A DNA stretch of 64,000 nucleotides from Ignavibacteria bacterium (GCA_036262055.1 DATAJP010000003.1:310001-374000); one strand, 5' to 3'; counted from the stretch's first letter, positions 1 to 64,000 are shown. Notes: generated by a model not told the origin, from the sequence alone. Numbers and translations: made by a program.

Positions 1-1111
1 AGGGAGCTCGGGTGACCTTGCACCTCTCTCACATCTTGCGTTAACATTAATAGGAAAAGGTTACTGTAAGCTTGATGGTGAAATTCTTGAAAGCAAATCA
101 GCTCTTGAAAAATGCGGACTAAGACCGTTTGTCTTATCTGCAAAGGAAGGTCTTGCGCTAATAAACGGAACGCAGATGATGTCGGCTTATATGTGTCTTG
201 CCGTTTGGGAAGCCGAACGGCTTGCAAAATTAAACGACATTGCAGGAGCCACTTCACTCGAAGCCCTCAAAGGAACAGATTCAGCCTTCGATGAAAAAAT
301 TCAACGCATTAGACCGCACAAAGGTCAGATAAACACCGCTTATAATTTAAGAACGCTTTTAAAAAATAGCGGAATAATGAAATCTCATCGCGACTGCGGA
401 AAAGTTCAGGATGCTTATTCCTTACGCTGTATGCCTCAGGTTCACGGAGCAGTAAAAGATACCATAAGATATTGCAGAGAAGTTCTCGAAATAGAAATAA
501 ATTCAGTTACCGATAATCCGTTGATTTTTCCCGAAGACGGCGAATATCTTACAGGTGGTAATTTTCATGGTGAACCCATTGCATTGATTGCTGATTATCT
601 GGCAATAGCAATTAGTGAACTTGCAAACATTTCGGAAAGACGCATAGCTCGTCTTGTAGATGGCAGCTTGAGCGGATTGCCGAGATTTCTCACAACAGAA
701 GGAGGATTAAATTCCGGTTTAATGATTGCACAATATACTGCCGCTTCGCTCGTTAGTGAAAATAAAGTTTTAACTCATCCTGCTTCGGTTGATTCAATTC
801 CTACAAGTGCCAATCAGGAAGACCACAACTCTATGGGTTCAATTGCTGCAAAAAAATGCATGGATGTTATTAACAATGTTAAGAATGTTATTGCAATCGA
901 GTTTTTATGTGCCTGTCAGGGAATAGATTTGTTAAAGCCATTAAAAAGCAGCAAACCCGTTGAAGCAGCGAGAAAGTTAATCAGAAGCAAAACTCCATAC
1001 ATAACAAAAGATGTTTTATTATATGAGTACATCTCTTCTGTAAAACAAGTTGTTTATGATAATAATTTTTTAAATGCTATAGAAAAGATTACGGGTGAAT
1101 TAAAAATTTAA
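1..1111 (+). CDS. hutH: Histidine ammonia-lyase, 3' part (5' end outside window)
   Basis: Converts L-histidine to urocanate and ammonia, the first step of histidine degradation. The frame is open from base 2, giving about 369 residues of a family usually near 500. The first codons read G-S-S-G-D-L-A-P-L, the site where the MIO electrophile forms; the usual triad is Ala-Ser-Gly, here Ser-Ser-Gly. Further signatures are LINGTQ about 50 residues on and QEDHNSMG near position 835. The N-terminal third lies upstream of the window. It is followed two bases later by the YihY gene, so the two may be co-transcribed. A related aromatic amino acid lyase is possible, but the QEDH motif favours histidine. 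Confidence 0.9.
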   Translation, partial: GSSGDLAPLSHLALTLIGKGYCKLDGEILESKSALEKCGLRPFVLSAKEGLALINGTQMMSAYMCLAVWEAERLAKLNDIAGATSLEALKGTDSAFDEKIQRIRPHKGQINTAYNLRTLLKNSGIMKSHRDCGKVQDAYSLRCMPQVHGAVKDTIRYCREVLEIEINSVTDNPLIFPEDGEYLTGGNFHGEPIALIADYLAIAISELANISERRIARLVDGSLSGLPRFLTTEGGLNSGLMIAQYTAASLVSENKVLTHPASVDSIPTSANQEDHNSMGSIAAKKCMDVINNVKNVIAIEFLCACQGIDLLKPLKSSKPVEAARKLIRSKTPYITKDVLLYEYISSVKQVVYDNNFLNAIEKITGELKI

Positions 1112-1113
1112 AT

Positions 1114-2046
1114 TTGAAAATTGTCACTAATATAGAAGAAGCGGTTAAAGGTGTTCATAGCAGGTTTTTGGCTTTTCCTTTTTATGAACGGATTTATTTT
1201 TATTCATCCGGTCTTTATAAGAAATTCGAGAAAGATCATATATGGATTTTAGCTTCCGCAGTTGCGTTTAATCTAATAATCTGTATTGTTCCTTTTTTGC
1301 TTATTTTATTAACCATACTGGGTATTTATCTCGATGAATCAAATGCATTGAGCAACCTCAGTGCATATCTTAAAAACGTATTACCACTTCAGGAAGATTT
1401 TAAGGACAAAGTTATTACAAATCTCATTGACAGAACAAAAGAAATTACAACCAACACATTTATAACCGGAGCAATCGGTATTTTTGGTTTGCTCTGGACA
1501 GCAAGCGGTTTGTTCAGTTCTATGCGTGATGTTATAAATAAAATTTATGACGTCTTTGACGAAACAAATTATTTCATAAGTAAACTGAAAGATTTTTTTC
1601 TTGTTTTCATAACACTTGTATTGTTTATCCTTTCAATTGCAGCAACTTCAGCTTATCAGGTTGTGCAATATTTTTCAGAAAATATTTTTGGCGCTGAAAT
1701 ATCTCTGACTTTCATGGAAGAATTTATATCAATGATTTTTTCTTTGATTATTACATTTGCAATGTATTATGTTTTATACAGATACATTCCGACAATCAAA
1801 ATTCCATGGAAGGCAGTATTTATTTCATCGTTGTTTTCAGCAATATTATTTGAAATATTAAAATACATTTTTACATTATACATTCTTAAATTTTCAAACT
1901 TTGGGAAAGTTTACGGAACCTATGCCGCATTTGCCGCGTGTTTATTCTGGCTTTATTATATTTCGGTTATATTTGTGCTTGGTGCAGAGATAGGACATTT
2001 ATATATTGTGAGAAACAAGCTCCACTTCTTAATCTCTAAAAAATAA
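1114..2046 (+). CDS. YihY/BrkB family inner-membrane protein
   Basis: A 310-residue membrane protein with about six hydrophobic segments. The pattern ILASAVAFNLIICIVPF near residue 45, then LLWTASGLFSSMRDVINKIYD and the tail FAACLFWLYYISVIFVLGAEI, is typical of the YihY/BrkB family (formerly annotated as ribonuclease BN). Its molecular role is not established. Start is TTG, two bases after the hutH stop. The stop overlaps the ATG of the next gene (TAATG), which suggests translational coupling. Confidence 0.88.
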   Translation: MKIVTNIEEAVKGVHSRFLAFPFYERIYFYSSGLYKKFEKDHIWILASAVAFNLIICIVPFLLILLTILGIYLDESNALSNLSAYLKNVLPLQEDFKDKVITNLIDRTKEITTNTFITGAIGIFGLLWTASGLFSSMRDVINKIYDVFDETNYFISKLKDFFLVFITLVLFILSIAATSAYQVVQYFSENIFGAEISLTFMEEFISMIFSLIITFAMYYVLYRYIPTIKIPWKAVFISSLFSAILFEILKYIFTLYILKFSNFGKVYGTYAAFAACLFWLYYISVIFVLGAEIGHLYIVRNKLHFLISKK

Positions 2047-3299
2047 TGGAACAGAAAAAATTATACAGAACGATAGAAAATCTTATTAAGGAAGCACCCA
2101 AGCTTAAAACAGACGACGAGCTTCTGAAATATCTTCTCGAACAGCTAATCAAAAATGAGGAAATCAATATCCGTGGCGGAAGAATATGGAAACTGTCTCC
2201 CGATAAAAAAGCATATGTTTTGACTGAACAGGAAGGCGATGTCGATATTATTCAGGATTTTTATGAACTTAAAATTGAGGATTATCCGATATTCAAAGAA
2301 ATAGGAAGAGTGCGTTCGGTTCTGGCAAAAGAAACTGATGAATATCTCATTGAAAAAGGTATTTATCAATATTCAGCCACAGGCGTGGGGGATAGATACC
2401 GGATAAAACCTAAAGACGATAAAGAAGAATCATATTTTTTATATGAATATCTGATTGCATTAAATCCTGATAAGTTTGATGAAAATCTTCTCAATACGCT
2501 GAACATAATAAGCACAACGCTCAGTGCAATCCTGAGAACAAGACGCGTAGAAACGAAAGCACAGGAAAATATAGAAGAACTTGAAAAAGCCAGAGAAATA
2601 CAAAGAAGCATTTTACCGGAACATGAATATAAATTCGGCAATTATGAAATATTCGGGGTCTCCATTCCGGAGAAAATTGTCGGAGGTGATTTTTTTGATT
2701 ACCTAACCTCCGATAAAGAAGTTTTAGGAATTGCATTAGGAGATGCAGCCTCCAAGGGAATTTCAGCTGCTGCTCAGGCACTTTATGTTTCAGGCGCGCT
2801 GAAAATGGGAGTTGAGTTTGAAATTAAGATGACTAAGCTTATAAAAAAAATTAACCAGCTTATTCATGATACGTTTCCGTTTGAAAGATTTGTAACTTTA
2901 TTTTACATTGAGCTTTTTGATGACAGAAAAGGACTCGCACTTTATGTTAATGCCGGACATAATCCACCAATTTTTTACCGGGCTGAAACTTCCGAAATAT
3001 CCATGCTGTCTACCACAGGACCTGTGCTCGGACCTTCTCCGGATCAGAAATATTATTACGAACGTATAAATTTTAATAAAAATGATATTCTTGTATTATA
3101 TTCGGATGGCATAGCTGAAGCTACTAACAAAGAATTTGAGTTTTATGGTGAAGAAAGATTGAAAAAAGCACTCGAAAAATATCATCATCTATCATCTAAA
3201 GAAATCTGTGAACATATAATAGAAGAAGTGCAGGTTTTTTCATCACAAGCAGCTTATTCTGATGATAAAACGGTTGTTGTAATCAAACGCATGAAATAA
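2046..3299 (+). CDS. RsbU/SpoIIE-type PP2C protein phosphatase
   Basis: A 417-residue serine/threonine phosphatase of the PPM/SpoIIE class, which usually dephosphorylates an anti-sigma-factor antagonist. Residues 1-170 look like a degenerate GAF-type sensor region, followed by a short helical linker (AREIQRSILPE). The catalytic domain shows VGGDFFDYL (metal-binding Asp near 215), GDAASKGISAAA, NAGHNPP and LYSDGIAEA in family order. No transmembrane segment is seen, so it should be cytosolic. No kinase or antagonist partner gene is adjacent, so its target is unknown. The ATG overlaps the upstream stop. Confidence 0.9.
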   Translation: MEQKKLYRTIENLIKEAPKLKTDDELLKYLLEQLIKNEEINIRGGRIWKLSPDKKAYVLTEQEGDVDIIQDFYELKIEDYPIFKEIGRVRSVLAKETDEYLIEKGIYQYSATGVGDRYRIKPKDDKEESYFLYEYLIALNPDKFDENLLNTLNIISTTLSAILRTRRVETKAQENIEELEKAREIQRSILPEHEYKFGNYEIFGVSIPEKIVGGDFFDYLTSDKEVLGIALGDAASKGISAAAQALYVSGALKMGVEFEIKMTKLIKKINQLIHDTFPFERFVTLFYIELFDDRKGLALYVNAGHNPPIFYRAETSEISMLSTTGPVLGPSPDQKYYYERINFNKNDILVLYSDGIAEATNKEFEFYGEERLKKALEKYHHLSSKEICEHIIEEVQVFSSQAAYSDDKTVVVIKRMK

Positions 3300-3560
3300 T
3301 TACGATAAATTATCATATTGTATAAACTCCCATTTCAGGTCTTTATGATTCATTGCAAGCTCGCAAACGATGTTCTGCTCGCTGCATTTAACCGTATAGT
3401 AAGTAACCAACGCTTCCCCCTGGTTCGACTTCCATTTTGAAATAACCTCCGATACCTTATAAACCGTGCTTCCTTTTTTGAACTTAAGGATATTAAGCTT
3501 CATATTATCAAAATGAGCTATTACCTGAACAGGTTCAAACACCTGATGTTTCATAGTCAA
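3300..3560 (-). CDS. Small hypothetical protein
   Basis: An 86-residue protein with no recognised domain. Its sequence alternates charged and aliphatic residues and looks like a small beta-rich soluble fold. It is convergent with the phosphatase gene with no spacer, and its promoter side faces an AT-rich gap. The start could be the first Met or the Met two codons later (MTMKHQ). It is accepted because it fills its own stretch with normal amino acid composition and no competing frame. Confidence 0.6.
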   Translation of the reverse strand: MTMKHQVFEPVQVIAHFDNMKLNILKFKKGSTVYKVSEVISKWKSNQGEALVTYYTVKCSEQNIVCELAMNHKDLKWEFIQYDNLS

Positions 3561-3734
3561 AATTTTAGTTTACTTATTTTACAAAAATAACCTTAATAAT
3601 ATAAGGTATTTATTTATTCTTATTTTTACGTGAGCATGAACTATTTTTTTAAAATCATAGTTATGATTATGGTATTTTAATATTAAAATACCTAAATTTA
3701 TGGTTATTGAAGTTAAAAGTATCTAATTAAAAAC
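3561..3734. other. AT-rich divergent intergenic region
   Basis: 174 bases between two divergently transcribed genes. Very AT-rich with runs of A and T. It presumably holds both promoters, but no clear -33/-7 pair, operator or hairpin was found. Confidence 0.4.
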
Positions 3735-5129
3735 ATGACAAACAAAATCAAACTCTTTACCTTATTAATATTACTCTCACTCTCAAGCTCAGTCTCCGCC
3801 CAATTGGGACATAGTAATATGCATTTACTTAAAAATGTGAATCAACATTCTGCCGCAGGAAGATATTCAGCGCTTTGGGGTTATGTTGCTCCGAACGGTC
3901 GTGAGTATGCTATCTTAGGATGTTATGACGGAACTGCTTTCATCGACATAACAGACTCCGCAAATATCAGGGAAGTTGATTTCGTTCCTAATACCGGAAC
4001 AGGTAGTTCAAATGCCTGGAGAGAAATGAAATTCGTCGGACATTATGCTTATGTTGTTTCAGAGCTTTCTCAAAGCGGTATTCAGATAATGGACTTACAA
4101 TATTTACCTGACTCAGTTCGTTATGTCGGTAAATTTAATATGACAAGCCATTCATCCACACACTCAATTTCTACCGATGGCACCTATCTTTACTTAAATG
4201 GAGTGAATACTTCATTTGTGCCTACAGGGGGAATAGCGATAGTAAGTTTAGCTAACCCGGAAGTCCCTGTAAAAATCGGGCAGTGGGCAACCAAATATGT
4301 TCACGATTGCAGAATTATTAACGACACTATATATGCTTCATGCATCAATGCAGGCGAAATAAACATTATCAATGCAACAAACAAAGCAGCCCCTGTTACA
4401 GTAAAAACTTTCCAGACAGTTCCCAATCCATTTACTCACAATTCTGCAAGAACCGTTGATGGAAAATATTTATTTACAACTGATGAGACTTCATCACCTA
4501 ATGGTAAATTGAAAGTTTGGAATATAGCAAATCTAAATAATGTTACTTATGTAAGAAATTGGCTGCCTACAAGTATCTCAACTGCAATTGTTCACAATGT
4601 CGAAATCTACGGTAACCTCGCAGTAATTGCGCATTATACCGCAGGTATCAGAGTTCTGAATATTGCTGACCCTGAAAATCCTGTTGAGATTGGCTGGTAT
4701 GATACTTATCCAAGCAGCAACTCTGCTTCATTCAACGGATGCTGGGGTGTTTATATGTTTCCGTCAGGAAAAATTGTTGGTTCGGATATGCAAACCGGAT
4801 TGTATGTGGTTAAAGTTACAAGCTTAACTAATGCAGGTTCAACCGGAGTTACCGTTCCTGAAAAATATTCTTTAAGCCAGAATTATCCGAATCCTTTCAA
4901 TCCTACAACAAAGATTAACTTTTCTTTGCCAAAGAGCTCAAATGTAAGCTTAAAAATTCATAACATGGCAGGTAAGGAAGTTGCTTCGGTTGTAAATGAC
5001 AGAAGAGATGCAGGAAATTATGAAGTTACATTTGATGCCGCAAACTATGGTTTATCAAGCGGAACATATTTCTATACTCTTACAACAAACGGATTCACCG
5101 AAACAAAGAAAATGATGTTAATTAAGTAA
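3735..5129 (+). CDS. Secreted LVIVD-repeat / choice-of-anchor B protein with T9SS sorting domain
   Basis: A 464-residue exported protein. Residues 1-22 are a signal peptide ending SVSAQ. The body (about 25-370) contains LVIVD-like blades such as YAILGCYDGTAFIDITD and LAVIAHYTAGIRVLNIADPENP, matching the choice-of-anchor B family of beta-propeller surface proteins. Residues 385-464 are a type IX sorting domain: LSQNYPNPFNPTTK, then GKEVASVVN, ending KKMMLIK. It is expected to cross the outer membrane by T9SS and be attached or released. A good terminator follows, so it is probably a single-gene unit. Confidence 0.88.
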   Translation: MTNKIKLFTLLILLSLSSSVSAQLGHSNMHLLKNVNQHSAAGRYSALWGYVAPNGREYAILGCYDGTAFIDITDSANIREVDFVPNTGTGSSNAWREMKFVGHYAYVVSELSQSGIQIMDLQYLPDSVRYVGKFNMTSHSSTHSISTDGTYLYLNGVNTSFVPTGGIAIVSLANPEVPVKIGQWATKYVHDCRIINDTIYASCINAGEINIINATNKAAPVTVKTFQTVPNPFTHNSARTVDGKYLFTTDETSSPNGKLKVWNIANLNNVTYVRNWLPTSISTAIVHNVEIYGNLAVIAHYTAGIRVLNIADPENPVEIGWYDTYPSSNSASFNGCWGVYMFPSGKIVGSDMQTGLYVVKVTSLTNAGSTGVTVPEKYSLSQNYPNPFNPTTKINFSLPKSSNVSLKIHNMAGKEVASVVNDRRDAGNYEVTFDAANYGLSSGTYFYTLTTNGFTETKKMMLIK

Positions 5130-5149
5130 TAGTTTTTAAAAACTAATAG

Positions 5150-5187
5150 AAAATCCCGGTCCATTTATTTGGGTCGGGATTTTTTTT
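5150..5187 (+). terminator. Rho-independent terminator
   Basis: Stem AAAATCCCG / CGGGATTTT followed by a run of T, 20 bases after the stop of the LVIVD-repeat gene. Confidence 0.8.
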
Positions 5188-5283
5188 ATCAAAAAAGTAA
5201 TAAAAACAAGAAGTTAAAATACCTTTCATAGTTTTTACTTTATTAGTATTTTACAGTTTAGTAATTCAAAAATATACAATTTC

Positions 5284-6699
5284 GTGGCGAAAATCCTTGT
5301 AGCTGATGATGAAGTAACATCCGTTGCTATTATGAAAAAAGTGCTTGAAGACTCGGGACATACTGTTTCGACTGTTACTGACGGTAAAATGGCGCTTGCA
5401 AAAATCAAACAATTTGAATTTGACGTTCTTGTTACTGACTTTAATATGCCCGGAATGAATGGTATTCAGCTTACTAAAGAAGTCCTCGAACTTGAATCTG
5501 ATCTGATTGTTGTTCTCATAACTGCATACGCTACAATCAAATCATGCGTTGAAGCCATAAAGCTTGGCGCATTTGATTACCTGACAAAGCCCATCAATAA
5601 GGAAGAACTGCTTCTAACCGTCAACAGAGGACTTGAAAAAGTTGAAATCATAAATGAAAATATTTTACTGAAACAGGAACTTGAGAAAAGTGAAACTAAA
5701 GTTTCAGCTTTTGACTATGCAACTAATAGTTCCCAGATAAAAGGAATTCTAAAAGAAGTAGCAAAGGTTGCAAAATCCGACTCAACGGTTTTAATCACCG
5801 GTGAAAATGGAACGGGGAAAGAAGTCCTTGCAAAATATATTTATCATCACAGTAAGCGTTCCAATCAGCCATTCATAGTTGTTAATTGCGCGGCGATTCC
5901 AAACCAGTTGCTTGAATCTGAATTATTCGGACACGTGAAAGGTGCTTTCACTGGTGCGATAAACGACCATAAAGGATATTTTGAAATTGCAAATAACGGG
6001 ACGATATTCCTTGATGAAATAGGTGAGATTGAATTGCTGATGCAGGTAAAACTTCTTCGTGTTCTGCAGGAGAGAGAGTTTTCAAAAGTTGGTGACACAA
6101 AAATTAGAACTACAAATGTAAGGATTATTGCCGCTACAAACAGAAATCTTAAAGATATGATTGAAGATGCAAAATTCAGAGAAGATTTATATTACCGTCT
6201 TAATGTTTTTGAGTTTCATCTTCCTGCTTTGCGTGAAAGACCTGAGGACATAATTTATTATTTTGAGAAATTTCTTGTGGAGTTCGCAAAACAATTCAGT
6301 AAGCCCGTTCCAAAAATTGATCCTGAAGTCAGGGAAATTTTGATTAACTATCAGTGGCCCGGCAATATCCGTGAATTAAAGAATCTTGCTGAAAGGGTTT
6401 CAATTCTTTGCGAGACAAACATTATAACGACTGATTTAATACCCAATAAGTATTTCCAATTTACCGAAGGAGAAAAAAATATCATATCTGAAAACAACAG
6501 TGATTATTCCGATACGGAAGATTATAATGCAGTAAAAGATAAAATGATAAAGGATTTTGAAATCAATTTCATTAAAAATAAGTTAAAACACTATAAAGGC
6601 AATGTTGCCGCTACAGCAAAAGCGATTAATTTTCATCCCGTTAGTTTACGTCAGAAATTAGCTAAGCTTGGCATTGACCCTAAGGAATTTAAAAGTTAA
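5284..6699 (+). CDS. Sigma-54-dependent NtrC-family response regulator
   Basis: A 471-residue transcription activator. An N-terminal receiver (1-120) has acidic D9-D10 and phospho-acceptor Asp52 in VTDFNMP. The central AAA+ domain (about 145-375) has Walker A GENGTGKE, the sigma-54 contact loop GAFTGA near 220 and LFLDEIGE-like Walker B. A C-terminal Fis-type helix-turn-helix (about 430-470) reads NVAATAKAINFHPVSLRQKL. It should open sigma-54 promoters after phosphorylation by an unidentified kinase. Start is GTG. It lies 30 bases upstream of hpd, so it may or may not control that gene. Confidence 0.93.
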   Translation: MAKILVADDEVTSVAIMKKVLEDSGHTVSTVTDGKMALAKIKQFEFDVLVTDFNMPGMNGIQLTKEVLELESDLIVVLITAYATIKSCVEAIKLGAFDYLTKPINKEELLLTVNRGLEKVEIINENILLKQELEKSETKVSAFDYATNSSQIKGILKEVAKVAKSDSTVLITGENGTGKEVLAKYIYHHSKRSNQPFIVVNCAAIPNQLLESELFGHVKGAFTGAINDHKGYFEIANNGTIFLDEIGEIELLMQVKLLRVLQEREFSKVGDTKIRTTNVRIIAATNRNLKDMIEDAKFREDLYYRLNVFEFHLPALRERPEDIIYYFEKFLVEFAKQFSKPVPKIDPEVREILINYQWPGNIRELKNLAERVSILCETNIITTDLIPNKYFQFTEGEKNIISENNSDYSDTEDYNAVKDKMIKDFEINFIKNKLKHYKGNVAATAKAINFHPVSLRQKLAKLGIDPKEFKS

Positions 6700-6729
6700 A
6701 TTTATAATAAGTATTAAAATTTTATAATT

Positions 6730-7878
6730 ATGGAAACATTAACGGAAGTAAAAAAAGAAAAAGCTGAGAACAGTAAAGAACAGGAAGATTTTCTTCCTCT
6801 GAAAAGGATTGACCATCTGGAGTTTTATGTCGGAAATGCAAAACAATCTGCGTTTTTTTATCAATATTGCATGGGTTTCCAGCTAACCGGTTATTCAGGA
6901 CTTGAAACCGGTAACAGAGACAAAGCGTCTTATCTGCTTGAGCAGGGTAAAATTCGTTTTGTTTTATCTTCGCCTCTCACCGATGATAACTTTATTGCAG
7001 CGCATCATAAACGCCATGGTGACGGCGTTCGTGACATTGCAATGGAGGTTGATGACGCAACAAAATCCTTTGAAGAAACAGTTAAACGCGGCGCTAAGCC
7101 TGTTCAGGACCCTACAAGATATGAAGACGGTGAAGGTGTGCTAATTAAATCTGCCATTCAGACTTATGGTGATACGATTCATTCGTTCATCGAACGTAAA
7201 AATTATAACGGACATTTTATGCCTGGTTTTGTTCCTGCCCATCATAAAGCAGTTAAAGGGATTACCGACGTCGGCTTGCGTGCAATTGACCATATAGTGG
7301 GCAACGTTGAACTTGGGTATATGAATGAATGGGTGAAGTTTTATGCGCATACAATGGGATTTAATCAATTGATTTCATTTGATGACAAAGATATATCGAC
7401 AGATTACACTGCTCTAATGAGCAAAGTTATGCAGAACGGAACAGGAAAAATTAAATTTCCGATTAATGAACCTGCTCAGGGAAAAAAGAAATCACAAATT
7501 GAAGAATACATTGATTTCTATAAGGGTGCCGGCGCCCAGCATATTGCAATGGCAACTCCAGATATTTTGAATACCGTAACTGAACTTCAGAAACGCGGTA
7601 TAGAATTTTTAACAATTCCTACTACCTATTATCGCGAATTGCAGGACAGAGTAGGAAAGATTGATGAAAATATTGAAGACTTAGAAAGATTGGGTATTCT
7701 TGTTGACAGAGATGAGGACGGATATTTATTGCAGATATTCAGCAAACCCATAGAAGATAGACCGACTGTATTTTTTGAGATAATACAACGCAAAGGTGCA
7801 AGAAGCTTCGGCAAAGGGAACTTTAAAGCTCTTTTTGAGGCAATTGAAAGAGAACAGGAACTTCGCGGAACATTATAA
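6730..7878 (+). CDS. hpd: 4-hydroxyphenylpyruvate dioxygenase
   Basis: Oxidises 4-hydroxyphenylpyruvate to homogentisate in tyrosine degradation. At 382 residues it has normal length. It has two vicinal-oxygen-chelate halves, beginning RIDHLEFYVGN (about 25) and AIDHIVGNV (about 186). The iron ligands appear as His188 (AIDH), His271 (AQHIAMAT) and Glu350 (FFEIIQRKG). It follows the NtrC-type gene closely and ends in its own terminator. No homogentisate dioxygenase is visible here; an FAH-family hydrolase lies 55 kb away, but a pathway link is not shown. Confidence 0.95.
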   Translation: METLTEVKKEKAENSKEQEDFLPLKRIDHLEFYVGNAKQSAFFYQYCMGFQLTGYSGLETGNRDKASYLLEQGKIRFVLSSPLTDDNFIAAHHKRHGDGVRDIAMEVDDATKSFEETVKRGAKPVQDPTRYEDGEGVLIKSAIQTYGDTIHSFIERKNYNGHFMPGFVPAHHKAVKGITDVGLRAIDHIVGNVELGYMNEWVKFYAHTMGFNQLISFDDKDISTDYTALMSKVMQNGTGKIKFPINEPAQGKKKSQIEEYIDFYKGAGAQHIAMATPDILNTVTELQKRGIEFLTIPTTYYRELQDRVGKIDENIEDLERLGILVDRDEDGYLLQIFSKPIEDRPTVFFEIIQRKGARSFGKGNFKALFEAIEREQELRGTL

Positions 7879-7907
7879 TTTTATTTTTAAAGTTGAGGTA
7901 TAATAGC

Positions 7908-7937
7908 AAAAAGCCCCTATTAACAGGGGCTTTTGTT
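7908..7937 (+). terminator. Rho-independent terminator after hpd
   Basis: Stem AAAAGCCCCT / AGGGGCTTTT with loop ATTAAC, followed by T-rich sequence. Placed 30 bases after the hpd stop. Confidence 0.85.
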
Positions 7938-7998
7938 TTAATATGCTCTTTAATTAAACATAATAATTTTTTAATTTTGTTAAATCCTCCTTGCTCTA

Positions 7999-10299
7999 GT
8001 GGAAAACGCGCAGACTAAAAATCAATTATTAAATGATATCTTCAACGGTGTCGATATTTCAATTTTTGTTCTTGATGTAAACGAAAATAATGAGATAAGA
8101 TATGCCGGTGCAAATCCTGCTTTCGAGCGTCTCACAGGGCTCAAATCACAGAACATTACCGGGAAAACACCTGAGGAAGTAATGTCAAAAGAATTCTATG
8201 AAAAAAATTACCGGAGATATTATGAATGTATTACAAAAAGAGAAACTATACAATTCGATGAATGTATAAAATGCAATGAACAATCAACGTGGTGGATTAC
8301 TACTTTAAATCCTCTTATCAACTCTTCAGGAAGAGTATACCGAATCATCGGTAACGGAATCAACAACACACAGAACAAACTCGCCGAACTTAAACTTAGT
8401 GAATTTCAGAACCGTCTTGCCCTGATTTTTGATAACATTTCAAATTTAGTATTATATGAGTCGGGCAACAGGAAACGATTTGTAAGTGATAATATTGTCA
8501 AAATGCTGGGATATGATTTAAATAATTATTATGAAGATATTCATTTCTTTTCTAAACTAATTCATCCCGACGATAGAGACAGAATAAACGAATTGATAAG
8601 CATATGGAAAGACCAAAACCCTAAAAGTCTGCTTACGGTTGAATTCAGATGCAAAAAAAAATCAGGGGAGTATATCTGGCTTGAAGACCACATAATTCAG
8701 AAAAAAAATCAAAATGACGATAATTTCTATATTGCAGGCATACTAATTGATATAACATTAAGGAAGAATGCCGAAATGGAGCTTCTGGATGCAAAAGAAC
8801 AAGCGGAAACTGCAAATAGCGCAAAATCAGACTTCGTTGCAATTATCAGTCATGAAATCAGGACTCCACTGAACGGAATAATTGGAATGGCGGATTTACT
8901 GACAACAACACCTTTAAGCAACGAGCAAAGCGAGTACCTAAATATGATTAAAGTCAGCGGTGATACTTTGCTTTCGTTGATTAATGATATTCTTGATTTC
9001 TCCAAAATTGAGTCAGGCAAACTCGAACTTGAAGAAATTAATTTTAATCTAAACGACTGCATCGAACAGGTTATAAACATTCTTGGAGCAAAAATAACAG
9101 ATAAGAATCTGAGTTTTAAATATTATATTGACCCGAAGATTCAATATAATCTCCTCGGAGACATTACCCGACTTAAGCAAGTTTTGCTTAACCTTATAGG
9201 AAATTCAATTAAGTTTACTGAGAAAGGTGAAATTATTCTTTCAGTACGAGAAGTTCAGAAATATGGTGAAAATCTTATTCTCGAGTTTTCTGTAAAAGAT
9301 ACAGGTATCGGCATACCTCAGAATAAAATCGATAAATTATTTCAGGTATTTTCACAGATAGATACTTCAATGACGAGGAAATATGGCGGAACGGGACTTG
9401 GACTTGCTATCAGCGCAAAGCTGGTCAATATGATGAGAGGAAAAATACGCGCGGAAAGCAAATTAGGTGAGGGTTCAACTTTTGGCTTCACTGTTTCTAT
9501 GAAATCATTGCCGTTATCATCGGAATATGTAAAAAATGAAAAACCATCTCCGTTAATTTATCTTAAGCTTAATGAAGAAAACGAAAACTACGTTAAGAGT
9601 ATATTGAATTATTTTAATATTAACTCTATGAATTTGGACGATGCATCACAAAATGAAAATAATAATGTACAACAATTTTTAATCACGGACGAACCGTTAA
9701 GCAATTTAATAAAAAATGCAATATTTGAAGAATTAAAATCAGGGTTAAACATAATAAGCATAAGTGAAGATTATCTTTCTTCAAATTTTAATGCTGAGTA
9801 TGTTAATTTATTAAGCCAGCCGGTTAAATACTCTAATTTGATAAATAAGATTTTTGAAAAATCAAATTCTCGTTTAGAGAATGAATTGTTATATCCAAAA
9901 TTCGTCAACAATGTTCGATTTAAAATTCTTGTTGCCGAGGATAATATATTGAGTCAAAAGCTTATAATTGAATATTTGAAAAAATTGAATTTGAACGCTG
10001 ATGTTGTTTCAGATGGAGCGGGGGTTTTAAATAAAGTTGCGGAAAAATCTTACGATGTGATTTTTATGGATGTTGAAATGTCCGGTATGGATTGCTTTGA
10101 AACAACAATGCGCATTAATTCAAGTTCACTTAATAGGAAACCATTCATTATTGCAATGATGACTAATGTAAGAGAAGCAGAAATAAGAAACTGCTATGAA
10201 GTCGGAATGTTTGGATATATCTCAAAACCTGTAATTTTCAATGATGTACTTAATATCTTAAATAAGTGCAAAGAAGTTCAATATCAATATTTTAATTAA
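7999..10299 (+). CDS. Hybrid sensor histidine kinase (PAS-PAS-kinase-receiver)
   Basis: A 766-residue cytosolic-looking kinase. Two PAS domains (about 10-130 and 140-255, the second with a PAC tail) precede a HisKA dimerisation domain with His285 in [12 protein letters not shown]. The HATPase domain contains [16 protein letters not shown] and [10 protein letters not shown]. Residues 505-620 are a low-similarity linker that may be a degraded receiver. The final receiver (about 640-760) has Asp691 in FMDVEMSG and Lys in SKP. Start is GTG. No membrane helix is seen. It is followed within 12 bases by a free Hpt gene, which suggests a phosphorelay. Confidence 0.92.
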
Positions 10300-10310
10300 C
10301 TGAAGCAATA

Positions 10311-10676
10311 ATGGAAATTAATACTGATGAGTTATTTGATTTTAATATAATCGAAAGCTTAAAAGAACTGGATGAACCTGGAGAGCCGTCTTTTTATACT
10401 GAACTGATAACTGTTTATTTGGGACAATCGCCGGGACTTATTGATGAAATAAGAAACTCATATAATATGAAAGATGCTGAGCAAATGAGTAAAGCAGCTC
10501 ACACTTTAAAAGGTTCGAGTTTAAATGTAGGAGTCCGCAAATTTGCCGAAATTTGTAAGGAATTGGAACTAAAAGGTAAAAATAACGATTTTGATAATGT
10601 AGATAAACTATTGGAAAATCTGGATGTTTATTATTTAATTACAGTTAAAGAGTTAATGAAGATAGCGAGTCTTTAG
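10311..10676 (+). CDS. Stand-alone Hpt (histidine phosphotransfer) protein
   Basis: A 121-residue four-helix phosphotransfer protein. The active His64 lies in AAHTLKGSSLNVG, the classic Hpt motif, and the flanking helices (FAEICKELE) fit. It sits between two hybrid kinases and probably shuttles phosphate between their receivers or to an unlinked regulator. It may compensate for the missing histidine in the C-terminal Hpt-like segment of the next gene. Confidence 0.92.
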   Translation: MEINTDELFDFNIIESLKELDEPGEPSFYTELITVYLGQSPGLIDEIRNSYNMKDAEQMSKAAHTLKGSSLNVGVRKFAEICKELELKGKNNDFDNVDKLLENLDVYYLITVKELMKIASL

Positions 10677-10715
10677 ATTTGGCATATTAATTGCTCAAAA
10701 TCTACGGAATATTTT

Positions 10716-13412
10716 ATGGACTATCTAATGTTTATGAATGCGGATAACGGTATAAAGAACTCTATATTGGGGGGACAATCAGCTCAAGACTTAGCCAGTA
10801 TTCATGCCTGGCTTTGCAACCTCGAGAATTACATTAAAATCCCTGAATATGCAGACCGTTTTGTTGATTTAATGAAGAATTTAACAAATCAGCAAGGCGG
10901 TAATGCCATTGCTTCGCAGTTTTTTGACAAGCTGCAGGAAGAAAAAATCAGGGTTTTACTTCAACAAATCTGCAAAAGTTTTAAATCTGATATCGATACC
11001 ATTTATCCGGACTTCAACACACTCTCCATTGGTGACCTCAGAAAAATTTTAATTCAGCAGATAAGCGATTACAAAAAGCACAATGAAAGTATTTATAAGG
11101 CAATAAATGTAATCAACGATGCAATTTACAAAACCGATCCGACGGGAAAAATTGTTTTTGTAAATCTTGCCTGGGAAAAACTTTCCGGTTTCTCCGAGAA
11201 AGAAACTATAGGTAAAGAAAAAGTTAAATTTGTACATCCGGAAGACAAAGATGAATTTTTAAATTCATTTCAGAAATCCTTAGCTGAAAACAGCAATCTT
11301 GACAGCGGCGAGTATAGAATCGTCACAAAAGAGAATAGCATAAAAGTCGTTGCATACCATAGATATTTATTATTCGATGAGAATGATAATTACATTGGCT
11401 CTACAGGTATATTAACAGATGTTACTGACAGAAAAAAATATGAGCTTGAACTTATCAAAGCAAAAGAGAATGCCGAGACTGCTTTGAAAGCAAAGTCAGA
11501 GTTCCTTGCAATAATGAGCCACGAAATCAGAACACCTATGAACGGTGTTATCGGTATGACAGGTTTGCTCCTTGAAACAAAATTATCTCCCGAACAAAAA
11601 GAATATGTAGAGACAATCCGTGTAAGCGGTGATACTTTGCTTACGATTATAAATGACATACTTGACTTCTCGAAAATAGAGTCAGGAAAGATGAAGCTTG
11701 AAGAACAGCCGTTTGAGCTTCGCGAATGCATAGAAGATGCTTATGACCTTCTTGCAACAAAAGCTGTGCAGAAGAAACTTGACCTTCTGCATTTGATTGA
11801 TGAGCACGTTCCTGCCTTCATAATTGGCGATGTAACACGATTAAGGCAGATACTTGTAAATCTTGTTTCCAATGCAGTAAAATTCACCGATCAGGGTGAA
11901 GTATTTATTAATGTAAAGAAAAATAAAGATCTCGGAAACGGCGAGATTGAATTAATTTTCTCTGTTAAAGATACCGGTATCGGTATTCCTAAAGAAAAAC
12001 TTGATGTAATATTCCAATCTTTCTCACAAGCTGATTCATCCATAACAAGACGATTTGGCGGAACAGGGCTTGGTTTAAGTATATGTTCGAAGCTTGTCAC
12101 ACTTATGGGTGGAAAAATCTGGGTTGAGAGTGAAGCAGGAAAGGGGTCAACATTTTATTTTACCATAAAAACTGCATCATCTACCGTTACTCCTGCAAGA
12201 GTTTATTTGAAATCAAAACTTTCAATTCTAAATAATAAGCGTGTTCTTATCGTTGACGATAATAAAACCAACAGGCAGATATTAACACTTCAGACACAAT
12301 CATGGGGATTGATTCCAAAAGCCGCATCAAGTGGTGCTGAAGCCCTTGATTGGCTTAAAAATAATGAACCGTTTGATTTTGCAATAGTAGATATGCAAAT
12401 GCCTGATATGGATGGACTGTTTCTCGGTAAAGAAATCAGGAAACTGTACAATAAATCGAAGCTTCCTATGATTATGTTAACATCACTGGGTCAGCCTGAT
12501 GATAATATTGAAACGTTTAATGAGGTTTTTTCCTATTATATCAGCAAGCCGATAAAACAATCCCATCTTCTTGATATTATAATGGGACTTTTTGAAAATG
12601 AAATTATTAAAAAAACATTTGATGAAAGCAAACCTGATGATTCGGCTATTAAGAGTAATCCTATAAGGATTCTCATTGCAGAAGATAATTTCCTTAATCA
12701 AAAGCTTGCAGTAAAAATTCTCGGTCAGATAGGTTACAAAGCAGATGTTGCAGGCAATGGTATTGAAGTTGTGGAATCTTTAAACAGACAACATTATGAC
12801 ATAGTGTTTATGGATATACAAATGCCTGAAATGGACGGGGTAAAAACTACAAAATATATTTTAAAGCACTGGAAAAATTTCAGACGCCCGAAAATCATTG
12901 CTATGACTGCAAATGCAATGACGGGGGATAAAGAAAAATTTATTGCCGAAGGCATGGATGATTATATCAGCAAGCCGATTGTTATGGATGATCTAAAGCA
13001 GCTAATGTCAAGATGGTCTGAAATTATAAAGAAAGAGCTTGAAACCACCAAAACACGACCTAAGGTCAGCATGCTTCTCGACCTTGCCTTAATTATTGAT
13101 TTGAATAATGAAAACGGTAATGGCAGTGGTTCGGAATTTAAGAATATTGTTAATATTTATAAAAGTGTTGCGCCTCAATTAATAAAAAACATTCGTTCAT
13201 CCCAAAGTGCTAAGAATGTCAATATGTTCAAGAAGTATACAAACGATTTAAAACGTGTAAGTTATCGTGTCGGAGCAAAACGTCTTGCTGAGGTCTGCCT
13301 GAAGCTTGAAAAAATTAATGATGTTGATGACTATTCGGAACTTGGTAAAATTGTCGACAGGGTTGAAGACTTGTATAAACTTACTCTTAATGAACTCGAA
13401 AATCTTAATTAA
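10716..13412 (+). CDS. Hybrid sensor histidine kinase, two receivers and degenerate Hpt tail
   Basis: An 898-residue BarA-like protein. Residues 1-125 form a helical region of unknown type. A PAS domain follows (about 130-245), then HisKA with His269 in MSHEIRTPMNG and a HATPase with NAVKFTDQG, DTGIGIP and GGTGLGLSI. Receiver 1 has Asp559 (IVDMQMPDMDG) and receiver 2 has Asp700 (FMDIQMPEMDG). The last 100 residues resemble the Hpt protein encoded just upstream, but the reactive His is Asn843 (TNDLK in place of AHTLK). It is likely part of a relay with the free Hpt. Confidence 0.93.
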   Translation: MDYLMFMNADNGIKNSILGGQSAQDLASIHAWLCNLENYIKIPEYADRFVDLMKNLTNQQGGNAIASQFFDKLQEEKIRVLLQQICKSFKSDIDTIYPDFNTLSIGDLRKILIQQISDYKKHNESIYKAINVINDAIYKTDPTGKIVFVNLAWEKLSGFSEKETIGKEKVKFVHPEDKDEFLNSFQKSLAENSNLDSGEYRIVTKENSIKVVAYHRYLLFDENDNYIGSTGILTDVTDRKKYELELIKAKENAETALKAKSEFLAIMSHEIRTPMNGVIGMTGLLLETKLSPEQKEYVETIRVSGDTLLTIINDILDFSKIESGKMKLEEQPFELRECIEDAYDLLATKAVQKKLDLLHLIDEHVPAFIIGDVTRLRQILVNLVSNAVKFTDQGEVFINVKKNKDLGNGEIELIFSVKDTGIGIPKEKLDVIFQSFSQADSSITRRFGGTGLGLSICSKLVTLMGGKIWVESEAGKGSTFYFTIKTASSTVTPARVYLKSKLSILNNKRVLIVDDNKTNRQILTLQTQSWGLIPKAASSGAEALDWLKNNEPFDFAIVDMQMPDMDGLFLGKEIRKLYNKSKLPMIMLTSLGQPDDNIETFNEVFSYYISKPIKQSHLLDIIMGLFENEIIKKTFDESKPDDSAIKSNPIRILIAEDNFLNQKLAVKILGQIGYKADVAGNGIEVVESLNRQHYDIVFMDIQMPEMDGVKTTKYILKHWKNFRRPKIIAMTANAMTGDKEKFIAEGMDDYISKPIVMDDLKQLMSRWSEIIKKELETTKTRPKVSMLLDLALIIDLNNENGNGSGSEFKNIVNIYKSVAPQLIKNIRSSQSAKNVNMFKKYTNDLKRVSYRVGAKRLAEVCLKLEKINDVDDYSELGKIVDRVEDLYKLTLNELENLN

Positions 13413-13491
13413 GAATTAATACCTCTTTTTCTCTCCTTTATAAATCATTTTAATTAGTTATTTTTAAGTATTATAAATTTCAATTAATTAT

Positions 13492-15264
13492 ATGTCTTTT
13501 TCTCAAAGAACGCATACCTGTGGTGAGCTTCGTTTATCTGATTTGGATAAAAATGTAACATTAAACGGCTGGGTTGCCAAAAAACGTGACCTTGGTGGTT
13601 TATTCTTCATCGATTTACGCGACCGTTACGGCATTACACAACTCAAAATCAGTCCTGACAATAAAGCATTAATTGATATAGCAGCTACTTTGGGAAATGA
13701 ATTTGTTATTTCAGCAACGGGAAAAGTTATTAAACGCGAAAGCATAAATAAAAACATCCCGACAGGGGACATAGAAATAGAAGTTTCGAATATCGAGGTT
13801 TTAAACGAGTCAAAACAGACTCCGTTTGTCGTTGAAGAAGACGTGAAAGCATCTGAAGAACTGCGCTTCAAGTACCGTTATCTTGATTTACGGCGCAATT
13901 CAATGACGCGAAATATGATTGTGAGAAATCAGGTTTTTCAGATTGTTCATAAATATTTCGAAAAGCACGGTTTTCTTGAAATCGAAACTCCTATTTTAAT
14001 GAAATCAACTCCCGAAGGTGCAAGAGACTATCTTGTTCCGTCACGAGTTCACAAAGGTAAGTTTTATGCTCTCCCGCAGTCACCCCAGACTTATAAACAG
14101 ATTTTAATGGTTGCTGGAATCGACAAATACGTCCAGATTTGTAAATGCTTCCGTGATGAAGATTTGCGCGCTGACAGACAGCCGGAATTTACTCAGATTG
14201 ACCTTGAAATGAGCTTCGTGAAACAGGAAGACGTTTTCAGAATCACTGAAGGTCTTATGAAAGAAATTTGGAAAGGTGTTCTGAATATCGACATCGATAC
14301 TCCGTTCACTCAACTTACATATGATGAATGTATAAAATATTACGGCATTGATAAACCGGACTTGCGTGTAAAAGGGGATATGAGAATTGCTGACATAACA
14401 CATCATCTCGCGAATTCACAATTCGCACCATTTAAAAATGCAATCGATGCAAAGGGAATTATTGCCGGTATTAAGTTAAGCGGTCAGCAGGTTTCAAGAA
14501 AAATTATCGATAACTTAACCGAGATTGTTAAATCAAACGGACTCGGAGGTCTTGCTTACATAAAATTAACTGCCGAAGGAGTTCAATCTCCGCTTACAAA
14601 ATCACTCGGACCTGAGGAAATGAAATTAATTCTTGAATCGTTTGAAAACCCTGCAGAAGGTGATACCATTTTTATTTTAAGCGGTGAATTTAAAAAGGTC
14701 AGTGAAGTTCTTGGTTTGTTAAGATTAAATCTTGCAGATACTTTTAATCTTTATGATGATTCAAAACCTGCTTTCTTATGGGTAACTGATTTTCCTTTAT
14801 TCAGATATGACGAAGAAGAAAAACGTTATGCAGGGGAGCATCATATTTTTACTATGCCGAAGGCAGAGCATCTGCATTTACTTGAAAGCAATAAAGCCGA
14901 AGATATTCTTGCAATCAGAGCTGACTGTTATGATTTGGTTTTAAACGGTCAGGAGCTTGCAAGCGGAAGCATAAGAATACACAAAAGCGATATTCAAAAA
15001 CGAGTGTTTGACATAATCGGGCTGACAGATGAAGAGTCACGCCAAAAATTCGGATTTGTTCTCGATGCATTTTCATACGGTGCTCCTCCGCACGGTGGTA
15101 TTGCTCCGGGTTTAGATAGAATCGTTGCAAGTTTATGCGGAACAAAAGATATACGCGAAGTGATTGCATTCCCCAAAACTACAAGCGCTGCATCGCTTAT
15201 GGATGAAAACCCAAGCCCTGTCTCGGAACAACAGCTTAAAGAATTGGGTATTAAATTATCATAG
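13492..15264 (+). CDS. aspS: Aspartate--tRNA ligase
   Basis: Charges tRNA-Asp. At 590 residues it is full length for the bacterial form. It has an N-terminal OB-fold (GWVAKKRDLGGLFFIDLRDR), class II motif 2 around FRDEDLRADRQPEFTQID, the bacterial GAD insertion (about 290-420) and motif 3 GGIAPGLDRIV. The anticodon-binding loop reads RRD-L-GG rather than RRD-H-GG; Leu here is associated with discriminating enzymes, so a tRNA-Asn-charging role is less likely. That last point is inference from one residue. Confidence 0.97.
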   Translation: MSFSQRTHTCGELRLSDLDKNVTLNGWVAKKRDLGGLFFIDLRDRYGITQLKISPDNKALIDIAATLGNEFVISATGKVIKRESINKNIPTGDIEIEVSNIEVLNESKQTPFVVEEDVKASEELRFKYRYLDLRRNSMTRNMIVRNQVFQIVHKYFEKHGFLEIETPILMKSTPEGARDYLVPSRVHKGKFYALPQSPQTYKQILMVAGIDKYVQICKCFRDEDLRADRQPEFTQIDLEMSFVKQEDVFRITEGLMKEIWKGVLNIDIDTPFTQLTYDECIKYYGIDKPDLRVKGDMRIADITHHLANSQFAPFKNAIDAKGIIAGIKLSGQQVSRKIIDNLTEIVKSNGLGGLAYIKLTAEGVQSPLTKSLGPEEMKLILESFENPAEGDTIFILSGEFKKVSEVLGLLRLNLADTFNLYDDSKPAFLWVTDFPLFRYDEEEKRYAGEHHIFTMPKAEHLHLLESNKAEDILAIRADCYDLVLNGQELASGSIRIHKSDIQKRVFDIIGLTDEESRQKFGFVLDAFSYGAPPHGGIAPGLDRIVASLCGTKDIREVIAFPKTTSAASLMDENPSPVSEQQLKELGIKLS

Positions 15265-15270
15265 TTTTAA

Positions 15271-15323
15271 GGGTACGATAGGCATTCATGCCTGTCGAGA
15301 CAGACAGAATGTCTGTCTTACCC
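15271..15323. repeat. Compound hairpin repeat downstream of aspS
   Basis: Two nested palindromes, GATAGGCAT..ATGCCTGTC and AGACAGACA..TGTCTGTCT, bounded by GGGTA and TACCC. A related shorter hairpin lies at 61646-61667, so this looks like a dispersed intergenic repeat. It may also act as a transcript end. Confidence 0.6.
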
Positions 15324-15395
15324 GCTAAATGAATTTTTTAAGTCATCAAAATTCGTTAAATTACATATTACAATAAATTAAGGAGATAAAATATT

Positions 15396-16724
15396 TTGAG
15401 TTCTACAACCGTAAAGGAAAAAACCGCAACGAAACCGAAATATAAAGTAAAAGATATAAACTTAGCTGACTGGGGACGAAAAGAAATAAAGCTTGCAGAA
15501 GCTGAAATGCCGGGATTAATGACAATCCGTGAAGAATATAAAGCATCACAACCGCTTAAAGGCGCAAGAATTGCCGGATGTCTTCACATGACAATTCAAA
15601 CCGCAGTTTTAATAGAAACATTGGTAGCTCTCGGAGCTGAAGTTACATGGTCATCATGCAATATTTTTTCAACACAAGACCATGCTGCTGCTGCTATTGC
15701 TGCTGCAGGAATTCCTGTTTATGCATGGAAAGGAATGAATGAGGAAGAATTTAACTGGTGTATCGAACAGACATTGTTTTTCCCTGACGGTCAGCCGTTG
15801 AATATGATTCTTGATGATGGCGGTGATTTAACAAATATGGTTCTCGATGAATATCCTGAGTTGGTTGCAAACATCAAAGGAATTTCAGAAGAAACGACAA
15901 CAGGTGTTCACAGATTATATGACAGAATGAAAGCAGGAACATTGCCGCTTCCTTCTATCAATGTTAACGACTCTGTTACAAAATCAAAATTTGATAATAA
16001 ATACGGATGTAAAGAATCTCTTGTTGATGCTATCAGAAGAGCAACTGATATAATGCTTGCAGGTAAAGTTGCCGTTGTTGCAGGTTATGGTGATGTTGGA
16101 AAAGGTTCTGCTGCTTCTTTAAGAGGTGCCGGAGCAAGAGTTATCGTTACTGAGATAGACCCTATCTGTGCTTTACAGGCAGCAATGGACGGATATAAAG
16201 TTACGACAATGGATGAAGCTGTTAAAGAAGTTGATATAGTCGTTACTGCAACAGGAAACTTCAACATTGTAACTGACAGACATTTTAAAGCTTTAAAAGA
16301 TAAAGCTATTGTCTGTAACATCGGTCACTTTGATAATGAAATTGATATGGCTTGGTTAAACGAAAATTACGGACACACAAAAGACACCATTAAACCACAG
16401 GTTGATTTATATACACTTGACGGAAAAGATATTATTGTTCTTGCTGAAGGTCGTTTGGTAAACCTTGGTTGTGCAATGGGACATCCATCATTCGTGATGT
16501 CAAACTCATTCACAAATCAGGTACTTGCGCAAATCGAGTTGTGGCAGAATAGCGAGAAGTATGAGAACAAAGTTTATGTTCTTCCAAAACATCTCGATGA
16601 AAAAGTTGCAAGACTTCACCTTGAGAAAATCGGTGTTAAGCTTGAGAAGTTAACTCCGCAACAGGCTGATTATATCAGCGTACCTGTTGACGGACCATAC
16701 AAAAACGATTTATACAGATATTAA
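15396..16724 (+). CDS. ahcY: Adenosylhomocysteinase (SAH hydrolase)
   Basis: Splits S-adenosylhomocysteine to homocysteine and adenosine in the methyl cycle. At 442 residues it matches the family. Visible signatures are [16 protein letters not shown] near 55, the catalytic stretch [14 protein letters not shown], the NAD-binding loop [12 protein letters not shown], and a tail ending in DLYRY that resembles the usual C-terminal dimer segment. Start is TTG, with an AGGAG ribosome-binding site nine bases upstream, which fixes the start. A terminator follows. Confidence 0.97.
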
Positions 16725-16769
16725 AAAATTTCGAATTTCAGATTGCCGATTTCGAATTTATAAATATTT

Positions 16770-16808
16770 AACGCTCTTGTTTGAATAAAACAAGGGCGTT
16801 TTTGTTTT
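16770..16808 (+). terminator. Rho-independent terminator after ahcY
   Basis: Stem AACGC-CTTGTTT / AAACAAG-GCGTT with one mismatch, loop GAAT-like, then TTTTTGTTTT. Lies between the convergent ahcY and the secreted minus-strand gene. Confidence 0.8.
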
Positions 16809-16825
16809 ATATAAAAAGAATATAT

Positions 16826-19180
16826 TTATAGAACTGGTTCAAGTTTGAACAATCTTCCTTCACCGGGGTTAAAAACTCCTGCAGAAATGTAATTTCCGGT
16901 ATTTGGGTTAAATGTTGTTAAAACTTCGTTTGACACTGCGTTACTTAATTTCCAATTATTAAAATTTGCAAGATCATTTAAATTAAATCTTATTCTCAAT
17001 TCCCGTAAATCACCTTCACCCGGTTTTAACTCAGGAGTGCACCGTTTATTCACAGCAAGAAAATATTTCGCATTAGAATTTGGTTCGATTTCTTGGCTTG
17101 GATTAAAAAATCCGATTTCCCAATAAAGTTTATTTGATGGATCTTCATTTCCTTGCTGTGGAAATATTAATTGATTATTTCGATAAACCGACTTTATAGT
17201 ATGAATATATTTAAAAGGCAAACCCTCTGTATTGACTGTTCGTGTCGCATTATACTTGAGATTCTTTTCATTATAAATATATTCCCCAATTTTTCTCAAA
17301 TCAGCATTTATGTCGGCAAGCCCTGTCCATTTATTTTGTTCGTAATAATTATTTATTCTGGGGGCTGAGTTATTTGAATTCAACATCCCCCATAAGAAAT
17401 AGTTTTTTCCACAATCTTGATAATAATAGTGCTCAGTGGTGTAAATAAAATGAAAAACTTGTTTTGCTCCGTATGCCAATGCAAGATTAGATTGAAATTT
17501 TATTTCTTCATTTGTGGGTTCCCGCAACCCTGTAAAATCTTTTGAAGTGCAATTAAAATTTTCAAATGTATGTATTTGTGTTCCATAACATAAAGTCCAT
17601 CCATATTGCTTCGCTTTGAGCGATGCATTCTTAAAATTCTCAAGTCCGAACAAAGTAGCATTTGTTATGACTGAGCTCAATTTGTCATTATATTGTTCTC
17701 TATTTTCTGCCAAAATATATTCTACCGTTCCGGGATATGTTGTATCATTTGGAAGAGAAAGATTATATGGAACAGGAATATTTGTGCTAATGGGATATAT
17801 ATCCGTCAGGAGGATGTCAGTTACTGCTCCGGAAGAATGAAGAGAATCATAAACTGCATGCAGTTCCGGAGTATTTTTAAGTCCGCTGCCCCATTGAATA
17901 CATACTTCACAGACAACAGGTACAAGTCCTGTATTCGGATTATATTGTTTTATTCTTTTGTTAACTTCAGCTACACAGGCTATATTATTATACTTAAATT
18001 CGTCCATATAAAAATAACCAAAGCCGTTCATTGCTGCAATTTGTTCTGCCTCATCACGGATTTTCTGATTAAATTGCCACCTGTTAATGTCAGATGGTAT
18101 TCTATCATCAGGATCTTCAATCAAAAAATGCGCCCATTCATCATCAATGCGAACGTAATCAATCCACATATCCACGTTATCATACCAGTAAATTCTATAA
18201 TCTATTTTTGAATTAACATAATTATCTTGATTTGCACCATTATTCAGAATATCCGCTAGAATACTCATTGTAGTATCATTCAAATTAAAATAATTTTCTA
18301 AATATCCACCGTCATAATATCCGTTATTTAAAAAATTTGATGCTTTTATTTCAACTGACTTTACAAGGTTTCCGCTAAATCCAATAATGTCCAATCTAAA
18401 TACATTTACATTTTTATTATTAGGATTGTTAGCGAATGTTTGCTCTATTCTTATCCTTGGCTTAATGTACCATCGCAGATTTGTACAACTTGCTAGTTTG
18501 CTATTTGATTTTCTGTCGGAATAGTAATGGCTGCTGCTTAAATCATTAACTTGTTCAAGGTTTTCGTATAAATCTTTAACAACATATCCTGCTCTCTGTG
18601 AATTTGTTAAACACTTTCTTACTGTTTGGATATTTCCATTCAGATTATCGATTTCAATTTTTCCTGTTTCTGATGTTAAATATCCGTAACCGGGTTTTAT
18701 TATTTTATTTTTTAAATCTGATGAATTGTACTCTGACTGATATTTACTGCTTTGTCCATATGCTGGACGGACGATTTTTTCTCTATGCAAATACAATGCA
18801 TAGTTTGTTTGCAAAACGGCATCGGATTGTCTCAATGTATATTCAAGGTTATTTTTGTAATTGGAAACTGGAGTAAAAAATCCTCCATCAGCATCGTCAA
18901 AATCTTCACCGGTTCCGTATCTTTGCAGAGCATTTATATTTAAACTATTTAAATAAGTTGTGAAAGTATCATTCATCAGCTTTGTTCCGCCAAGACTGAA
19001 CATACCGACATAAAACTTATTCAAATCCATTTTTGAATTTGAATATTGGTAGGGAAGAGGATTATTTTTAAAACTTGAAGAAAACCCTGAAGATATGAAA
19101 ACTATAATTATGAACTGAAAAATAAAGATTTTTGTAAATCGAATCTTATTTAAGTAAAAGCATTTTTTTTGTCTGGGCAT
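16826..19180 (-). CDS. Secreted protein, possibly glycoside-hydrolase-like
   Basis: A 784-residue exported protein that I do not recognise with certainty. A hydrophobic signal segment lies at about residues 14-34. The middle includes YFYMDEFKYNNIACVAEVNKRI and TDILLTDIYPIS, which look like strand ends of a TIM barrel with acidic catalytic candidates. The tail FNPGEGRLFKLEPV resembles ends of some glycosidases. Unlike its neighbours it has no T9SS sorting domain. The ATG overlaps the upstream gene by 35 bases; no better in-frame start is seen before the signal segment. Confidence 0.65.
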   Translation of the reverse strand: MPRQKKCFYLNKIRFTKIFIFQFIIIVFISSGFSSSFKNNPLPYQYSNSKMDLNKFYVGMFSLGGTKLMNDTFTTYLNSLNINALQRYGTGEDFDDADGGFFTPVSNYKNNLEYTLRQSDAVLQTNYALYLHREKIVRPAYGQSSKYQSEYNSSDLKNKIIKPGYGYLTSETGKIEIDNLNGNIQTVRKCLTNSQRAGYVVKDLYENLEQVNDLSSSHYYSDRKSNSKLASCTNLRWYIKPRIRIEQTFANNPNNKNVNVFRLDIIGFSGNLVKSVEIKASNFLNNGYYDGGYLENYFNLNDTTMSILADILNNGANQDNYVNSKIDYRIYWYDNVDMWIDYVRIDDEWAHFLIEDPDDRIPSDINRWQFNQKIRDEAEQIAAMNGFGYFYMDEFKYNNIACVAEVNKRIKQYNPNTGLVPVVCEVCIQWGSGLKNTPELHAVYDSLHSSGAVTDILLTDIYPISTNIPVPYNLSLPNDTTYPGTVEYILAENREQYNDKLSSVITNATLFGLENFKNASLKAKQYGWTLCYGTQIHTFENFNCTSKDFTGLREPTNEEIKFQSNLALAYGAKQVFHFIYTTEHYYYQDCGKNYFLWGMLNSNNSAPRINNYYEQNKWTGLADINADLRKIGEYIYNEKNLKYNATRTVNTEGLPFKYIHTIKSVYRNNQLIFPQQGNEDPSNKLYWEIGFFNPSQEIEPNSNAKYFLAVNKRCTPELKPGEGDLRELRIRFNLNDLANFNNWKLSNAVSNEVLTTFNPNTGNYISAGVFNPGEGRLFKLEPVL

Positions 19181-20470
19181 AAGAATTAGTTTCTATTTTA
19201 TAAAAATACATTCCGCTCGCCAAATTGGTTCCATTAAATGCATATTCATTCGTCCCTCTTGCTAAATTTTCATTAACAAGCACCGCAACCTCTTTTCCTA
19301 GAACATTATAAACCTTTAATTTAACGAAATTGCTTTGAGGAATAGAAAATGAAATCTTTGTAGAAGGATTGAAAGGGTTAGGATAATTCTGTTTTAATTC
19401 ATAGTTGTCAGTATTAACTGATGTAATTTCTTTTGTAATATTCGTAATTGGTCCGGCACCCACATTAGTAAATGCTCCATACATTCCGCTTGAATTATAA
19501 GCCCAACCGGTATTTGTATCTATAAAATCTATGACGTTATATAATCCTATTGATATTGATGTATCCGGTTGCTGAAATCCCCATACATCACCGCCATTTG
19601 TTGTTTTCCATATTATTCCTTTAAACTGCCCGGGACCTAAAAACCTGTTTCCGCCAACACCATATATTACATTACTATTTACCACATCAAATCTTTCTAT
19701 AGTTCTATTTAAAATTTGATTTCCTGAAGGCAGAGGTTGATTTATCCAGTTAGCTCCGCTGTTTGTTGTTTTAAACATCTCACCTCCAAATGTTCTCCAA
19801 CCTGTGTCCTGATTTAAAAAATATATTGTTCCAATTACGTTTGACATTAAAGTCCAGTTAATACCTCCATTAGTGGTTCTATATATTCCTTCACCTTTTT
19901 CTGCTATCCATCCGTAATAATTTCCTCCGATTGATTGTTTTAGAAAGAATAAATTTCCATCACCCATATTTCTTTTTTGTGGTACTAAAGTTACGCCCCC
20001 ATTTGTTGTCCTCCAAATTGTTAATGAATCTCCTTCAACTCCTGTTACCCAGCCTGTATCTCGATTTACAAATGAAATGCTTGCATATCCATTATTAGTT
20101 GATATTGATACACTATCCCAAGTTATACCTTTATTTGTAGTTTTATATATAACATCACCACCATGATTTGTTCTTCCATTTCCATATACAGTTGTGCTAT
20201 CAATTTTATCCATTCTAAATATTCTGATGTTAGCTGAAAGGCTCCAATTAAAACCTCCGTTAGTTGTCCTTAATGTTGCAGGAATAGGAGAGGGGCTTGT
20301 ATTAAGAGAAATTATCCCCGTATTTGCATCAAAAAATACCATATCGAATGGTTGTCCGCTTCAGGCATGCTTTGCTGTATCCATTGTGCATAACAAGGCG
20401 TAATGAATAATAAGTAGTTAATAATAATTATTCCGGTGAGGTATAATGTTTTTTTAAACTTATTCAGCAT
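19146..20470 (-). CDS. Secreted YCF48/BNR-like repeat protein with T9SS domain, frameshifted near its 5' end
   Basis: The open frame 20342-19146 (398 residues) has repeated RTTNGGxxW motifs of YCF48-like/BNR propellers and a type IX sorting domain (LKQNYPNPFNPSTK, ending KKMLLLK), but no signal peptide. A perfect signal peptide (MLNKFKKTLYLTG ... TPCYAQ) is encoded from 20470 in another frame. The two join if one base is restored near 20360: the first frame reads QSMPEA, the second SGQPFDMVFF after a TGA. So the gene carries a one-base deletion, or the assembly has an error there. It is transcribed with the downstream secreted protein. Confidence 0.8.
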
Positions 20471-20549
20471 TTTCTCAATCACATTTATCACTTCAAAAGC
20501 GAAATTTATTTAATAATAAGTTCAAGATGAATAAAAGAGATAAAAAATG

Positions 20550-20577
20550 AGATTCTTCGCTCCGTTCAGAATGACAC
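20550..20577. repeat. Dispersed short repeat (GATTCTTCGC type)
   Basis: The sequence GATTCTTCGCTCCGTTCAG, followed by AATGACAC, recurs with small changes at 29977-30006 and 48204-48232, always between genes. It is partly palindromic (ATTCT...AGAAT). Confidence 0.6.
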
Positions 20578-20640
20578 GGGAAAATTTCCTTATATCCCTC
20601 ATTAAAAAATATTATATTTACCTGACTTTGCTAAAGTTAA

Positions 20641-20713
20641 GCTAACGTAGCTCAGCTGGTAGAGCAGCTGATTCGTAATCAGCAGGTCAGGGGTTCAAAT
20701 CCCCTCGTTAGCT
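20641..20713 (+). tRNA. tRNA-Thr (anticodon CGT)
   Basis: A 73-base cloverleaf. The acceptor stem is GCTAACG/CGTTAGC, the D-arm is GCTCAGCTGGTAGAGC, and the anticodon stem is GCTGA/TCAGC with loop TTCGTAA giving CGT. The T-arm is AGGGG-TTCAAAT-CCCCT and the discriminator is T. CCA is not encoded. A T-rich stretch follows and may end transcription. It sits alone between a degraded repeat and the FIST cluster. Confidence 0.97.
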
Positions 20714-20986
20714 CTTTTTCGTATTTATGAAAAAATTGTATAATTGCTTAGCTTCAAGCGAAATTTCCCCTCAACATGCTATCACCTTCAAGAATGTAAG
20801 TTATTTAACTCAAATTACACATTAAAAGAATGTTGTTATTTAAAAATAATTTATTTTTATTTGCATTCAATAGGTTTTTAAAATATTTTTATGATAAGTT
20901 TTACTAAAATAAGTCATTTAGCTAATAATATTTAAACATAAAAGTATTTATATTACATTAATCAAATAAAAATAAATTATTAAAAT
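20714..20986. other. Long AT-rich leader upstream of the FIST gene
   Basis: 273 bases of very AT-rich sequence between the tRNA and the FIST gene. It must hold the promoter of the signalling cluster, but no confident box, hairpin or small gene is visible. Confidence 0.4.
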
Positions 20987-22120
20987 ATGAAAATTCAACA
21001 ATTAAAATGGTCAAAAGGAAATAACTGGCAACCTCAGGGAGATTCAGAAAATAGTATAAAGCCAAATTTTATATTATTATTCGGAAGCACCGGCTTAATT
21101 AAGGACACACAATACACAGATTTTCTGAAAGAAAATTATCCGGGAGCTGTGATGACGGGCTGTTCGACCTCAGGAGAAATTTGCGGAACTGAAGTTTCAG
21201 ATGATACTTTAATTGCAACACTTGTTGAATTTGAAAAAACTAAACTTGAAGCTCATAGTATTGACATATCATCACCTGATAAAAGCTATGACCTCGGGGT
21301 TGGACTCATCAAAAAGTTTGATACAAAAGACCTTGTTCACATATTCGTTTTATCTGACGGTCTCAACATAAACGGGAGCAAGCTTGTTGAAGGAATGAGA
21401 AGCGTAACACCGTCAAACATCAGCATAACCGGAGGGCTCGCAGGAGACGGAGCAAACTTTACGGAAACATACGTAATAGATGCTGATGGAAATCCGACGT
21501 CGAAAGTTATAACAGCAATAGGATTTTATGGAAACAATCTCGCAATCGGTTATGGCTCACTGGGGGGCTGGGATAGCTTCGGCATCGACCGTCTTGTAAC
21601 TAAATCAAACGACAATGTTTTATACGAGCTTGATAACACACCCGCATTATCTCTATATAAATCTTTTCTCGGTGAGCAGGCTGCAAATCTTCCATCATCT
21701 GGTTTGCTGTTTCCTCTCAGCTTACGTTCAAATGCAGATTCAACTCCCGTTGTAAGAACAATTCTTGCAATTGATGAAAACAAACAAAGTCTGACATTTG
21801 CAGGTGACATTCCTGAAGGTTCATACGTCCGCTTAATGAAAGCAAACTTCGACAGACTAATCGACGGCGCCGAAGAAGCAGCAAAGGTTAGCTTAAACGG
21901 GGCAAGTCCCGATTTAGCAATATTAATCAGTTGTGTCGGAAGAAAACTTGTTTTGAAGCAGATGGTAGAAGAAGAAGTCGAGGCAGTTCAGGGAGTCATC
22001 GGGTCAAACGCAAAAATTACCGGATTCTATTCTTATGGTGAAATCGCACCGTTCATGAAAGAAGCAAAGTGCGAGCTTCATAACCAGACAATGACAATAA
22101 CTACATTTAAGGAACTTTAA
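20987..22120 (+). CDS. FIST-domain sensor protein
   Basis: A 377-residue protein with FIST_N (about 25-215; GCSTSGEICG, ITGGLAGDGANF) and FIST_C (about 225-360; AILISCVGRKLVLKQ, GFYSYGEIAP) domains. FIST proteins are thought to bind small ligands, possibly amino acids, and often partner with kinases or cyclic-di-GMP enzymes. It heads a four-gene cluster with a kinase, a single receiver and a hybrid kinase, so it probably supplies their input. No signal peptide or membrane segment is seen. Confidence 0.92.
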   Translation: MKIQQLKWSKGNNWQPQGDSENSIKPNFILLFGSTGLIKDTQYTDFLKENYPGAVMTGCSTSGEICGTEVSDDTLIATLVEFEKTKLEAHSIDISSPDKSYDLGVGLIKKFDTKDLVHIFVLSDGLNINGSKLVEGMRSVTPSNISITGGLAGDGANFTETYVIDADGNPTSKVITAIGFYGNNLAIGYGSLGGWDSFGIDRLVTKSNDNVLYELDNTPALSLYKSFLGEQAANLPSSGLLFPLSLRSNADSTPVVRTILAIDENKQSLTFAGDIPEGSYVRLMKANFDRLIDGAEEAAKVSLNGASPDLAILISCVGRKLVLKQMVEEEVEAVQGVIGSNAKITGFYSYGEIAPFMKEAKCELHNQTMTITTFKEL

Positions 22121-22152
22121 ACAAGAATTCCAAATCGGAAATTTAAAGATTA

Positions 22153-23502
22153 ATGACTGATATCAGCAACTTTCACCGCCTTCTCAAACGGCAGATTGAC
22201 AAGCATTTAAAATCTATTGATGTAAACACGCCTGAAATGCAGAATTTTCTCACTGCAATAAATGAAGCGTATTCCAGTTTTAATAACGACCATAAGCAGC
22301 TTGAAAGAACGCTTGAGCTGAGTTCAAATGAGCTTTTCAAGGCAAACGAAAAGCTGAACAAATATACCGAAGAGCTTGAAGAAAAGGTCAAAGAAAGAAC
22401 AACCGAGCTTGAACAATCCAAAAATTTCCTTGACGCAATTCTGAATGCTGTTGCAAATCCTATTTTCGTGAAAGACGAAGACCACAGGTTCTTAATGGCA
22501 AATGATGTAATGTGCGAACTGCTTGGCAAGCATCATATCGAACTGCTTGGCAAAAATGATTTCGATTTTTTTCCCAAAGAAGAAGCTGATGTTTTCAGAG
22601 CTCATGACGATATTGTTTTTAAAACACGTACTGAAAACATAAATGAAGAACAGCTAACCGATAAAGATGGCGTTCAGCGGACTATTCTGACAAAGAAAAC
22701 TTTATTCTCTAACGGACAGAAAAAAGATTTTCTGGTCGGCACAATTACGGACCTTACTGAGCGTAAGAAGATGGAAGAGGAGATGAGGGAAAAGAATGAA
22801 CAGCTTATGTCTTACTCAAACGAACTCGGAAAAATAAACAAAGAGCTCGATCAGTTTGCCTATATCGTATCGCATGACTTAAAAGCACCGCTCCGCGCAA
22901 TAGTTAATCTTTCAATGTGGATTGAGGAAGAAATAGAAGAAAAGATTTCTGCTGATACTAAAAAGAATTTTGACATGCTTCGAGGAAGAGTTCAAAGAAT
23001 GGAAGATTTGATTAACGGAATTCTTGAGTATTCGCGTATCGGACGTCTGAAATCCAATTTATCGCTTCTTAATATAAATGATTTTCTTAAAGAAATAATT
23101 GAAAACCTTGACCCGCCCGATAATTTTAAGTTTAACATTCAGGAAAATATGCCGACAAGCAAGTTTGATAAAATTTTGCTTGAACAAGTTTTTTCAAACC
23201 TCATAAGTAATGCAATTAAATATAATAACAATCCGAACCCTGAAATTAGTATTGAATTTAAAGACGAAACAAATTACTATCAATTCTCCGTTTCGGACAA
23301 TGGAGGGGGAATAGACAAGCAGTTCCACGATAAAATCTTTACGATTTTTCAGACATTACAATCACGTGACAAGTTTGAAAGCACCGGTGTGGGCTTAGCA
23401 ATAGTGAAGAAAATCATTGAAGATACGGGTGGAAAAATATGGCTCGAATCAGAAAAAGGAAAAGGAGCAAAGTTTTTCTTTACATGGTTAAAACATAATT
23501 AA
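22153..23502 (+). CDS. PAS sensor histidine kinase
   Basis: A 449-residue soluble kinase. Residues 1-95 are a coiled coil (ELSSNELFKANEKLNKYTEELEEKVKERTTEL), followed by a PAS domain (about 95-205) and a second short coil. HisKA carries His241 in YIVSHDLKAPLR, the subtype found in phytochrome-like kinases that signal to small receivers. The HATPase domain has NAIKYN, DNGGGI and STGVGLAIVKK. The next gene encodes just such a small receiver. Likely output partner is that protein. Confidence 0.92.
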   Translation: MTDISNFHRLLKRQIDKHLKSIDVNTPEMQNFLTAINEAYSSFNNDHKQLERTLELSSNELFKANEKLNKYTEELEEKVKERTTELEQSKNFLDAILNAVANPIFVKDEDHRFLMANDVMCELLGKHHIELLGKNDFDFFPKEEADVFRAHDDIVFKTRTENINEEQLTDKDGVQRTILTKKTLFSNGQKKDFLVGTITDLTERKKMEEEMREKNEQLMSYSNELGKINKELDQFAYIVSHDLKAPLRAIVNLSMWIEEEIEEKISADTKKNFDMLRGRVQRMEDLINGILEYSRIGRLKSNLSLLNINDFLKEIIENLDPPDNFKFNIQENMPTSKFDKILLEQVFSNLISNAIKYNNNPNPEISIEFKDETNYYQFSVSDNGGGIDKQFHDKIFTIFQTLQSRDKFESTGVGLAIVKKIIEDTGGKIWLESEKGKGAKFFFTWLKHN

Positions 23503-23536
23503 TAAATTAAACAATAAACAATAAACTATAGGACAA

Positions 23537-23974
23537 ATGGGAGACAGCTTAATTAATATTTTACTCGTTGAAGATGATGAAGTCGATGTGATGAACGTAA
23601 TGAGAGCTTTCAAAAAGAATAACATAAAAAACCCGCTGTATGTTGCGGAAAACGGACTGGATGCTCTTGCGATTCTTCGCGGAGAATCAACTGAGAAAAT
23701 CGTTCCGATGCCGAGAATTATTTTGCTTGATTTAAATATGCCTAAAATGGGAGGCATTGAATTTCTTAAAGAACTCCGTAATGATGACAGATTAAAAAAC
23801 ATTTCCGTATTTGTTATGACTACTTCAAATGAAGATAATGACAAAATTGAAGCTTACAACTTAAATGTTGCAGGTTATATTCTAAAGCCATTATCAATCG
23901 AAAAATTTATTTCTGCAGTCGGCATTCTGAAAAATTACTGGATGCTCTGTGAATTTCCGATTATGACTAACTAA
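23537..23974 (+). CDS. Single-domain response regulator (Rcp1-like)
   Basis: A 145-residue receiver with no output domain. The acidic pair is in LLVEDDEVD, the phospho-acceptor is Asp65 in ILLDLNMPKMGG, and the conserved Thr and Lys are in VMTTS and LKP. The long loop after DALAILRGE and the motif LKELRNDDRLKNI are typical of Rcp1-type partners of phytochrome-like kinases. It probably takes phosphate from the kinase encoded just upstream and acts by protein contact. Confidence 0.93.
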   Translation: MGDSLINILLVEDDEVDVMNVMRAFKKNNIKNPLYVAENGLDALAILRGESTEKIVPMPRIILLDLNMPKMGGIEFLKELRNDDRLKNISVFVMTTSNEDNDKIEAYNLNVAGYILKPLSIEKFISAVGILKNYWMLCEFPIMTN

Positions 23975-23981
23975 TATTTTT

Positions 23982-25961
23982 ATGCATTCAAAAGTAAAAA
24001 TTCTTTTAATTGAAGATGACGACATTGACACAATGGCGTTCGAGCGTTTATTAAAAAAATGCAACTTCAAATACAGCTTTCTGAATGCAATCGACGCTGA
24101 TTCTGCAAAAGACGTTCTCAAAAATAACAAAGTCGATTTTATTTTTCTTGACTACCAGCTTCCCGGAACTGACGGACTGAGCTTGCTTAAATTCATTAAG
24201 CGCCATTATGAAGAAATAATTACGACCGTTTTAACATCACAGGGCGATGAAAAGCTTGCTGTTGAAATGATGAAAGCAGGAGCGTTTGATTATTACTCAA
24301 AATCCGAACTTAGTGTTGAGTTGATAGAAAAAATTATCCGCGGAGGATGGAATTTGCGCGAGTTAAATCTTGCAAAACTGAAAGCTGTTAAGGAAAACAA
24401 CGAAAATCAAAAGCTTCTTGCCCGAATAACTAATTCAATTCCTGAAATTATTTCTGTTTATGATTTCGAAAAAGATCGCATAGTCTTTTCAAACAAATCA
24501 ATGGGTGAATTTCTCGGATATAACGAGAAAGAACTTAATGAAATTGGTGTTAACATCATTAAAATGCTGATACATCCCGATGACTTTGAAAGGGAAAACA
24601 TAAGACAGTTCAAAATAATGAACAGTTCTGAAACCGACTTCTTGGAGTCTGTTTTGAGAGTTAAACATAATGACGGACAATACCGCTGGCTGTTTTTCCG
24701 TGATCTCGTTTTTGAACGCGATGACGAAGGAAAAGTGAGGCAGGTTTTAAGTGTTATTACAGATATTACATATCATAAAATTGCAGAGGAACAGCTTAAA
24801 CAGGCAAAGTCGAACGCTGAAAATGCGCTTAAAATTAAATCTGATTTCCTTTCAAACATGAGTCATGAAATCAGAACTCCGCTTAACTCAATTATTGGCA
24901 TAACAGATTTGCTGTTTCAGGAAAACCAGTCCGAGTCCAATATTGAATATCTGAAGGCAATTAAATTTTCAGCAGATAATCTTCTTGCAATCATAAACGA
25001 TGTTCTCGATTTCTCAAAGATTGAATCGGGCAAAATTACTTTTGAGTCGCTTAAGTTTAATGCGCGGGAAACATTGCGTGATTTGGTGAAGACCTTTTCA
25101 ATAAAAGCAAAAGAAAAAGGTTTAGAGCTTAAATCGAATTTTGATGATACCATTCCCGATGTAATTGTCGGTGACCAGTTTAAGCTGAATCAGGTTTTAA
25201 TTAATCTTGTCGGAAATGCAATCAAGTTTACTGAACGCGGTTCGGTTGAGGTTTCAGTAAAACAAAAAAATAAATCTACTGATACCGTTCTGCTGGAATT
25301 TTATGTTAAAGATTCCGGTATCGGAATTCCCAAAGAAGAACATTCTAAAATATTTGAAAGTTTTACTCAGGCATATTCGGATATTCCGAGAAAATTTGGC
25401 GGAACCGGATTAGGACTTACTATCGTAAAACGTCTTATCGAACTGCAGGGAGGAACCATTCGCCTTGAAAGCGAATGCGGAAACGGGTCATGTTTTATTT
25501 TTGAGCTTAGCTTTGGAATCAAGGAGCAAGATGAAGTTTCCGAAAAGACAATGTATATTGACCCTAAGTATTTAAATTTTGAAGGATTAAAAATTTTATA
25601 TGCCGAAGACAATGTAATGAACCAGTTTTTTGTAACAAAGCTTTTTGCAAAATGGAAAATAGCTTTTGATGTCGCAAATAACGGACAGGAAGCAATTGAC
25701 TTGCTCGGAAAAAATGATTACGACATTGTGCTTGTTGATTTGCAGATGCCTTTCATTGACGGCTTTGATGTTGCTAAATATATCCGCGGCGACCAGGCAT
25801 TTTATCTCAATAGAAATACTCCAATAATTGCGTTTACTGCTGACGTTTCGCAAGAGACAAAAACAAAAGTTCTTAGCCACGGAATGAATGATTTAATAAC
25901 AAAACCTTTCAGACAGGAAGAACTTATTTATAAGCTGTCGAGGTTCGTACATTTGCAGTAA
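23982..25961 (+). CDS. Hybrid histidine kinase (receiver-PAS-kinase-receiver)
   Basis: A 659-residue protein. The N-terminal receiver (1-120) has Asp57 in FLDYQLPGTDG. A PAS/PAC domain follows (about 140-270). HisKA has His295 in [12 protein letters not shown], and the HATPase has NAIKFTERG, DSGIGIP and GGTGLGLTIV. The C-terminal receiver has Asp586 in LVDLQMPFIDG. It starts seven bases after the single receiver gene, so the cluster is a likely operon. Receivers at both ends suggest it integrates an upstream phosphosignal and passes one on. Confidence 0.92.
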   Translation: MHSKVKILLIEDDDIDTMAFERLLKKCNFKYSFLNAIDADSAKDVLKNNKVDFIFLDYQLPGTDGLSLLKFIKRHYEEIITTVLTSQGDEKLAVEMMKAGAFDYYSKSELSVELIEKIIRGGWNLRELNLAKLKAVKENNENQKLLARITNSIPEIISVYDFEKDRIVFSNKSMGEFLGYNEKELNEIGVNIIKMLIHPDDFERENIRQFKIMNSSETDFLESVLRVKHNDGQYRWLFFRDLVFERDDEGKVRQVLSVITDITYHKIAEEQLKQAKSNAENALKIKSDFLSNMSHEIRTPLNSIIGITDLLFQENQSESNIEYLKAIKFSADNLLAIINDVLDFSKIESGKITFESLKFNARETLRDLVKTFSIKAKEKGLELKSNFDDTIPDVIVGDQFKLNQVLINLVGNAIKFTERGSVEVSVKQKNKSTDTVLLEFYVKDSGIGIPKEEHSKIFESFTQAYSDIPRKFGGTGLGLTIVKRLIELQGGTIRLESECGNGSCFIFELSFGIKEQDEVSEKTMYIDPKYLNFEGLKILYAEDNVMNQFFVTKLFAKWKIAFDVANNGQEAIDLLGKNDYDIVLVDLQMPFIDGFDVAKYIRGDQAFYLNRNTPIIAFTADVSQETKTKVLSHGMNDLITKPFRQEELIYKLSRFVHLQ

Positions 25962-25968
25962 GACACAT

Positions 25969-26409
25969 TCAAGGACACTTCTTATATTCAAAACCCTTTA
26001 ATCGATCGGGTGTCATATGAATCTTAACTTCATATGTGCAGTTTTTCCCTTTAAGCACTATATATCCGTCTTTTTTTAACTGAACATTTACAATATCTAT
26101 CAAGGATATCTCGGTAGATTCCAGAACATCATTTATGGTCTTAGCAACTGCATTTGAAATGAAAGCGACTTTTTGGGAATCTGTTTCCTGATTTAATAGC
26201 ATTGAACTTTCAAAAGCTGCGAATATTACTCCATCCTTTTCTGCAGCTACATATTTATAAGCAGTAGGATTCAGGAGTCCATCATACATTGTTCCTTTTT
26301 TTATTATATCTTTTTCTGATATTTCATCTTCAGGTTTGGAAGACTTTGAACATGCATTAAATATAAAAAATAAAAAAAATAATACTAAAGCAGATTTAAA
26401 TGAGTTCAT
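25969..26409 (-). CDS. Hypothetical lipoprotein
   Basis: A 146-residue protein with a lipoprotein signal: a hydrophobic run then the lipobox IFNAC at about 16-20, followed by a serine/lysine-rich tether. The mature part contains no family I recognise; it has strand-rich stretches such as GYIVLKGKNCTYEVKIHM and a Cys pair in the second half. It is convergent with the hybrid kinase gene, with seven bases between stops, and is transcribed alone. Confidence 0.75.
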   Translation of the reverse strand: MNSFKSALVLFFLFFIFNACSKSSKPEDEISEKDIIKKGTMYDGLLNPTAYKYVAAEKDGVIFAAFESSMLLNQETDSQKVAFISNAVAKTINDVLESTEISLIDIVNVQLKKDGYIVLKGKNCTYEVKIHMTPDRLKGFEYKKCP

Positions 26410-26471
26410 GTTATTTGGGATTTTACGTTAAGTTTAATAATATTTTTTGAAATTGTAAATTTAGAAATAAT

Positions 26472-27770
26472 TTATCCCTCCAGTCCTACCCTAATTACTC
26501 CTTCACCGAACTTTGTTTTTATCTTATCCAGCGTTTCGTAGGGAAGAAAAATATTATTCTTAAATAAATTATAACTGTCGCGTTTCAAATCCGGTTTCAA
26601 ATCCACAACTGATAACCCGAACATTCTCGCTTTCAGTTTTGCAACAGGTGAGGGAATTCGTTTGAATAGTTCTTTTGCAAGCTCAAAGACAATACGGTCG
26701 TCGTTTGTATGATGCTCAAGCTCACCGGCAGCGGATTTAAAACGCAAATCTTCATACCTGATTGTCAGATACAAAACCTTTCCGACAATTTTTTTCGAAC
26801 GCATTTTTCTGCACAGGTACTCTCCCATTCTTCTTATTTCTTTCATGCAGTCATCATATTCATAAATCGAGGTGCTCATTGTGTGGTTATGCGACAAGGA
26901 TTTTTCTTTTCTTTCTTCTTTTTTGAATATACCCGATGTATCTTCGCCGCGCGCCATTTTATGAAACACAATTCCGTTGATACCGAATTCCTTGCGGAGA
27001 AGCTCGGGGTTTGCTTTTGCAAGCTCGCCTATTGTTCTTATTTTATATGCGAACAATCTTCGTTCGATTCGTCTCCCGATTCCCCAGATTTTACCTGCGG
27101 GAAGCGGATAAACTTTTTCTTCTTTTTCTTCAGGTTTTAAAACTACAAACCCGTCGGGCTTGTTAAGTCCCGCTCCGAGTTTTGCGTAAGTTTTGTTATT
27201 TGAAATTCCTGCGGAGACAGTGAGTCCCTCGACATTTTTTATTTCCTGTTTGATTGCTTGCGCAAGCTTCACAGCAGCATCGAAATTCTTCGCCATTGGT
27301 GTAAGCTCAACGAAGCACTCGTCTATGCTGTACTGTTCGATGAACTCCGGCGGGACAAAATTTTCAAGAATCTCAAGAATACTAATGAGTGCGGCTTCGT
27401 ATTTCTGACCGCAGCAGGGAAGGCAGATTATATCAGGACAAATTCTCAGTGCCTCATACATCGACATTACGGTTGCAACACCTTTTGCGCGCGCCTCATA
27501 GGAAGCCGAGAGCACAATTCCTTTGCCGTCTTCGGAGCCGCCGACAGCAACCGGCTTGCCTCGGAAATGCGGGTTGTCGCGCTGTTCGCATTGCGCATAA
27601 AAAGCGTCTATGTCGAAGTGCATAAAAAACCTGTTCTTATGCTCCTTGATGCGGTAATCCATGTCCCTGAAGTGTGGAAAGGAATAATTCGGCATCATCC
27701 GCACGCGTTTCGCATGCCAGACGTCTTTGCCGTCCTCTCGCGGTATGAAATATTTCGAGCTGACTTCCAT
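26472..27770 (-). CDS. dinB: DNA polymerase IV (Y-family translesion polymerase)
   Basis: A 432-residue lesion-bypass polymerase. The palm shows FMHFDIDAFYAQCEQ (first metal Asp) and YSIDECFVELTP (SIDE motif). GGSEDGKGIVLSASYEARAKGV is the fingers region, GAGLNKPDGFVVL precedes the HhH region, and a little-finger domain closes the protein. It has a 40-residue N-terminal extension ahead of the first motif compared with E. coli. No beta-clamp motif can be assigned with certainty at the C-terminus. No LexA-like box was found upstream. Confidence 0.95.
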   Translation of the reverse strand: MEVSSKYFIPREDGKDVWHAKRVRMMPNYSFPHFRDMDYRIKEHKNRFFMHFDIDAFYAQCEQRDNPHFRGKPVAVGGSEDGKGIVLSASYEARAKGVATVMSMYEALRICPDIICLPCCGQKYEAALISILEILENFVPPEFIEQYSIDECFVELTPMAKNFDAAVKLAQAIKQEIKNVEGLTVSAGISNNKTYAKLGAGLNKPDGFVVLKPEEKEEKVYPLPAGKIWGIGRRIERRLFAYKIRTIGELAKANPELLRKEFGINGIVFHKMARGEDTSGIFKKEERKEKSLSHNHTMSTSIYEYDDCMKEIRRMGEYLCRKMRSKKIVGKVLYLTIRYEDLRFKSAAGELEHHTNDDRIVFELAKELFKRIPSPVAKLKARMFGLSVVDLKPDLKRDSYNLFKNNIFLPYETLDKIKTKFGEGVIRVGLEG

Positions 27771-27980
27771 ACCGTAAATATATAAGGGATATTTGAGAAA
27801 AGAAAGTAATTCTTTAAAACGTAAAACGTCAAACGTAAAACAAATATAATGAGAGGATAGATGGAATTTGAGGAGTATTATTAATATTTTAAACTTACTA
27901 ACATACTATAAAAATAGACATTTTTCTTGAATTGTTTGCGGTGAATTACAATGTTATTTTTATAAAAATAAATAAATAAT
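27771..27980. other. Divergent intergenic region with short direct repeats
   Basis: 210 bases between dinB and the AT-rich orphan gene. At 27816-27841 the unit AAACGTAAAACGTC is partly repeated three times (ACGTAAA/ACGTCAA/ACGTAAA), which could be a protein-binding site or slippage. The rest is AT-rich with no clear signal. Confidence 0.4.
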
Positions 27981-28976
27981 ATGAGATTAAGAGAGGTTAA
28001 ACTAGTTTTAGAAGAAATATTACTTACTGAATTTAAACGAGTAGATTTTGGTGGAAATGAGCGACATTATTTAGAAAGTTATGATAAACTGTTGGCACTA
28101 AAGAGTAATTTAAGTTTGTTAGATATTTTTAATGAAGAATTGGTAACATTAGGGCAAATTGTAGTAGCGAAGGATAATTCAAACAGAACTATAATTTCTT
28201 CCAATGATTATTCTCGTCTAGTAAGTACTTTAAACCAAATTAAAGAAAGAAGTAGATTATTATATAATTTTGTAAATCTATATATTAAAAATCAAGATTA
28301 TTCATTTAGTATAAAAATTCCTGAAGATATCAAAGACGTTCAAAAACTTCAAAAAGTTATTAACGAATTATATATTATTTTCTCTGATCCAATTGCAAGA
28401 TTAGGAGGAAATATAAAAATCACTGATTATGACATTGGTTCATTGTGGTTAGATTTTAAAACTTTTGTGGAAAATATAGATGAACCAGTGGAAAATGCAA
28501 AAATATTAGTCAAGTTTATAGGTTTAATTGTAATAAGTGCTAAACATATTTTGAATGTTAAAAAGAAATTTTTAGAATTTAAAAAAACTTTAAGTGAATT
28601 AAAGATTAAAACTACAAATAAGTCTGAAACAGAAAATGAGATTAAGGAAAAATTAAAAAAGGAAATTAGTGAGCAAGCAACTATTGTTATAGAGGCTACC
28701 AAGGAAACGATTAAAGAATATGAAGATAGTAAGGTTTCAGAAAAAATTGACATAAAATTAAAAATAACTCCTGAATTAACAAACTCTGTTTCTGCTGCAA
28801 TTGATAAGTTATCTAATTTATTAGGACAAGGACTTTTTGTTACACCACAATTGAAGGCGCCTGAAGAAACAAAAGAACTAATACCAGATACCCGGCAATT
28901 GGAAATTCCAGATATAAAAGAATTACCTCAATTTATACGGGAAGAAGAAAATAAAGAGAATACCGATGATAAATAA
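27981..28976 (+). CDS. Hypothetical AT-rich orphan protein
   Basis: A 331-residue protein I do not recognise. It is rich in Lys, Glu and Ile and mostly helical. A moderately hydrophobic stretch (VKFIGLIVISAKHILNV, about 173-190) is followed by a charged coiled coil (about 195-255) and a Pro/Glu-rich tail. Codon use is more AT-biased than its neighbours and resembles the passenger genes of the 54-56 kb transposon. It stands alone between housekeeping genes, so horizontal acquisition is likely. The motif DIGSLWLDF is a possible handle for searches. Confidence 0.7.
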   Translation: MRLREVKLVLEEILLTEFKRVDFGGNERHYLESYDKLLALKSNLSLLDIFNEELVTLGQIVVAKDNSNRTIISSNDYSRLVSTLNQIKERSRLLYNFVNLYIKNQDYSFSIKIPEDIKDVQKLQKVINELYIIFSDPIARLGGNIKITDYDIGSLWLDFKTFVENIDEPVENAKILVKFIGLIVISAKHILNVKKKFLEFKKTLSELKIKTTNKSETENEIKEKLKKEISEQATIVIEATKETIKEYEDSKVSEKIDIKLKITPELTNSVSAAIDKLSNLLGQGLFVTPQLKAPEETKELIPDTRQLEIPDIKELPQFIREEENKENTDDK

Positions 28977-29021
28977 ATAAAAATTGTCACCTCTAAATTC
29001 TAATAAAATTTATTTTTAAAT

Positions 29022-29924
29022 TTGCCAAATCAAAAAATCCTTATAACCGGTGGAAGCGGGATGCTGGGAGAGTATCTCAATGTTTTTCTTTCGAAGGAGA
29101 ATGAGGTACTCACAACTTATAATAACAATACCGGCAACTGTCTGAATTATAATTCAATCAAAATTGACCTCACCGACTTCGACAAGGTCGAGAAGATGGT
29201 GAGGGAGTTTAAGCCGGACGTGATTGTTCACACTGCGGCGATTTCACGCACCGACCTTTGCGACAAGATGCCTTATGAAGAAGTCTATAAAATAAACTCG
29301 GAGCTTCCGCAGTTTCTTGCAGAGCTTTGCAATTCATTTTCAGCAAAATTAATTTATACCTCGACCGATTTAGTCTATGACGGCGAGCAGGGAGAGATGC
29401 TGAACGAAGAAGCAAAGATAAATCCCATCACGGTCTATGCAGAGACAAAATACAAAGGTGAAGAGCTTATCAGAAAAACTGCAAAGAATTATATCATTTT
29501 GAGGCAGGCGTTGATGTATGGTTTCAGTTTGAGCAAAGCGATGAATTATTTTAAGACAATGTATGATAATTTCAATGAGGGCAGAAAAACAAAATTATTT
29601 TATGACCAGTATAGAACTCCGATGTCAGTGATTGATTCTGCAAGATTGATTGCGAAATTATGCGATATGGAAGTTGGCAATATTATATTAAATTGGGGAG
29701 GTGCAGAGAGAGTGAACAGGGTGGAGCTTGCGGAGACGTTGTGTGAATTGAAGGGTTTTGATAATTCTTTAATTGAGGCAATTTCGATGGATGAAATTTC
29801 TAATATAAAAAAAGTTAAGGATGTTTCAATGAATACAGAAAAAATTAAGAAGCTTGGATTGATGCCGTTGGGAGTGAAAGAGGGATTGAGAGAGGTACTG
29901 GGATTCCCGCCTGCGCGGGAATGA
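29022..29924 (+). CDS. RmlD-like NAD-dependent sugar-nucleotide reductase/epimerase
   Basis: A 300-residue extended short-chain dehydrogenase similar to dTDP-4-dehydrorhamnose reductase. The nucleotide-binding GGSGMLGEYL is at the N-terminus, VHTAAIS near 70, and the catalytic Tyr-Lys pair in YAETKYKGE near 145. Start is TTG. The last seven residues (GFPPARE) and the TGA stop are encoded by an intergenic hairpin repeat, so the original C-terminus was probably elsewhere. No other dTDP-rhamnose genes are adjacent, so the exact substrate is unknown. Confidence 0.82.
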   Translation: MPNQKILITGGSGMLGEYLNVFLSKENEVLTTYNNNTGNCLNYNSIKIDLTDFDKVEKMVREFKPDVIVHTAAISRTDLCDKMPYEEVYKINSELPQFLAELCNSFSAKLIYTSTDLVYDGEQGEMLNEEAKINPITVYAETKYKGEELIRKTAKNYIILRQALMYGFSLSKAMNYFKTMYDNFNEGRKTKLFYDQYRTPMSVIDSARLIAKLCDMEVGNIILNWGGAERVNRVELAETLCELKGFDNSLIEAISMDEISNIKKVKDVSMNTEKIKKLGLMPLGVKEGLREVLGFPPARE

Positions 29925-29925
29925 C
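29901..29925. repeat. GGGAATGAC hairpin repeat overlapping a gene end
   Basis: The stem ATTCCCGC / GCGGGAAT, followed by GAC, recurs at 43847-43871 and (inverted) at 45951-45974. Here it supplies the end of the reductase reading frame. Confidence 0.65.
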
Positions 29926-29976
29926 ATTTCTAGTTAAAAGTTTTTAATAAAGATTTGAATAAATCGATATTGAAAG

Positions 29977-30006
29977 GGGATTCTTCGCTTCGCTCAGAAT
30001 GACACA
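29977..30006. repeat. Dispersed short repeat (GATTCTTCGC type)
   Basis: GGGATTCTTCGCTTCGCTCAG, then AATGACACA without a break; a second copy of the family seen at 20550 and 48204. Confidence 0.6.
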
Positions 30007-30038
30007 CTCATGTTGTAATAAAAAAATATATTCATTAT

Positions 30039-30106
30039 TAATTACTCATTACTAATTACTAATTACTAATTATTATTGCACATTACTAATTGCAAATTAC
30101 TAATTG
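30039..30106. repeat. Tandem ATTACTAAT-type repeats
   Basis: The unit ATTACTAAT occurs about seven times with small changes (ATTACTCAT, ATTACTAAT, ATTATTATT, ATTGCAAAT), running into the last codons of the YqgE gene. It looks like slippage-generated sequence. Confidence 0.5.
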
Positions 30107-30651
30107 ACAATCGGGTCTTCGGGGAAGGTGGAAATGATGGAATACTCGCCGCCCATGCGTTTGAGCGAGTCAGCCCAGAGATGTGAATGGTCGTTATCAA
30201 ATAAATTTTCTTCATCGATATCGGAAACATACCATGATTTGGTGTTAATTTCACCGTCAAGTTGGTTGGGACTCCAGCCGGAATATCCCAAAAAAAACAA
30301 AACATCATCGGATTTTAAAACGCCTGTAGAAATGAGAGATTTGATTTGCTCGTAGTTGCCGCCCCAGTAAATCCCGTCGCCGATTTCAAATGAATCATCG
30401 ATAACCGAACCGACCCGGTGAACAATGTTCAGCGTTTCCTGTTCGACAGGTCCTCCGATATAAACATTCGCATCAAATTGAGGAAAGTCCTCGACAACAT
30501 CATCAAGCTTAATGTCGAGTTTTTTGTTTAAGATAAAACCGACACTGCCTGCATCGTTATGTTCAGTTAAAAAAATTACTGAGCGCTTGAATATATCGTT
30601 TAGAAAGGGGGCGGAGATTAATATTTTTCCTTTATCGGGTCTATGCATCAT
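30100..30651 (-). CDS. YqgE/AlgH family protein
   Basis: A 183-residue protein of the UPF0301 family. The N-terminus GKILISAPFLNDIFKRSVIFLTEHNDAGSVG... and the later IYIGGPVEQETL-type and FFLGYSGWSPNQLDGEI motifs are diagnostic. The function is unknown; one homologue affects alginate regulation. It begins 24 bases after the large secreted protein on the same strand, so the two are likely co-transcribed. The 3' end runs into a tandem repeat. Confidence 0.92.
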   Translation of the reverse strand: MMHRPDKGKILISAPFLNDIFKRSVIFLTEHNDAGSVGFILNKKLDIKLDDVVEDFPQFDANVYIGGPVEQETLNIVHRVGSVIDDSFEIGDGIYWGGNYEQIKSLISTGVLKSDDVLFFLGYSGWSPNQLDGEINTKSWYVSDIDEENLFDNDHSHLWADSLKRMGGEYSIISTFPEDPIVN

Positions 30652-30675
30652 AACAAAATTATTAAAAGAAAAAAA

Positions 30676-33111
30676 TTATTTAAGTAACACCATTTTTTTA
30701 GACTGCACGAAGTCATTCGATTTCAGAATATAAAAATAAACTCCCGATGGTAAGCTCTTTGCATCGAACACAATCGAGTTAAAACCTTTTTCCATTTTAC
30801 CTTCAACAAGAGCTGCAATCATTTTTCCTGTTATGTCATAAATTCTTAAGCTCGTATGTCCGCTTTTCGGAAGATAATAATCAATCTTCGTTGCAGGATT
30901 GAACGGGTTCGGATAATTCTGGAATAATTTATATTCACCGACTATCTCGGTTCCGTTATTCACGTTCACGATATTTGCGTAACTGATTTTTGCAATCGTT
31001 TCGATTTCCGCAAGTCCGGCAACATTCATTCCGTTCACAGTTCCGGTAAATTCTTTTATACGTACTTTTATTTTGTTGCAAAGAACAGCCGGTGATACAG
31101 GAACAGACTTGCCGTCTGGTTTTAAAACACCTGTCGAGTTAATAAAATTCACAACCTCGCCGTCTTTGTAAAATGTAACATCGCAGTCATTAACGTTTAT
31201 ATTAGTACCGTTTTCGGAATTTGAAAGAATGTTATATAATTTTAATTCACGAACGTCCATATATAAATCCCAGCTAAGCTCGAGATACTGGTCTTGCGTT
31301 CCGGCAGAAATCCAGTTGACGTTCAGATTTTTATTCTGAGCTTTTCTGTCGATTGCGTTTTTGCCTTTGTAATTTCCCGTTACACTGCTTTCGATTACAT
31401 GAGCCGAGGTCGAATAATTCGTGAACTGAGCTTCACCGATTGAGTTAGGGAGCGGAATCAATGTGTGTCCTGCGTGGCATCCGACACATTTTGCGCCTGA
31501 GCCGTTAATGCCAAAGTTCATTCCCGAAACGTGAGCAAATTTTCCGTTGTTGTTAGTGAGTACTTTTCCGCTGTCATCGACAAGTTGTTCAAATAAATTT
31601 ACGTTTGCGGGACTTTCACCGCTTGCAAGAAGCCCTGTGAGTTCAATCGGCTGTTCACCGAATAAAATAGGGAAGTCCTGCCCGTTCGGGTCCTGTCGCT
31701 GATGATTCATAAAAAATTGAATCTTTACTTTGCGGTTAATCTTAGGGGCATCATCAATCGGAACGTCAACAGGTGCATTTGTATAAATGTTTAGACAATC
31801 AAATCTGAATAATCCGCCCTGATAAAAAGTTGAAGGATCAGAAGTCGGCGGAACTCTATTAGTATCAAATGTTGTGAGATAAGGTAATGACGGCGGCACA
31901 GGTCTCGCAACCAAAAGTTCTGCATTGAGCTCAAGTGTTCCCGGGAAGTTAATTACCTGCTGTAATCCCGAACCGTTGATATTGCATGTGTAAATTCCGA
32001 AATCAGCAGTCAGCGGGTCAGTTGCATAAGACAATAAGATATTTCCGTTATTCAATGGCAACGGGTCGGTTGCATAAGGGGGTGAATATGTTCCTGTTGA
32101 CGGGGGATTATTAACATAAAGCGACGTTGTTGTATCGACACCGATTATGTGTTTATATTGAGCTAAACCTTTTTCAAAATATCTTATGCCCGGACTTCCT
32201 CCTGTGAACGACATGGAAAGACTCGGGACATAAACTCCGAAGAGAGTGCCGTCCTGAGCAACTCTTGAACGGTATGTAAAAAATGATTTACGGTTTCGCG
32301 GGTCACCGCTGTAAATTTTCATTATATCACCGTCAGGTCTTATCTGAATGTTCTGCCATATGTTTGCAATATCATTGGTTAAGGCAAGTGAGTCAATGCG
32401 TGTGATATTATTAGGTGCTGAGTTACTTGGTCTGTCGATATTTAAAAGCCATCGTGAATAAACTATATGTCCGAGCGGGTCAATTGTAGGTTTCTCAGCA
32501 CTGTTTCTTTCGGTAGTAATCCTGAACATATTTTGTCCTGTCGAATCCATAATATAAAGATTCGTTGCAGGATAACCGTCAATCTGAGATAGAGTAGGGA
32601 ATCTTGTCGAAGCAAAAATTATTTTTCCGTTTGGTAAATAAACCGGGTCAATGTCATCATATTTTACAAACTTTGATGCCGCGGGTCCGAATTGTGATAA
32701 ATTAATGAACCTGTCGGTATGAGTAATTTTTCTTAAGCTGCTGCCATCGGCAGTGATTTCATATATTCTCCAATTGCTGTCACGGTTTTCAATACCAGCA
32801 AATAAGATTCTTAAACCATCCCAGCTTACGCAGGGCTGCTGAACGTCAATTAAACGAATGCCGTTGATTATTTTTATGCTGTCAAGAAGTGTTATGACGT
32901 TTCCATTAGTTTCTCTTATTAGCATTCTGCCGCCTGGAGCTTTGAACCTTGAAAAGCCGCCCATGCCGGGAAGTAAACCTGCCTGAGGGAAGAAAATATT
33001 TCCGTTTGATGCCGGATTTCTTGAAACAAAAACTATAGGGGAGTTAATCTGGGAAAAAACCGGTTCCGTGAGCAGAACTAAAAATAATAAGATTTTATAC
33101 ATATGTTTCAA
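30676..33111 (-). CDS. Secreted PD40-propeller protein with CxxCH motif and T9SS domain
   Basis: An 811-residue exported protein with signal peptide (1-20). Residues 25-400 carry WD40/PD40-like repeats (WRIYEITADGSSLRKIT, NLYIMDSTGQNMFRIT, GIYTCNINGSGLQQV). A heme c site CVGCHAGH lies at 542-546. Residues 580-690 resemble a discoidin/F5-8C-type fold, and a type IX sorting domain closes the protein (LFQNYPNPFNPATK ... KKMVLLK). The domain order recalls the PD40-plus-heme proteins related to the hydrazine synthase alpha subunit, but no such enzyme activity is implied. The single heme may serve surface electron transfer. Confidence 0.85.
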   Translation of the reverse strand: MKHMYKILLFLVLLTEPVFSQINSPIVFVSRNPASNGNIFFPQAGLLPGMGGFSRFKAPGGRMLIRETNGNVITLLDSIKIINGIRLIDVQQPCVSWDGLRILFAGIENRDSNWRIYEITADGSSLRKITHTDRFINLSQFGPAASKFVKYDDIDPVYLPNGKIIFASTRFPTLSQIDGYPATNLYIMDSTGQNMFRITTERNSAEKPTIDPLGHIVYSRWLLNIDRPSNSAPNNITRIDSLALTNDIANIWQNIQIRPDGDIMKIYSGDPRNRKSFFTYRSRVAQDGTLFGVYVPSLSMSFTGGSPGIRYFEKGLAQYKHIIGVDTTTSLYVNNPPSTGTYSPPYATDPLPLNNGNILLSYATDPLTADFGIYTCNINGSGLQQVINFPGTLELNAELLVARPVPPSLPYLTTFDTNRVPPTSDPSTFYQGGLFRFDCLNIYTNAPVDVPIDDAPKINRKVKIQFFMNHQRQDPNGQDFPILFGEQPIELTGLLASGESPANVNLFEQLVDDSGKVLTNNNGKFAHVSGMNFGINGSGAKCVGCHAGHTLIPLPNSIGEAQFTNYSTSAHVIESSVTGNYKGKNAIDRKAQNKNLNVNWISAGTQDQYLELSWDLYMDVRELKLYNILSNSENGTNINVNDCDVTFYKDGEVVNFINSTGVLKPDGKSVPVSPAVLCNKIKVRIKEFTGTVNGMNVAGLAEIETIAKISYANIVNVNNGTEIVGEYKLFQNYPNPFNPATKIDYYLPKSGHTSLRIYDITGKMIAALVEGKMEKGFNSIVFDAKSLPSGVYFYILKSNDFVQSKKMVLLK

Positions 33112-33280
33112 CCATTAAAATTACCCAAAATAATTACTAAATTCACGATACAAAATACACCACTTTTTTGAACAAAAATACTGATAAATCAGTATCTTCA
33201 TTGATAATTGAATTTTTATTTTATAAGTTCCTATGATGTAAAAAAATTAATTTTAATAACTTTCAATCCAAAAAAATTAA

Positions 33281-35446
33281 ATGAAACCTTCTCTTCTAAA
33301 GTATTTTATACTTTCTTTAGCAGTTACACTCCTCGCATTTAGCCAAGTAAATGCACAAGGTTTAAACAGTGTTTATACCCCTGACGGAATTTATGTTACT
33401 GCAGTCGGAGATGCAGGACTTGTTTTCAGGTCTTCAAATTCCGGCGACGTCTGGGCTCAATATACTTATGGCTCTGACAATTTTAAATCTGTATATGCAA
33501 TAGATAATGATGTGTGGATTGCAGCAAGCAGCGGAAAAGTTTATAAAACTTTTAAGACTTCCTCGCCGCTTAGTTCAGTCCAGACCGGAACTTCAAATAC
33601 TTTTAACTCGGTATTTTTTGTAAATTCTTCAACAGGCTTTGTTTGCGGTGACGGTGGTGTAGTTTATAAAACCGTTAATGGCGGAAACAACTGGACTTCT
33701 TCAAGTTCGGGAATTTCTTCTGTTAAATTGAATAGCATTCATTTTTCTGATGCCAACAACGGAACTGTTGTAGGTGATAACGGAACAATTTATGTTACAA
33801 ATAACGGCGGAAGCGGATGGACACAGCAGACTTCCGGAACCACAAGAAATTTATTAAGAGTCAGAACCTTTTCTAACGGCGCTATTGCAGTTGGTGAATG
33901 GGGCACACTTTTAACAAGAAACGGAGTTAACTGGAGTGCATTAAATACCAGGACCCGTTCCGACATTCGCGGAATATCGGGAACTTCAATGACTGACCTT
34001 CACATTTGCGGAGGCGGCGGTTTTATAAGAAATAATACAAGCGGCAATTCAAAGTTTTATAATTTCGAAACTAATCCGATGCAGGCAAATCTTGTTGACA
34101 TTTATTATCACAATGCCACATTGGGATTTGCAGTCAGCAGTTTAAACAAAGTTGTCATAAAAACAACTAACGGCGGAACTATATGGAATTGGCCTTCAGG
34201 AACATCAGTTTCAAGAACCTGGCAGCAAAAACTTACAACCAGCGGAGGTATCGGAAATAATTTATGCAGACATCCTTATAATAACGATGCAGTTTTTGTT
34301 ACTATGGGTAACAGAGTTTATGTAAGCTGGAACAGAGGTGATAACTGGACCCAGATTGCAACATGGGGTGCAACCGGAAATAATGCGCATTCATTTTATG
34401 TAAATCCAATTGATACAAATATTATGCTTGCTGCAGTTGAATCTTCACCCGATAAAGTTATTCGCTCAACAAACTACGGTCAAACATGGACTGCAGTTCA
34501 TTCGGCAAATTTCAGTAACTATGGTCAGCCGTTAGAACAAGATCAAAACAATCCTAATACATATTATTTTGCTCCCGATAACGGTGGATTCTGGAAATCA
34601 ACCAATATGGGCGCTAACTGGACTGAAATCAGCGGAAATTACCCGTTCAGAAGTCCCTGCGATGTTCTTGTAATGTGGGACAGCTCGAATGTTATTTTTG
34701 TTGGTGACGGCGTCACAGGTTCAGGTCAGGCAAAAATTTTCCGTTCATCAAACGGGGGAGTTAACTGGACTGACGTAAGAACAGCAACTGCAAGTGAAAT
34801 TCCCTCAATGTGTAATACCGTATTTGATTTATCAAAAATTTATGCAACTGAATGGTCGGGTTCACAAATTTACCGTTCAACAAACTTCGGATATAATTTT
34901 GAAATTAGTCACAGCACAGGTTTTAGCGGTTGGGCATCTGATATTTGCCACGAGGACCCGAATGTAATTTATACGGGAAATTACGGACCGAGTTCATCAT
35001 TCACTACAAATAATGGTGCAAACTGGACTACCGGAACATCAGGCATGTCAGGTTCCGGTGCAGGCGTTATCGTTCCGGAAAGAGGATGGATTATCAGCCA
35101 GCAGACTTCCAATGTTTTTAAGATGCAGATTACCTATGAGGTAATAACTTCTGTCGAAGAAACCGTTTCTTCAATTATTCCTGAAAGATTCGCTCTTTCT
35201 CAGAACTATCCAAATCCTTTCAACCCGGCAACCAAAATTAAATACGATATTCCTGTTAACAGCCAGGTTATGATAAAAGTATTCGATGTTTCAGGAAGAG
35301 AAGTGGCTAATCTTGTAAATGAATTCAAAAATGCAGGAAGCTACGAACTTAATTTCAATGCTTCAAATCTGACTTCAGGAGTTTATTTCTATACAATTTT
35401 GGCAAATGACTTCAGAGAGACAAAGAAAATGCTTTTGATTAAGTAA
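33281..35446 (+). CDS. Secreted YCF48/VPS10-like propeller protein with T9SS domain (copy 1)
   Basis: A 721-residue exported protein: signal peptide to about 26, then many blades with GDxGxxYKTVNGGNNWT, NGTIYVTNNGGSGW and RSTNYGQTW motifs, which mark YCF48-like/sortilin-type propellers. The last 80 residues are a type IX sorting domain ending KKMLLIK. It is similar over its full length to the next gene, so the pair arose by tandem duplication. The natural substrate or surface role is unknown. Confidence 0.88.
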   Translation: MKPSLLKYFILSLAVTLLAFSQVNAQGLNSVYTPDGIYVTAVGDAGLVFRSSNSGDVWAQYTYGSDNFKSVYAIDNDVWIAASSGKVYKTFKTSSPLSSVQTGTSNTFNSVFFVNSSTGFVCGDGGVVYKTVNGGNNWTSSSSGISSVKLNSIHFSDANNGTVVGDNGTIYVTNNGGSGWTQQTSGTTRNLLRVRTFSNGAIAVGEWGTLLTRNGVNWSALNTRTRSDIRGISGTSMTDLHICGGGGFIRNNTSGNSKFYNFETNPMQANLVDIYYHNATLGFAVSSLNKVVIKTTNGGTIWNWPSGTSVSRTWQQKLTTSGGIGNNLCRHPYNNDAVFVTMGNRVYVSWNRGDNWTQIATWGATGNNAHSFYVNPIDTNIMLAAVESSPDKVIRSTNYGQTWTAVHSANFSNYGQPLEQDQNNPNTYYFAPDNGGFWKSTNMGANWTEISGNYPFRSPCDVLVMWDSSNVIFVGDGVTGSGQAKIFRSSNGGVNWTDVRTATASEIPSMCNTVFDLSKIYATEWSGSQIYRSTNFGYNFEISHSTGFSGWASDICHEDPNVIYTGNYGPSSSFTTNNGANWTTGTSGMSGSGAGVIVPERGWIISQQTSNVFKMQITYEVITSVEETVSSIIPERFALSQNYPNPFNPATKIKYDIPVNSQVMIKVFDVSGREVANLVNEFKNAGSYELNFNASNLTSGVYFYTILANDFRETKKMLLIK

Positions 35447-35464
35447 ATAATTCTTTTTAATTTT

Positions 35465-35507
35465 AAACCTGATATGGAAAGGAAATTTTTCTGTATCAGG
35501 TTTTTTT
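35465..35507 (+). terminator. Rho-independent terminator between the paralogues
   Basis: Stem AACCTGATA / TATCAGGTT with a 20-base loop and a run of T. It suggests that the two paralogous genes have separate transcripts. Confidence 0.75.
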
Positions 35508-35540
35508 GTATTCTTTACTCAATAACTCAAACCATATTAT

Positions 35541-37664
35541 ATGAAATCTATTGTACTCCTTCTTTCGCTTTTCCTCACAACAAATATTTTTGCTCAGGGT
35601 TTTAACAGTGTTACCACAAACGACGGGCAGAACGTTACAGCAGTCGGTAACAACGGATTATTATTCCGTTCATCTAACGGAGGTAATACCTGGTCAAGTA
35701 ATACAATCGGTACTGACAATTTAATGTGGGTTTGCAGTTATAATGATAATGTTTGGATAGTCGGTTCAGGTGGAAAGCTTTTTAAAACAATGAAAACTCT
35801 CTCGCCTATAACAACTATTCAACTGCCTACATCGAATACTCTTAATTCATGTTCTAACCTTGGCATCATAAGTTATGTCTGCGGCGACGGAGGCATCGTA
35901 TATAAAAGCACTAACAGAGGAAATAACTGGACATCAGCTAATACCGGAATTCCGAATGTTAAGTTAAATTCAATCAGCTTCTTAGATGAAAATAACGGAG
36001 TGGTGGTTGGAAATGGCGGTACACTTTATGTTACTACCGACGGTGGTAATTCATGGACTTCAAACCCTATAAGCACCAATAATTTATTAAAAGCTAAATA
36101 CCTTTCAACCGGCATTGTAGTCGTTGGTGAAAATGGAACTATATTGCGCAAGACCGGTCTTGCATGGTTGATTATTGATTCTAAGACAAAATCCGATATA
36201 CGCGGCGTGACAGGTACAACCGTAAATGAACTAAGAGTCTGCGGCGGCGGTGGTTTTATCCGGAATAATATCAGTAGTCCAAACTTCTTCAAGTTTGAAC
36301 AAAATCCAATGATGGCTAATCTTGTTGATATTTGTTATTCGGATGCTAACACAGGTTTTGCAGTCAGCAGTCTTAATAATGCTATTATAAGAACAACAAA
36401 CGGCGGTGCTTCATGGGAACTGCCGGCAGGAACGACAGTATCATATAACTGGTCGCAAAAAATTTCTCCGGGAAGCGGCATCGGAAATAACCTTTGCATG
36501 CACCCGACAAACAAAGATGCTATGTTCGTTGTTTACGGAAACAAAGTTTATGTAAGCTGGAATAGAGGCGATGCATGGACACAGATTGCAACGATTTCAA
36601 TCGGAACAAGAGCGCATTCTTTTTATGTAAGCCCGGTCGATTCAAATGTCTGGCTTGCTGCAATGGAATCTTCGCCTGATTGCATCGTAAGAAGCACAAA
36701 TTACGGAGCAACATGGACAAACATACTTGCAAGAAATTTCAGTACTTACGGTCAGCCATTGGAAATGGACCAGAACAATCCTTCAACATATTATTTTGCA
36801 CCTGACGGCGCAACAACAGGATTCTTTAAATCAACTGATAACGGCGCAACGTTTAATAGCATAACAACCGGTTCAAATCCATTTACAAGCCCTTGCGATA
36901 TCATCGTTGAGTGGGGGAATTCAAATGTAATGTTCATAGGTGATGATGGCGCTGACATTCATAAGACCACTAACGGCGGAGTAAACTGGTTCACTGTAAA
37001 GCCGAGTTCATCTTCCGAAGTTCCTTCGATGTGTAATTCTGTTTTTGACCCGACATTCTGCTATGCTACAACGTGGGGCTCAAGCCAGGTTTTCAAAACA
37101 GTTAATAATGGTGATACTTGGGGCATAGTTTCAAATAACTCAGGCAGTGGCTGGGGTTCTGATGTCTGCCGTGAAGACCCTACGCTCGTATTAACAGGAA
37201 ACTATGGCGCACAGTCATATTTATCAACGAATAACGGAGCAAACTTCTTTAACGTGAATACAGGTCTCAGCGGAGCAGGTGCAGGAATTATCGTTCCTGA
37301 GCGCGGTTATTTATTGAATATGCAGACACAGGCGTTATTTAAACTTGTCATTACATATTCTGTATTAACGAGTGTTGACCCTGTTTCTTCATCAATTCCA
37401 ACGTCATTAAAATTATATCAGAACTATCCTAATCCGTTCAATCCATCAACATCAATAAGATTTGACGTTCCGCAAACTGAAAATATTTCATTAAAAATTT
37501 ATAACAGCGCTGGAAAAGAAGTGGCAAATTTGTTCAATGGTGTTAAAAATGCAGGAAGCTATGAAGTTCGTTTCAATGCAGACGGATTGGCATCGGGAGT
37601 TTATTTCTATAAGCTCATAACAGGAAGTACTTCAATTACAAAGAAAATGATGTTTGTGAAGTAA
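35541..37664 (+). CDS. Secreted YCF48/VPS10-like propeller protein with T9SS domain (copy 2)
   Basis: A 707-residue paralogue of the upstream gene, with a signal peptide (to FAQ, about 19), the same array of TTNGGxxW and STNxGxxW blades, shared stretches such as GIGNNLC and DQNNPSTYYFAPD, and a type IX sorting domain ending KKMMFVK. The copies have diverged throughout, so the duplication is not recent. It is followed by its own terminator. Confidence 0.88.
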   Translation: MKSIVLLLSLFLTTNIFAQGFNSVTTNDGQNVTAVGNNGLLFRSSNGGNTWSSNTIGTDNLMWVCSYNDNVWIVGSGGKLFKTMKTLSPITTIQLPTSNTLNSCSNLGIISYVCGDGGIVYKSTNRGNNWTSANTGIPNVKLNSISFLDENNGVVVGNGGTLYVTTDGGNSWTSNPISTNNLLKAKYLSTGIVVVGENGTILRKTGLAWLIIDSKTKSDIRGVTGTTVNELRVCGGGGFIRNNISSPNFFKFEQNPMMANLVDICYSDANTGFAVSSLNNAIIRTTNGGASWELPAGTTVSYNWSQKISPGSGIGNNLCMHPTNKDAMFVVYGNKVYVSWNRGDAWTQIATISIGTRAHSFYVSPVDSNVWLAAMESSPDCIVRSTNYGATWTNILARNFSTYGQPLEMDQNNPSTYYFAPDGATTGFFKSTDNGATFNSITTGSNPFTSPCDIIVEWGNSNVMFIGDDGADIHKTTNGGVNWFTVKPSSSSEVPSMCNSVFDPTFCYATTWGSSQVFKTVNNGDTWGIVSNNSGSGWGSDVCREDPTLVLTGNYGAQSYLSTNNGANFFNVNTGLSGAGAGIIVPERGYLLNMQTQALFKLVITYSVLTSVDPVSSSIPTSLKLYQNYPNPFNPSTSIRFDVPQTENISLKIYNSAGKEVANLFNGVKNAGSYEVRFNADGLASGVYFYKLITGSTSITKKMMFVK

Positions 37665-37693
37665 GAAAATAAAATTAATTTTGATTTAAAACT

Positions 37694-37717
37694 GAAGGGG
37701 CGATAAGCCCCTTTTTT
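37694..37717 (+). terminator. Rho-independent terminator
   Basis: Stem AGGGGC / GCCCCT with loop GATAA and a T run, 30 bases after the second paralogue. Its T tract overlaps the left flank of the MITE-like element. Confidence 0.8.
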
Positions 37718-37721
37718 ATTT

Positions 37722-37829
37722 GGTAATATCTTAATTTAAGAAATTAAATTGTATCCCGAACCCTATAGGGTTCGGTTCAGCGAAAGCTAAAGCTTTCGGC
37801 TACAAAGAATTTGAAATTAGAACACTACC
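37722..37829. mobile_element. MITE-like miniature element related to the 54-kb IS1-type transposon
   Basis: 108 bases. The left end GGTAATATCTTAATTTAAGA matches the transposon's terminal repeat at 16 of 20 positions; the right end matches at 17 of 20 in inverted orientation. The flanks TTTTATTT and TTTCATTT are a 7-of-8 target duplication. The interior holds a perfect 20-bp palindrome at 37756-37775 and an 8-bp hairpin at 37781-37798. No coding capacity. It appears to be a decayed non-autonomous relative that could have been mobilised by the same transposase family. Confidence 0.7.
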
Positions 37830-37888
37830 TTTCATTTTGGAACTTTTGTCTGTCCTTTTTCATTTATGAAATTAAGTTATATTTGTAA

Positions 37889-39031
37889 ATGATTCATAAA
37901 TTATTTTTAATTTCAATATTTTTAATCCTTTTTTTCTCAAATAAGAGTTATTCTGCCGAATCTCAATCCGATGCAAAGCTTCAGAAAGGAATTGAATATA
38001 TTTATAACATACAATTCGATTCTGCTAATGTAATCTTCAATGAGATGACCTCTACCAATCCGAATGACCCTGCAGGTTGGTTTTTTAAAATGCTGGTCGA
38101 ATGGTGGAAGATAAACCTAAACAAAGACGATGAGTCAAACGATGAGATTTTTCTTAATAGCGTAGATAAAGTTATCGAAATAACCGACCGTATTCTTGAA
38201 AAAAATGAAAACGATTACACGGCTTTATTTTACAGAGGGGGAGCAATCGGTTATCGCGGGCTTGTCAGGAGCTTGCGTGAAAGCTGGTTTAAAGCTGCAG
38301 AAGACGGTAAAGACGCATTAAATCTTTTTACTAAGGCAAGCGAGCTAAATACCAATAATAAAGACATCTTATTTGGGATTGGTTTATATAATTATTTCGC
38401 TGAATATGTGCCTGAAAAATATCCATTTTTAAAACCTTTAATGATAATTTTTCCAAACGGGGATAAAGCTAAGGGACTTTTTCAAATCACCGATGCTGCC
38501 GACAACTCAAAGCTTGCGAAATATGAAGCACGCGGAATTCTTTCATATTTGTATATAACTTATGAAAACAATTTCTTTGAATCAGAGAAAAATGCAAAGA
38601 TTCTTATAGAGAAATTCCCCAATAATCCTGTATTTGAGAAATACTTATTTAAAAGTTATATCGGTCTTGGACGTTGGATTGAAGCTTTAAATGGTTGGAA
38701 GAAAGTGCTTGAAAAAGCTGATAGTAACAAGGCTGGATATAATAATGATTATACTCGCCGCGAAGCTAATTATTATATTGCAGTTACGTTGTTCAGTATG
38801 CGAAATGAGCTTGAAGCCGAGCGATATTTATTAAAATCGGAAGAACTAAGTAATAAAATAGGTGGTTCTGCAGCATATTTGGCTCAAATTTACCTTATGG
38901 AAGGCATGCTTGCTGATAAAAAAGGTGACCGGACTTCCGCGATTTATAACTATGACAGGGTTCTTGCGATGGAAAACTTCTCAAATACACACCGCGATGC
39001 GACTGCATTCAAAAACAGCCCATATAGATAG
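37889..39031 (+). CDS. Secreted TPR-like protein
   Basis: A 380-residue protein with signal peptide (1-23, ending SYSAES). The rest is helical and includes TPR-like repeats: PNDPAGWFFKMLVEWW, NDYTALFYRGGAIGY, SELNTNNKDILFGIGLYNY and KGDRTSAIYNYDRVLAMENF. It has no T9SS domain, so it is probably periplasmic. A role in protein contacts is likely, but no partner is evident. A possible -7 box (TATATTTG) overlaps the region just before the start, without a matching -33. Confidence 0.78.
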   Translation: MIHKLFLISIFLILFFSNKSYSAESQSDAKLQKGIEYIYNIQFDSANVIFNEMTSTNPNDPAGWFFKMLVEWWKINLNKDDESNDEIFLNSVDKVIEITDRILEKNENDYTALFYRGGAIGYRGLVRSLRESWFKAAEDGKDALNLFTKASELNTNNKDILFGIGLYNYFAEYVPEKYPFLKPLMIIFPNGDKAKGLFQITDAADNSKLAKYEARGILSYLYITYENNFFESEKNAKILIEKFPNNPVFEKYLFKSYIGLGRWIEALNGWKKVLEKADSNKAGYNNDYTRREANYYIAVTLFSMRNELEAERYLLKSEELSNKIGGSAAYLAQIYLMEGMLADKKGDRTSAIYNYDRVLAMENFSNTHRDATAFKNSPYR

Positions 39032-39052
39032 CTCTAACCATTAAGTTAATCC

Positions 39053-39084
39053 ATTGAAAAATATGTATTTTTTTATTAATTTTG
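39053..39084 (+). promoter_or_regulatory. Bacteroidota-type promoter upstream of rpsU
   Basis: ATTG at 39053-39056, 20 bases, then TAATTTTG at 39077-39084. This fits the -33 TTTG / -7 TAnnTTTG consensus. The rpsU start is 31 bases further on. Confidence 0.5.
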
Positions 39085-39115
39085 TTAAAATAAAAAAGAA
39101 AAGAGGTAAATAACT

Positions 39116-39313
39116 TTGTTCAAAGTCATTATTCAGGATGGTGAATCCGTTGATAAAGCTCTTAAAAGATTTAAAAAGAAATACGAGAAGTCAGGCGTGT
39201 TAAAAGAGTTCAGAAGAAGAATGTTTTACACTAAGCCGTCAGTTGAGAAGAAAATGCTTAAGGAAAGAGCCATCAGAAAGAACAAAAGAATTATTGACGA
39301 AGAAAATAATTAA
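39116..39313 (+). CDS. rpsU: 30S ribosomal protein S21
   Basis: A 65-residue basic ribosomal protein. VIIQDGESVDKALKRFKKKYEKSG and the following EFRRRMFYTKPSVEKK match S21. Start is TTG with an AAGAGG ribosome-binding site about nine bases upstream. It has its own promoter-like boxes and a strong terminator, so it is a single-gene unit. Confidence 0.96.
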   Translation: MFKVIIQDGESVDKALKRFKKKYEKSGVLKEFRRRMFYTKPSVEKKMLKERAIRKNKRIIDEENN

Positions 39314-39336
39314 TTTATTTTCTCGTGAGATTGTTT

Positions 39337-39370
39337 AACCCACCTGCTCTTTTGGCTCGGTGGGTTTTTT
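39337..39370 (+). terminator. Rho-independent terminator after rpsU
   Basis: Stem AACCCACC / GGTGGGTT followed by TTTT. Confidence 0.85.
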
Positions 39371-39434
39371 AATTTAAAGACGAGTTCCTAATTCTTTAAT
39401 AATTCAACATAATTCAGTCGAAAACGTATAAAAT

Positions 39435-39938
39435 TTGAAAAGATTAATAAGCAGTTCTGCAATTCAGAAACGTATTAAAGTATTAGCGAAACGAATAGAA
39501 AAGGATTATAAAGGAAAAACTCCTGTGTTCTTATGCGTTCTTAACGGTGCGTTTATGTTCTTATCGGATTTGATAAAAGAGGTCAATCTTGATGTTGAAG
39601 TATCTTTCATAAAACTCTCAAGTTACCGCGATTCAAAAACTTCAGCAGGTAAAATTGACATTTTACAGGAACTTAATAACGATATTTCTCGTAAAGATAT
39701 AATAATAGTCGAGGACATAGTCGATACGGGACTGACAATAAAGTTCTTAAAACAAATATTAAAGAAATATAAACCTTCGTCAGTGAGAATTGCAACTTTG
39801 CTTCACAAGACGGAAGTTTCAAAAATAGACTTTAAAATAGATTATGTTGGATTTGAAATTGAAAATAAGTTCGTTGTTGGTTATGGACTCGATTACGCAC
39901 AAAAATATAGAAATTTAAAAGCAATTTATGTAGTTTAA
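39435..39938 (+). CDS. hpt: Hypoxanthine phosphoribosyltransferase
   Basis: Purine salvage: joins hypoxanthine or guanine to PRPP. At 167 residues it is near family length. [16 protein letters not shown] is the N-terminal loop, [13 protein letters not shown] the flexible lid, and [13 protein letters not shown] the PRPP-binding motif. Start is TTG. The gene is followed within nine bases by ftsH, an order seen in many bacteria. Confidence 0.94.
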
Positions 39939-39946
39939 GTAATAAT

Positions 39947-41971
39947 ATGGCAAACGAAAATAAAAATAATAAGAATTTAAAAGGCGGCGATGATTTTAAC
40001 TGGAACAGGGTGTTCAAAATTGTTCTCGGATGGAGCGCAATTCTGATTGGCTTTTTTCTGATAATGATTTATACAACTCGCAATGATGCTAAATACTCTG
40101 AAATTTCTTTCAATCAATACCAGACCTTTTTAAATGATAAAAAAATAACAAGCGCAACCGTTAAAAAATCGGAAAACAATTATGAATTTTACGGAACGCT
40201 TAAAGCCCCCGAACCAGTAAACGTCGGAGGCAGAACTTATACAATCGATAAGTTTAATTTATTCCTTCCTTATTCAAATATCGAACAGGATGTAATAAAA
40301 TCATGGAACGATGCAGGTGTTAACATCACAATGGAAAAAGATGACGGCGGATGGCTCGGTCCATTACTCGGCGCATTGCCCTGGCTGTTAATCATTGTAT
40401 TCTGGATAATCATTATGCGCAGAATGCAGGGAGGCGGTGCAGGCGGCGGAAGAAACATTTTTACTTTCGGAAAATCGAAAGCAAAAATGCTTAACGAAGG
40501 AACTCTGAAAGTTACTTTCCAGGATGTTGCAGGAGCCGATGAAGCAAAGCAAGAACTTGAAGAAATCATTGAGTTCTTGAAAAGTCCGGGCAAGTTCCAG
40601 AAACTTGGCGGTAAAATTCCAAAAGGTGTATTACTTCTTGGACCTCCCGGAACCGGAAAAACTTTGCTCGCTCGTGCAGTAGCAGGTGAGGCAGGAGTGC
40701 CTTTCTTCTCAATCAGCGGTGCTGATTTCGTGGAAATGTTTGTTGGTGTCGGTGCTTCAAGAGTAAGAGATTTATTCGAGCAGGGAAAGAAGAATGCTCC
40801 ATGTATAATTTTCATAGATGAAATTGATGCGGTCGGTCGCCACAGAGGCGCTGGACTCGGCGGCGGACATGATGAGCGCGAACAGACTTTGAACCAGCTC
40901 CTAATCGAGATGGATGGCTTTGAACAAAACAATGGCGTAATCGTTATAGCTTCAACTAACAGACCTGACATTCTTGATCCGGCATTATTAAGACCTGGAA
41001 GATTTGACAGGCAGGTAGTTGTTGACAGGCCTGACGTTAAAGGTCGTGAGGGAATTTTGAAAGTTCATACAAGAAAAATTCCTCTGTCAAAAGATATTCG
41101 CTTAGATATTATAGCAAAAGGAACTCCGGGATTTTCAGGCGCTGATTTAGCAAACCTTGTGAATGAAGCTGCATTGCTTGCAGCAAGAAGAAATTCTGAT
41201 ATGGTCACAATGCGTGATATGGAAAATGCCAAGGATAAAGTTTTGATGGGAACAGAAAGAAAGAGCTTGATAATTTCCGAGCGCGATAAGAAAACAACTG
41301 CATATCATGAAGCAGGACACGTACTTGTAGCAAAAATGCTGCCTGAATCTGACCCTGTTCATAAAGTTACAATTATTCCGCGCGGAAGAGCATTAGGAGT
41401 AACTTCATATCTTCCGATGGATGAGAAACATACTTATTCAAAAGAATATCTTGAAACAATGATTGCATACTTATTCGGCGGACGTGCTGCCGAAAAAATT
41501 GTGTTCAATGAATACACAACGGGCGCGAGCAATGACATCGAGCGCGCTTCTGACATAGCAAGAAAAATGGTGACTGAATTTGGTATGAGCGAGAAGCTTG
41601 GTCCTTTAAAATACGGTCAAAAACAGGAAGAAGTATTCTTGGGCAAAGAAATTACTCAGCATAAAAATTACAGTGAAACGACACAGATTCTTATTGATGA
41701 TGAGGTAAAGAAAATAGTCAGCCAGGGATTAGAAGTAGCGGAAAGAATTCTCAGTGATAATATTGAAAAGCTGCACAGGTTATCCCTTGTATTGCTTGAG
41801 CGAGAGATTCTTGATGCGGAGGAAATTGATATGGTGTTAAGAGGAGAGGAATTGCCGCCTGTAGAAAAAGAAGTTAATATTTCTGAAACAAAAAAACAGG
41901 ATGCAGAGAAGGAAAAAAAGAAGAAAGAAGATTCTTCTTTTAATCCCAAAATTGCTCTTGCAAATTCTTAA
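39947..41971 (+). CDS. ftsH: ATP-dependent zinc metalloprotease FtsH
   Basis: A 674-residue membrane-anchored AAA+ protease that degrades misassembled membrane and regulatory proteins. Two transmembrane helices (about 24-44 and 142-162) flank a periplasmic domain. The ATPase has Walker A GPPGTGKT near 231, [12 protein letters not shown] and the second region of homology. The zinc site is HEAGH (His454). The C-terminus is a long acidic/lysine-rich tail. It is translated just after hpt and ends before a terminator. Confidence 0.97.
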
Positions 41972-41996
41972 AAATTAAGTTGTAACGAAGAATAAT

Positions 41997-42029
41997 AAAG
42001 GACAGGTGTTTTTCATCTGTCCTTTTGTT
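41997..42029 (+). terminator. Rho-independent terminator after ftsH
   Basis: Stem AAGGACAGGTG / ATCTGTCCTTT (one wobble) with a T-rich tail. Confidence 0.75.
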
Positions 42030-42054
42030 TTGAATAACACAAATTTATACTTTA

Positions 42055-42681
42055 TTGGAAACCGTTGAAGATAAAATTTCTATGGGTAATGAATTTAAGC
42101 GGAAGCTTATTCATTTAACATCTTCTTCTATTGGATTTTTTTATTTATTTAACTCTAAAGAGCTTACTTTATCAATCCTTGTAATTCTTTTTTTGATAAC
42201 ATTAAGTGTTGATTTATTAAGGTATTTTTCTCCGGCATTCAATAAATTTTTTCTTTCCATCTTACGCCCGATTTTACGCGGGCATGAAGCTGATTTTAAG
42301 AAAATAGTTTTTACGGGTTCGACCTGTCTATTATTTTCATGTATAGTCTGCATTTACTTTTTTCCTAAAGAAATTGCCGTAATGGCAATTCTTATTCTTA
42401 CTATTTGCGATACTACTGCGGCTTTAATTGGAAAAAATTTTGGTAAAATTTCTTACCATAATAAAACTGTTGAAGGTACTATAACTTTTTTTCTAACAGG
42501 AGTGGTAATTGTTTTGTTGACTCCAAAGATTGAAGGAAGCATATCCGAATATCTTATCGCGTTTTTTGCGTTATTGCTGGCAAGTTTGTCGGAGTTTTTG
42601 CTTTCTAAAATTGATGATAATATTTCCGTGCCTTTAGTTTTTTCAATCGTATATTACGCTTTATTTAAAATCTTTTTGTAA
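42055..42681 (+). CDS. CTP-dependent dolichol/phytol-kinase-like membrane protein
   Basis: A 208-residue protein with about six hydrophobic segments. The conserved stretch CDTTAALIGKNFGKISYHNKTVEGT (about 118-142) matches the SEC59/VTE5/DGK1 family and related CTP-using kinases. In bacteria the substrate is uncertain (phytol, polyprenol or diacylglycerol). Start TTG is taken here; an internal ATG nine codons later is an alternative. It precedes ychF by 16 bases. Confidence 0.8.
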   Translation: METVEDKISMGNEFKRKLIHLTSSSIGFFYLFNSKELTLSILVILFLITLSVDLLRYFSPAFNKFFLSILRPILRGHEADFKKIVFTGSTCLLFSCIVCIYFFPKEIAVMAILILTICDTTAALIGKNFGKISYHNKTVEGTITFFLTGVVIVLLTPKIEGSISEYLIAFFALLLASLSEFLLSKIDDNISVPLVFSIVYYALFKIFL

Positions 42682-42697
42682 ATCCTTATAAAATTTT

Positions 42698-43801
42698 ATG
42701 GCTCTAAAATGCGGTATTGTAGGTTTGCCCAATGTCGGCAAATCAACCTTGTTTAATGCTCTGACCTCTTCGCAAAATGCAGAAGCAGCAAATTATCCTT
42801 TTTGCACTATTGACCCGAATGTAGGAACTGTCATTGTTCCCGATGAAAGAATGGATAAGCTTGTCGAAATGTTTAATCCAAAGAAAGTAATTCCTTCGAC
42901 AATTGAGTTTGTCGATATTGCCGGACTTGTTAAAGGCGCATCAAAAGGCGAGGGACTTGGCAACCAGTTTCTTTCTCATATCAGGGAAGTAAATGCTATA
43001 ATTCATATTGTCCGTTGCTTTGATAATGATAATGTTATTCACGTTCACGATAAAGTTGACCCCAAAGATGATATTGAAATCATCGAGACAGAATTGATAT
43101 TGCGTGATATGGATACTGTTGAAAAACGTCTTGAGAAAAATGAAAAGCTAAAGAAAACAAACGATAAAAAAGTCTTACTTGAAAATGAAATATTATTGAA
43201 GCTTAAAGAGCATTTTGCTACTTCGAGGCTTGCAAAATATTTTGTTGAGACTTTAAATGATGAAGAAAAAGAAATCGTGAGGGGTTTGCAATTACTGACA
43301 GATAAACCGTTTCTTTATGTAGCTAATGTTGACGATAACAGCGCAACAGGCAATAAATATTCCGATGTCGTTAAAGAAATTGCTGCAAAAGAAAATGCAA
43401 GCTTTATGATTTTGTCCGTACAGATTGAGTCGGAAATCTCACAGCTTGAAACTACTGAAGAGAAAAAAGAATTTTTGAAAGAACTTGGATTAAATGAATC
43501 AGGCCTTGACCGTTTAATCAGAGAGGCATATTCATTGCTTGGCTTGATAACGTTTTTCACTGCAGGAGAAAAAGAAGTTCACTCATGGACAATCCCGAAC
43601 GGTTTCACCGCTCCGCAGGCAGCAGGGGAGATTCACACTGATTTTGAAAAGGGATTTATCCGCGCTGAGATAATGAAATATAAGGATTTAATCGAGCTAG
43701 GTTCGGAATCTGCTGTAAAAGAAAAAGGATTATTGAAAAGTGAAGGTAAAGAATACGTTATGGGTGACGGCGATATTGTTCACTTCAGGTTTAATGTCTG
43801 A
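42698..43801 (+). CDS. ychF: Ribosome-associated ATPase YchF
   Basis: A 367-residue Obg-like P-loop ATPase. GLPNVGKSTLFNALT is the P-loop, EFVDIAGLVKGASKGEGLGN the switch II region, and a TGS domain (FFTAGEKEVHSWTI ... GDGDIVHFRFNV) closes the protein. It binds ribosomes and is linked to stress responses in other bacteria. It is convergent with feoB, separated by a compound hairpin repeat. Confidence 0.97.
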   Translation: MALKCGIVGLPNVGKSTLFNALTSSQNAEAANYPFCTIDPNVGTVIVPDERMDKLVEMFNPKKVIPSTIEFVDIAGLVKGASKGEGLGNQFLSHIREVNAIIHIVRCFDNDNVIHVHDKVDPKDDIEIIETELILRDMDTVEKRLEKNEKLKKTNDKKVLLENEILLKLKEHFATSRLAKYFVETLNDEEKEIVRGLQLLTDKPFLYVANVDDNSATGNKYSDVVKEIAAKENASFMILSVQIESEISQLETTEEKKEFLKELGLNESGLDRLIREAYSLLGLITFFTAGEKEVHSWTIPNGFTAPQAAGEIHTDFEKGFIRAEIMKYKDLIELGSESAVKEKGLLKSEGKEYVMGDGDIVHFRFNV

Positions 43802-43810
43802 TTTTCTGTC

Positions 43811-43871
43811 ACCCTGAACTTGTTTCAGGGTCAACGAAACGTTGATGGATTCCTGCCTTCGCAGGAATGAC
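43811..43871. repeat. Compound hairpin repeat between ychF and feoB
   Basis: Three palindromes in series: ACCCTGAA..TTCAGGGT, CAACGAAACGTTG and ATTCCTGC..GCAGGAAT. The last belongs to the GGGAATGAC repeat family. It may also end both converging transcripts. Confidence 0.6.
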
Positions 43872-43882
43872 AACTTTTTAAC

Positions 43883-45955
43883 TTACGACACTCCAACCAG
43901 TTTCAATCCATTCACGGTAATAAACGCGGCTACGTAAGCAAGAACTGTAAACACAACTACCTGTAACACAGGCACGCGCCAGCCACCGGTTTCTTTTTTT
44001 GAAATTGCCACAGTCGAAAGACACTGCATTGCAAACACGAAGAAAACAATCAGCCCGCATATAGTCGAAGTCGTGAAAAGCTTTTGTCCCGTTGCTTCAT
44101 TCGTTGCATTCCGCATCGAACTTAAAATAGATTCCTGAATTTTATCATCATCGTCATCGGTTATTTTGAATATAAGCGCCATTGAGCTTACAAAAACTTC
44201 TCGAGCTGCAAATGTAGCAATGAGTGAAACGCCGACACGCCAGTCCAATCCAAGAGGAACCATGAAAGGTTGGATTAGTTTTCCCATAGTGCCTGCAAAA
44301 GAATTTGAGAGCTGTTCCGAAGCGGCAAGATGTTCGATTTGTGTTTCATCTAAATCCGTATTACCGGGCGGCTGAAAATCATTTCTCGGGAAAGAAATCA
44401 ATACCCACAATACAAGTGATAAAACCAAAATCACAGGTCCTGCTTTGCGGACATATTGATTTGCATTCTTAACTGTATTTTTCAAAACCGTTCCAAGCTG
44501 TGGTTTTTTATATGTGGGAAGCTCGATAATAAACGAGCTGTCATCTTTTTCTTTGACAATTTTATTGCTGAATTTATTTACAATGCCTGCAATGACCAGC
44601 GACGAGATTATGCTGAATACATAAATTACAGTGAGTGCCAGACCCGCAACAAACGGTTCATCTTGCGGAACAAGATAGGCAAGAAGCAAAGCATACACAG
44701 GCAGACGGGCACTACAGCTCATCAGAGGTATAATAAAAATCGTTAGAAATCTTTCGCGTTTGTTTGAGATTGTTCGCGTCGCCATAATGGCAGGAATTGC
44801 ACACGCAAAACCCGACAGCATCGGCACAAACGAACGTCCGTTAAGTCCGATTTTTGAAAGCGGCTTATCTACAAGCATAGCACCGCGCGCAAGATAACCT
44901 GAGTCTTCAAGCAGTCCGAGAATTAAAAACAAAATCAGAATCTGTGGAAGAAAAACCAGCACAGAACCTATCCCCGCAATCAAACCGTTTGCAATTAGGT
45001 CACTGAAAAGATTATCACCAAGTAAAGTCGCTGTTTCACCTGCAAGAAATCCGAAAGCGCTGTCAATCAAATCCATCAAAGGCGCTGCCAGCCAGAAAAT
45101 AGATGTAAACGTCAGCGTCATTACCGCAAGAAAAATAATCATCCCCCAAAACTTGTGAAGAATAATTTTATCTATGAACAACGAGGTTTTATCAGGTATT
45201 CTGTGACCGTTTGAACGATTGTTTAGTACCAGAAGATTTTCATTAACCTTATCGATATCGAGCAAAGGTTTTGAAGGGGCTTTTGGAGTGATATTAAATA
45301 AAACTTCTTTTTCAATATTTTCAATCTCGCGGTAAGAATTTATAATCTTATCTTTGTTATAATCCTTTAAAACGTGTCTGTGTTTATTATCAGGTTCAGA
45401 TTCGTAATCAGAAATATTTTCTCTTAAAGTTTTCAACAAATCATTCACACCTTCACCGTCGCGTCCATCGATTTTTACAACATCGCAACTGATTAATTCC
45501 GAAAGCTTCTTTGTCGAAATATCGATTCCTTTTTTATTAAGTACATCAACCATAGTCAAAGCAACGATCACTTTGAAGTTGCATTCCTTTAATTGCTTAA
45601 CGAGCAATAAGTGACGCGAGAGCTGGCTTGCATCGAGCGTTACTATTGCAATATCAGTATTGCCATGTTTAGGATGGTTATAAACATATTGAACGGAAAG
45701 CTTCTCATCGGGAGAGCAGGGGATTAAGCTGATAATTCCCGGAGAATCCAGAATGTTTGCGTTTACTTCAAACTTGTTTAGGAAACTTGAAATGGAATAC
45801 TCAACAGTCGAACCGGGATAGTTAACTGTTTTATATTTTCGTCCGCTTAGATAATTAAATAATGTTGTCTTGCCGGAATTAGGGTGGCCAAGAAGAGTTA
45901 TGAGAGGAATTTTTTTATCGACTTCTGTCTGCATAGTATCATACTCCGTAGTCAT
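43883..45955 (-). CDS. feoB: Ferrous iron transporter FeoB
   Basis: A 690-residue Fe2+ transporter. The N-terminal G domain has P-loop GHPNSGKTTLF and DSPG (G3). The G4 site reads TMVD instead of NxxD. The membrane part has two gate motifs with conserved Cys (GFACAIPAIMATR, PLMSCSARLPVYALL) and about ten helices. The ATG at 45955 lies inside a hairpin repeat; the Met seven codons later (45934) has GGAG nine bases upstream and is the better start. It is the last gene of fur-feoA-feoB. Confidence 0.94.
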   Translation of the reverse strand: MTTEYDTMQTEVDKKIPLITLLGHPNSGKTTLFNYLSGRKYKTVNYPGSTVEYSISSFLNKFEVNANILDSPGIISLIPCSPDEKLSVQYVYNHPKHGNTDIAIVTLDASQLSRHLLLVKQLKECNFKVIVALTMVDVLNKKGIDISTKKLSELISCDVVKIDGRDGEGVNDLLKTLRENISDYESEPDNKHRHVLKDYNKDKIINSYREIENIEKEVLFNITPKAPSKPLLDIDKVNENLLVLNNRSNGHRIPDKTSLFIDKIILHKFWGMIIFLAVMTLTFTSIFWLAAPLMDLIDSAFGFLAGETATLLGDNLFSDLIANGLIAGIGSVLVFLPQILILFLILGLLEDSGYLARGAMLVDKPLSKIGLNGRSFVPMLSGFACAIPAIMATRTISNKRERFLTIFIIPLMSCSARLPVYALLLAYLVPQDEPFVAGLALTVIYVFSIISSLVIAGIVNKFSNKIVKEKDDSSFIIELPTYKKPQLGTVLKNTVKNANQYVRKAGPVILVLSLVLWVLISFPRNDFQPPGNTDLDETQIEHLAASEQLSNSFAGTMGKLIQPFMVPLGLDWRVGVSLIATFAAREVFVSSMALIFKITDDDDDKIQESILSSMRNATNEATGQKLFTTSTICGLIVFFVFAMQCLSTVAISKKETGGWRVPVLQVVVFTVLAYVAAFITVNGLKLVGVS

Positions 45956-45974
45956 TCCCGCGAAGGCGGGAATC
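45951..45974. repeat. GGGAATGAC hairpin repeat upstream of feoB
   Basis: Inverted copy of the family at 29901 and 43847 (ATTCCCGC..GCGGGAAT). It lies between feoA and feoB and provides an upstream in-frame ATG. Confidence 0.65.
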
Positions 45975-45995
45975 CCATTTTGGTTTCTAATTCTA

Positions 45996-46214
45996 TCAAA
46001 TCAATATGCAATTTGCTTCATGTTTTCTTATTGCTATTAAAGCACCTCTGACAGAAAACGCAAGAGGGTCATTGAAAAGCGGTTTATACATTAATTCAAT
46101 TTCTTCTCCGGGAGTAAAACCGACTTCAAGAATGCGTCTTGCTGACGGATGGTCGTTATCAATATCAATAATTCTGGCTTTCTCTCCGACTTTTAACTGG
46201 CTCGCGCTTCTCAA
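45996..46214 (-). CDS. feoA: FeoA family protein
   Basis: A 72-residue SH3-like partner of FeoB. LKVGEKARIIDIDNDHPSARRILEVGFTPGEEIELMYK and the tail VRGALIAIRKHEA fit FeoA. It sits 40 bases upstream of feoB and 11 bases downstream of fur on the same strand. Confidence 0.92.
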   Translation of the reverse strand: MRSASQLKVGEKARIIDIDNDHPSARRILEVGFTPGEEIELMYKPLFNDPLAFSVRGALIAIRKHEANCILI

Positions 46215-46225
46215 TAGTGATGAAA

Positions 46226-46702
46226 TTAATTATTTTTTATGGTATGAATCTTTTCAAGGTAATGATCGCAATGCTCTTTGTCTTTGCATGTTGCAAAAAC
46301 CTGAAGCGTGTGCTCGACAGGATTAAGATTGTTTTCCTGACAGATTTTTTCCTGAAGCTTTTCAATATCAGGGTCTTCAAATTCTAAAATTCTTTTGCAG
46401 GAAACGCAAATGATGTGGTAATGATTGTTACGACCGTATTTAGTTTCATAGCGGGTTCTATCTCCTTTGAAATTGTGCTTATACAAAATATTGCATTCAC
46501 TCATTAGTTCCAGAGTCTTATAAACCGTTGCTCTTGAGACGTTTATGTAATCATTTTTTAGCTTCAGATAAAGCTCATCGGCGTCAAAATGCCCCTCAAT
46601 ATTTAAAGCTGCATCTAAAATTAAAAAACGCTCATTGGTTATCCTATGAGCGTTATCTTTCAAATATTGTATAAAAACCTTCTTTACATCCTCAGATATC
46701 AC
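46226..46702 (-). CDS. fur: Fur family transcriptional regulator
   Basis: A 158-residue metal-dependent repressor. The winged helix includes NVSRATVYKTLELMSE (about 52-67). The metal region shows NNHYHIICVSCKRI (HxH plus CxxC), and a second pair CKDKEHC lies near the C-terminus, suggesting a structural zinc. Its position ahead of feoAB supports iron sensing (Fur rather than Zur or PerR), but this is inference. A 22-bp inverted repeat lies just upstream and is a candidate self-operator. Confidence 0.9.
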   Translation of the reverse strand: MISEDVKKVFIQYLKDNAHRITNERFLILDAALNIEGHFDADELYLKLKNDYINVSRATVYKTLELMSECNILYKHNFKGDRTRYETKYGRNNHYHIICVSCKRILEFEDPDIEKLQEKICQENNLNPVEHTLQVFATCKDKEHCDHYLEKIHTIKNN

Positions 46703-46724
46703 TTGCCTTTGTTCTTATTTAAAC

Positions 46725-46746
46725 TTAGTATAGATAAATATACTAA
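46725..46746 (-). promoter_or_regulatory. Candidate Fur-family operator
   Basis: A perfect inverted repeat, TTAGTATA-N6-TATACTAA, 23 bases upstream of the fur start and overlapping the lat stop codon. It could be the operator for fur-feoA-feoB. The arrangement differs from the classic 19-bp Fur box. Confidence 0.5.
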
Positions 46747-48125
46747 ATTTTTGATAAAACTTCATCTAATATTTGAATACCTGCATTAATTTCGTCTTTT
46801 GTTACGTTTAAGGTGGGTCTAAAACGAACTGATTTCGTTCCGCAGCCAAGTATCATTAAGCCGTTATCAAAAGCCCCTGAAGTGATTTTATTGCGAGTGT
46901 CGGTATCCTTGGCATCAAAAGCACACATCAATCCCAAACCGCGTGGGTTTGAAACCACTGCAGGATATTTATCAGATAGCTCCTGAATTTTCGATTGTAA
47001 ATGAGCTCCAACCGTTGCAGCATTTTCAACAAGATTATCTTCCTGAATTACTTCAAGAATTTTTGTGAAGCGAACCATATCAACTATGTTTCCTCCCCAT
47101 GTTGAGTTTATTCTGCTTGGTTTTTTGAATACGTTCTCTGCAACTTCATCGATTCTATCAGAACACAAGACACCACAAACCTGTGTTTTCTTACCAAATG
47201 TTACCATATCCGGCTGGACATAATGCTGATGTGCCCACCATTTTCCTGTTAAGGCAATTCCTGTCTGAACTTCATCAAGAATGAACATAATTTCATTTTC
47301 ATCGCAAATCTCTCTGAGCTTTATGAAGAATTCTTTTCTGAAATGATTATCACCGCCTTCACCCTGAATTGGCTCGAGAATCAATGCAGCAATGTCATCT
47401 TTATTTTCGTGAATGGCTAATTTAATTTCATCCATTGCCATGTTTTCAGCATAAATTACTTTTGTAAGATTTTCTTCATTAAGAGGAAAAGTAACTTTTG
47501 GATTTACAATTCTCGGCCATTTAAACTTAGGGAATAAATCAGTCTTTGTCGGGTCAGTGTTTGTCAATGAAAGCGTATAACCGCTTCTGCCGTGGAAAGA
47601 TTCTTTGAAGTGAATAACTTTATGTCCTTTTTCTTCCTTGTAACCCTTTGCAAAATTCTTTCTGACTTTCCAATCAAATGCTGCTTTCAAAGCATTCTCA
47701 ACTGCAAGCGCGCCGCCTTCTATGAAAAATGAATATTTGAAATAATCAGGCACAGCAATCTTAAAAAATGTCTCGACAAAATCCGCTTGCTCCTTAGCAT
47801 AAATATCCGATAGGGAAGGTTTGGATATGGCAATCTCACCGATTTTTCTGATGAATTCGTCATTGTGAAGCTTTGGATGATTCATCCCGAGAGGATTTGA
47901 TGCTACAAACGTAAAGAAATCCAGATAATTTTTATCATGCTTCGAATCATAAATATAAGAACCTTTTGATTTTTGCAAATCAAGAGTAACATCAAAGCCA
48001 TCAACAATCATGTGCTGACGCAAAACTTCCTGCACTTCTGTCGGTTTTACATCAACTTTTGTCATAATGTTTTGGAAAACGTTTGTTTTACTGATGTTTA
48101 ATTTTTCTCTTTCGCGAACTTCCAT
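46743..48125 (-). CDS. lat: L-lysine 6-transaminase
   Basis: A 460-residue class III PLP aminotransferase. Residues around QKSKGSYIYDSKHDKNYLDFFTF, FIEGGALAVENALKAAFDWK and LDEVQTGIALTGKWWAHQHY, and the PLP lysine in VTFGKKTQVCG, match lysine epsilon-aminotransferase, which makes 2-aminoadipate semialdehyde from lysine. A GAGGAGA ribosome-binding site precedes the ATG. It could serve lysine degradation, since no beta-lactam genes are near. It lies upstream of fur on the same strand. Confidence 0.9.
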   Translation of the reverse strand: MEVREREKLNISKTNVFQNIMTKVDVKPTEVQEVLRQHMIVDGFDVTLDLQKSKGSYIYDSKHDKNYLDFFTFVASNPLGMNHPKLHNDEFIRKIGEIAISKPSLSDIYAKEQADFVETFFKIAVPDYFKYSFFIEGGALAVENALKAAFDWKVRKNFAKGYKEEKGHKVIHFKESFHGRSGYTLSLTNTDPTKTDLFPKFKWPRIVNPKVTFPLNEENLTKVIYAENMAMDEIKLAIHENKDDIAALILEPIQGEGGDNHFRKEFFIKLREICDENEIMFILDEVQTGIALTGKWWAHQHYVQPDMVTFGKKTQVCGVLCSDRIDEVAENVFKKPSRINSTWGGNIVDMVRFTKILEVIQEDNLVENAATVGAHLQSKIQELSDKYPAVVSNPRGLGLMCAFDAKDTDTRNKITSGAFDNGLMILGCGTKSVRFRPTLNVTKDEINAGIQILDEVLSKI

Positions 48126-48203
48126 TGGTGTATTCTCCTCTCATGTTTTGTTTAGTTCAGTGCAAACTGAATGAAATGAACAAGCCCATAATAATTACGA
48201 AAT

Positions 48204-48232
48204 GGGATTCTTCGCTTCGCTCAGAATGTCAC
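48204..48232. repeat. Dispersed short repeat (GATTCTTCGC type)
   Basis: GGGATTCTTCGCTTCGCTCAG, then AATGTCAC without a break; third copy of the family seen at 20550 and 29977. Confidence 0.6.
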
Positions 48233-48242
48233 GAAAAAAAAA

Positions 48243-49238
48243 TTATTTAATTTCGCCAATAATATAATTGGTCTCGTTATTGCGATTTAAGAATTTTGTA
48301 AACTTATCTGCTTCGTTTTTATTTATTATAAACACTAAGCCAATTCCTAAGTTAAAAGTCTTTCTCATTTCAAGTTCATCAACATTGCCAAGTTTTTGTA
48401 TCAGATTAAAAATCGGTAATCTATTCCATGAAAACCAATTGATTTTCAGTTTCAAATTCTTTGGAACGACACGCTTTGTATTTCCTTCAATACCGCCGCC
48501 GGTTATGTGTGAAATAGCTTTAATGTCAAATTGCTTCAAAGACTTCTGAATAATATTTAGATATGAACGGTGAACTTTCAGAAGCTCTTTTCCGGGAGTT
48601 GATTTCAAATCCGAATGTCTTTTAGTCAAGCTATGCTTGGTAGGGAATACCTTCCTTGCAAGTGAATATCCGTTTGTATGCAGTCCTGATGAAGTTAATC
48701 CAATCAAAACATCACCGCTCTTCACGTTTTTTTTATCGAGTATGTTTTTCTTCTCGACAATCCCCGTAATCGAACCTGCCAAATCAAAATCATCACCCTG
48801 GTATATTCCCGGCATTTCGGCAGTTTCACCGCCTATAAGGGAACATCCGTTGCTTTTACAGCCCCTTACGATGCCTTTTATGACATTTGTGCCGTCTTTA
48901 ACGTTGAGCCGACCCATTGCATAATAATCCAGAAAGAACAGAGGCACAGCCCCGCAAACAGCTATATCGTTAACACAGTGATTAACCAAATCCTCTCCAA
49001 CGGTGTCAAATTTCCCTAATAATGAAGCAATTTTGAGTTTAGTACCAACTCCGTCAACACTGGACACAAAAACAGGATTTCTGTATTTATTTAAAGGAAT
49101 TTGGTAAAATGCCCCAAAATTTCCGATACCACTAATGACATTTTCTGTGAAAGTTTGTTTTACGAAAGGCTTTATAAGGTCAACAAGTTTGTCGCCTTTT
49201 GAGATATCAACACCAGAGGATTTATAGCTTACTTTCAC
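48243..49238 (-). CDS. purM: Phosphoribosylformylglycinamidine cyclo-ligase
   Basis: The AIR synthetase of purine synthesis, 331 residues. VSSVDGVGTKLKIA, LVNHCVNDIAVCGAVPLFFLDYYA, IGGETAEMPGIY and HITGGGIEGN match PurM in order. It sits 118 bases upstream of lat on the same strand, with a repeat in between. No other purine biosynthesis gene is adjacent. Confidence 0.96.
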   Translation of the reverse strand: MKVSYKSSGVDISKGDKLVDLIKPFVKQTFTENVISGIGNFGAFYQIPLNKYRNPVFVSSVDGVGTKLKIASLLGKFDTVGEDLVNHCVNDIAVCGAVPLFFLDYYAMGRLNVKDGTNVIKGIVRGCKSNGCSLIGGETAEMPGIYQGDDFDLAGSITGIVEKKNILDKKNVKSGDVLIGLTSSGLHTNGYSLARKVFPTKHSLTKRHSDLKSTPGKELLKVHRSYLNIIQKSLKQFDIKAISHITGGGIEGNTKRVVPKNLKLKINWFSWNRLPIFNLIQKLGNVDELEMRKTFNLGIGLVFIINKNEADKFTKFLNRNNETNYIIGEIK

Positions 49239-49330
49239 TGATAAAAATACAAAAATTAACTACTTATTTCAATTTACTTATCAGTGAACCCGGTTAAAAA
49301 ATTGTTATTTTAAACCGTTTAAACACATGT

Positions 49331-50335
49331 TTAGCTAAAATCTTTTGATGTCACTAAACGTTTACGTTTAAAATAAAAAAATATGCTTGTTGCTATGAGT
49401 AACATGGAGCAAACGATTATCCAAAATCCATACGGGTGAAAAATAAGAGGTATAAACTCAAAATTCATTCCATATACACCTGCAATCAGGTTTAAAGGAA
49501 GGAATATAGTGGCTATAACTGCCAATGCCTTAGTGATTTCAGTTAAACGATTATTTACTACCGATAAATAAGAATCCATTAGTCCACTAATCAGATCACG
49601 ATAAGCTTCGGCTGAATCTGCCACCCTAACCAGGTGGTCATATACATTTCTATAATAAATGGATTCTTCTTCGGTTATAAGGTCAAAATCACCGCGTATT
49701 ATTTTGAATAAAACTTCTTTTTGATAGAACGCAATCCGTCTTAACTCTACAAGTTCCTTTTTAAGGTTAATAATTTCAAGGAGTGTCCGGTTTCCGGGAG
49801 ATTTTTTAAAAATATTGTCCTGAACGCGGTCAATTTTGTTCTCAAAGTTATCAAGAATAGGGTAGTATCTATCAACGATATCATCAAAAATCATATGTAA
49901 AAGATAATCGACACCTTTTTTGATTGCGTATTTTAAAAATCCATCTTTGAGCCGTTTGGAGATATTAACGGCAAGATTATCTCTATGTACCGTTAGTAAA
50001 AAATTTTTACCGAGAAAACAACTGAGTGGAGTAACTTTGAACTTTACTTCACCTGTCTGAATAATAGAATTAAAAATTATGAAGATATAATCATCAAAGT
50101 CTTCAACTTTAGGCAAATGATATTTTGCGTTTTCGTTCATGTATTTAACCGTATCTTCGATTGCAAGCGGATGAAACTTAAATTGTTCATTAAGAACCTT
50201 CATAAGATTCTCTTCACTCTCATTTTCAAGATCAACCCATAAAATTGAATCGCAATGTTTATCCCATTCCCCGAGCTTGGAAATATCACGCTCTAAAATT
50301 CCCTGTGTGGGGCTATATTCAAATATGCTTATCAT
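49331..50335 (-). CDS. corA: CorA family magnesium/cobalt transporter
   Basis: A 334-residue divalent-cation channel. A long cytosolic helical domain is followed by two transmembrane helices at the C-terminus; the first ends in the signature YGMNFE. The tail KRKRLVTSKD is basic, as usual. The gene begins 15 bases after rsmI on the same strand. Confidence 0.95.
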   Translation of the reverse strand: MISIFEYSPTQGILERDISKLGEWDKHCDSILWVDLENESEENLMKVLNEQFKFHPLAIEDTVKYMNENAKYHLPKVEDFDDYIFIIFNSIIQTGEVKFKVTPLSCFLGKNFLLTVHRDNLAVNISKRLKDGFLKYAIKKGVDYLLHMIFDDIVDRYYPILDNFENKIDRVQDNIFKKSPGNRTLLEIINLKKELVELRRIAFYQKEVLFKIIRGDFDLITEEESIYYRNVYDHLVRVADSAEAYRDLISGLMDSYLSVVNNRLTEITKALAVIATIFLPLNLIAGVYGMNFEFIPLIFHPYGFWIIVCSMLLIATSIFFYFKRKRLVTSKDFS

Positions 50336-50350
50336 TTATGATAATTTGTT

Positions 50351-51028
50351 TTATGATAAAGGTTTATTTATAATGATTACAAATTCTCCCTTAAATTTCT
50401 CTTCAAGTGAGTCTAATATCTCCGATGCTTTTCCTCGCAATTGCATTTCATTGGGGGTTGTCATGTTCACTCCTATAAACAAATCGCGTTCAGGCATATA
50501 TTGGTTTATGTCTTCAAGCACCTGCCTTAATCTGTAAGGTGCTTCAAAAATAGCAATTACTTTTTCAAAATTCTTAATAGTTTTTAATTCCGTTTTGCGA
50601 ATTTCTGCTTTCGGCGATAAAAATCCGTAATATAAAAACCTGCTTATATCAAATCCCGATAACACAATAGCTGCAAGCAGGGAATTAGCTCCGGGAATGA
50701 AATCTACCTTAAGATTAAGCTCTATGCATCGATTTAGGAGGGTATTTCCAGGGTCTGCAAACAAAGGTGTTCCGCAGTCACTGATAAGTGAAACATTTTT
50801 GCCTGCAAGCAAATCATGTATAATCTCGTCATCGAGCTCTTCTTCGTTGTGTTCGTTAATCTGCTTTAAATCTTTTTTGATGTCAAAGAATTTTAATAAT
50901 CTTACTGCTTCTTTGTATTCTTCGCAGATTATATAATCACTTTCATTCAGCATTCGCAACGAACGAAAAGTCATATCAGCATAATTTCCGATTGGTGTTG
51001 AGACGATATTTAATGTTCCTGTGGACAA
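50351..51028 (-). CDS. rsmI: 16S rRNA (cytidine-2'-O)-methyltransferase RsmI
   Basis: A 225-residue SAM-dependent methyltransferase for C1402 of 16S rRNA. The start LNIVSTPIGNYADMTFRSLRML, then SDCGTPLFADPG and FIPGANSLLAAIVLSG match the family. It is slightly shorter than the E. coli protein at the C-terminus. Confidence 0.93.
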   Translation of the reverse strand: MSTGTLNIVSTPIGNYADMTFRSLRMLNESDYIICEEYKEAVRLLKFFDIKKDLKQINEHNEEELDDEIIHDLLAGKNVSLISDCGTPLFADPGNTLLNRCIELNLKVDFIPGANSLLAAIVLSGFDISRFLYYGFLSPKAEIRKTELKTIKNFEKVIAIFEAPYRLRQVLEDINQYMPERDLFIGVNMTTPNEMQLRGKASEILDSLEEKFKGEFVIIINKPLS

Positions 51029-51056
51029 ATTATTTTAAATTATTTTAACACACCCC

Positions 51057-51129
51057 GCTCCTTCGGAGCACCCCTCTCAACAGGGGAATTTAAATATCTT
51101 TCAAACTTTATAAACTTTATAAACTTTAT
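51057..51129. repeat. Hairpin repeat and three exact 9-bp tandem units
   Basis: The hairpins GCTCCTTCGGAGC (51057) and CCCCTCTCAACAGGGG (51071) are followed by three exact copies of AAACTTTAT at 51103-51129. They lie between dut and rsmI; the hairpins may end the dut transcript. Confidence 0.6.
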
Positions 51130-51132
51130 GAA

Positions 51133-51576
51133 CTAACGTCCTGTGCTGCCGTATCCACCTGCGCCGCGAACGGTTTCGGTTAAAGCTTCTCTTTCTTCAA
51201 GCTCGACTTTCTCATATTTTGCAATAATCATCTGGGCAATCCGTTCACCGAACTTGACCACAAATTCATTCTTGCCGTGATTGATTAACAATACTTTCAC
51301 TTCACCGCGGTAATCTGCATCGATTGTTCCGGGCGAATTCAACACAGTTATGCCGTGCTTTAAAGCAAGACCGCTTCGGGGTCTTACCTGTGCTTCAAAG
51401 CCCTCGGGAAGCTCTATAATTATATTAGTAGGAATTAATTTATATTCTCCGGGCATTAATGTTATGTCTTCTGTGTTTGAAGAATATAAATCCATTCCTG
51501 ATGAATGCTCGGTCTGGTACGCCGGTAAAAAACTTTCTATTTCTTCGTTAAATTTTTTAAAATATACTTTCATCAT
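51133..51576 (-). CDS. dut: dUTP diphosphatase
   Basis: Trimeric dUTPase, 147 residues, removing dUTP and making dUMP. Motifs in order: SSGMDLYS (1), RPRSGLA (2), [11 protein letters not shown] (3), FGERIAQMI (4) and [11 protein letters not shown] (5). Normal length. The upstream gap contains the terminator of the DUF4190 gene. Confidence 0.96.
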
Positions 51577-51595
51577 TTATTATTAACCTATGTAA

Positions 51596-51626
51596 AAAAC
51601 AAAGGGGCATATATATAGCCCCTTAT
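51596..51626 (-). terminator. Rho-independent terminator (minus strand)
   Basis: Stem AAGGGGC / GCCCCTT around ATATATAT, followed on the minus strand by TTGTTTTTT. It lies just after the stop of the DUF4190-like gene and before dut. Confidence 0.8.
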
Positions 51627-51658
51627 GTTATATAAAACTAATTACTTCATTATTATTT

Positions 51659-52048
51659 TTAATTGTAACTGGATGTTCCGCCAACAATTATAGCAATTAA
51701 GATTATCGCGATATAAATTATTATTCCAAGAACAGACAGAATAATATTTATGATACCAAGCCACATACCGATTTTGGCAAGTGTTCTTCCTGCTTCAGGA
51801 GACTCGCCTCTGTCAATAGCCGCTAATTCTTTCTTCCCCATAATCCATGCAACTATTGCAAGTACAACAGGACAAAAAATAAATGACAATATCCCACAAA
51901 CAAGCGCAACTATTGCGTTTGAGCTTGCGCCACCCTGACTGCCCATTTGCTGTGGGGGAGGGTTATATGCCGGTGGAGGTGGAGGAGGCGGTGGAGGAGG
52001 ATGACTTCCATGACCCCCGTCTTGATAAAGTAGTATGTTTTCTGTCAT
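51659..52048 (-). CDS. Proline-rich DUF4190-like membrane protein
   Basis: A 129-residue protein. The N-terminus (about 10-40) holds a run of ten prolines in a Gly/Pro/Gln-rich tether. Two hydrophobic segments follow: VALVCGILSFIFCPVVLAIVAWIMG and GMWLGIINIILSVLGIIIYIAII, with KKELAAIDRGESPEAGRTLAKIG between them. This is the DUF4190 pattern. Function unknown. It is flanked by its own terminator. Confidence 0.8.
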   Translation of the reverse strand: MTENILLYQDGGHGSHPPPPPPPPPPAYNPPPQQMGSQGGASSNAIVALVCGILSFIFCPVVLAIVAWIMGKKELAAIDRGESPEAGRTLAKIGMWLGIINIILSVLGIIIYIAIILIAIIVGGTSSYN

Positions 52049-52115
52049 AGTATATGATTTTGATTTACGCTCAAATATAGAGCTATTTGTTTAAAATTAA
52101 AATAGTAATATGAAA

Positions 52116-52910
52116 TTATATTTTATTACCGTTTTTAAAAAATAATTCATTGGCATTTGTATATAATGCCGATTTCATTTCATTTTCAGAAATATTTTTT
52201 ATTTCAGATAATGCCTTTATTGTATAAACAATGTTTGACGGTTCATTCTTTTTGCCTCTGTTCGGAACAGGAGTGAGGAAAGGGGAATCGGTCTCGGACA
52301 ACAGTTTCTCCAATGGTGTTGCCGAAACTACATCGCGTTCCTTAAAGTTTTTATACGTAACATTGCCGCAATAAGATACATAAAAGCTATTTAAACCGGT
52401 AACTTCATTCATTTCGTTAACCGTTCCTCCAAAACAATGAAACTGTCCCTTCAAACTTTCATCTAAATTTTCTTTTATTATTGAAATCGTATCAGCAACA
52501 GAATCCCTTGTGTGCAAAACAATCGGAAGATTCTTATCCTTCGCAATCTCGATTTGTTTTCTTAAAAAGTCTTTTTGTTTTTCTATGTAGGTTTTATCCC
52601 AGTAATAATCCAATCCCGTTTCGCCAATCCCGACAATTTTTTCATTATCTAAAAGTTTATAAATTTTATCTAATTCATCATTATCAACTTTCTGAACTTC
52701 AGTCGGATGAACGCCTGCAAGTCCGTAAATCATTTTATATTTATCTGCAAGCTCAAGAATTGTAAGTGTAGAGGCATAATCAACGGCTGGAACAATTATT
52801 TTTTCAATACCTGCATCTTCTGCACGTTTAATGACATCTCCGATTTGATTTAAAAGCTCATCATAATATAAATGCGCATGTGTGTCTATAATCATATTGT
52901 CTATAATCAT
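52116..52910 (-). CDS. TatD family metal-dependent hydrolase
   Basis: A 264-residue TIM-barrel DNase-like hydrolase. DTHAHLYYDE, GIGETGLDYYWD, VLHTRDS, HCFGG and SETDSPFLTP supply the metal ligands. The sequence starts with a near-duplicate of five codons (MIIDN MIIDT), so either of two ATGs may be the start. It begins 12 bases after the purine phosphorylase gene and is likely in the same transcript. Confidence 0.93.
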   Translation of the reverse strand: MIIDNMIIDTHAHLYYDELLNQIGDVIKRAEDAGIEKIIVPAVDYASTLTILELADKYKMIYGLAGVHPTEVQKVDNDELDKIYKLLDNEKIVGIGETGLDYYWDKTYIEKQKDFLRKQIEIAKDKNLPIVLHTRDSVADTISIIKENLDESLKGQFHCFGGTVNEMNEVTGLNSFYVSYCGNVTYKNFKERDVVSATPLEKLLSETDSPFLTPVPNRGKKNEPSNIVYTIKALSEIKNISENEMKSALYTNANELFFKNGNKI

Positions 52911-52922
52911 ATATAGATAAAT

Positions 52923-53624
52923 TCAGTTTAGTGTCTTAACAAGCAGTTTAATCAGTTTAGAAAACTTCTCATAAGTTTTTTTTCCGGCTTCCTCAACTTC
53001 GGAATGACACAACATATCACCGGTGCTTTCATAAAGCATATTAGTTATGCATGAAATTCCTATAAACCTAATATTATTTTCCTTTGAGTGAAGAACTTCG
53101 GGAACGGTTGACATTCCCACAGCATCAGTTTTTATTTTCATCAATGTGCGTATGTCCGACTTTGTTTCATAACACGGACCGCTAAGCGAGCAATAAACGC
53201 CTTGCTGAAGTTTTATGCCATTTTGAATAGCAATCTTGCGGGTTTCGAGATTCAAATTTCTGTCGTAAATGTTAGTCATCTTTTGGTTATTACCGGAACG
53301 TTTAAATCCGAGGTTTATATGTGAGATTATCAGCATAAGGTCTGTAACTTTAAACGTCCTGTTCACTCCGCCTGCAGCATTAGTTATGATGAGGTTTTTA
53401 ATTCCCTTTTTTTTGGCATTTATGATGTTCGAAACGACTTCCGTATAATCGGCTCCTTCATAAAAATGCTTTCTTCCTTTGAATAAAATTACCTCACTGC
53501 CGTCAAGCTTACCTTTAAGAATTTTTCTATTATGAAATGAATTTTTATCCTCAAATAAAACTTCAGGGGAGGAAAGTTCATTTATAAGCTCCTGCAAACC
53601 CGAACCAAGTATAATTCCCGTCAT
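52923..53624 (-). CDS. punA: Purine-nucleoside phosphorylase (type I)
   Basis: A 233-residue phosphorylase of purine nucleosides. ILGSGLQEL is the phosphate loop at the very N-terminus; KGRKHFYEG, LIITNAAGGVN, SGPCYETKSDIRTLMK and MSTVPEVLHSKE match family motifs. It lacks the roughly 25 residues that usually precede the GSG loop, and an in-frame TAG nine bases upstream rules out extension. A transposon is inserted 50 bases upstream and probably separates it from its original promoter. Confidence 0.85.
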   Translation of the reverse strand: MTGIILGSGLQELINELSSPEVLFEDKNSFHNRKILKGKLDGSEVILFKGRKHFYEGADYTEVVSNIINAKKKGIKNLIITNAAGGVNRTFKVTDLMLIISHINLGFKRSGNNQKMTNIYDRNLNLETRKIAIQNGIKLQQGVYCSLSGPCYETKSDIRTLMKIKTDAVGMSTVPEVLHSKENNIRFIGISCITNMLYESTGDMLCHSEVEEAGKKTYEKFSKLIKLLVKTLN

Positions 53625-53665
53625 TTTGCAAAATACCTAACTTTGTAAAACTCATAAAGTCTTTT

Positions 53666-53673
53666 ATTCATTT
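53666..53673. repeat. Left target-site duplication (ATTCATTT)
   Basis: Eight bases immediately outside the left inverted repeat, identical to 56470-56477. Confidence 0.9.
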
Positions 53674-53705
53674 GGTAGTGTCTTAATTTGAAAGGGTTAA
53701 TTAGA
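53674..53705. repeat. Left terminal inverted repeat
   Basis: The first 20 bases pair perfectly with 56450-56469; the next 12 pair at 9 positions with 56438-56449. Confidence 0.92.
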
Positions 53706-53740
53706 GAAAAATTTAACAATTTTACTTGACAATTTATAAA

Positions 53741-53914
53741 ATGGAAAATTTAACTATTGAAGAAGAGAAAAAAATTGAAATTAATGAAACTGTAGAAATA
53801 CAAATTAATTCTGAAATTGTTAAAAAAATTTTAGAAAATCAGGAAGAGATAATTAAAAAAATAAATAATTTAGAAAAAAGATGGTTTGGTGATAATAAAG
53901 AGATTATTGATTAA
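53741..53914 (+). CDS. Transposon passenger: small Glu/Lys-rich coiled-coil protein
   Basis: A 57-residue protein from the ATG (a TTG 15 bases earlier is possible). It is mostly Glu, Ile, Lys and Asn, with heptads (VEIQINSEIVKKILENQEEIIKKINNLEKRW) suggesting one coiled coil. No known family. It converges with the 70-residue minus-strand ORF, overlapping by 11 bases. Confidence 0.5.
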   Translation: MENLTIEEEKKIEINETVEIQINSEIVKKILENQEEIIKKINNLEKRWFGDNKEIID

Positions 53915-54116
53915 ATAAATCAGTTTTATTATCTATACTTGCTACTGAACTTTCAATATTTAAAATTTTATCTTCTAAGCTATCAAATTTTATTTCATAA
54001 TTCATTAAAAATTGATTTATATCAGAAATAGCTTGAATAATTAGATTTAATTTTTGTTCAGGAGGTAAACCTTTTGAAACTTCTGTTTCAACTCCATTTA
54101 TATCAAAGTATTGCAT
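53904..54116 (-). CDS. Transposon passenger: small helical protein
   Basis: A 70-residue acidic protein with a short strand start (MQYFDINGVETEV) and two predicted helices (EQKLNLIIQAISDINQFLMN, KFDSLEDKILNIESSVASID). It starts three bases after the stop of the 72-residue ORF upstream, so the two are co-translated. No family recognised. Confidence 0.55.
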   Translation of the reverse strand: MQYFDINGVETEVSKGLPPEQKLNLIIQAISDINQFLMNYEIKFDSLEDKILNIESSVASIDNKTDLFNQ

Positions 54117-54119
54117 AAT

Positions 54120-54338
54120 TTATTCTTTTATGTTTTCTTTTATTCTTGAGACTATTTGATTATAGTAACTTTCTGATGCTTTATCAAATCTTTCATATAC
54201 TTCTTCTATATTCTTACTATCAATTTTCGCTAAAATTTCACAACAAATATCTCTTAAAGCTAATACCCTTGCTTCAATTGTAACCACTTCTTGTGCAATG
54301 ATTGGATTATCTACATTAACATTAATTTCTTGAGCCAT
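54120..54338 (-). CDS. Transposon passenger: small helical protein
   Basis: A 72-residue acidic protein (MAQEINVNVDNPIIAQEVVTIEA...) with helices bearing a CC pair (DICCEIL) and YERFDKASESYYNQIV. It lies 66 bases downstream of the transposase on the same strand and just upstream of the 70-residue ORF. No family recognised. An accessory role with the transposase is possible but unproven. Confidence 0.55.
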   Translation of the reverse strand: MAQEINVNVDNPIIAQEVVTIEARVLALRDICCEILAKIDSKNIEEVYERFDKASESYYNQIVSRIKENIKE

Positions 54339-54404
54339 TTTGTTTGGATTTAATTTTCGGTTAGAATAAAATATTTATTAATAAGCTAATAAGCAACATC
54401 TTCC

Positions 54405-55328
54405 CTAAGCTACTTTCTTCAAATTCTCACCATAATTCAAGAACTTTTCCCAACTCCAAAAAGTATTAGTAACATTTGAAGCCATTGCAGGAGTTACTTT
54501 AATAGTTTTATGCTCTCGGATAAAGTTGTAATAAAAGAAATGTAAAGCTACAGCATATTTCAGATTATCTAATTTCTTACTAAAGGCATTAGTTAATCTT
54601 GTAAATCTTCTCATATTCATTCTCATAGTTAAATTTTGTCTTTCTATATGACTTGTAGAGATTCTTTTCTTATCGGGGTCATTAATTAAAGGAAATATAT
54701 TAACTGATGTAAGCGGAGAAGGACTATATTTATATTCATTCCCATTATTATGACTATAAGATTTGTGGATTTGACCATATTTAATATCATTTCTAAAAAC
54801 ATTTTTAACAGCGTGAAAATAAGATTTAAAGCTATCAGTTGATAATTGAAATTCGTTAATAGTTCTCTTATCCAATTCACTAATAAACATTAAAGTATTT
54901 TCTGCATTTCTTTTACCTACTAAATAATTAATGACAAGTTTAGTTTCGGAATCCATAGAGACAAATGTATATTGGTCTCCTTTTTCGGTTTTTTCATAAT
55001 ATCTTTCATCCATTGTAAGATTCTTTTGCTTACAACCAACATAAGCCCAAATCTCATCACACTGAACATAATTAGATTTCACATTAACAACTAAATCATT
55101 ATGAATTTGCATAGCTTTTTTACCTGCATTTTTAAGCAAAGTCATAACAGTATTTCTATTAATACCTGTCATTCTTTCGATGCTTCGGATTGAATTTCCT
55201 TCGGATAAAAGATTTAAAACTAAGATTTGTTTTTGTTGAGATAAACGGTTCATTGCGATTCCTTTCTTTTTGTCTTTATAAAAGGTCTGCAATGAACTAT
55301 TTTTGTTTAGGATTAAAGGTCTGTTCAC
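54405..55328 (-). CDS. IS1-family-type DDE transposase
   Basis: A 307-residue transposase, or 282 if translation starts at the Met at 55253, which has AAAGGA about eight bases upstream and is preferred. An N-terminal helix-turn-helix (GNSIRSIERMTGINRNTVMTLLKNAG) binds the ends. The catalytic triad is Asp91 (QCDEIWAYVG), Asp165 (STDSFKSY) and Glu229 (HIERQNLTMRMNMRRFTRLTNAFSKK), 307-residue numbering. The HxERxNLxxR motif and the C-terminal HFFYYNFIREHKT are typical of single-frame IS1-type enzymes. It is intact. Confidence 0.93.
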   Translation of the reverse strand: MNRPLILNKNSSLQTFYKDKKKGIAMNRLSQQKQILVLNLLSEGNSIRSIERMTGINRNTVMTLLKNAGKKAMQIHNDLVVNVKSNYVQCDEIWAYVGCKQKNLTMDERYYEKTEKGDQYTFVSMDSETKLVINYLVGKRNAENTLMFISELDKRTINEFQLSTDSFKSYFHAVKNVFRNDIKYGQIHKSYSHNNGNEYKYSPSPLTSVNIFPLINDPDKKRISTSHIERQNLTMRMNMRRFTRLTNAFSKKLDNLKYAVALHFFYYNFIREHKTIKVTPAMASNVTNTFWSWEKFLNYGENLKKVA

Positions 55329-55343
55329 GCAGAACTTTTTTCT

Positions 55344-55376
55344 GAAGGGTAACTAATTACGAGTTAGTTACCCTTC
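55344..55376 (+). terminator. Strong hairpin upstream of the transposase gene
   Basis: Perfect 13-bp arms GAAGGGTAACTAA / TTAGTTACCCTTC with a 7-base loop, followed on the plus strand by GTTTTT. It probably separates the transposase half from the right-hand passenger genes, or guards against read-through. Confidence 0.65.
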
Positions 55377-55435
55377 GTTTTTATATCATAAATATAGGTA
55401 GATTAGTTAATTTTTTGTTCTAATTCAGTTAGAAT

Positions 55436-55467
55436 ATTGATATTTGCTTTTAATACTCATAATTTTG
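55436..55467 (+). promoter_or_regulatory. Bacteroidota-type promoter for the right-hand passenger genes
   Basis: ATTG at 55436-55439, 20 bases, then TAATTTTG at 55460-55467: the same boxes and spacing as the rpsU promoter. The zinc-ribbon ATG is 13 bases on, so the leader would be very short. Confidence 0.45.
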
Positions 55468-55480
55468 TTTAAATCATAAA

Positions 55481-55738
55481 ATGAAGATAGTTTTATTATA
55501 TTTCTTATCAGATAAAGATTCAAATGCGGTATGTTGTATTGGGATAATTATATTAATATTTGTTGCATTTTTTATGGGATATTTAAGAAAAATAAAACTA
55601 CAAAAAGAACAAGAACAAGCTAATCGTTATTTATCTAATAAGTATGAAGAAGAGAAAGGAATGAAAAAATGTCCTTATTGTGCAGAAAAAATAAAATATG
55701 AAGCAATTAAATGTAAGCATTGTGGAAGTAATTTATGA
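55481..55738 (+). CDS. Transposon passenger: membrane-anchored zinc-ribbon protein
   Basis: An 85-residue protein. One transmembrane helix (IGIIILIFVAFFMGYL, about 21-37) is followed by a charged coil, then CPYCAEKIKYEAIKCKHCGSNL, a two-CxxC zinc ribbon at the very C-terminus. Such proteins are common small membrane zinc ribbons with unknown function. No catalytic residues are visible. It may act with the next small ORFs. Confidence 0.7.
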   Translation: MKIVLLYFLSDKDSNAVCCIGIIILIFVAFFMGYLRKIKLQKEQEQANRYLSNKYEEEKGMKKCPYCAEKIKYEAIKCKHCGSNL

Positions 55739-55797
55739 AATTTTGTATATATAAATAAGGTTAAGGAGAAAGAAGAAGAAAAATTTAAATAAATGAA

Positions 55798-55971
55798 ATG
55801 GATTGTTCAGAAGAAAAATTAAAACTCATTGATGAAAAGAAAAAATTATATTGGGGAAAATTTGAAAAATTTTGTGAAGAAAACAACCAAAAATCAGCTA
55901 CAATGCTCTTATTGTTAAATATAGTGGATAGAGAAAAATGGAATGCTTTAAAATTAGAAGTTGAGACTTAA
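55798..55971 (+). CDS. Transposon passenger: 57-residue hypothetical protein
   Basis: A short gene found by reading the gap: ATG at 55798, stop at 55969-55971. The product begins MDCSEEKLKLIDEKK and has YWGKFEKFCEENNQKSATMLLLLNIVDREKW in its middle. It is helical and charged, and overlaps the end of the convergent minus-strand ORF by 18 bases. AGGAGA-like bases lie 35 upstream, too far for a normal ribosome-binding site, so the start is uncertain. Confidence 0.45.
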   Translation: MDCSEEKLKLIDEKKKLYWGKFEKFCEENNQKSATMLLLLNIVDREKWNALKLEVET

Positions 55972-56340
55972 TTCTAAAATTCTACTTTCAAGTTTTTCGC
56001 TATCCATATTTTGTATTTCTAATATTTCATTATCAAAATTATTTTCAATTTCTTTATTTCTATTTAATAGTTGAAATCTCGGTAAACCTTCATTAGTTTT
56101 AATAATTTTTTCTATTGTAGCTGTTACATATACAGATAGATGTTTTTCAAAAAGTTTAACAAAAAATTTAAAAGTATTTGAAGATGTAAAATGTATTGTA
56201 GTGGCTGTATATCTTTTAATAGGTTCACATTTTTCTTTTACCAATAAACATATTATAAGTTCTCTAACATCATCATTAGAAATATTCTCGTTATCATTGG
56301 GGTTATGTAAATCATAACTAATAGAAAATAGATGTGTCAT
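55954..56340 (-). CDS. Transposon passenger: possible Cas2/SinR/VapD-fold protein
   Basis: A 128-residue protein. Residues 1-12 (MTHLFSISYDLH) resemble the first strand of Cas2/SinR-type ferredoxin folds (xxISYDLxxP with Asp), followed by a helix with LIICLLV and a strand TATTIHF. The C-terminal 45 residues are acidic. It reads inward from the right inverted repeat. No active-site residues beyond Asp10 can be assigned. The fold call is a guess from pattern; an unrelated small protein remains possible. Confidence 0.55.
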   Translation of the reverse strand: MTHLFSISYDLHNPNDNENISNDDVRELIICLLVKEKCEPIKRYTATTIHFTSSNTFKFFVKLFEKHLSVYVTATIEKIIKTNEGLPRFQLLNRNKEIENNFDNEILEIQNMDSEKLESRILELSLNF

Positions 56341-56437
56341 AAGTAAATTTTAAATTTTCGGCTTATCAACAAATTAACTATTCTATATTTCACTTTCAAC
56401 TCTTACAACTCTTTAATTTTAGCTTATAATCAAATAG

Positions 56438-56469
56438 TCTATTTAACTGTTTCAAATTAAGACACTACC
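56438..56469. repeat. Right terminal inverted repeat
   Basis: Inverted copy of the left end; 20 bases perfect, then 9 of 12. Confidence 0.92.
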
Positions 56470-56477
56470 ATTCATTT
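56470..56477. repeat. Right target-site duplication (ATTCATTT)
   Basis: Identical to 53666-53673, directly outside the right inverted repeat. Confidence 0.9.
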
Positions 56478-56569
56478 TAGTGAATTTATTGCCCTTTTAT
56501 TGTGTTCTTATAATGCATATATTTGTTAATATTATATCAATTTTTAAGCAAAATTAACTTAGTAAACAA

Positions 56570-57301
56570 ATGAAATACATATACTTAATTATACTTTTCC
56601 TCTTTACGGGTTTATCTGTAACCAATGCTCAGCTTCAATTTCAAAGAGTCGGCGGAAGTGATACAACGCACACCAATAAATCAAATGCTTATGCGTATGC
56701 TTGGTACAAAAATACGGGAGCATCGCCTGTAGATGTAAGATTTGAGAGAACTGTGAATAATTTACCTAATGCAAGCTGGACATCTTCCATATGCACGCAA
56801 GGATTCTGTTATGCGCCGTTTGTAAATATTGCTCCTCCGGCAGAAGACCCGGCAATTACAATTCAACCGGGAGAACAAGATACGATGGATGTTACGATGT
56901 ATTGTCCTAACACCGGTGTTGCTCATATTCGCCTGAAAATGTTTAATGTGAACAATGCATCACAATTTGTTGAAGAAGATTTTTATGTGGTAGCACAGAT
57001 AGTCGGAATTGAAAATATATCGTCCATTGCTGATAAATATTCATTATCACAAAATTATCCAAATCCGTTTAATCCCGTAACTAAAATTAATTTTTCAATT
57101 CCTAAAAATGAATTTGTTACTTTAAAAGTTTATGATGTTCTTGGTAATGAAGTTGCAAACCTTGTAAATCAAAACCTTACATTGGGTCAATATACGGTTG
57201 ATTTTAATTCGGCTCAATTTAATGTTTCATCAGGAGTGTTTTATTATAAACTGATGACAGAAGGGTTTACCGAAGTTAAAAAAATGATGCTTGTAAAATA
57301 A
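56570..57301 (+). CDS. Secreted T9SS-sorted protein
   Basis: A 243-residue exported protein: signal peptide (1-20, ending TNAQ), then about 130 residues forming a likely immunoglobulin-like or cupredoxin-like beta sandwich (WYKNTGASPVDVRFERT, ITIQPGEQDTMDVTMYCP, GVAHIRLKMFN), then a type IX sorting domain (LSQNYPNPFNPVTK ... KKMMLVK). Function unknown. The transposon insertion lies 100 bases upstream and may have altered its promoter. Confidence 0.85.
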   Translation: MKYIYLIILFLFTGLSVTNAQLQFQRVGGSDTTHTNKSNAYAYAWYKNTGASPVDVRFERTVNNLPNASWTSSICTQGFCYAPFVNIAPPAEDPAITIQPGEQDTMDVTMYCPNTGVAHIRLKMFNVNNASQFVEEDFYVVAQIVGIENISSIADKYSLSQNYPNPFNPVTKINFSIPKNEFVTLKVYDVLGNEVANLVNQNLTLGQYTVDFNSAQFNVSSGVFYYKLMTEGFTEVKKMMLVK

Positions 57302-57342
57302 AAACGAATTAATAAAATTTAATATGATTCTGTAATTATATT

Positions 57343-57834
57343 ATGGCAATAGTAAAAGAAAAAGATTTAACGTTCCTTGAACAGACATATATTCCGCAGA
57401 TTGTAAAAGGTTTGGCTTCAACCTGGAAGCAGATGTTTAAGCCAAAGTTCACTAGGCAATATCCTGAAGAAAAATGGGTTCCTCCTGCAGCATTCAGGGG
57501 AAGACCCGTTCTTGTAATGGAAGACGACGGCACCGAAAGATGCGTCGCATGCGGACTATGCTCGAGAGTTTGTCCCGCACTTGCAATAGAAGTTCAGGCA
57601 GGAGAAACAGACAGAGAGAAAGAAAGATATCCCAAGCTTTTTGAAATAAACATGGTTCGCTGCATTTTTTGCGGTTTCTGTGAGGAAGTATGCCCGGAAG
57701 AAGCAATTGTTATGAGTGATGAGTATGAGCTTGTTTTCAGCTCACAGGAAGAAGCAATTTTTGGCAAAGACAGACTTCTGACGCCTAAAAAGAAACTTGA
57801 AAAAAGACTTGAATATCTTCAGCAATACAGGTAA
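57343..57834 (+). CDS. nuoI: NuoI-like 4Fe-4S ferredoxin subunit
   Basis: A 163-residue protein with two 4Fe-4S motifs: [12 protein letters not shown] (about 66-77) and [12 protein letters not shown] (about 106-117). The N-terminal [22 protein letters not shown] and the spacing fit the NADH:quinone oxidoreductase subunit I family. No other nuo genes are adjacent, so it is separated from its complex or serves another oxidoreductase. It is likely co-transcribed with the next gene. Confidence 0.85.
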
Positions 57835-57849
57835 TTATATTGAGTTAAA

Positions 57850-58548
57850 ATGTTAAAAAGATTTTTACATATCGTTATTTTGTTTTTAGTTTTCACTTCC
57901 GCTGCGTTTGCGCAAGAGCAACTGCAGGGGCAGGGTGAACAGCAGCAGGAAAAGCCGAAGGATGTTATAGCATCGTTTTCAAGCAAGATAAAGAAGAGCG
58001 ACATTATTTTATACTGGTCAATATTGAATCCCGATAGAACAGATTATATTCTCATTGACCAAAAGAAACCGGGTGAAGCAGTTTATGAACGTTTAAATAG
58101 ATTTACGATTAAAGAATTTGACAGAAAAACTCAAAAAGACTCTCTCGATGTACTTGAGTTTTCATTCAGAAATACAGTAGACGTGAACGGAGTTTATTAT
58201 TTCAAAATTTTATTATTCGACAGAAATAATAATCAGATTTCGGAAAACGAAATCAAAATGGGAATTTCGGGAATACAGGATTTTAAGCTTATGCAAAATA
58301 ATCCTAATCCGTTTAATCCGTCAACAATGATTTCATACAGATTATTCAAGCCGACGTATGTTACGCTTAAAGTTTATAGTTTAACAGGTAAGGAAGTCGC
58401 AACGCTCGTTGATGCTCAGCAAAGCGCAGGAACTTTCACCGTAGAATTTAATGCCATAAATCATCCTGATATTTCAAGCGGAATTTATTTTTATAAGCTC
58501 CAGACAGAATACTCTTCAGATATTAAAAAAATGATACTTACCAAATAA
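57850..58548 (+). CDS. Secreted T9SS-sorted protein
   Basis: A 232-residue exported protein: signal peptide (1-22, ending AFAQ), a Gln-rich stretch, an approximately 110-residue beta-rich domain resembling a fibronectin III module (DIILYWSILNPDRTDYILIDQ, GVYYFKILLFDRNNNQI) and a type IX sorting domain (LMQNNPNPFNPSTM ... KKMILTK). Function unknown. Lies 15 bases after nuoI, which is odd for a surface protein. Confidence 0.85.
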   Translation: MLKRFLHIVILFLVFTSAAFAQEQLQGQGEQQQEKPKDVIASFSSKIKKSDIILYWSILNPDRTDYILIDQKKPGEAVYERLNRFTIKEFDRKTQKDSLDVLEFSFRNTVDVNGVYYFKILLFDRNNNQISENEIKMGISGIQDFKLMQNNPNPFNPSTMISYRLFKPTYVTLKVYSLTGKEVATLVDAQQSAGTFTVEFNAINHPDISSGIYFYKLQTEYSSDIKKMILTK

Positions 58549-58649
58549 TCAATTTAGTTTTATCATTAATCATATCTCAAATTTTTATCCCTTTAAAACA
58601 GTTTATAGATTGAAGAAAGCATATCTTTTAGGTATTTTTATACGAATAT

Positions 58650-59954
58650 ATGGATGACCCTTCGTCTTTTTTGCTGGAATTAGTTATAATTTTCGCGCTT
58701 ATTTTCTTCAATGCGTTATTCGTTGCCACCGAATATGCAATTGTCAGGGTACGCAGTTCCGAAATTGAAGCTCTGATAAGAAAAGGCAACACACGTGTAG
58801 GGGATGTAAAGATAATAATATCGGATTTAGACAGGTATATTTCCGCTACACAATTAGGAATTACCATTGTCAATCTGCTTCTCGGATGGCTTGGCGAGGA
58901 TATTTTTGTGAATGCACTTGGACCGTTTTTTACAATGATTGGCGTTGAAGGTTCGTTAAATAATACACTCTCCGTCATAGTTGGGTTAGCCATTATAACC
59001 TATTTTACGATTACCATAGGCGAGCTTGCACCAAAAGCAATCGCTATAAAGAATTATATTAATATAACTCTTTGGTTTGCTGTTCCACTGAGGTTATTCT
59101 ATAGCATTTTTAAACCATTTATCTGGGTTCTTAATAAAAGCGCGAATGTCTTGCTTCGATTAATAGGGATAAACCCTTTATCTAAAGCTGAACAGATTCA
59201 CTCTGAAGAAGAAATAAGATATTTAATTTCCGAGGGAAGAAAAACAGGTGTAATTGATTCAACGGAGCATCAGTTAATTGAAAAGATTTTTGAGTTTAAT
59301 GATAAGACTGCCGAAGAAATAATGGTGCCGCGTAATCTTATGATGGCGATTAACATAGATGACCCTCGTGATGTGATTATTCAGCACGTAATCGAAGATG
59401 GTTATTCAAGAATTCCCGTTTATAAAGATAACGTTGACAACATTATCGGTATAATTTATTCAAAGGATTTAATCAGTGCTGCGGAGCATAAAGAAATTAT
59501 TTTACTTCAGGATATTTTAAGACCTGCTCATTTTGTTCCCGGAAATAAACTCATAGGTGAGCTTCTTAAGGAACTTCAGAAAAAAAGAATTCACCTTGCA
59601 ATAGTCGTGAATGAACATGGCGGAGTTGAAGGATTAATAACCATTGAGGATATTATTGAAGAAATCGTCGGTGAAATTGAAGATGAATATGATGTTGAGA
59701 CCGACAAAGTTCAGCGGGACAAACGCGGACTGTTTTATGTTAATCCTAACATAACAATTAGGGAATTTAACAGCAGGTTCAGAACGGATATTCCTGAAAA
59801 TGATGATGAATATCATACCCTTAGCGGGTTTTTGCAGACAGTAACGGGACATATTCCGGATATTTACGAAAGAATAGACTACAAAGGACTTTCGTTTACA
59901 ATTACAAAAAAATCCGGCAACAGATTATTACAAGTTAAAATACAAAAAGTTTAA
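58650..59954 (+). CDS. CNNM/CorC family protein (DUF21-CBS-CorC)
   Basis: A 434-residue membrane protein. DUF21 (about 1-190) has four hydrophobic segments and ATQLGITIVNLLLGWLGED. Two CBS domains follow (about 215-340; MVPRNLMMAINIDD, GGVEGLITIEDIIEEIVGEIEDEYD). A CorC_HlyC domain closes the protein (about 350-430). The family is linked to magnesium or cobalt efflux and is often labelled hemolysin. Its stop overlaps the next start by one base (TAATG). Confidence 0.93.
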   Translation: MDDPSSFLLELVIIFALIFFNALFVATEYAIVRVRSSEIEALIRKGNTRVGDVKIIISDLDRYISATQLGITIVNLLLGWLGEDIFVNALGPFFTMIGVEGSLNNTLSVIVGLAIITYFTITIGELAPKAIAIKNYINITLWFAVPLRLFYSIFKPFIWVLNKSANVLLRLIGINPLSKAEQIHSEEEIRYLISEGRKTGVIDSTEHQLIEKIFEFNDKTAEEIMVPRNLMMAINIDDPRDVIIQHVIEDGYSRIPVYKDNVDNIIGIIYSKDLISAAEHKEIILLQDILRPAHFVPGNKLIGELLKELQKKRIHLAIVVNEHGGVEGLITIEDIIEEIVGEIEDEYDVETDKVQRDKRGLFYVNPNITIREFNSRFRTDIPENDDEYHTLSGFLQTVTGHIPDIYERIDYKGLSFTITKKSGNRLLQVKIQKV

Positions 59955-60718
59955 TGTTATTCCTTCAGAGAAAATTAACTAACTTCGTTATTGACCTCGG
60001 GCAGTTTGGGCTTTTAATGAAAGGACTGTTCAAGAGCTTTCCGAGAATCTTGAGAGACAGAAAGCTTATCATTGTCCAGATGGTTCACGTCGGCGTGAAT
60101 TCATTAGCGCTTATTTTTATCATAGGTATATTTACAGGCGCAGTAGCCTGCTGGCAGGCTGCTTATCAGATTAAGGGAATATTACCGCTTTCATATCTCG
60201 GTTCGGCAACTACCAAAGCAATTATCATCGAGCTTGGTCCTGTGCTTGCTGCAATTGTTCTTGCAGGAAGAATTGGAGCCTCCATTGCAGCGGAACTTGG
60301 AACCATGAAAGTTACCGAACAAATCGATGCATTGGAATCAATGGCTATAAATCCTATCAGATATCTTGCTATGCCAAGAATAGTCGCGACAACTTTAATG
60401 CTTCCGGTACTTGTAATTTATTGTATATCAGTAGCTGAATTTGGTTCTTATCTGGTTGCAGTCGGATTTCTCGATGTATCTTCAGATGCTTTCATAACTA
60501 ATTTTAAAAACGCTTTTGAACTGAAAGATGTCGGGGCTGCTATGGTTAAATCCGTTTTCTTCGGCTCTGCAATTTCATCAATAGGATGTTTTGTCGGATT
60601 TCAAACACGCGGCGGCGCTCAAGGAGTTGGTCTTTCAACGATTAAATCGTTTGTTATCTGTGCGGCAGTAATTCTTATACTTGATTACATACTCTGGAAC
60701 TTCTTAATCGGAATGTAA
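59954..60718 (+). CDS. mlaE: MlaE family ABC transporter permease
   Basis: A 254-residue inner-membrane permease of the MCE/Mla lipid-transport system. The signature LGPVLAAIVLAGRIGASIAAELGTMKVTEQIDALESMAINPIRYLAMPR matches MlaE. The usual ATPase (mlaF) and MCE protein (mlaD) genes are not next to it; pyrB follows. It overlaps the CNNM gene by one base, so the two are coupled. Likely involved in outer-membrane phospholipid traffic. Confidence 0.92.
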   Translation: MLFLQRKLTNFVIDLGQFGLLMKGLFKSFPRILRDRKLIIVQMVHVGVNSLALIFIIGIFTGAVACWQAAYQIKGILPLSYLGSATTKAIIIELGPVLAAIVLAGRIGASIAAELGTMKVTEQIDALESMAINPIRYLAMPRIVATTLMLPVLVIYCISVAEFGSYLVAVGFLDVSSDAFITNFKNAFELKDVGAAMVKSVFFGSAISSIGCFVGFQTRGGAQGVGLSTIKSFVICAAVILILDYILWNFLIGM

Positions 60719-60734
60719 ATTAATTTTAATCAAA

Positions 60735-61634
60735 ATGAATTTTCCAAAACATCTTACAGGATTAAAAGACTTAAACAAAGATGTAATGGAAAATATTTTT
60801 TCTTTAACTGCCGAGTATAAGAAAAAAATATTAGTCCGCGATAAATCTTATCCCGATTTAAAAAATTTTACGGTCCTGAATTTGTTCTTTGAAAACTCTA
60901 CAAGGACAAGAGTTTCATTTGAGCTCGCAGAGAAGCTTTTGAATATGAAAGTTGTGAACTTTAATGCTGATGTCTCATCGCTTTCAAAAGGAGAATCGAT
61001 TCTTGATACCGTGCGAAATCTTGAAGCAATGAGATTTGATTTTATTGTATCAAGAAGCACTGAAATAAACTTTCCTGAATTTTTGATTAAGCACACGACT
61101 TCGCAAATTATGAATGCGGGGGACGGCACAAATGAACACCCAACACAGGGCTTGCTTGACATATTTACAATAAAAGAAAATTTTAAGGATTTAAAAGATT
61201 TAAAAGTTTGCATTGTTGGTGATATTTCTCATAGTAGAGTTGCAATGTCGAATATATACGGACTGCAAAATTACGCAGCAAAAGTATCAGTGTGTGCACC
61301 TGACTATTTTCTACCAAAAGATTTAAAGCTAAATGTTTATGATAACTTTGATGATGCAATTAAAGAAAATGATGTTTTAATAATGCTGAGAATCCAGAAT
61401 GAACGCGGTGCAGGTGAGATGATTAAGTCTCTGGATGATTATAAAAAACTTTATGGCTTGAATAAAAAACGAGTCGAACAAAATAAAAACATTTTGCTTT
61501 TACATCCCGGACCTTGGAACACGGGAGTTGAAGTCGAAGAAGATGTTTTAGATTTACCAAATACAAAATTTTTTGAACAAGTTACAAACGGTTTAGCAAT
61601 AAAGCTTGCACTTTTTACTTTAATGACAAAATAA
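60735..61634 (+). CDS. pyrB: Aspartate carbamoyltransferase catalytic subunit
   Basis: Pyrimidine synthesis, step 2: carbamoyl phosphate plus aspartate. 299 residues. FENSTRTRVSFELAEKLL (carbamoyl-phosphate site), GDGTNEHPTQGLLDIFTI and LHPGPWNTGVEVEEDV match the family. No pyrI is seen. It is followed by pyrC after 37 bases that contain a hairpin repeat. Confidence 0.96.
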   Translation: MNFPKHLTGLKDLNKDVMENIFSLTAEYKKKILVRDKSYPDLKNFTVLNLFFENSTRTRVSFELAEKLLNMKVVNFNADVSSLSKGESILDTVRNLEAMRFDFIVSRSTEINFPEFLIKHTTSQIMNAGDGTNEHPTQGLLDIFTIKENFKDLKDLKVCIVGDISHSRVAMSNIYGLQNYAAKVSVCAPDYFLPKDLKLNVYDNFDDAIKENDVLIMLRIQNERGAGEMIKSLDDYKKLYGLNKKRVEQNKNILLLHPGPWNTGVEVEEDVLDLPNTKFFEQVTNGLAIKLALFTLMTK

Positions 61635-61645
61635 ATTTATTAATA

Positions 61646-61667
61646 GGATAGACATTTTTGCCTGTCC
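61646..61667. repeat. Hairpin repeat between pyrB and pyrC
   Basis: GGATAGACA / TGCCTGTCC, arms pairing at 7 of 9 positions plus wobble. Resembles the repeat at 15277-15296. Confidence 0.5.
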
Positions 61668-61671
61668 ATAT

Positions 61672-62952
61672 ATGAATATCTTATTTAAAAATATAAAAAT
61701 TGTTTCGCCTGAAGATGGCATTAATACCAAAACCGATTTATTAATCGTTAATGGTATTATTGAAAAAATCGGGAAAGTAAAAGAAATACCTAAAGATATT
61801 GAGATTGTTGAAGCAGGTAATTTAACCTGTGTGCCGGGATTTTTTGATATGCATGTACATTTCAGAATACCGGGACAGGAACATAAAGAAGATTTGGAAA
61901 CCGGTTCAAATGCTGCAATGAGCGGAGGTTTTACGGGTGTGCTTTGCATGCCGAATACTAATCCTCCTCTTGATAATCCGAAACTGATAAAACAGTTAAG
62001 AAAAAAGTCTGAAGATTCATTGCTCGACGTTGAATATACAGCATGTATATCTAAACATCGTCAGGGACAGGAACTTGCTGATATTCCTGCTTTACATAAA
62101 GCAGGAGCGAAATGGTTCACCGATGATGGTTCTCCTGTTGAGAATCCACAACTGATGCGGAGAGCGTTTGAAGAGACGGCAAAACTTGGCTCGATTATCA
62201 TTCAGCATGCTGAAGATATGCAGCTTTCAAATCACGGAGTTATCAATGAAGGTCGTGTTTCAAGAAAACTCGGCTTAAAGGGAATTCCTTCAATCAGCGA
62301 AACTGTAATTATTGCAAGAGATGTTGAGATTTGTAAGTTTGTTAAAAATGCGCGCTATCATGTTCAACATGTTTCGTGTGCTGACAGTGTTGATATGATA
62401 CGAAATGCAAAGTGGAAAGGAATAAATGCTACTACTGAAGTTTGCCCTCATCATTTTATTCTGACGGATAATTCTTTAATGAAATACGGAACGAATGCAA
62501 AAATGAATCCACCATTAAGAACAAAAAATGATGTTGAAGCGATATTGGAGGGATTGAGAGATGGAACGATTGATGTTATATGCACAGACCATGCTCCACA
62601 CTCTGCAAAAGAAAAAGCAATGGGATTAAATAAGGCTCCGTTTGGAATTGTCGGACTTGAAACATGCATAGGGCTAACATATACATATCTTGTTCAGAAA
62701 AAAATTATTTCATTCAAAGAAATGATTTACAGATTATCGATTAATCCTCGAAAGATTATGAAACTGAACCCTATAAAAATGCAGGAAGGCGTAAAAGCCA
62801 ATTTGACTATTTTGGACACTAATAGAAAATGGAAAATTGATAAAAGTAAATTTTTATCGAAGTCAAAGAATACTCCGTTTGATGGTTTTAATGTAACTTG
62901 CAGACCGTTTTGTGTGATTAACAATAACAAAATTACTTATTCAAGTTTATAA
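61672..62952 (+). CDS. pyrC: Dihydroorotase
   Basis: Pyrimidine synthesis, step 3. A 426-residue class I amidohydrolase: DMHVHFRIPGQEHKED supplies the first metal ligands, followed by IIQHAED, EVCPHHFILTDN, ICTDHAPHS and later GLETCIG. It overlaps the next gene by one base. Confidence 0.95.
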   Translation: MNILFKNIKIVSPEDGINTKTDLLIVNGIIEKIGKVKEIPKDIEIVEAGNLTCVPGFFDMHVHFRIPGQEHKEDLETGSNAAMSGGFTGVLCMPNTNPPLDNPKLIKQLRKKSEDSLLDVEYTACISKHRQGQELADIPALHKAGAKWFTDDGSPVENPQLMRRAFEETAKLGSIIIQHAEDMQLSNHGVINEGRVSRKLGLKGIPSISETVIIARDVEICKFVKNARYHVQHVSCADSVDMIRNAKWKGINATTEVCPHHFILTDNSLMKYGTNAKMNPPLRTKNDVEAILEGLRDGTIDVICTDHAPHSAKEKAMGLNKAPFGIVGLETCIGLTYTYLVQKKIISFKEMIYRLSINPRKIMKLNPIKMQEGVKANLTILDTNRKWKIDKSKFLSKSKNTPFDGFNVTCRPFCVINNNKITYSSL

Positions 62953-63629
62953 TGCAAAAATTTTTGAACATACAGGGGTTGGGAGAGAGAATTCAGGTCA
63001 ATAATATTTATTGCATCGGCAAGAATTATCTCGACCATATAAAAGAATTTGCAAATCCCGAAGTGCCCAAAACTCCGGTTGTATTTTGCAAACCGAATAC
63101 AGCTTTGCTGAATTATGGTGAGACTGTTTCAATACCTGAAATCAACGGCAAGCAAATGTCAGAGAATATGCAGAATGAAGTTGAGATTGTCGTGGTTATC
63201 GGAAAAGACGGATATAAAATTCCTGAAGCAGATGCAGAGAAGCATATTCTCGGATACGCAATTGGTATGGATTTGACTCTTCGAGACTTGCAGGCAACTG
63301 CAAAGGAAAAAGGTCTGCCGTGGACGGTTGCAAAAGGTTTTTATACATCAGCGCCTGTATCGGATATTGTTTTGAAAGAAAATATCAAAGATATTCAGAA
63401 TATCGAATTTGGGTTGGATATAAACGGCAATAGAAAACAGTTTACTAATTCCAATTTAATGATTTTTAAAATCAACTATTTAGTAAGCTATCTTTCAAAT
63501 ATTTTCTATTTATCAAAAGGTGATTTAATTTTCACGGGAACACCTGAAGGAATCTCAAAACTTAACTCGGGCGATAAGCTGAAAGCTTATTTATCGGATT
63601 TAGTTTCATTAGAGGTAAACGTAAAATAA
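62952..63629 (+). CDS. Fumarylacetoacetate hydrolase family protein
   Basis: A 225-residue FAH-fold hydrolase of the FAHD1 type (acylpyruvase/oxaloacetate decarboxylase-like). YCIGKNYLDHIKEF, NEVEIVVVIGK (metal Glu), IGMDLTLRDLQ and LIFTGTPEGIS are diagnostic. The exact substrate cannot be told. It could belong to tyrosine degradation with hpd, but it sits in a pyr cluster, so that is only a suggestion. Overlaps the pyrC stop by one base. Confidence 0.9.
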   Translation: MQKFLNIQGLGERIQVNNIYCIGKNYLDHIKEFANPEVPKTPVVFCKPNTALLNYGETVSIPEINGKQMSENMQNEVEIVVVIGKDGYKIPEADAEKHILGYAIGMDLTLRDLQATAKEKGLPWTVAKGFYTSAPVSDIVLKENIKDIQNIEFGLDINGNRKQFTNSNLMIFKINYLVSYLSNIFYLSKGDLIFTGTPEGISKLNSGDKLKAYLSDLVSLEVNVK

Positions 63630-64000
63630 TTGGGTAAAGTTATTTCAATATGCATCCCTAAAGGGGGAGTCGGTAAAACAACAACTGCGGTAAATCTTGC
63701 AGCTTCGCTTGCCGTTGCCGAAAAGAAGACGCTTTTAATTGATGTTGACCCGTATGGTTCATCGGCACTTGCGTTGGGCTTTACCGCCGATAAAATCAAA
63801 GCAGGAATTGCCGATATATTTTCATTTGCCAAGTCATTATCGTTTGCAATTCATAAAACCGAACTTGAGTATCTTGATTATGTTCCGTCAAATGTTAACT
63901 CTATGATTTCCGATGAGAAAATTTCAAAGATGTCGGATAACCGTGTCATTTTAAAAAATTCACTCAAAGACATTAAGAATAACTATGACCTTATAATAAT
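63630..64000 (+). CDS. ParA family ATPase, 5' part (runs off window)
   Basis: First 123 residues of a chromosome-partition-type ATPase. Start is TTG directly after the previous stop. The deviant Walker A PKGGVGKTTTAVNLAASLA lies at about 10-28; DVDPYGSSALALG carries the Asp of the A' motif, with Tyr in place of the usual Gln. A parB-like partner would lie to the right, outside the window. Confidence 0.9.
   Translation, partial: MGKVISICIPKGGVGKTTTAVNLAASLAVAEKKTLLIDVDPYGSSALALGFTADKIKAGIADIFSFAKSLSFAIHKTELEYLDYVPSNVNSMISDEKISKMSDNRVILKNSLKDIKNNYDLII

Follow-up and report, generated by a model that had tools for sequence, protein, structure and literature searches.

The window analysed here, a 64,000-nucleotide stretch of an Ignavibacteria bacterium assembly (GCA_036262055.1, DATAJP010000003.1:310001-374000), contains an element of 2,796 bp (positions 53674-56469) bounded by terminal inverted repeats identical at 20 of 20 positions and flanked by an exact 8-bp target-site duplication (Table 1). 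When extended, the repeats match over 33 nt at 91% identity. Both ends begin with GGTAGTG, which conforms to the GGnnnTG pattern of the IS1 family, and the duplication has a length within the 8–9 bp of that family. The flanks were shuffled 200 times, and the best repeat compatible with an exact 8-bp duplication then had at most 15 of 20 identical positions, against the 20 of 20 observed. No internal IS ends were found in the element, which is AT-rich, with a GC content of 24.7% compared with 35.7% in the remainder of the window. Its one transposase gene is located well inside and has passenger genes to its left and right, in either orientation. A purine nucleoside phosphorylase gene on the minus strand (52923-53624) starts 49 bp from the element, and the other neighbour encodes a T9SS-sorted protein; since the element is upstream of both genes, neither appears to have been interrupted.

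Table 1. Features of the element and its insertion site in the window
Feature	Position	Strand	Remark or evidence
Left target-site duplication, ATTCATTT	53666-53673		Same letters as 56470-56477
Left terminal inverted repeat, GGTAGTGTCTTAATTTGAAA	53674-53693	+	Agrees with the branch consensus (180 ends)
Passenger ORF, 57 aa, charged, without known domain	53741-53914	+	Weak as a gene when taken alone; supported by the ORF excess
70-aa passenger ORF, a probable coiled coil (by eye)	53904-54116	-	ORF calling, homology search
Passenger ORF, 72 aa	54120-54338	-	Separated by 3 bp from the downstream 70-aa ORF
31-bp leader and start region of the 72-aa ORF	54333-54363	-	30/31 identical to a leader in an IS1595-type element
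IS1-type DDE transposase, 282 aa, N-terminal HTH, catalytic D66/D140/E204	54405-55253	-	Pfam, NCBIfam, alignment
Hairpin across the transposase start, arms GTTCATTGC/GCAATGAAC enclosing the AUG	55248-55297	-	MFE, shuffles, relatives
Terminator-like stem of 16 pairs with a T run after it	55343-55377	+	In the gap separating the divergently oriented transposase and zinc-ribbon genes
Passenger ORF, 85 aa, hydrophobic N-terminal segment and C-terminal zinc ribbon	55481-55738	+	PF13248, phrog_8436
Passenger ORF, 57 aa, without known domain	55798-55971	+	Weak as a gene when taken alone; supported by the ORF excess
Passenger ORF, 128 aa	55954-56340	-	0/300 shuffles yield an ORF this long
Right terminal inverted repeat	56450-56469	-	Identical over 20 bp to 53674-53693
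Right target-site duplication, ATTCATTT	56470-56477		Exact 8-bp direct repeat

The transposase frame is intact and forms a single ORF. Its product matches the Pfam profiles PF03400 (DDE_Tnp_IS1; 29.7 bits, cut-off 24.1), in a match that spans the E-motif, and PF13610 (28.7 bits, cut-off 27), and its best NCBIfam family is NF033558 IS1 (E 3e-19), at 69.8 bits and thus under the equivalog cut-off of 100. All 90 aligned transposases have the residues D66, D140 and E204 and the ERQNLTMR-type block without variation, and plasmid records annotate relatives as 'IS1 family transposase'. We name the putative transposase IS1-type. Classic IS1 members have a two-ORF frameshifted transposase, an organisation absent here; single-ORF members are also recognised in the family, so the missing frameshift excludes only the designation 'classic IS1'.

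Besides the transposase, the element contains six further ATG ORFs of at least 57 aa, giving seven where dinucleotide shuffles predict 0.42. The 85-aa ORF passes the cut-off for PF13248 (E 4.9e-7) and also matches phrog_8436 (E 6.5e-16); beyond this genome, 13 others of the phylum have scattered matches to it, most of which cover no more than the zinc ribbon. Searches of 294 genomes of the class returned no convincing homologue of the 70-aa ORF, the only matches being weak and of coiled-coil type, and the 72-aa ORF, which probably forms an operon with it, had a single borderline match and no clear homologue. No homologue of the 128-aa ORF was detected in the 294 genomes of the class, IMG/VR viral contigs or PDB sequences, and its single-sequence structure model was uninformative (pLDDT 39.5). 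A Cas2/VapD-like reading of this ORF, made by eye, found no support in PDB, Pfam, NCBIfam or PHROG, the model being unusable, and was dropped. None of the window passengers matched known toxin, antitoxin or defence families in Pfam, NCBIfam and PHROG, and none is shared with the cargo of other elements in the branch. Apart from the zinc-ribbon domain, the predicted cargo is thus without clear homologues in these searches.

The predicted hairpin at the transposase start folds with an MFE of -17.5 kcal/mol (z -6.15; P<0.0025 against shuffles for the start stem), and the AAAGG part of the Shine-Dalgarno stretch is paired in it as well. A start-codon stem at P≤0.02 was obtained for 21 of the 144 transposases tested, where 2.9 would be expected. 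These stem-positive transposases cover most of the sub-branch to which the window element belongs, and their arms differ but still pair (GCAATG/CATTGC, ACTATG/CATAGT, GCGATG/CATCGC, AAAATG/CATTTT). Because the arms were picked by complementarity, the weight of this comparison lies in the shuffle P-values and not in the pair counts. It is probable that the hairpin throttles translation of the transposase. We also asked whether the hairpin and terminator located 100 bp ahead of the transposase are a conserved part of the element, and rejected this, as they were not seen in relatives.

The same genome contains an IS1595-type element (L014:5615-8073) in which the leader of the 72-aa ORF recurs, there before a passenger ORF of 64 aa. 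This second element is 2,459 bp long, has ends GGCAACTACTTACTTGACAAAC and an 8-bp duplication (CTCAAGAG), encodes a transposase of PF12762 with the IS1595 zinc ribbon and also carries a SocA-like Panacea-domain protein. The 22-base core of the leader has two exact matches genome-wide, both before passenger ORFs. The shared leader suggests that cargo parts may have been exchanged between the two IS families. The leader was also considered as a genome-wide promoter motif, a reading that was rejected on the grounds of these two exact core matches, the weaker matches in relatives being near background.

Only one copy of the window element exists in its genome. Its joined flanks, searched against 44 genomes of the order, which include no second species of the genus, matched only parts of adjacent coding or flank sequence, and no match spanned the junction. 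The recent insertion proposed in the original prediction is compatible with the exact duplication and the intact frames; with neither a second copy nor an empty site, it stays unproven, and the mobility of the element is inferred from its structure and from its relatives.

These relatives were sampled as the best 80 matches per collection (genome and viral contigs), yielding 160 transposases with 41–64% identity to that of the window. Within the same order, one genome has three transposases, 57–64% identical to that of the window, in elements of 3,052, 5,100 and 2,556 bp with GGTAGTG ends and differing 8-bp duplications, a fourth transposase lying on a short contig. Of the 160 loci, 90 allowed both ends and the duplication to be read, counted as 89 because two near-identical viral contigs carry the same insertion. 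Together with the window element, these make up 90 elements with GGTAGTG ends and lengths of 1,323–6,694 bp (median 3.1 kb), in which the target duplication is 8 bp in 89 cases and 9 bp in the remaining one. Exact 8-bp duplications also flank three further elements, on annotated plasmids of Acidiphilium, Mesorhizobium loti and Hoeflea. Every one of the 90 elements with readable ends contains a passenger ORF that is 100 aa or longer, and a weight matrix built from their 180 ends (consensus GGTAGTGGCTCAGTTTGA) located additional paired ends without a duplication, likewise of at least 2 kb. The best 80 matches per collection included no bare IS of around 1 kb, and none of the 90 readable elements is shorter than 1.3 kb; given this sampling, a bare-IS subgroup could exist further out. 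Four contigs of Tsuneonella rigui terminate in one and the same 2,047-bp element (100% identical), which has 80-aa and 165-aa ORFs alongside the transposase, and the flanks pair as two insertions with the duplications CGGGGCCG and CCATTTCT. The presence of two identical copies at two sites indicates that, in this relative, the unit transposes with its passengers.

Within the branch, the cargo does not follow the transposase. Element pairs whose transposase genes share 80–84% DNA identity have in common at most a left-end stretch (78–158 bp) and the transposase block, and are unrelated outside these parts. When mapped on the transposase tree, P63C cargo requires 12 changes across its 14 rows; for other cargo clusters the figure approaches one change for each row. 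The transposases nearest to that of the window (57–64% identical) sit with cargo entirely different from its own, so the suggestion that the passengers always travel with this transposase did not hold. From these sequence comparisons, cargo is evidently swapped between similar elements.

The content of this cargo was compared between 149 passenger proteins of the relatives and 148 control proteins of comparable length encoded in the flanks of those loci. Among the passengers, Pfam identified P63C (11), HTH_3 (10), M78/IrrE-type peptidase (10), SocA-like Panacea (5) and N6/N4 DNA methylase (4) proteins, two each of GmrSD, Mrr, Fic, NYN and ClpP-like proteases, and one BglII. The Pfam families of the control proteins are mostly metabolic, with none of the cargo families among the top 25 listed. 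In PADLOC, several families have 4–8 members in the relatives' cargo, whereas the commonest in the controls has two. The cargo of the three elements nearest the window element includes an HNH nuclease, an Mrr nuclease and a pair of DUF433 and PIN-like proteins. Judged by these family assignments, the cargo of the relatives is largely made up of addiction, restriction or defence genes, and the flanking genes are not.

Passenger-bearing 'transporter IS' (tIS) are described in the IS1 and IS1595 families in a passage of PMC8496243 that attributes them to Siguier et al. 2009, and a tIS is defined by passenger genes unrelated to transposition within one pair of IS ends (PMC3129680). This is the arrangement found in the window, and the element joins the known tIS group as an additional member. 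The original prediction had set it apart, as a passenger-carrying relative, from cargo-free classic IS1, a view overtaken by the IS1-family tIS already described and by the passengers in all readable elements of the branch. With these IS1-family tIS it shares the IS1-type DDE transposase, GG-starting ends, a short target duplication and passengers between the ends; it differs in that its cargo consists of six small unassigned genes and in that every readable element of its branch is loaded. The IS1595-type tIS of the same genome is similar in size, passengers, 8-bp duplication and the leader before a small ORF, but has a different transposase and different ends. Classic IS1 is 0.7–1.2 kb long and without cargo, with a motif block of DE-W, TD and HIERQNLTMR type, ends of GGnnnTG and a usual target duplication of 9 bp (8–9 bp in the IS1 family). 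The enterobacterial form has the motif block and the type of ends in common with the window element, which, in contrast, is 3–4 times longer, bears cargo, has an unframeshifted transposase and made an 8-bp duplication. Tn7-like and other defence-island transposons are mobile units with exchangeable defence cargo and in this respect work like the IS1-type branch, which differs from them in having a single DDE transposase, a size of 1.3–6.7 kb and no targeting proteins.

Considering the perfect repeats, the exact duplication, the intact transposase and the six small ORFs, which bear out the central claim of the original prediction, we regard the element with high confidence as a complete, probably functional passenger-carrying IS1-type transposon whose cargo is replaceable. 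We infer that its transposase binds the GGTAGTG ends and cuts there, and the whole 2.8-kb unit would then be joined, with its cargo, to a new site via an 8-bp staggered cut. The hairpin holding the start codon probably keeps transposase translation low. The ends and the transposase are kept, and the genes that separate the left end from the transposase block are exchanged. Given that the cargo of the relatives is largely of addiction, restriction or defence type, the six small genes most likely make up an uncharacterised module of the same kind, which may tether the element or be of benefit to it.

Other readings of the same structure differ in how well they accommodate these data. That an unrelated region merely became bounded by two IS ends, forming a compound structure instead of a unit transposon, would agree with a lone transposase gene deep inside that has passengers of either orientation to its left and right; it is nevertheless highly improbable in view of the single perfect pair of ends, the exact 8-bp duplication, the lack of internal IS ends and a layout that recurs in 89 relatives, twice identically in Tsuneonella. 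The ORFs could also be captured junk or decaying DNA in an ordinary IS, as might be expected from the low GC content of the element, from the four passengers (57, 57, 72 and 128 aa) that have neither a domain nor a homologue and from the weak coiled-coil-type matches of a fifth (70 aa). We consider this unlikely, since seven long ATG ORFs stand against less than one expected, the zinc ribbon is a genuine domain, the leader of the 72-aa ORF is common to a passenger gene of another IS family, and the cargo of the relatives includes clear functional families.

If the passengers are taken as genes, it is less clear whether they form specifically a toxin-antitoxin or anti-phage module or serve another selfish accessory function. 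The richness of the relatives' cargo in such genes compared with the flanking controls, the nucleases and the DUF433 and PIN-like pair of the three nearest elements, and the SocA-like Panacea protein of the IS1595-type element in the same genome all point towards the specific module, while no window passenger matches such a family and the ORFs are too short and isolated for assignment; on balance, we see this narrower assignment as nearly evenly poised, leaning slightly towards doubt.

Returning to the reading of a cargo-bearing IS1-type transposon, we propose tentatively, and as a generalisation that may well prove too wide, that the element belongs to a broad, obligately cargo-bearing branch acting as a small, modular carrier of genes for toxin-antitoxin systems, restriction and defence in at least Ignavibacteriota/Bacteroidota, Acidobacteriota, Pseudomonadota, Nitrospirota, Planctomycetota and Actinomycetota. 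Such a branch would combine fixed ends and transposase with cargo exchange, start-codon hairpin control (in the sub-branch of the window element) and, near the left end, usually a small 'histone H1-like' protein with the pattern GG..GG..RA...ARW, the six window genes being a still unknown defence or addiction module. A literature search returned nothing on ISMhu11, IS1 passenger branches or 'histone H1' together with an IS1 transposase, and no description of a whole IS1-type branch that always bears exchangeable, defence-rich cargo was found in the literature searched, ISfinder lying outside the search. If the pattern is true, these elements would be an overlooked vehicle by which individual genes for toxin-antitoxin systems, restriction and defence travel between distant bacteria, and why an IS lineage never drops its cargo would become testable. 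The cargo slot is predictable between recognisable ends, so reading it may offer a simple route to new genes of this kind.

The small protein near the left end has the pattern GG..GG..RA...L....R..IA..AA.ARW and occurs in most proteobacterial and acidobacterial elements of the branch. A profile search did not detect it in the window element or its nearest relatives; the profile matches in 66 of 91 elements, with some of the matches falling within the N-termini of P63C proteins. In the M. loti plasmid record, the ORF at the position of this protein is annotated as 'histone H1'.

The genome of the Ignavibacteria bacterium also carries an IS1595-type passenger element (contig C1, locus L014), flanked by an 8-bp duplication, CTCAAGAG, in which a 303-aa transposase is accompanied by passengers of 64, 93 and 184 aa, the last of them a SocA-like Panacea protein. 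This element and the IS1-type element of the window have a leader in common, identical at 30 of 31 positions; apart from the leader, the small passenger ORFs behind it are dissimilar, and the IS families differ. In the window element, the transposase and zinc-ribbon genes diverge, and between them lies a terminator-like stem; the gene to be terminated is not obvious.

Coordinates of the features described
Locus	Position	Strand	Feature
Window	54333-54363	-	31-bp leader
Window	55343-55377	+	Terminator-like stem, 16 pairs
L014	about 6009-6039		31-bp leader
L014	5615-8073		IS1595-type element, 2,459 bp
L209	3075-3284		Small GG..GG..RA...ARW protein

Many relatives, including that at locus L209, encode a basic small protein with the motif GG..GG..RA...ARW close to the left end, and one plasmid record labels it 'histone H1'; the motif is also found at the head of P63C proteins.

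Tsuneonella rigui (loci L037, L038, L039 and L042) holds two identical copies of a 2,047-bp element, one of which apparently interrupts an ORF whose reading frame, judged by eye, continues over the joined flanks. Viral contigs contain several elements, among them those at L105, L106, L126 and L146, that have good paired ends and lack a target duplication, whereas most other elements have one. On an Acidiphilium multivorum plasmid (L208), genes for a RES-domain protein and an MbcA/ParS/Xre antitoxin form a pair whose start lies right at the right-hand end of the IS1-type element or beyond it.
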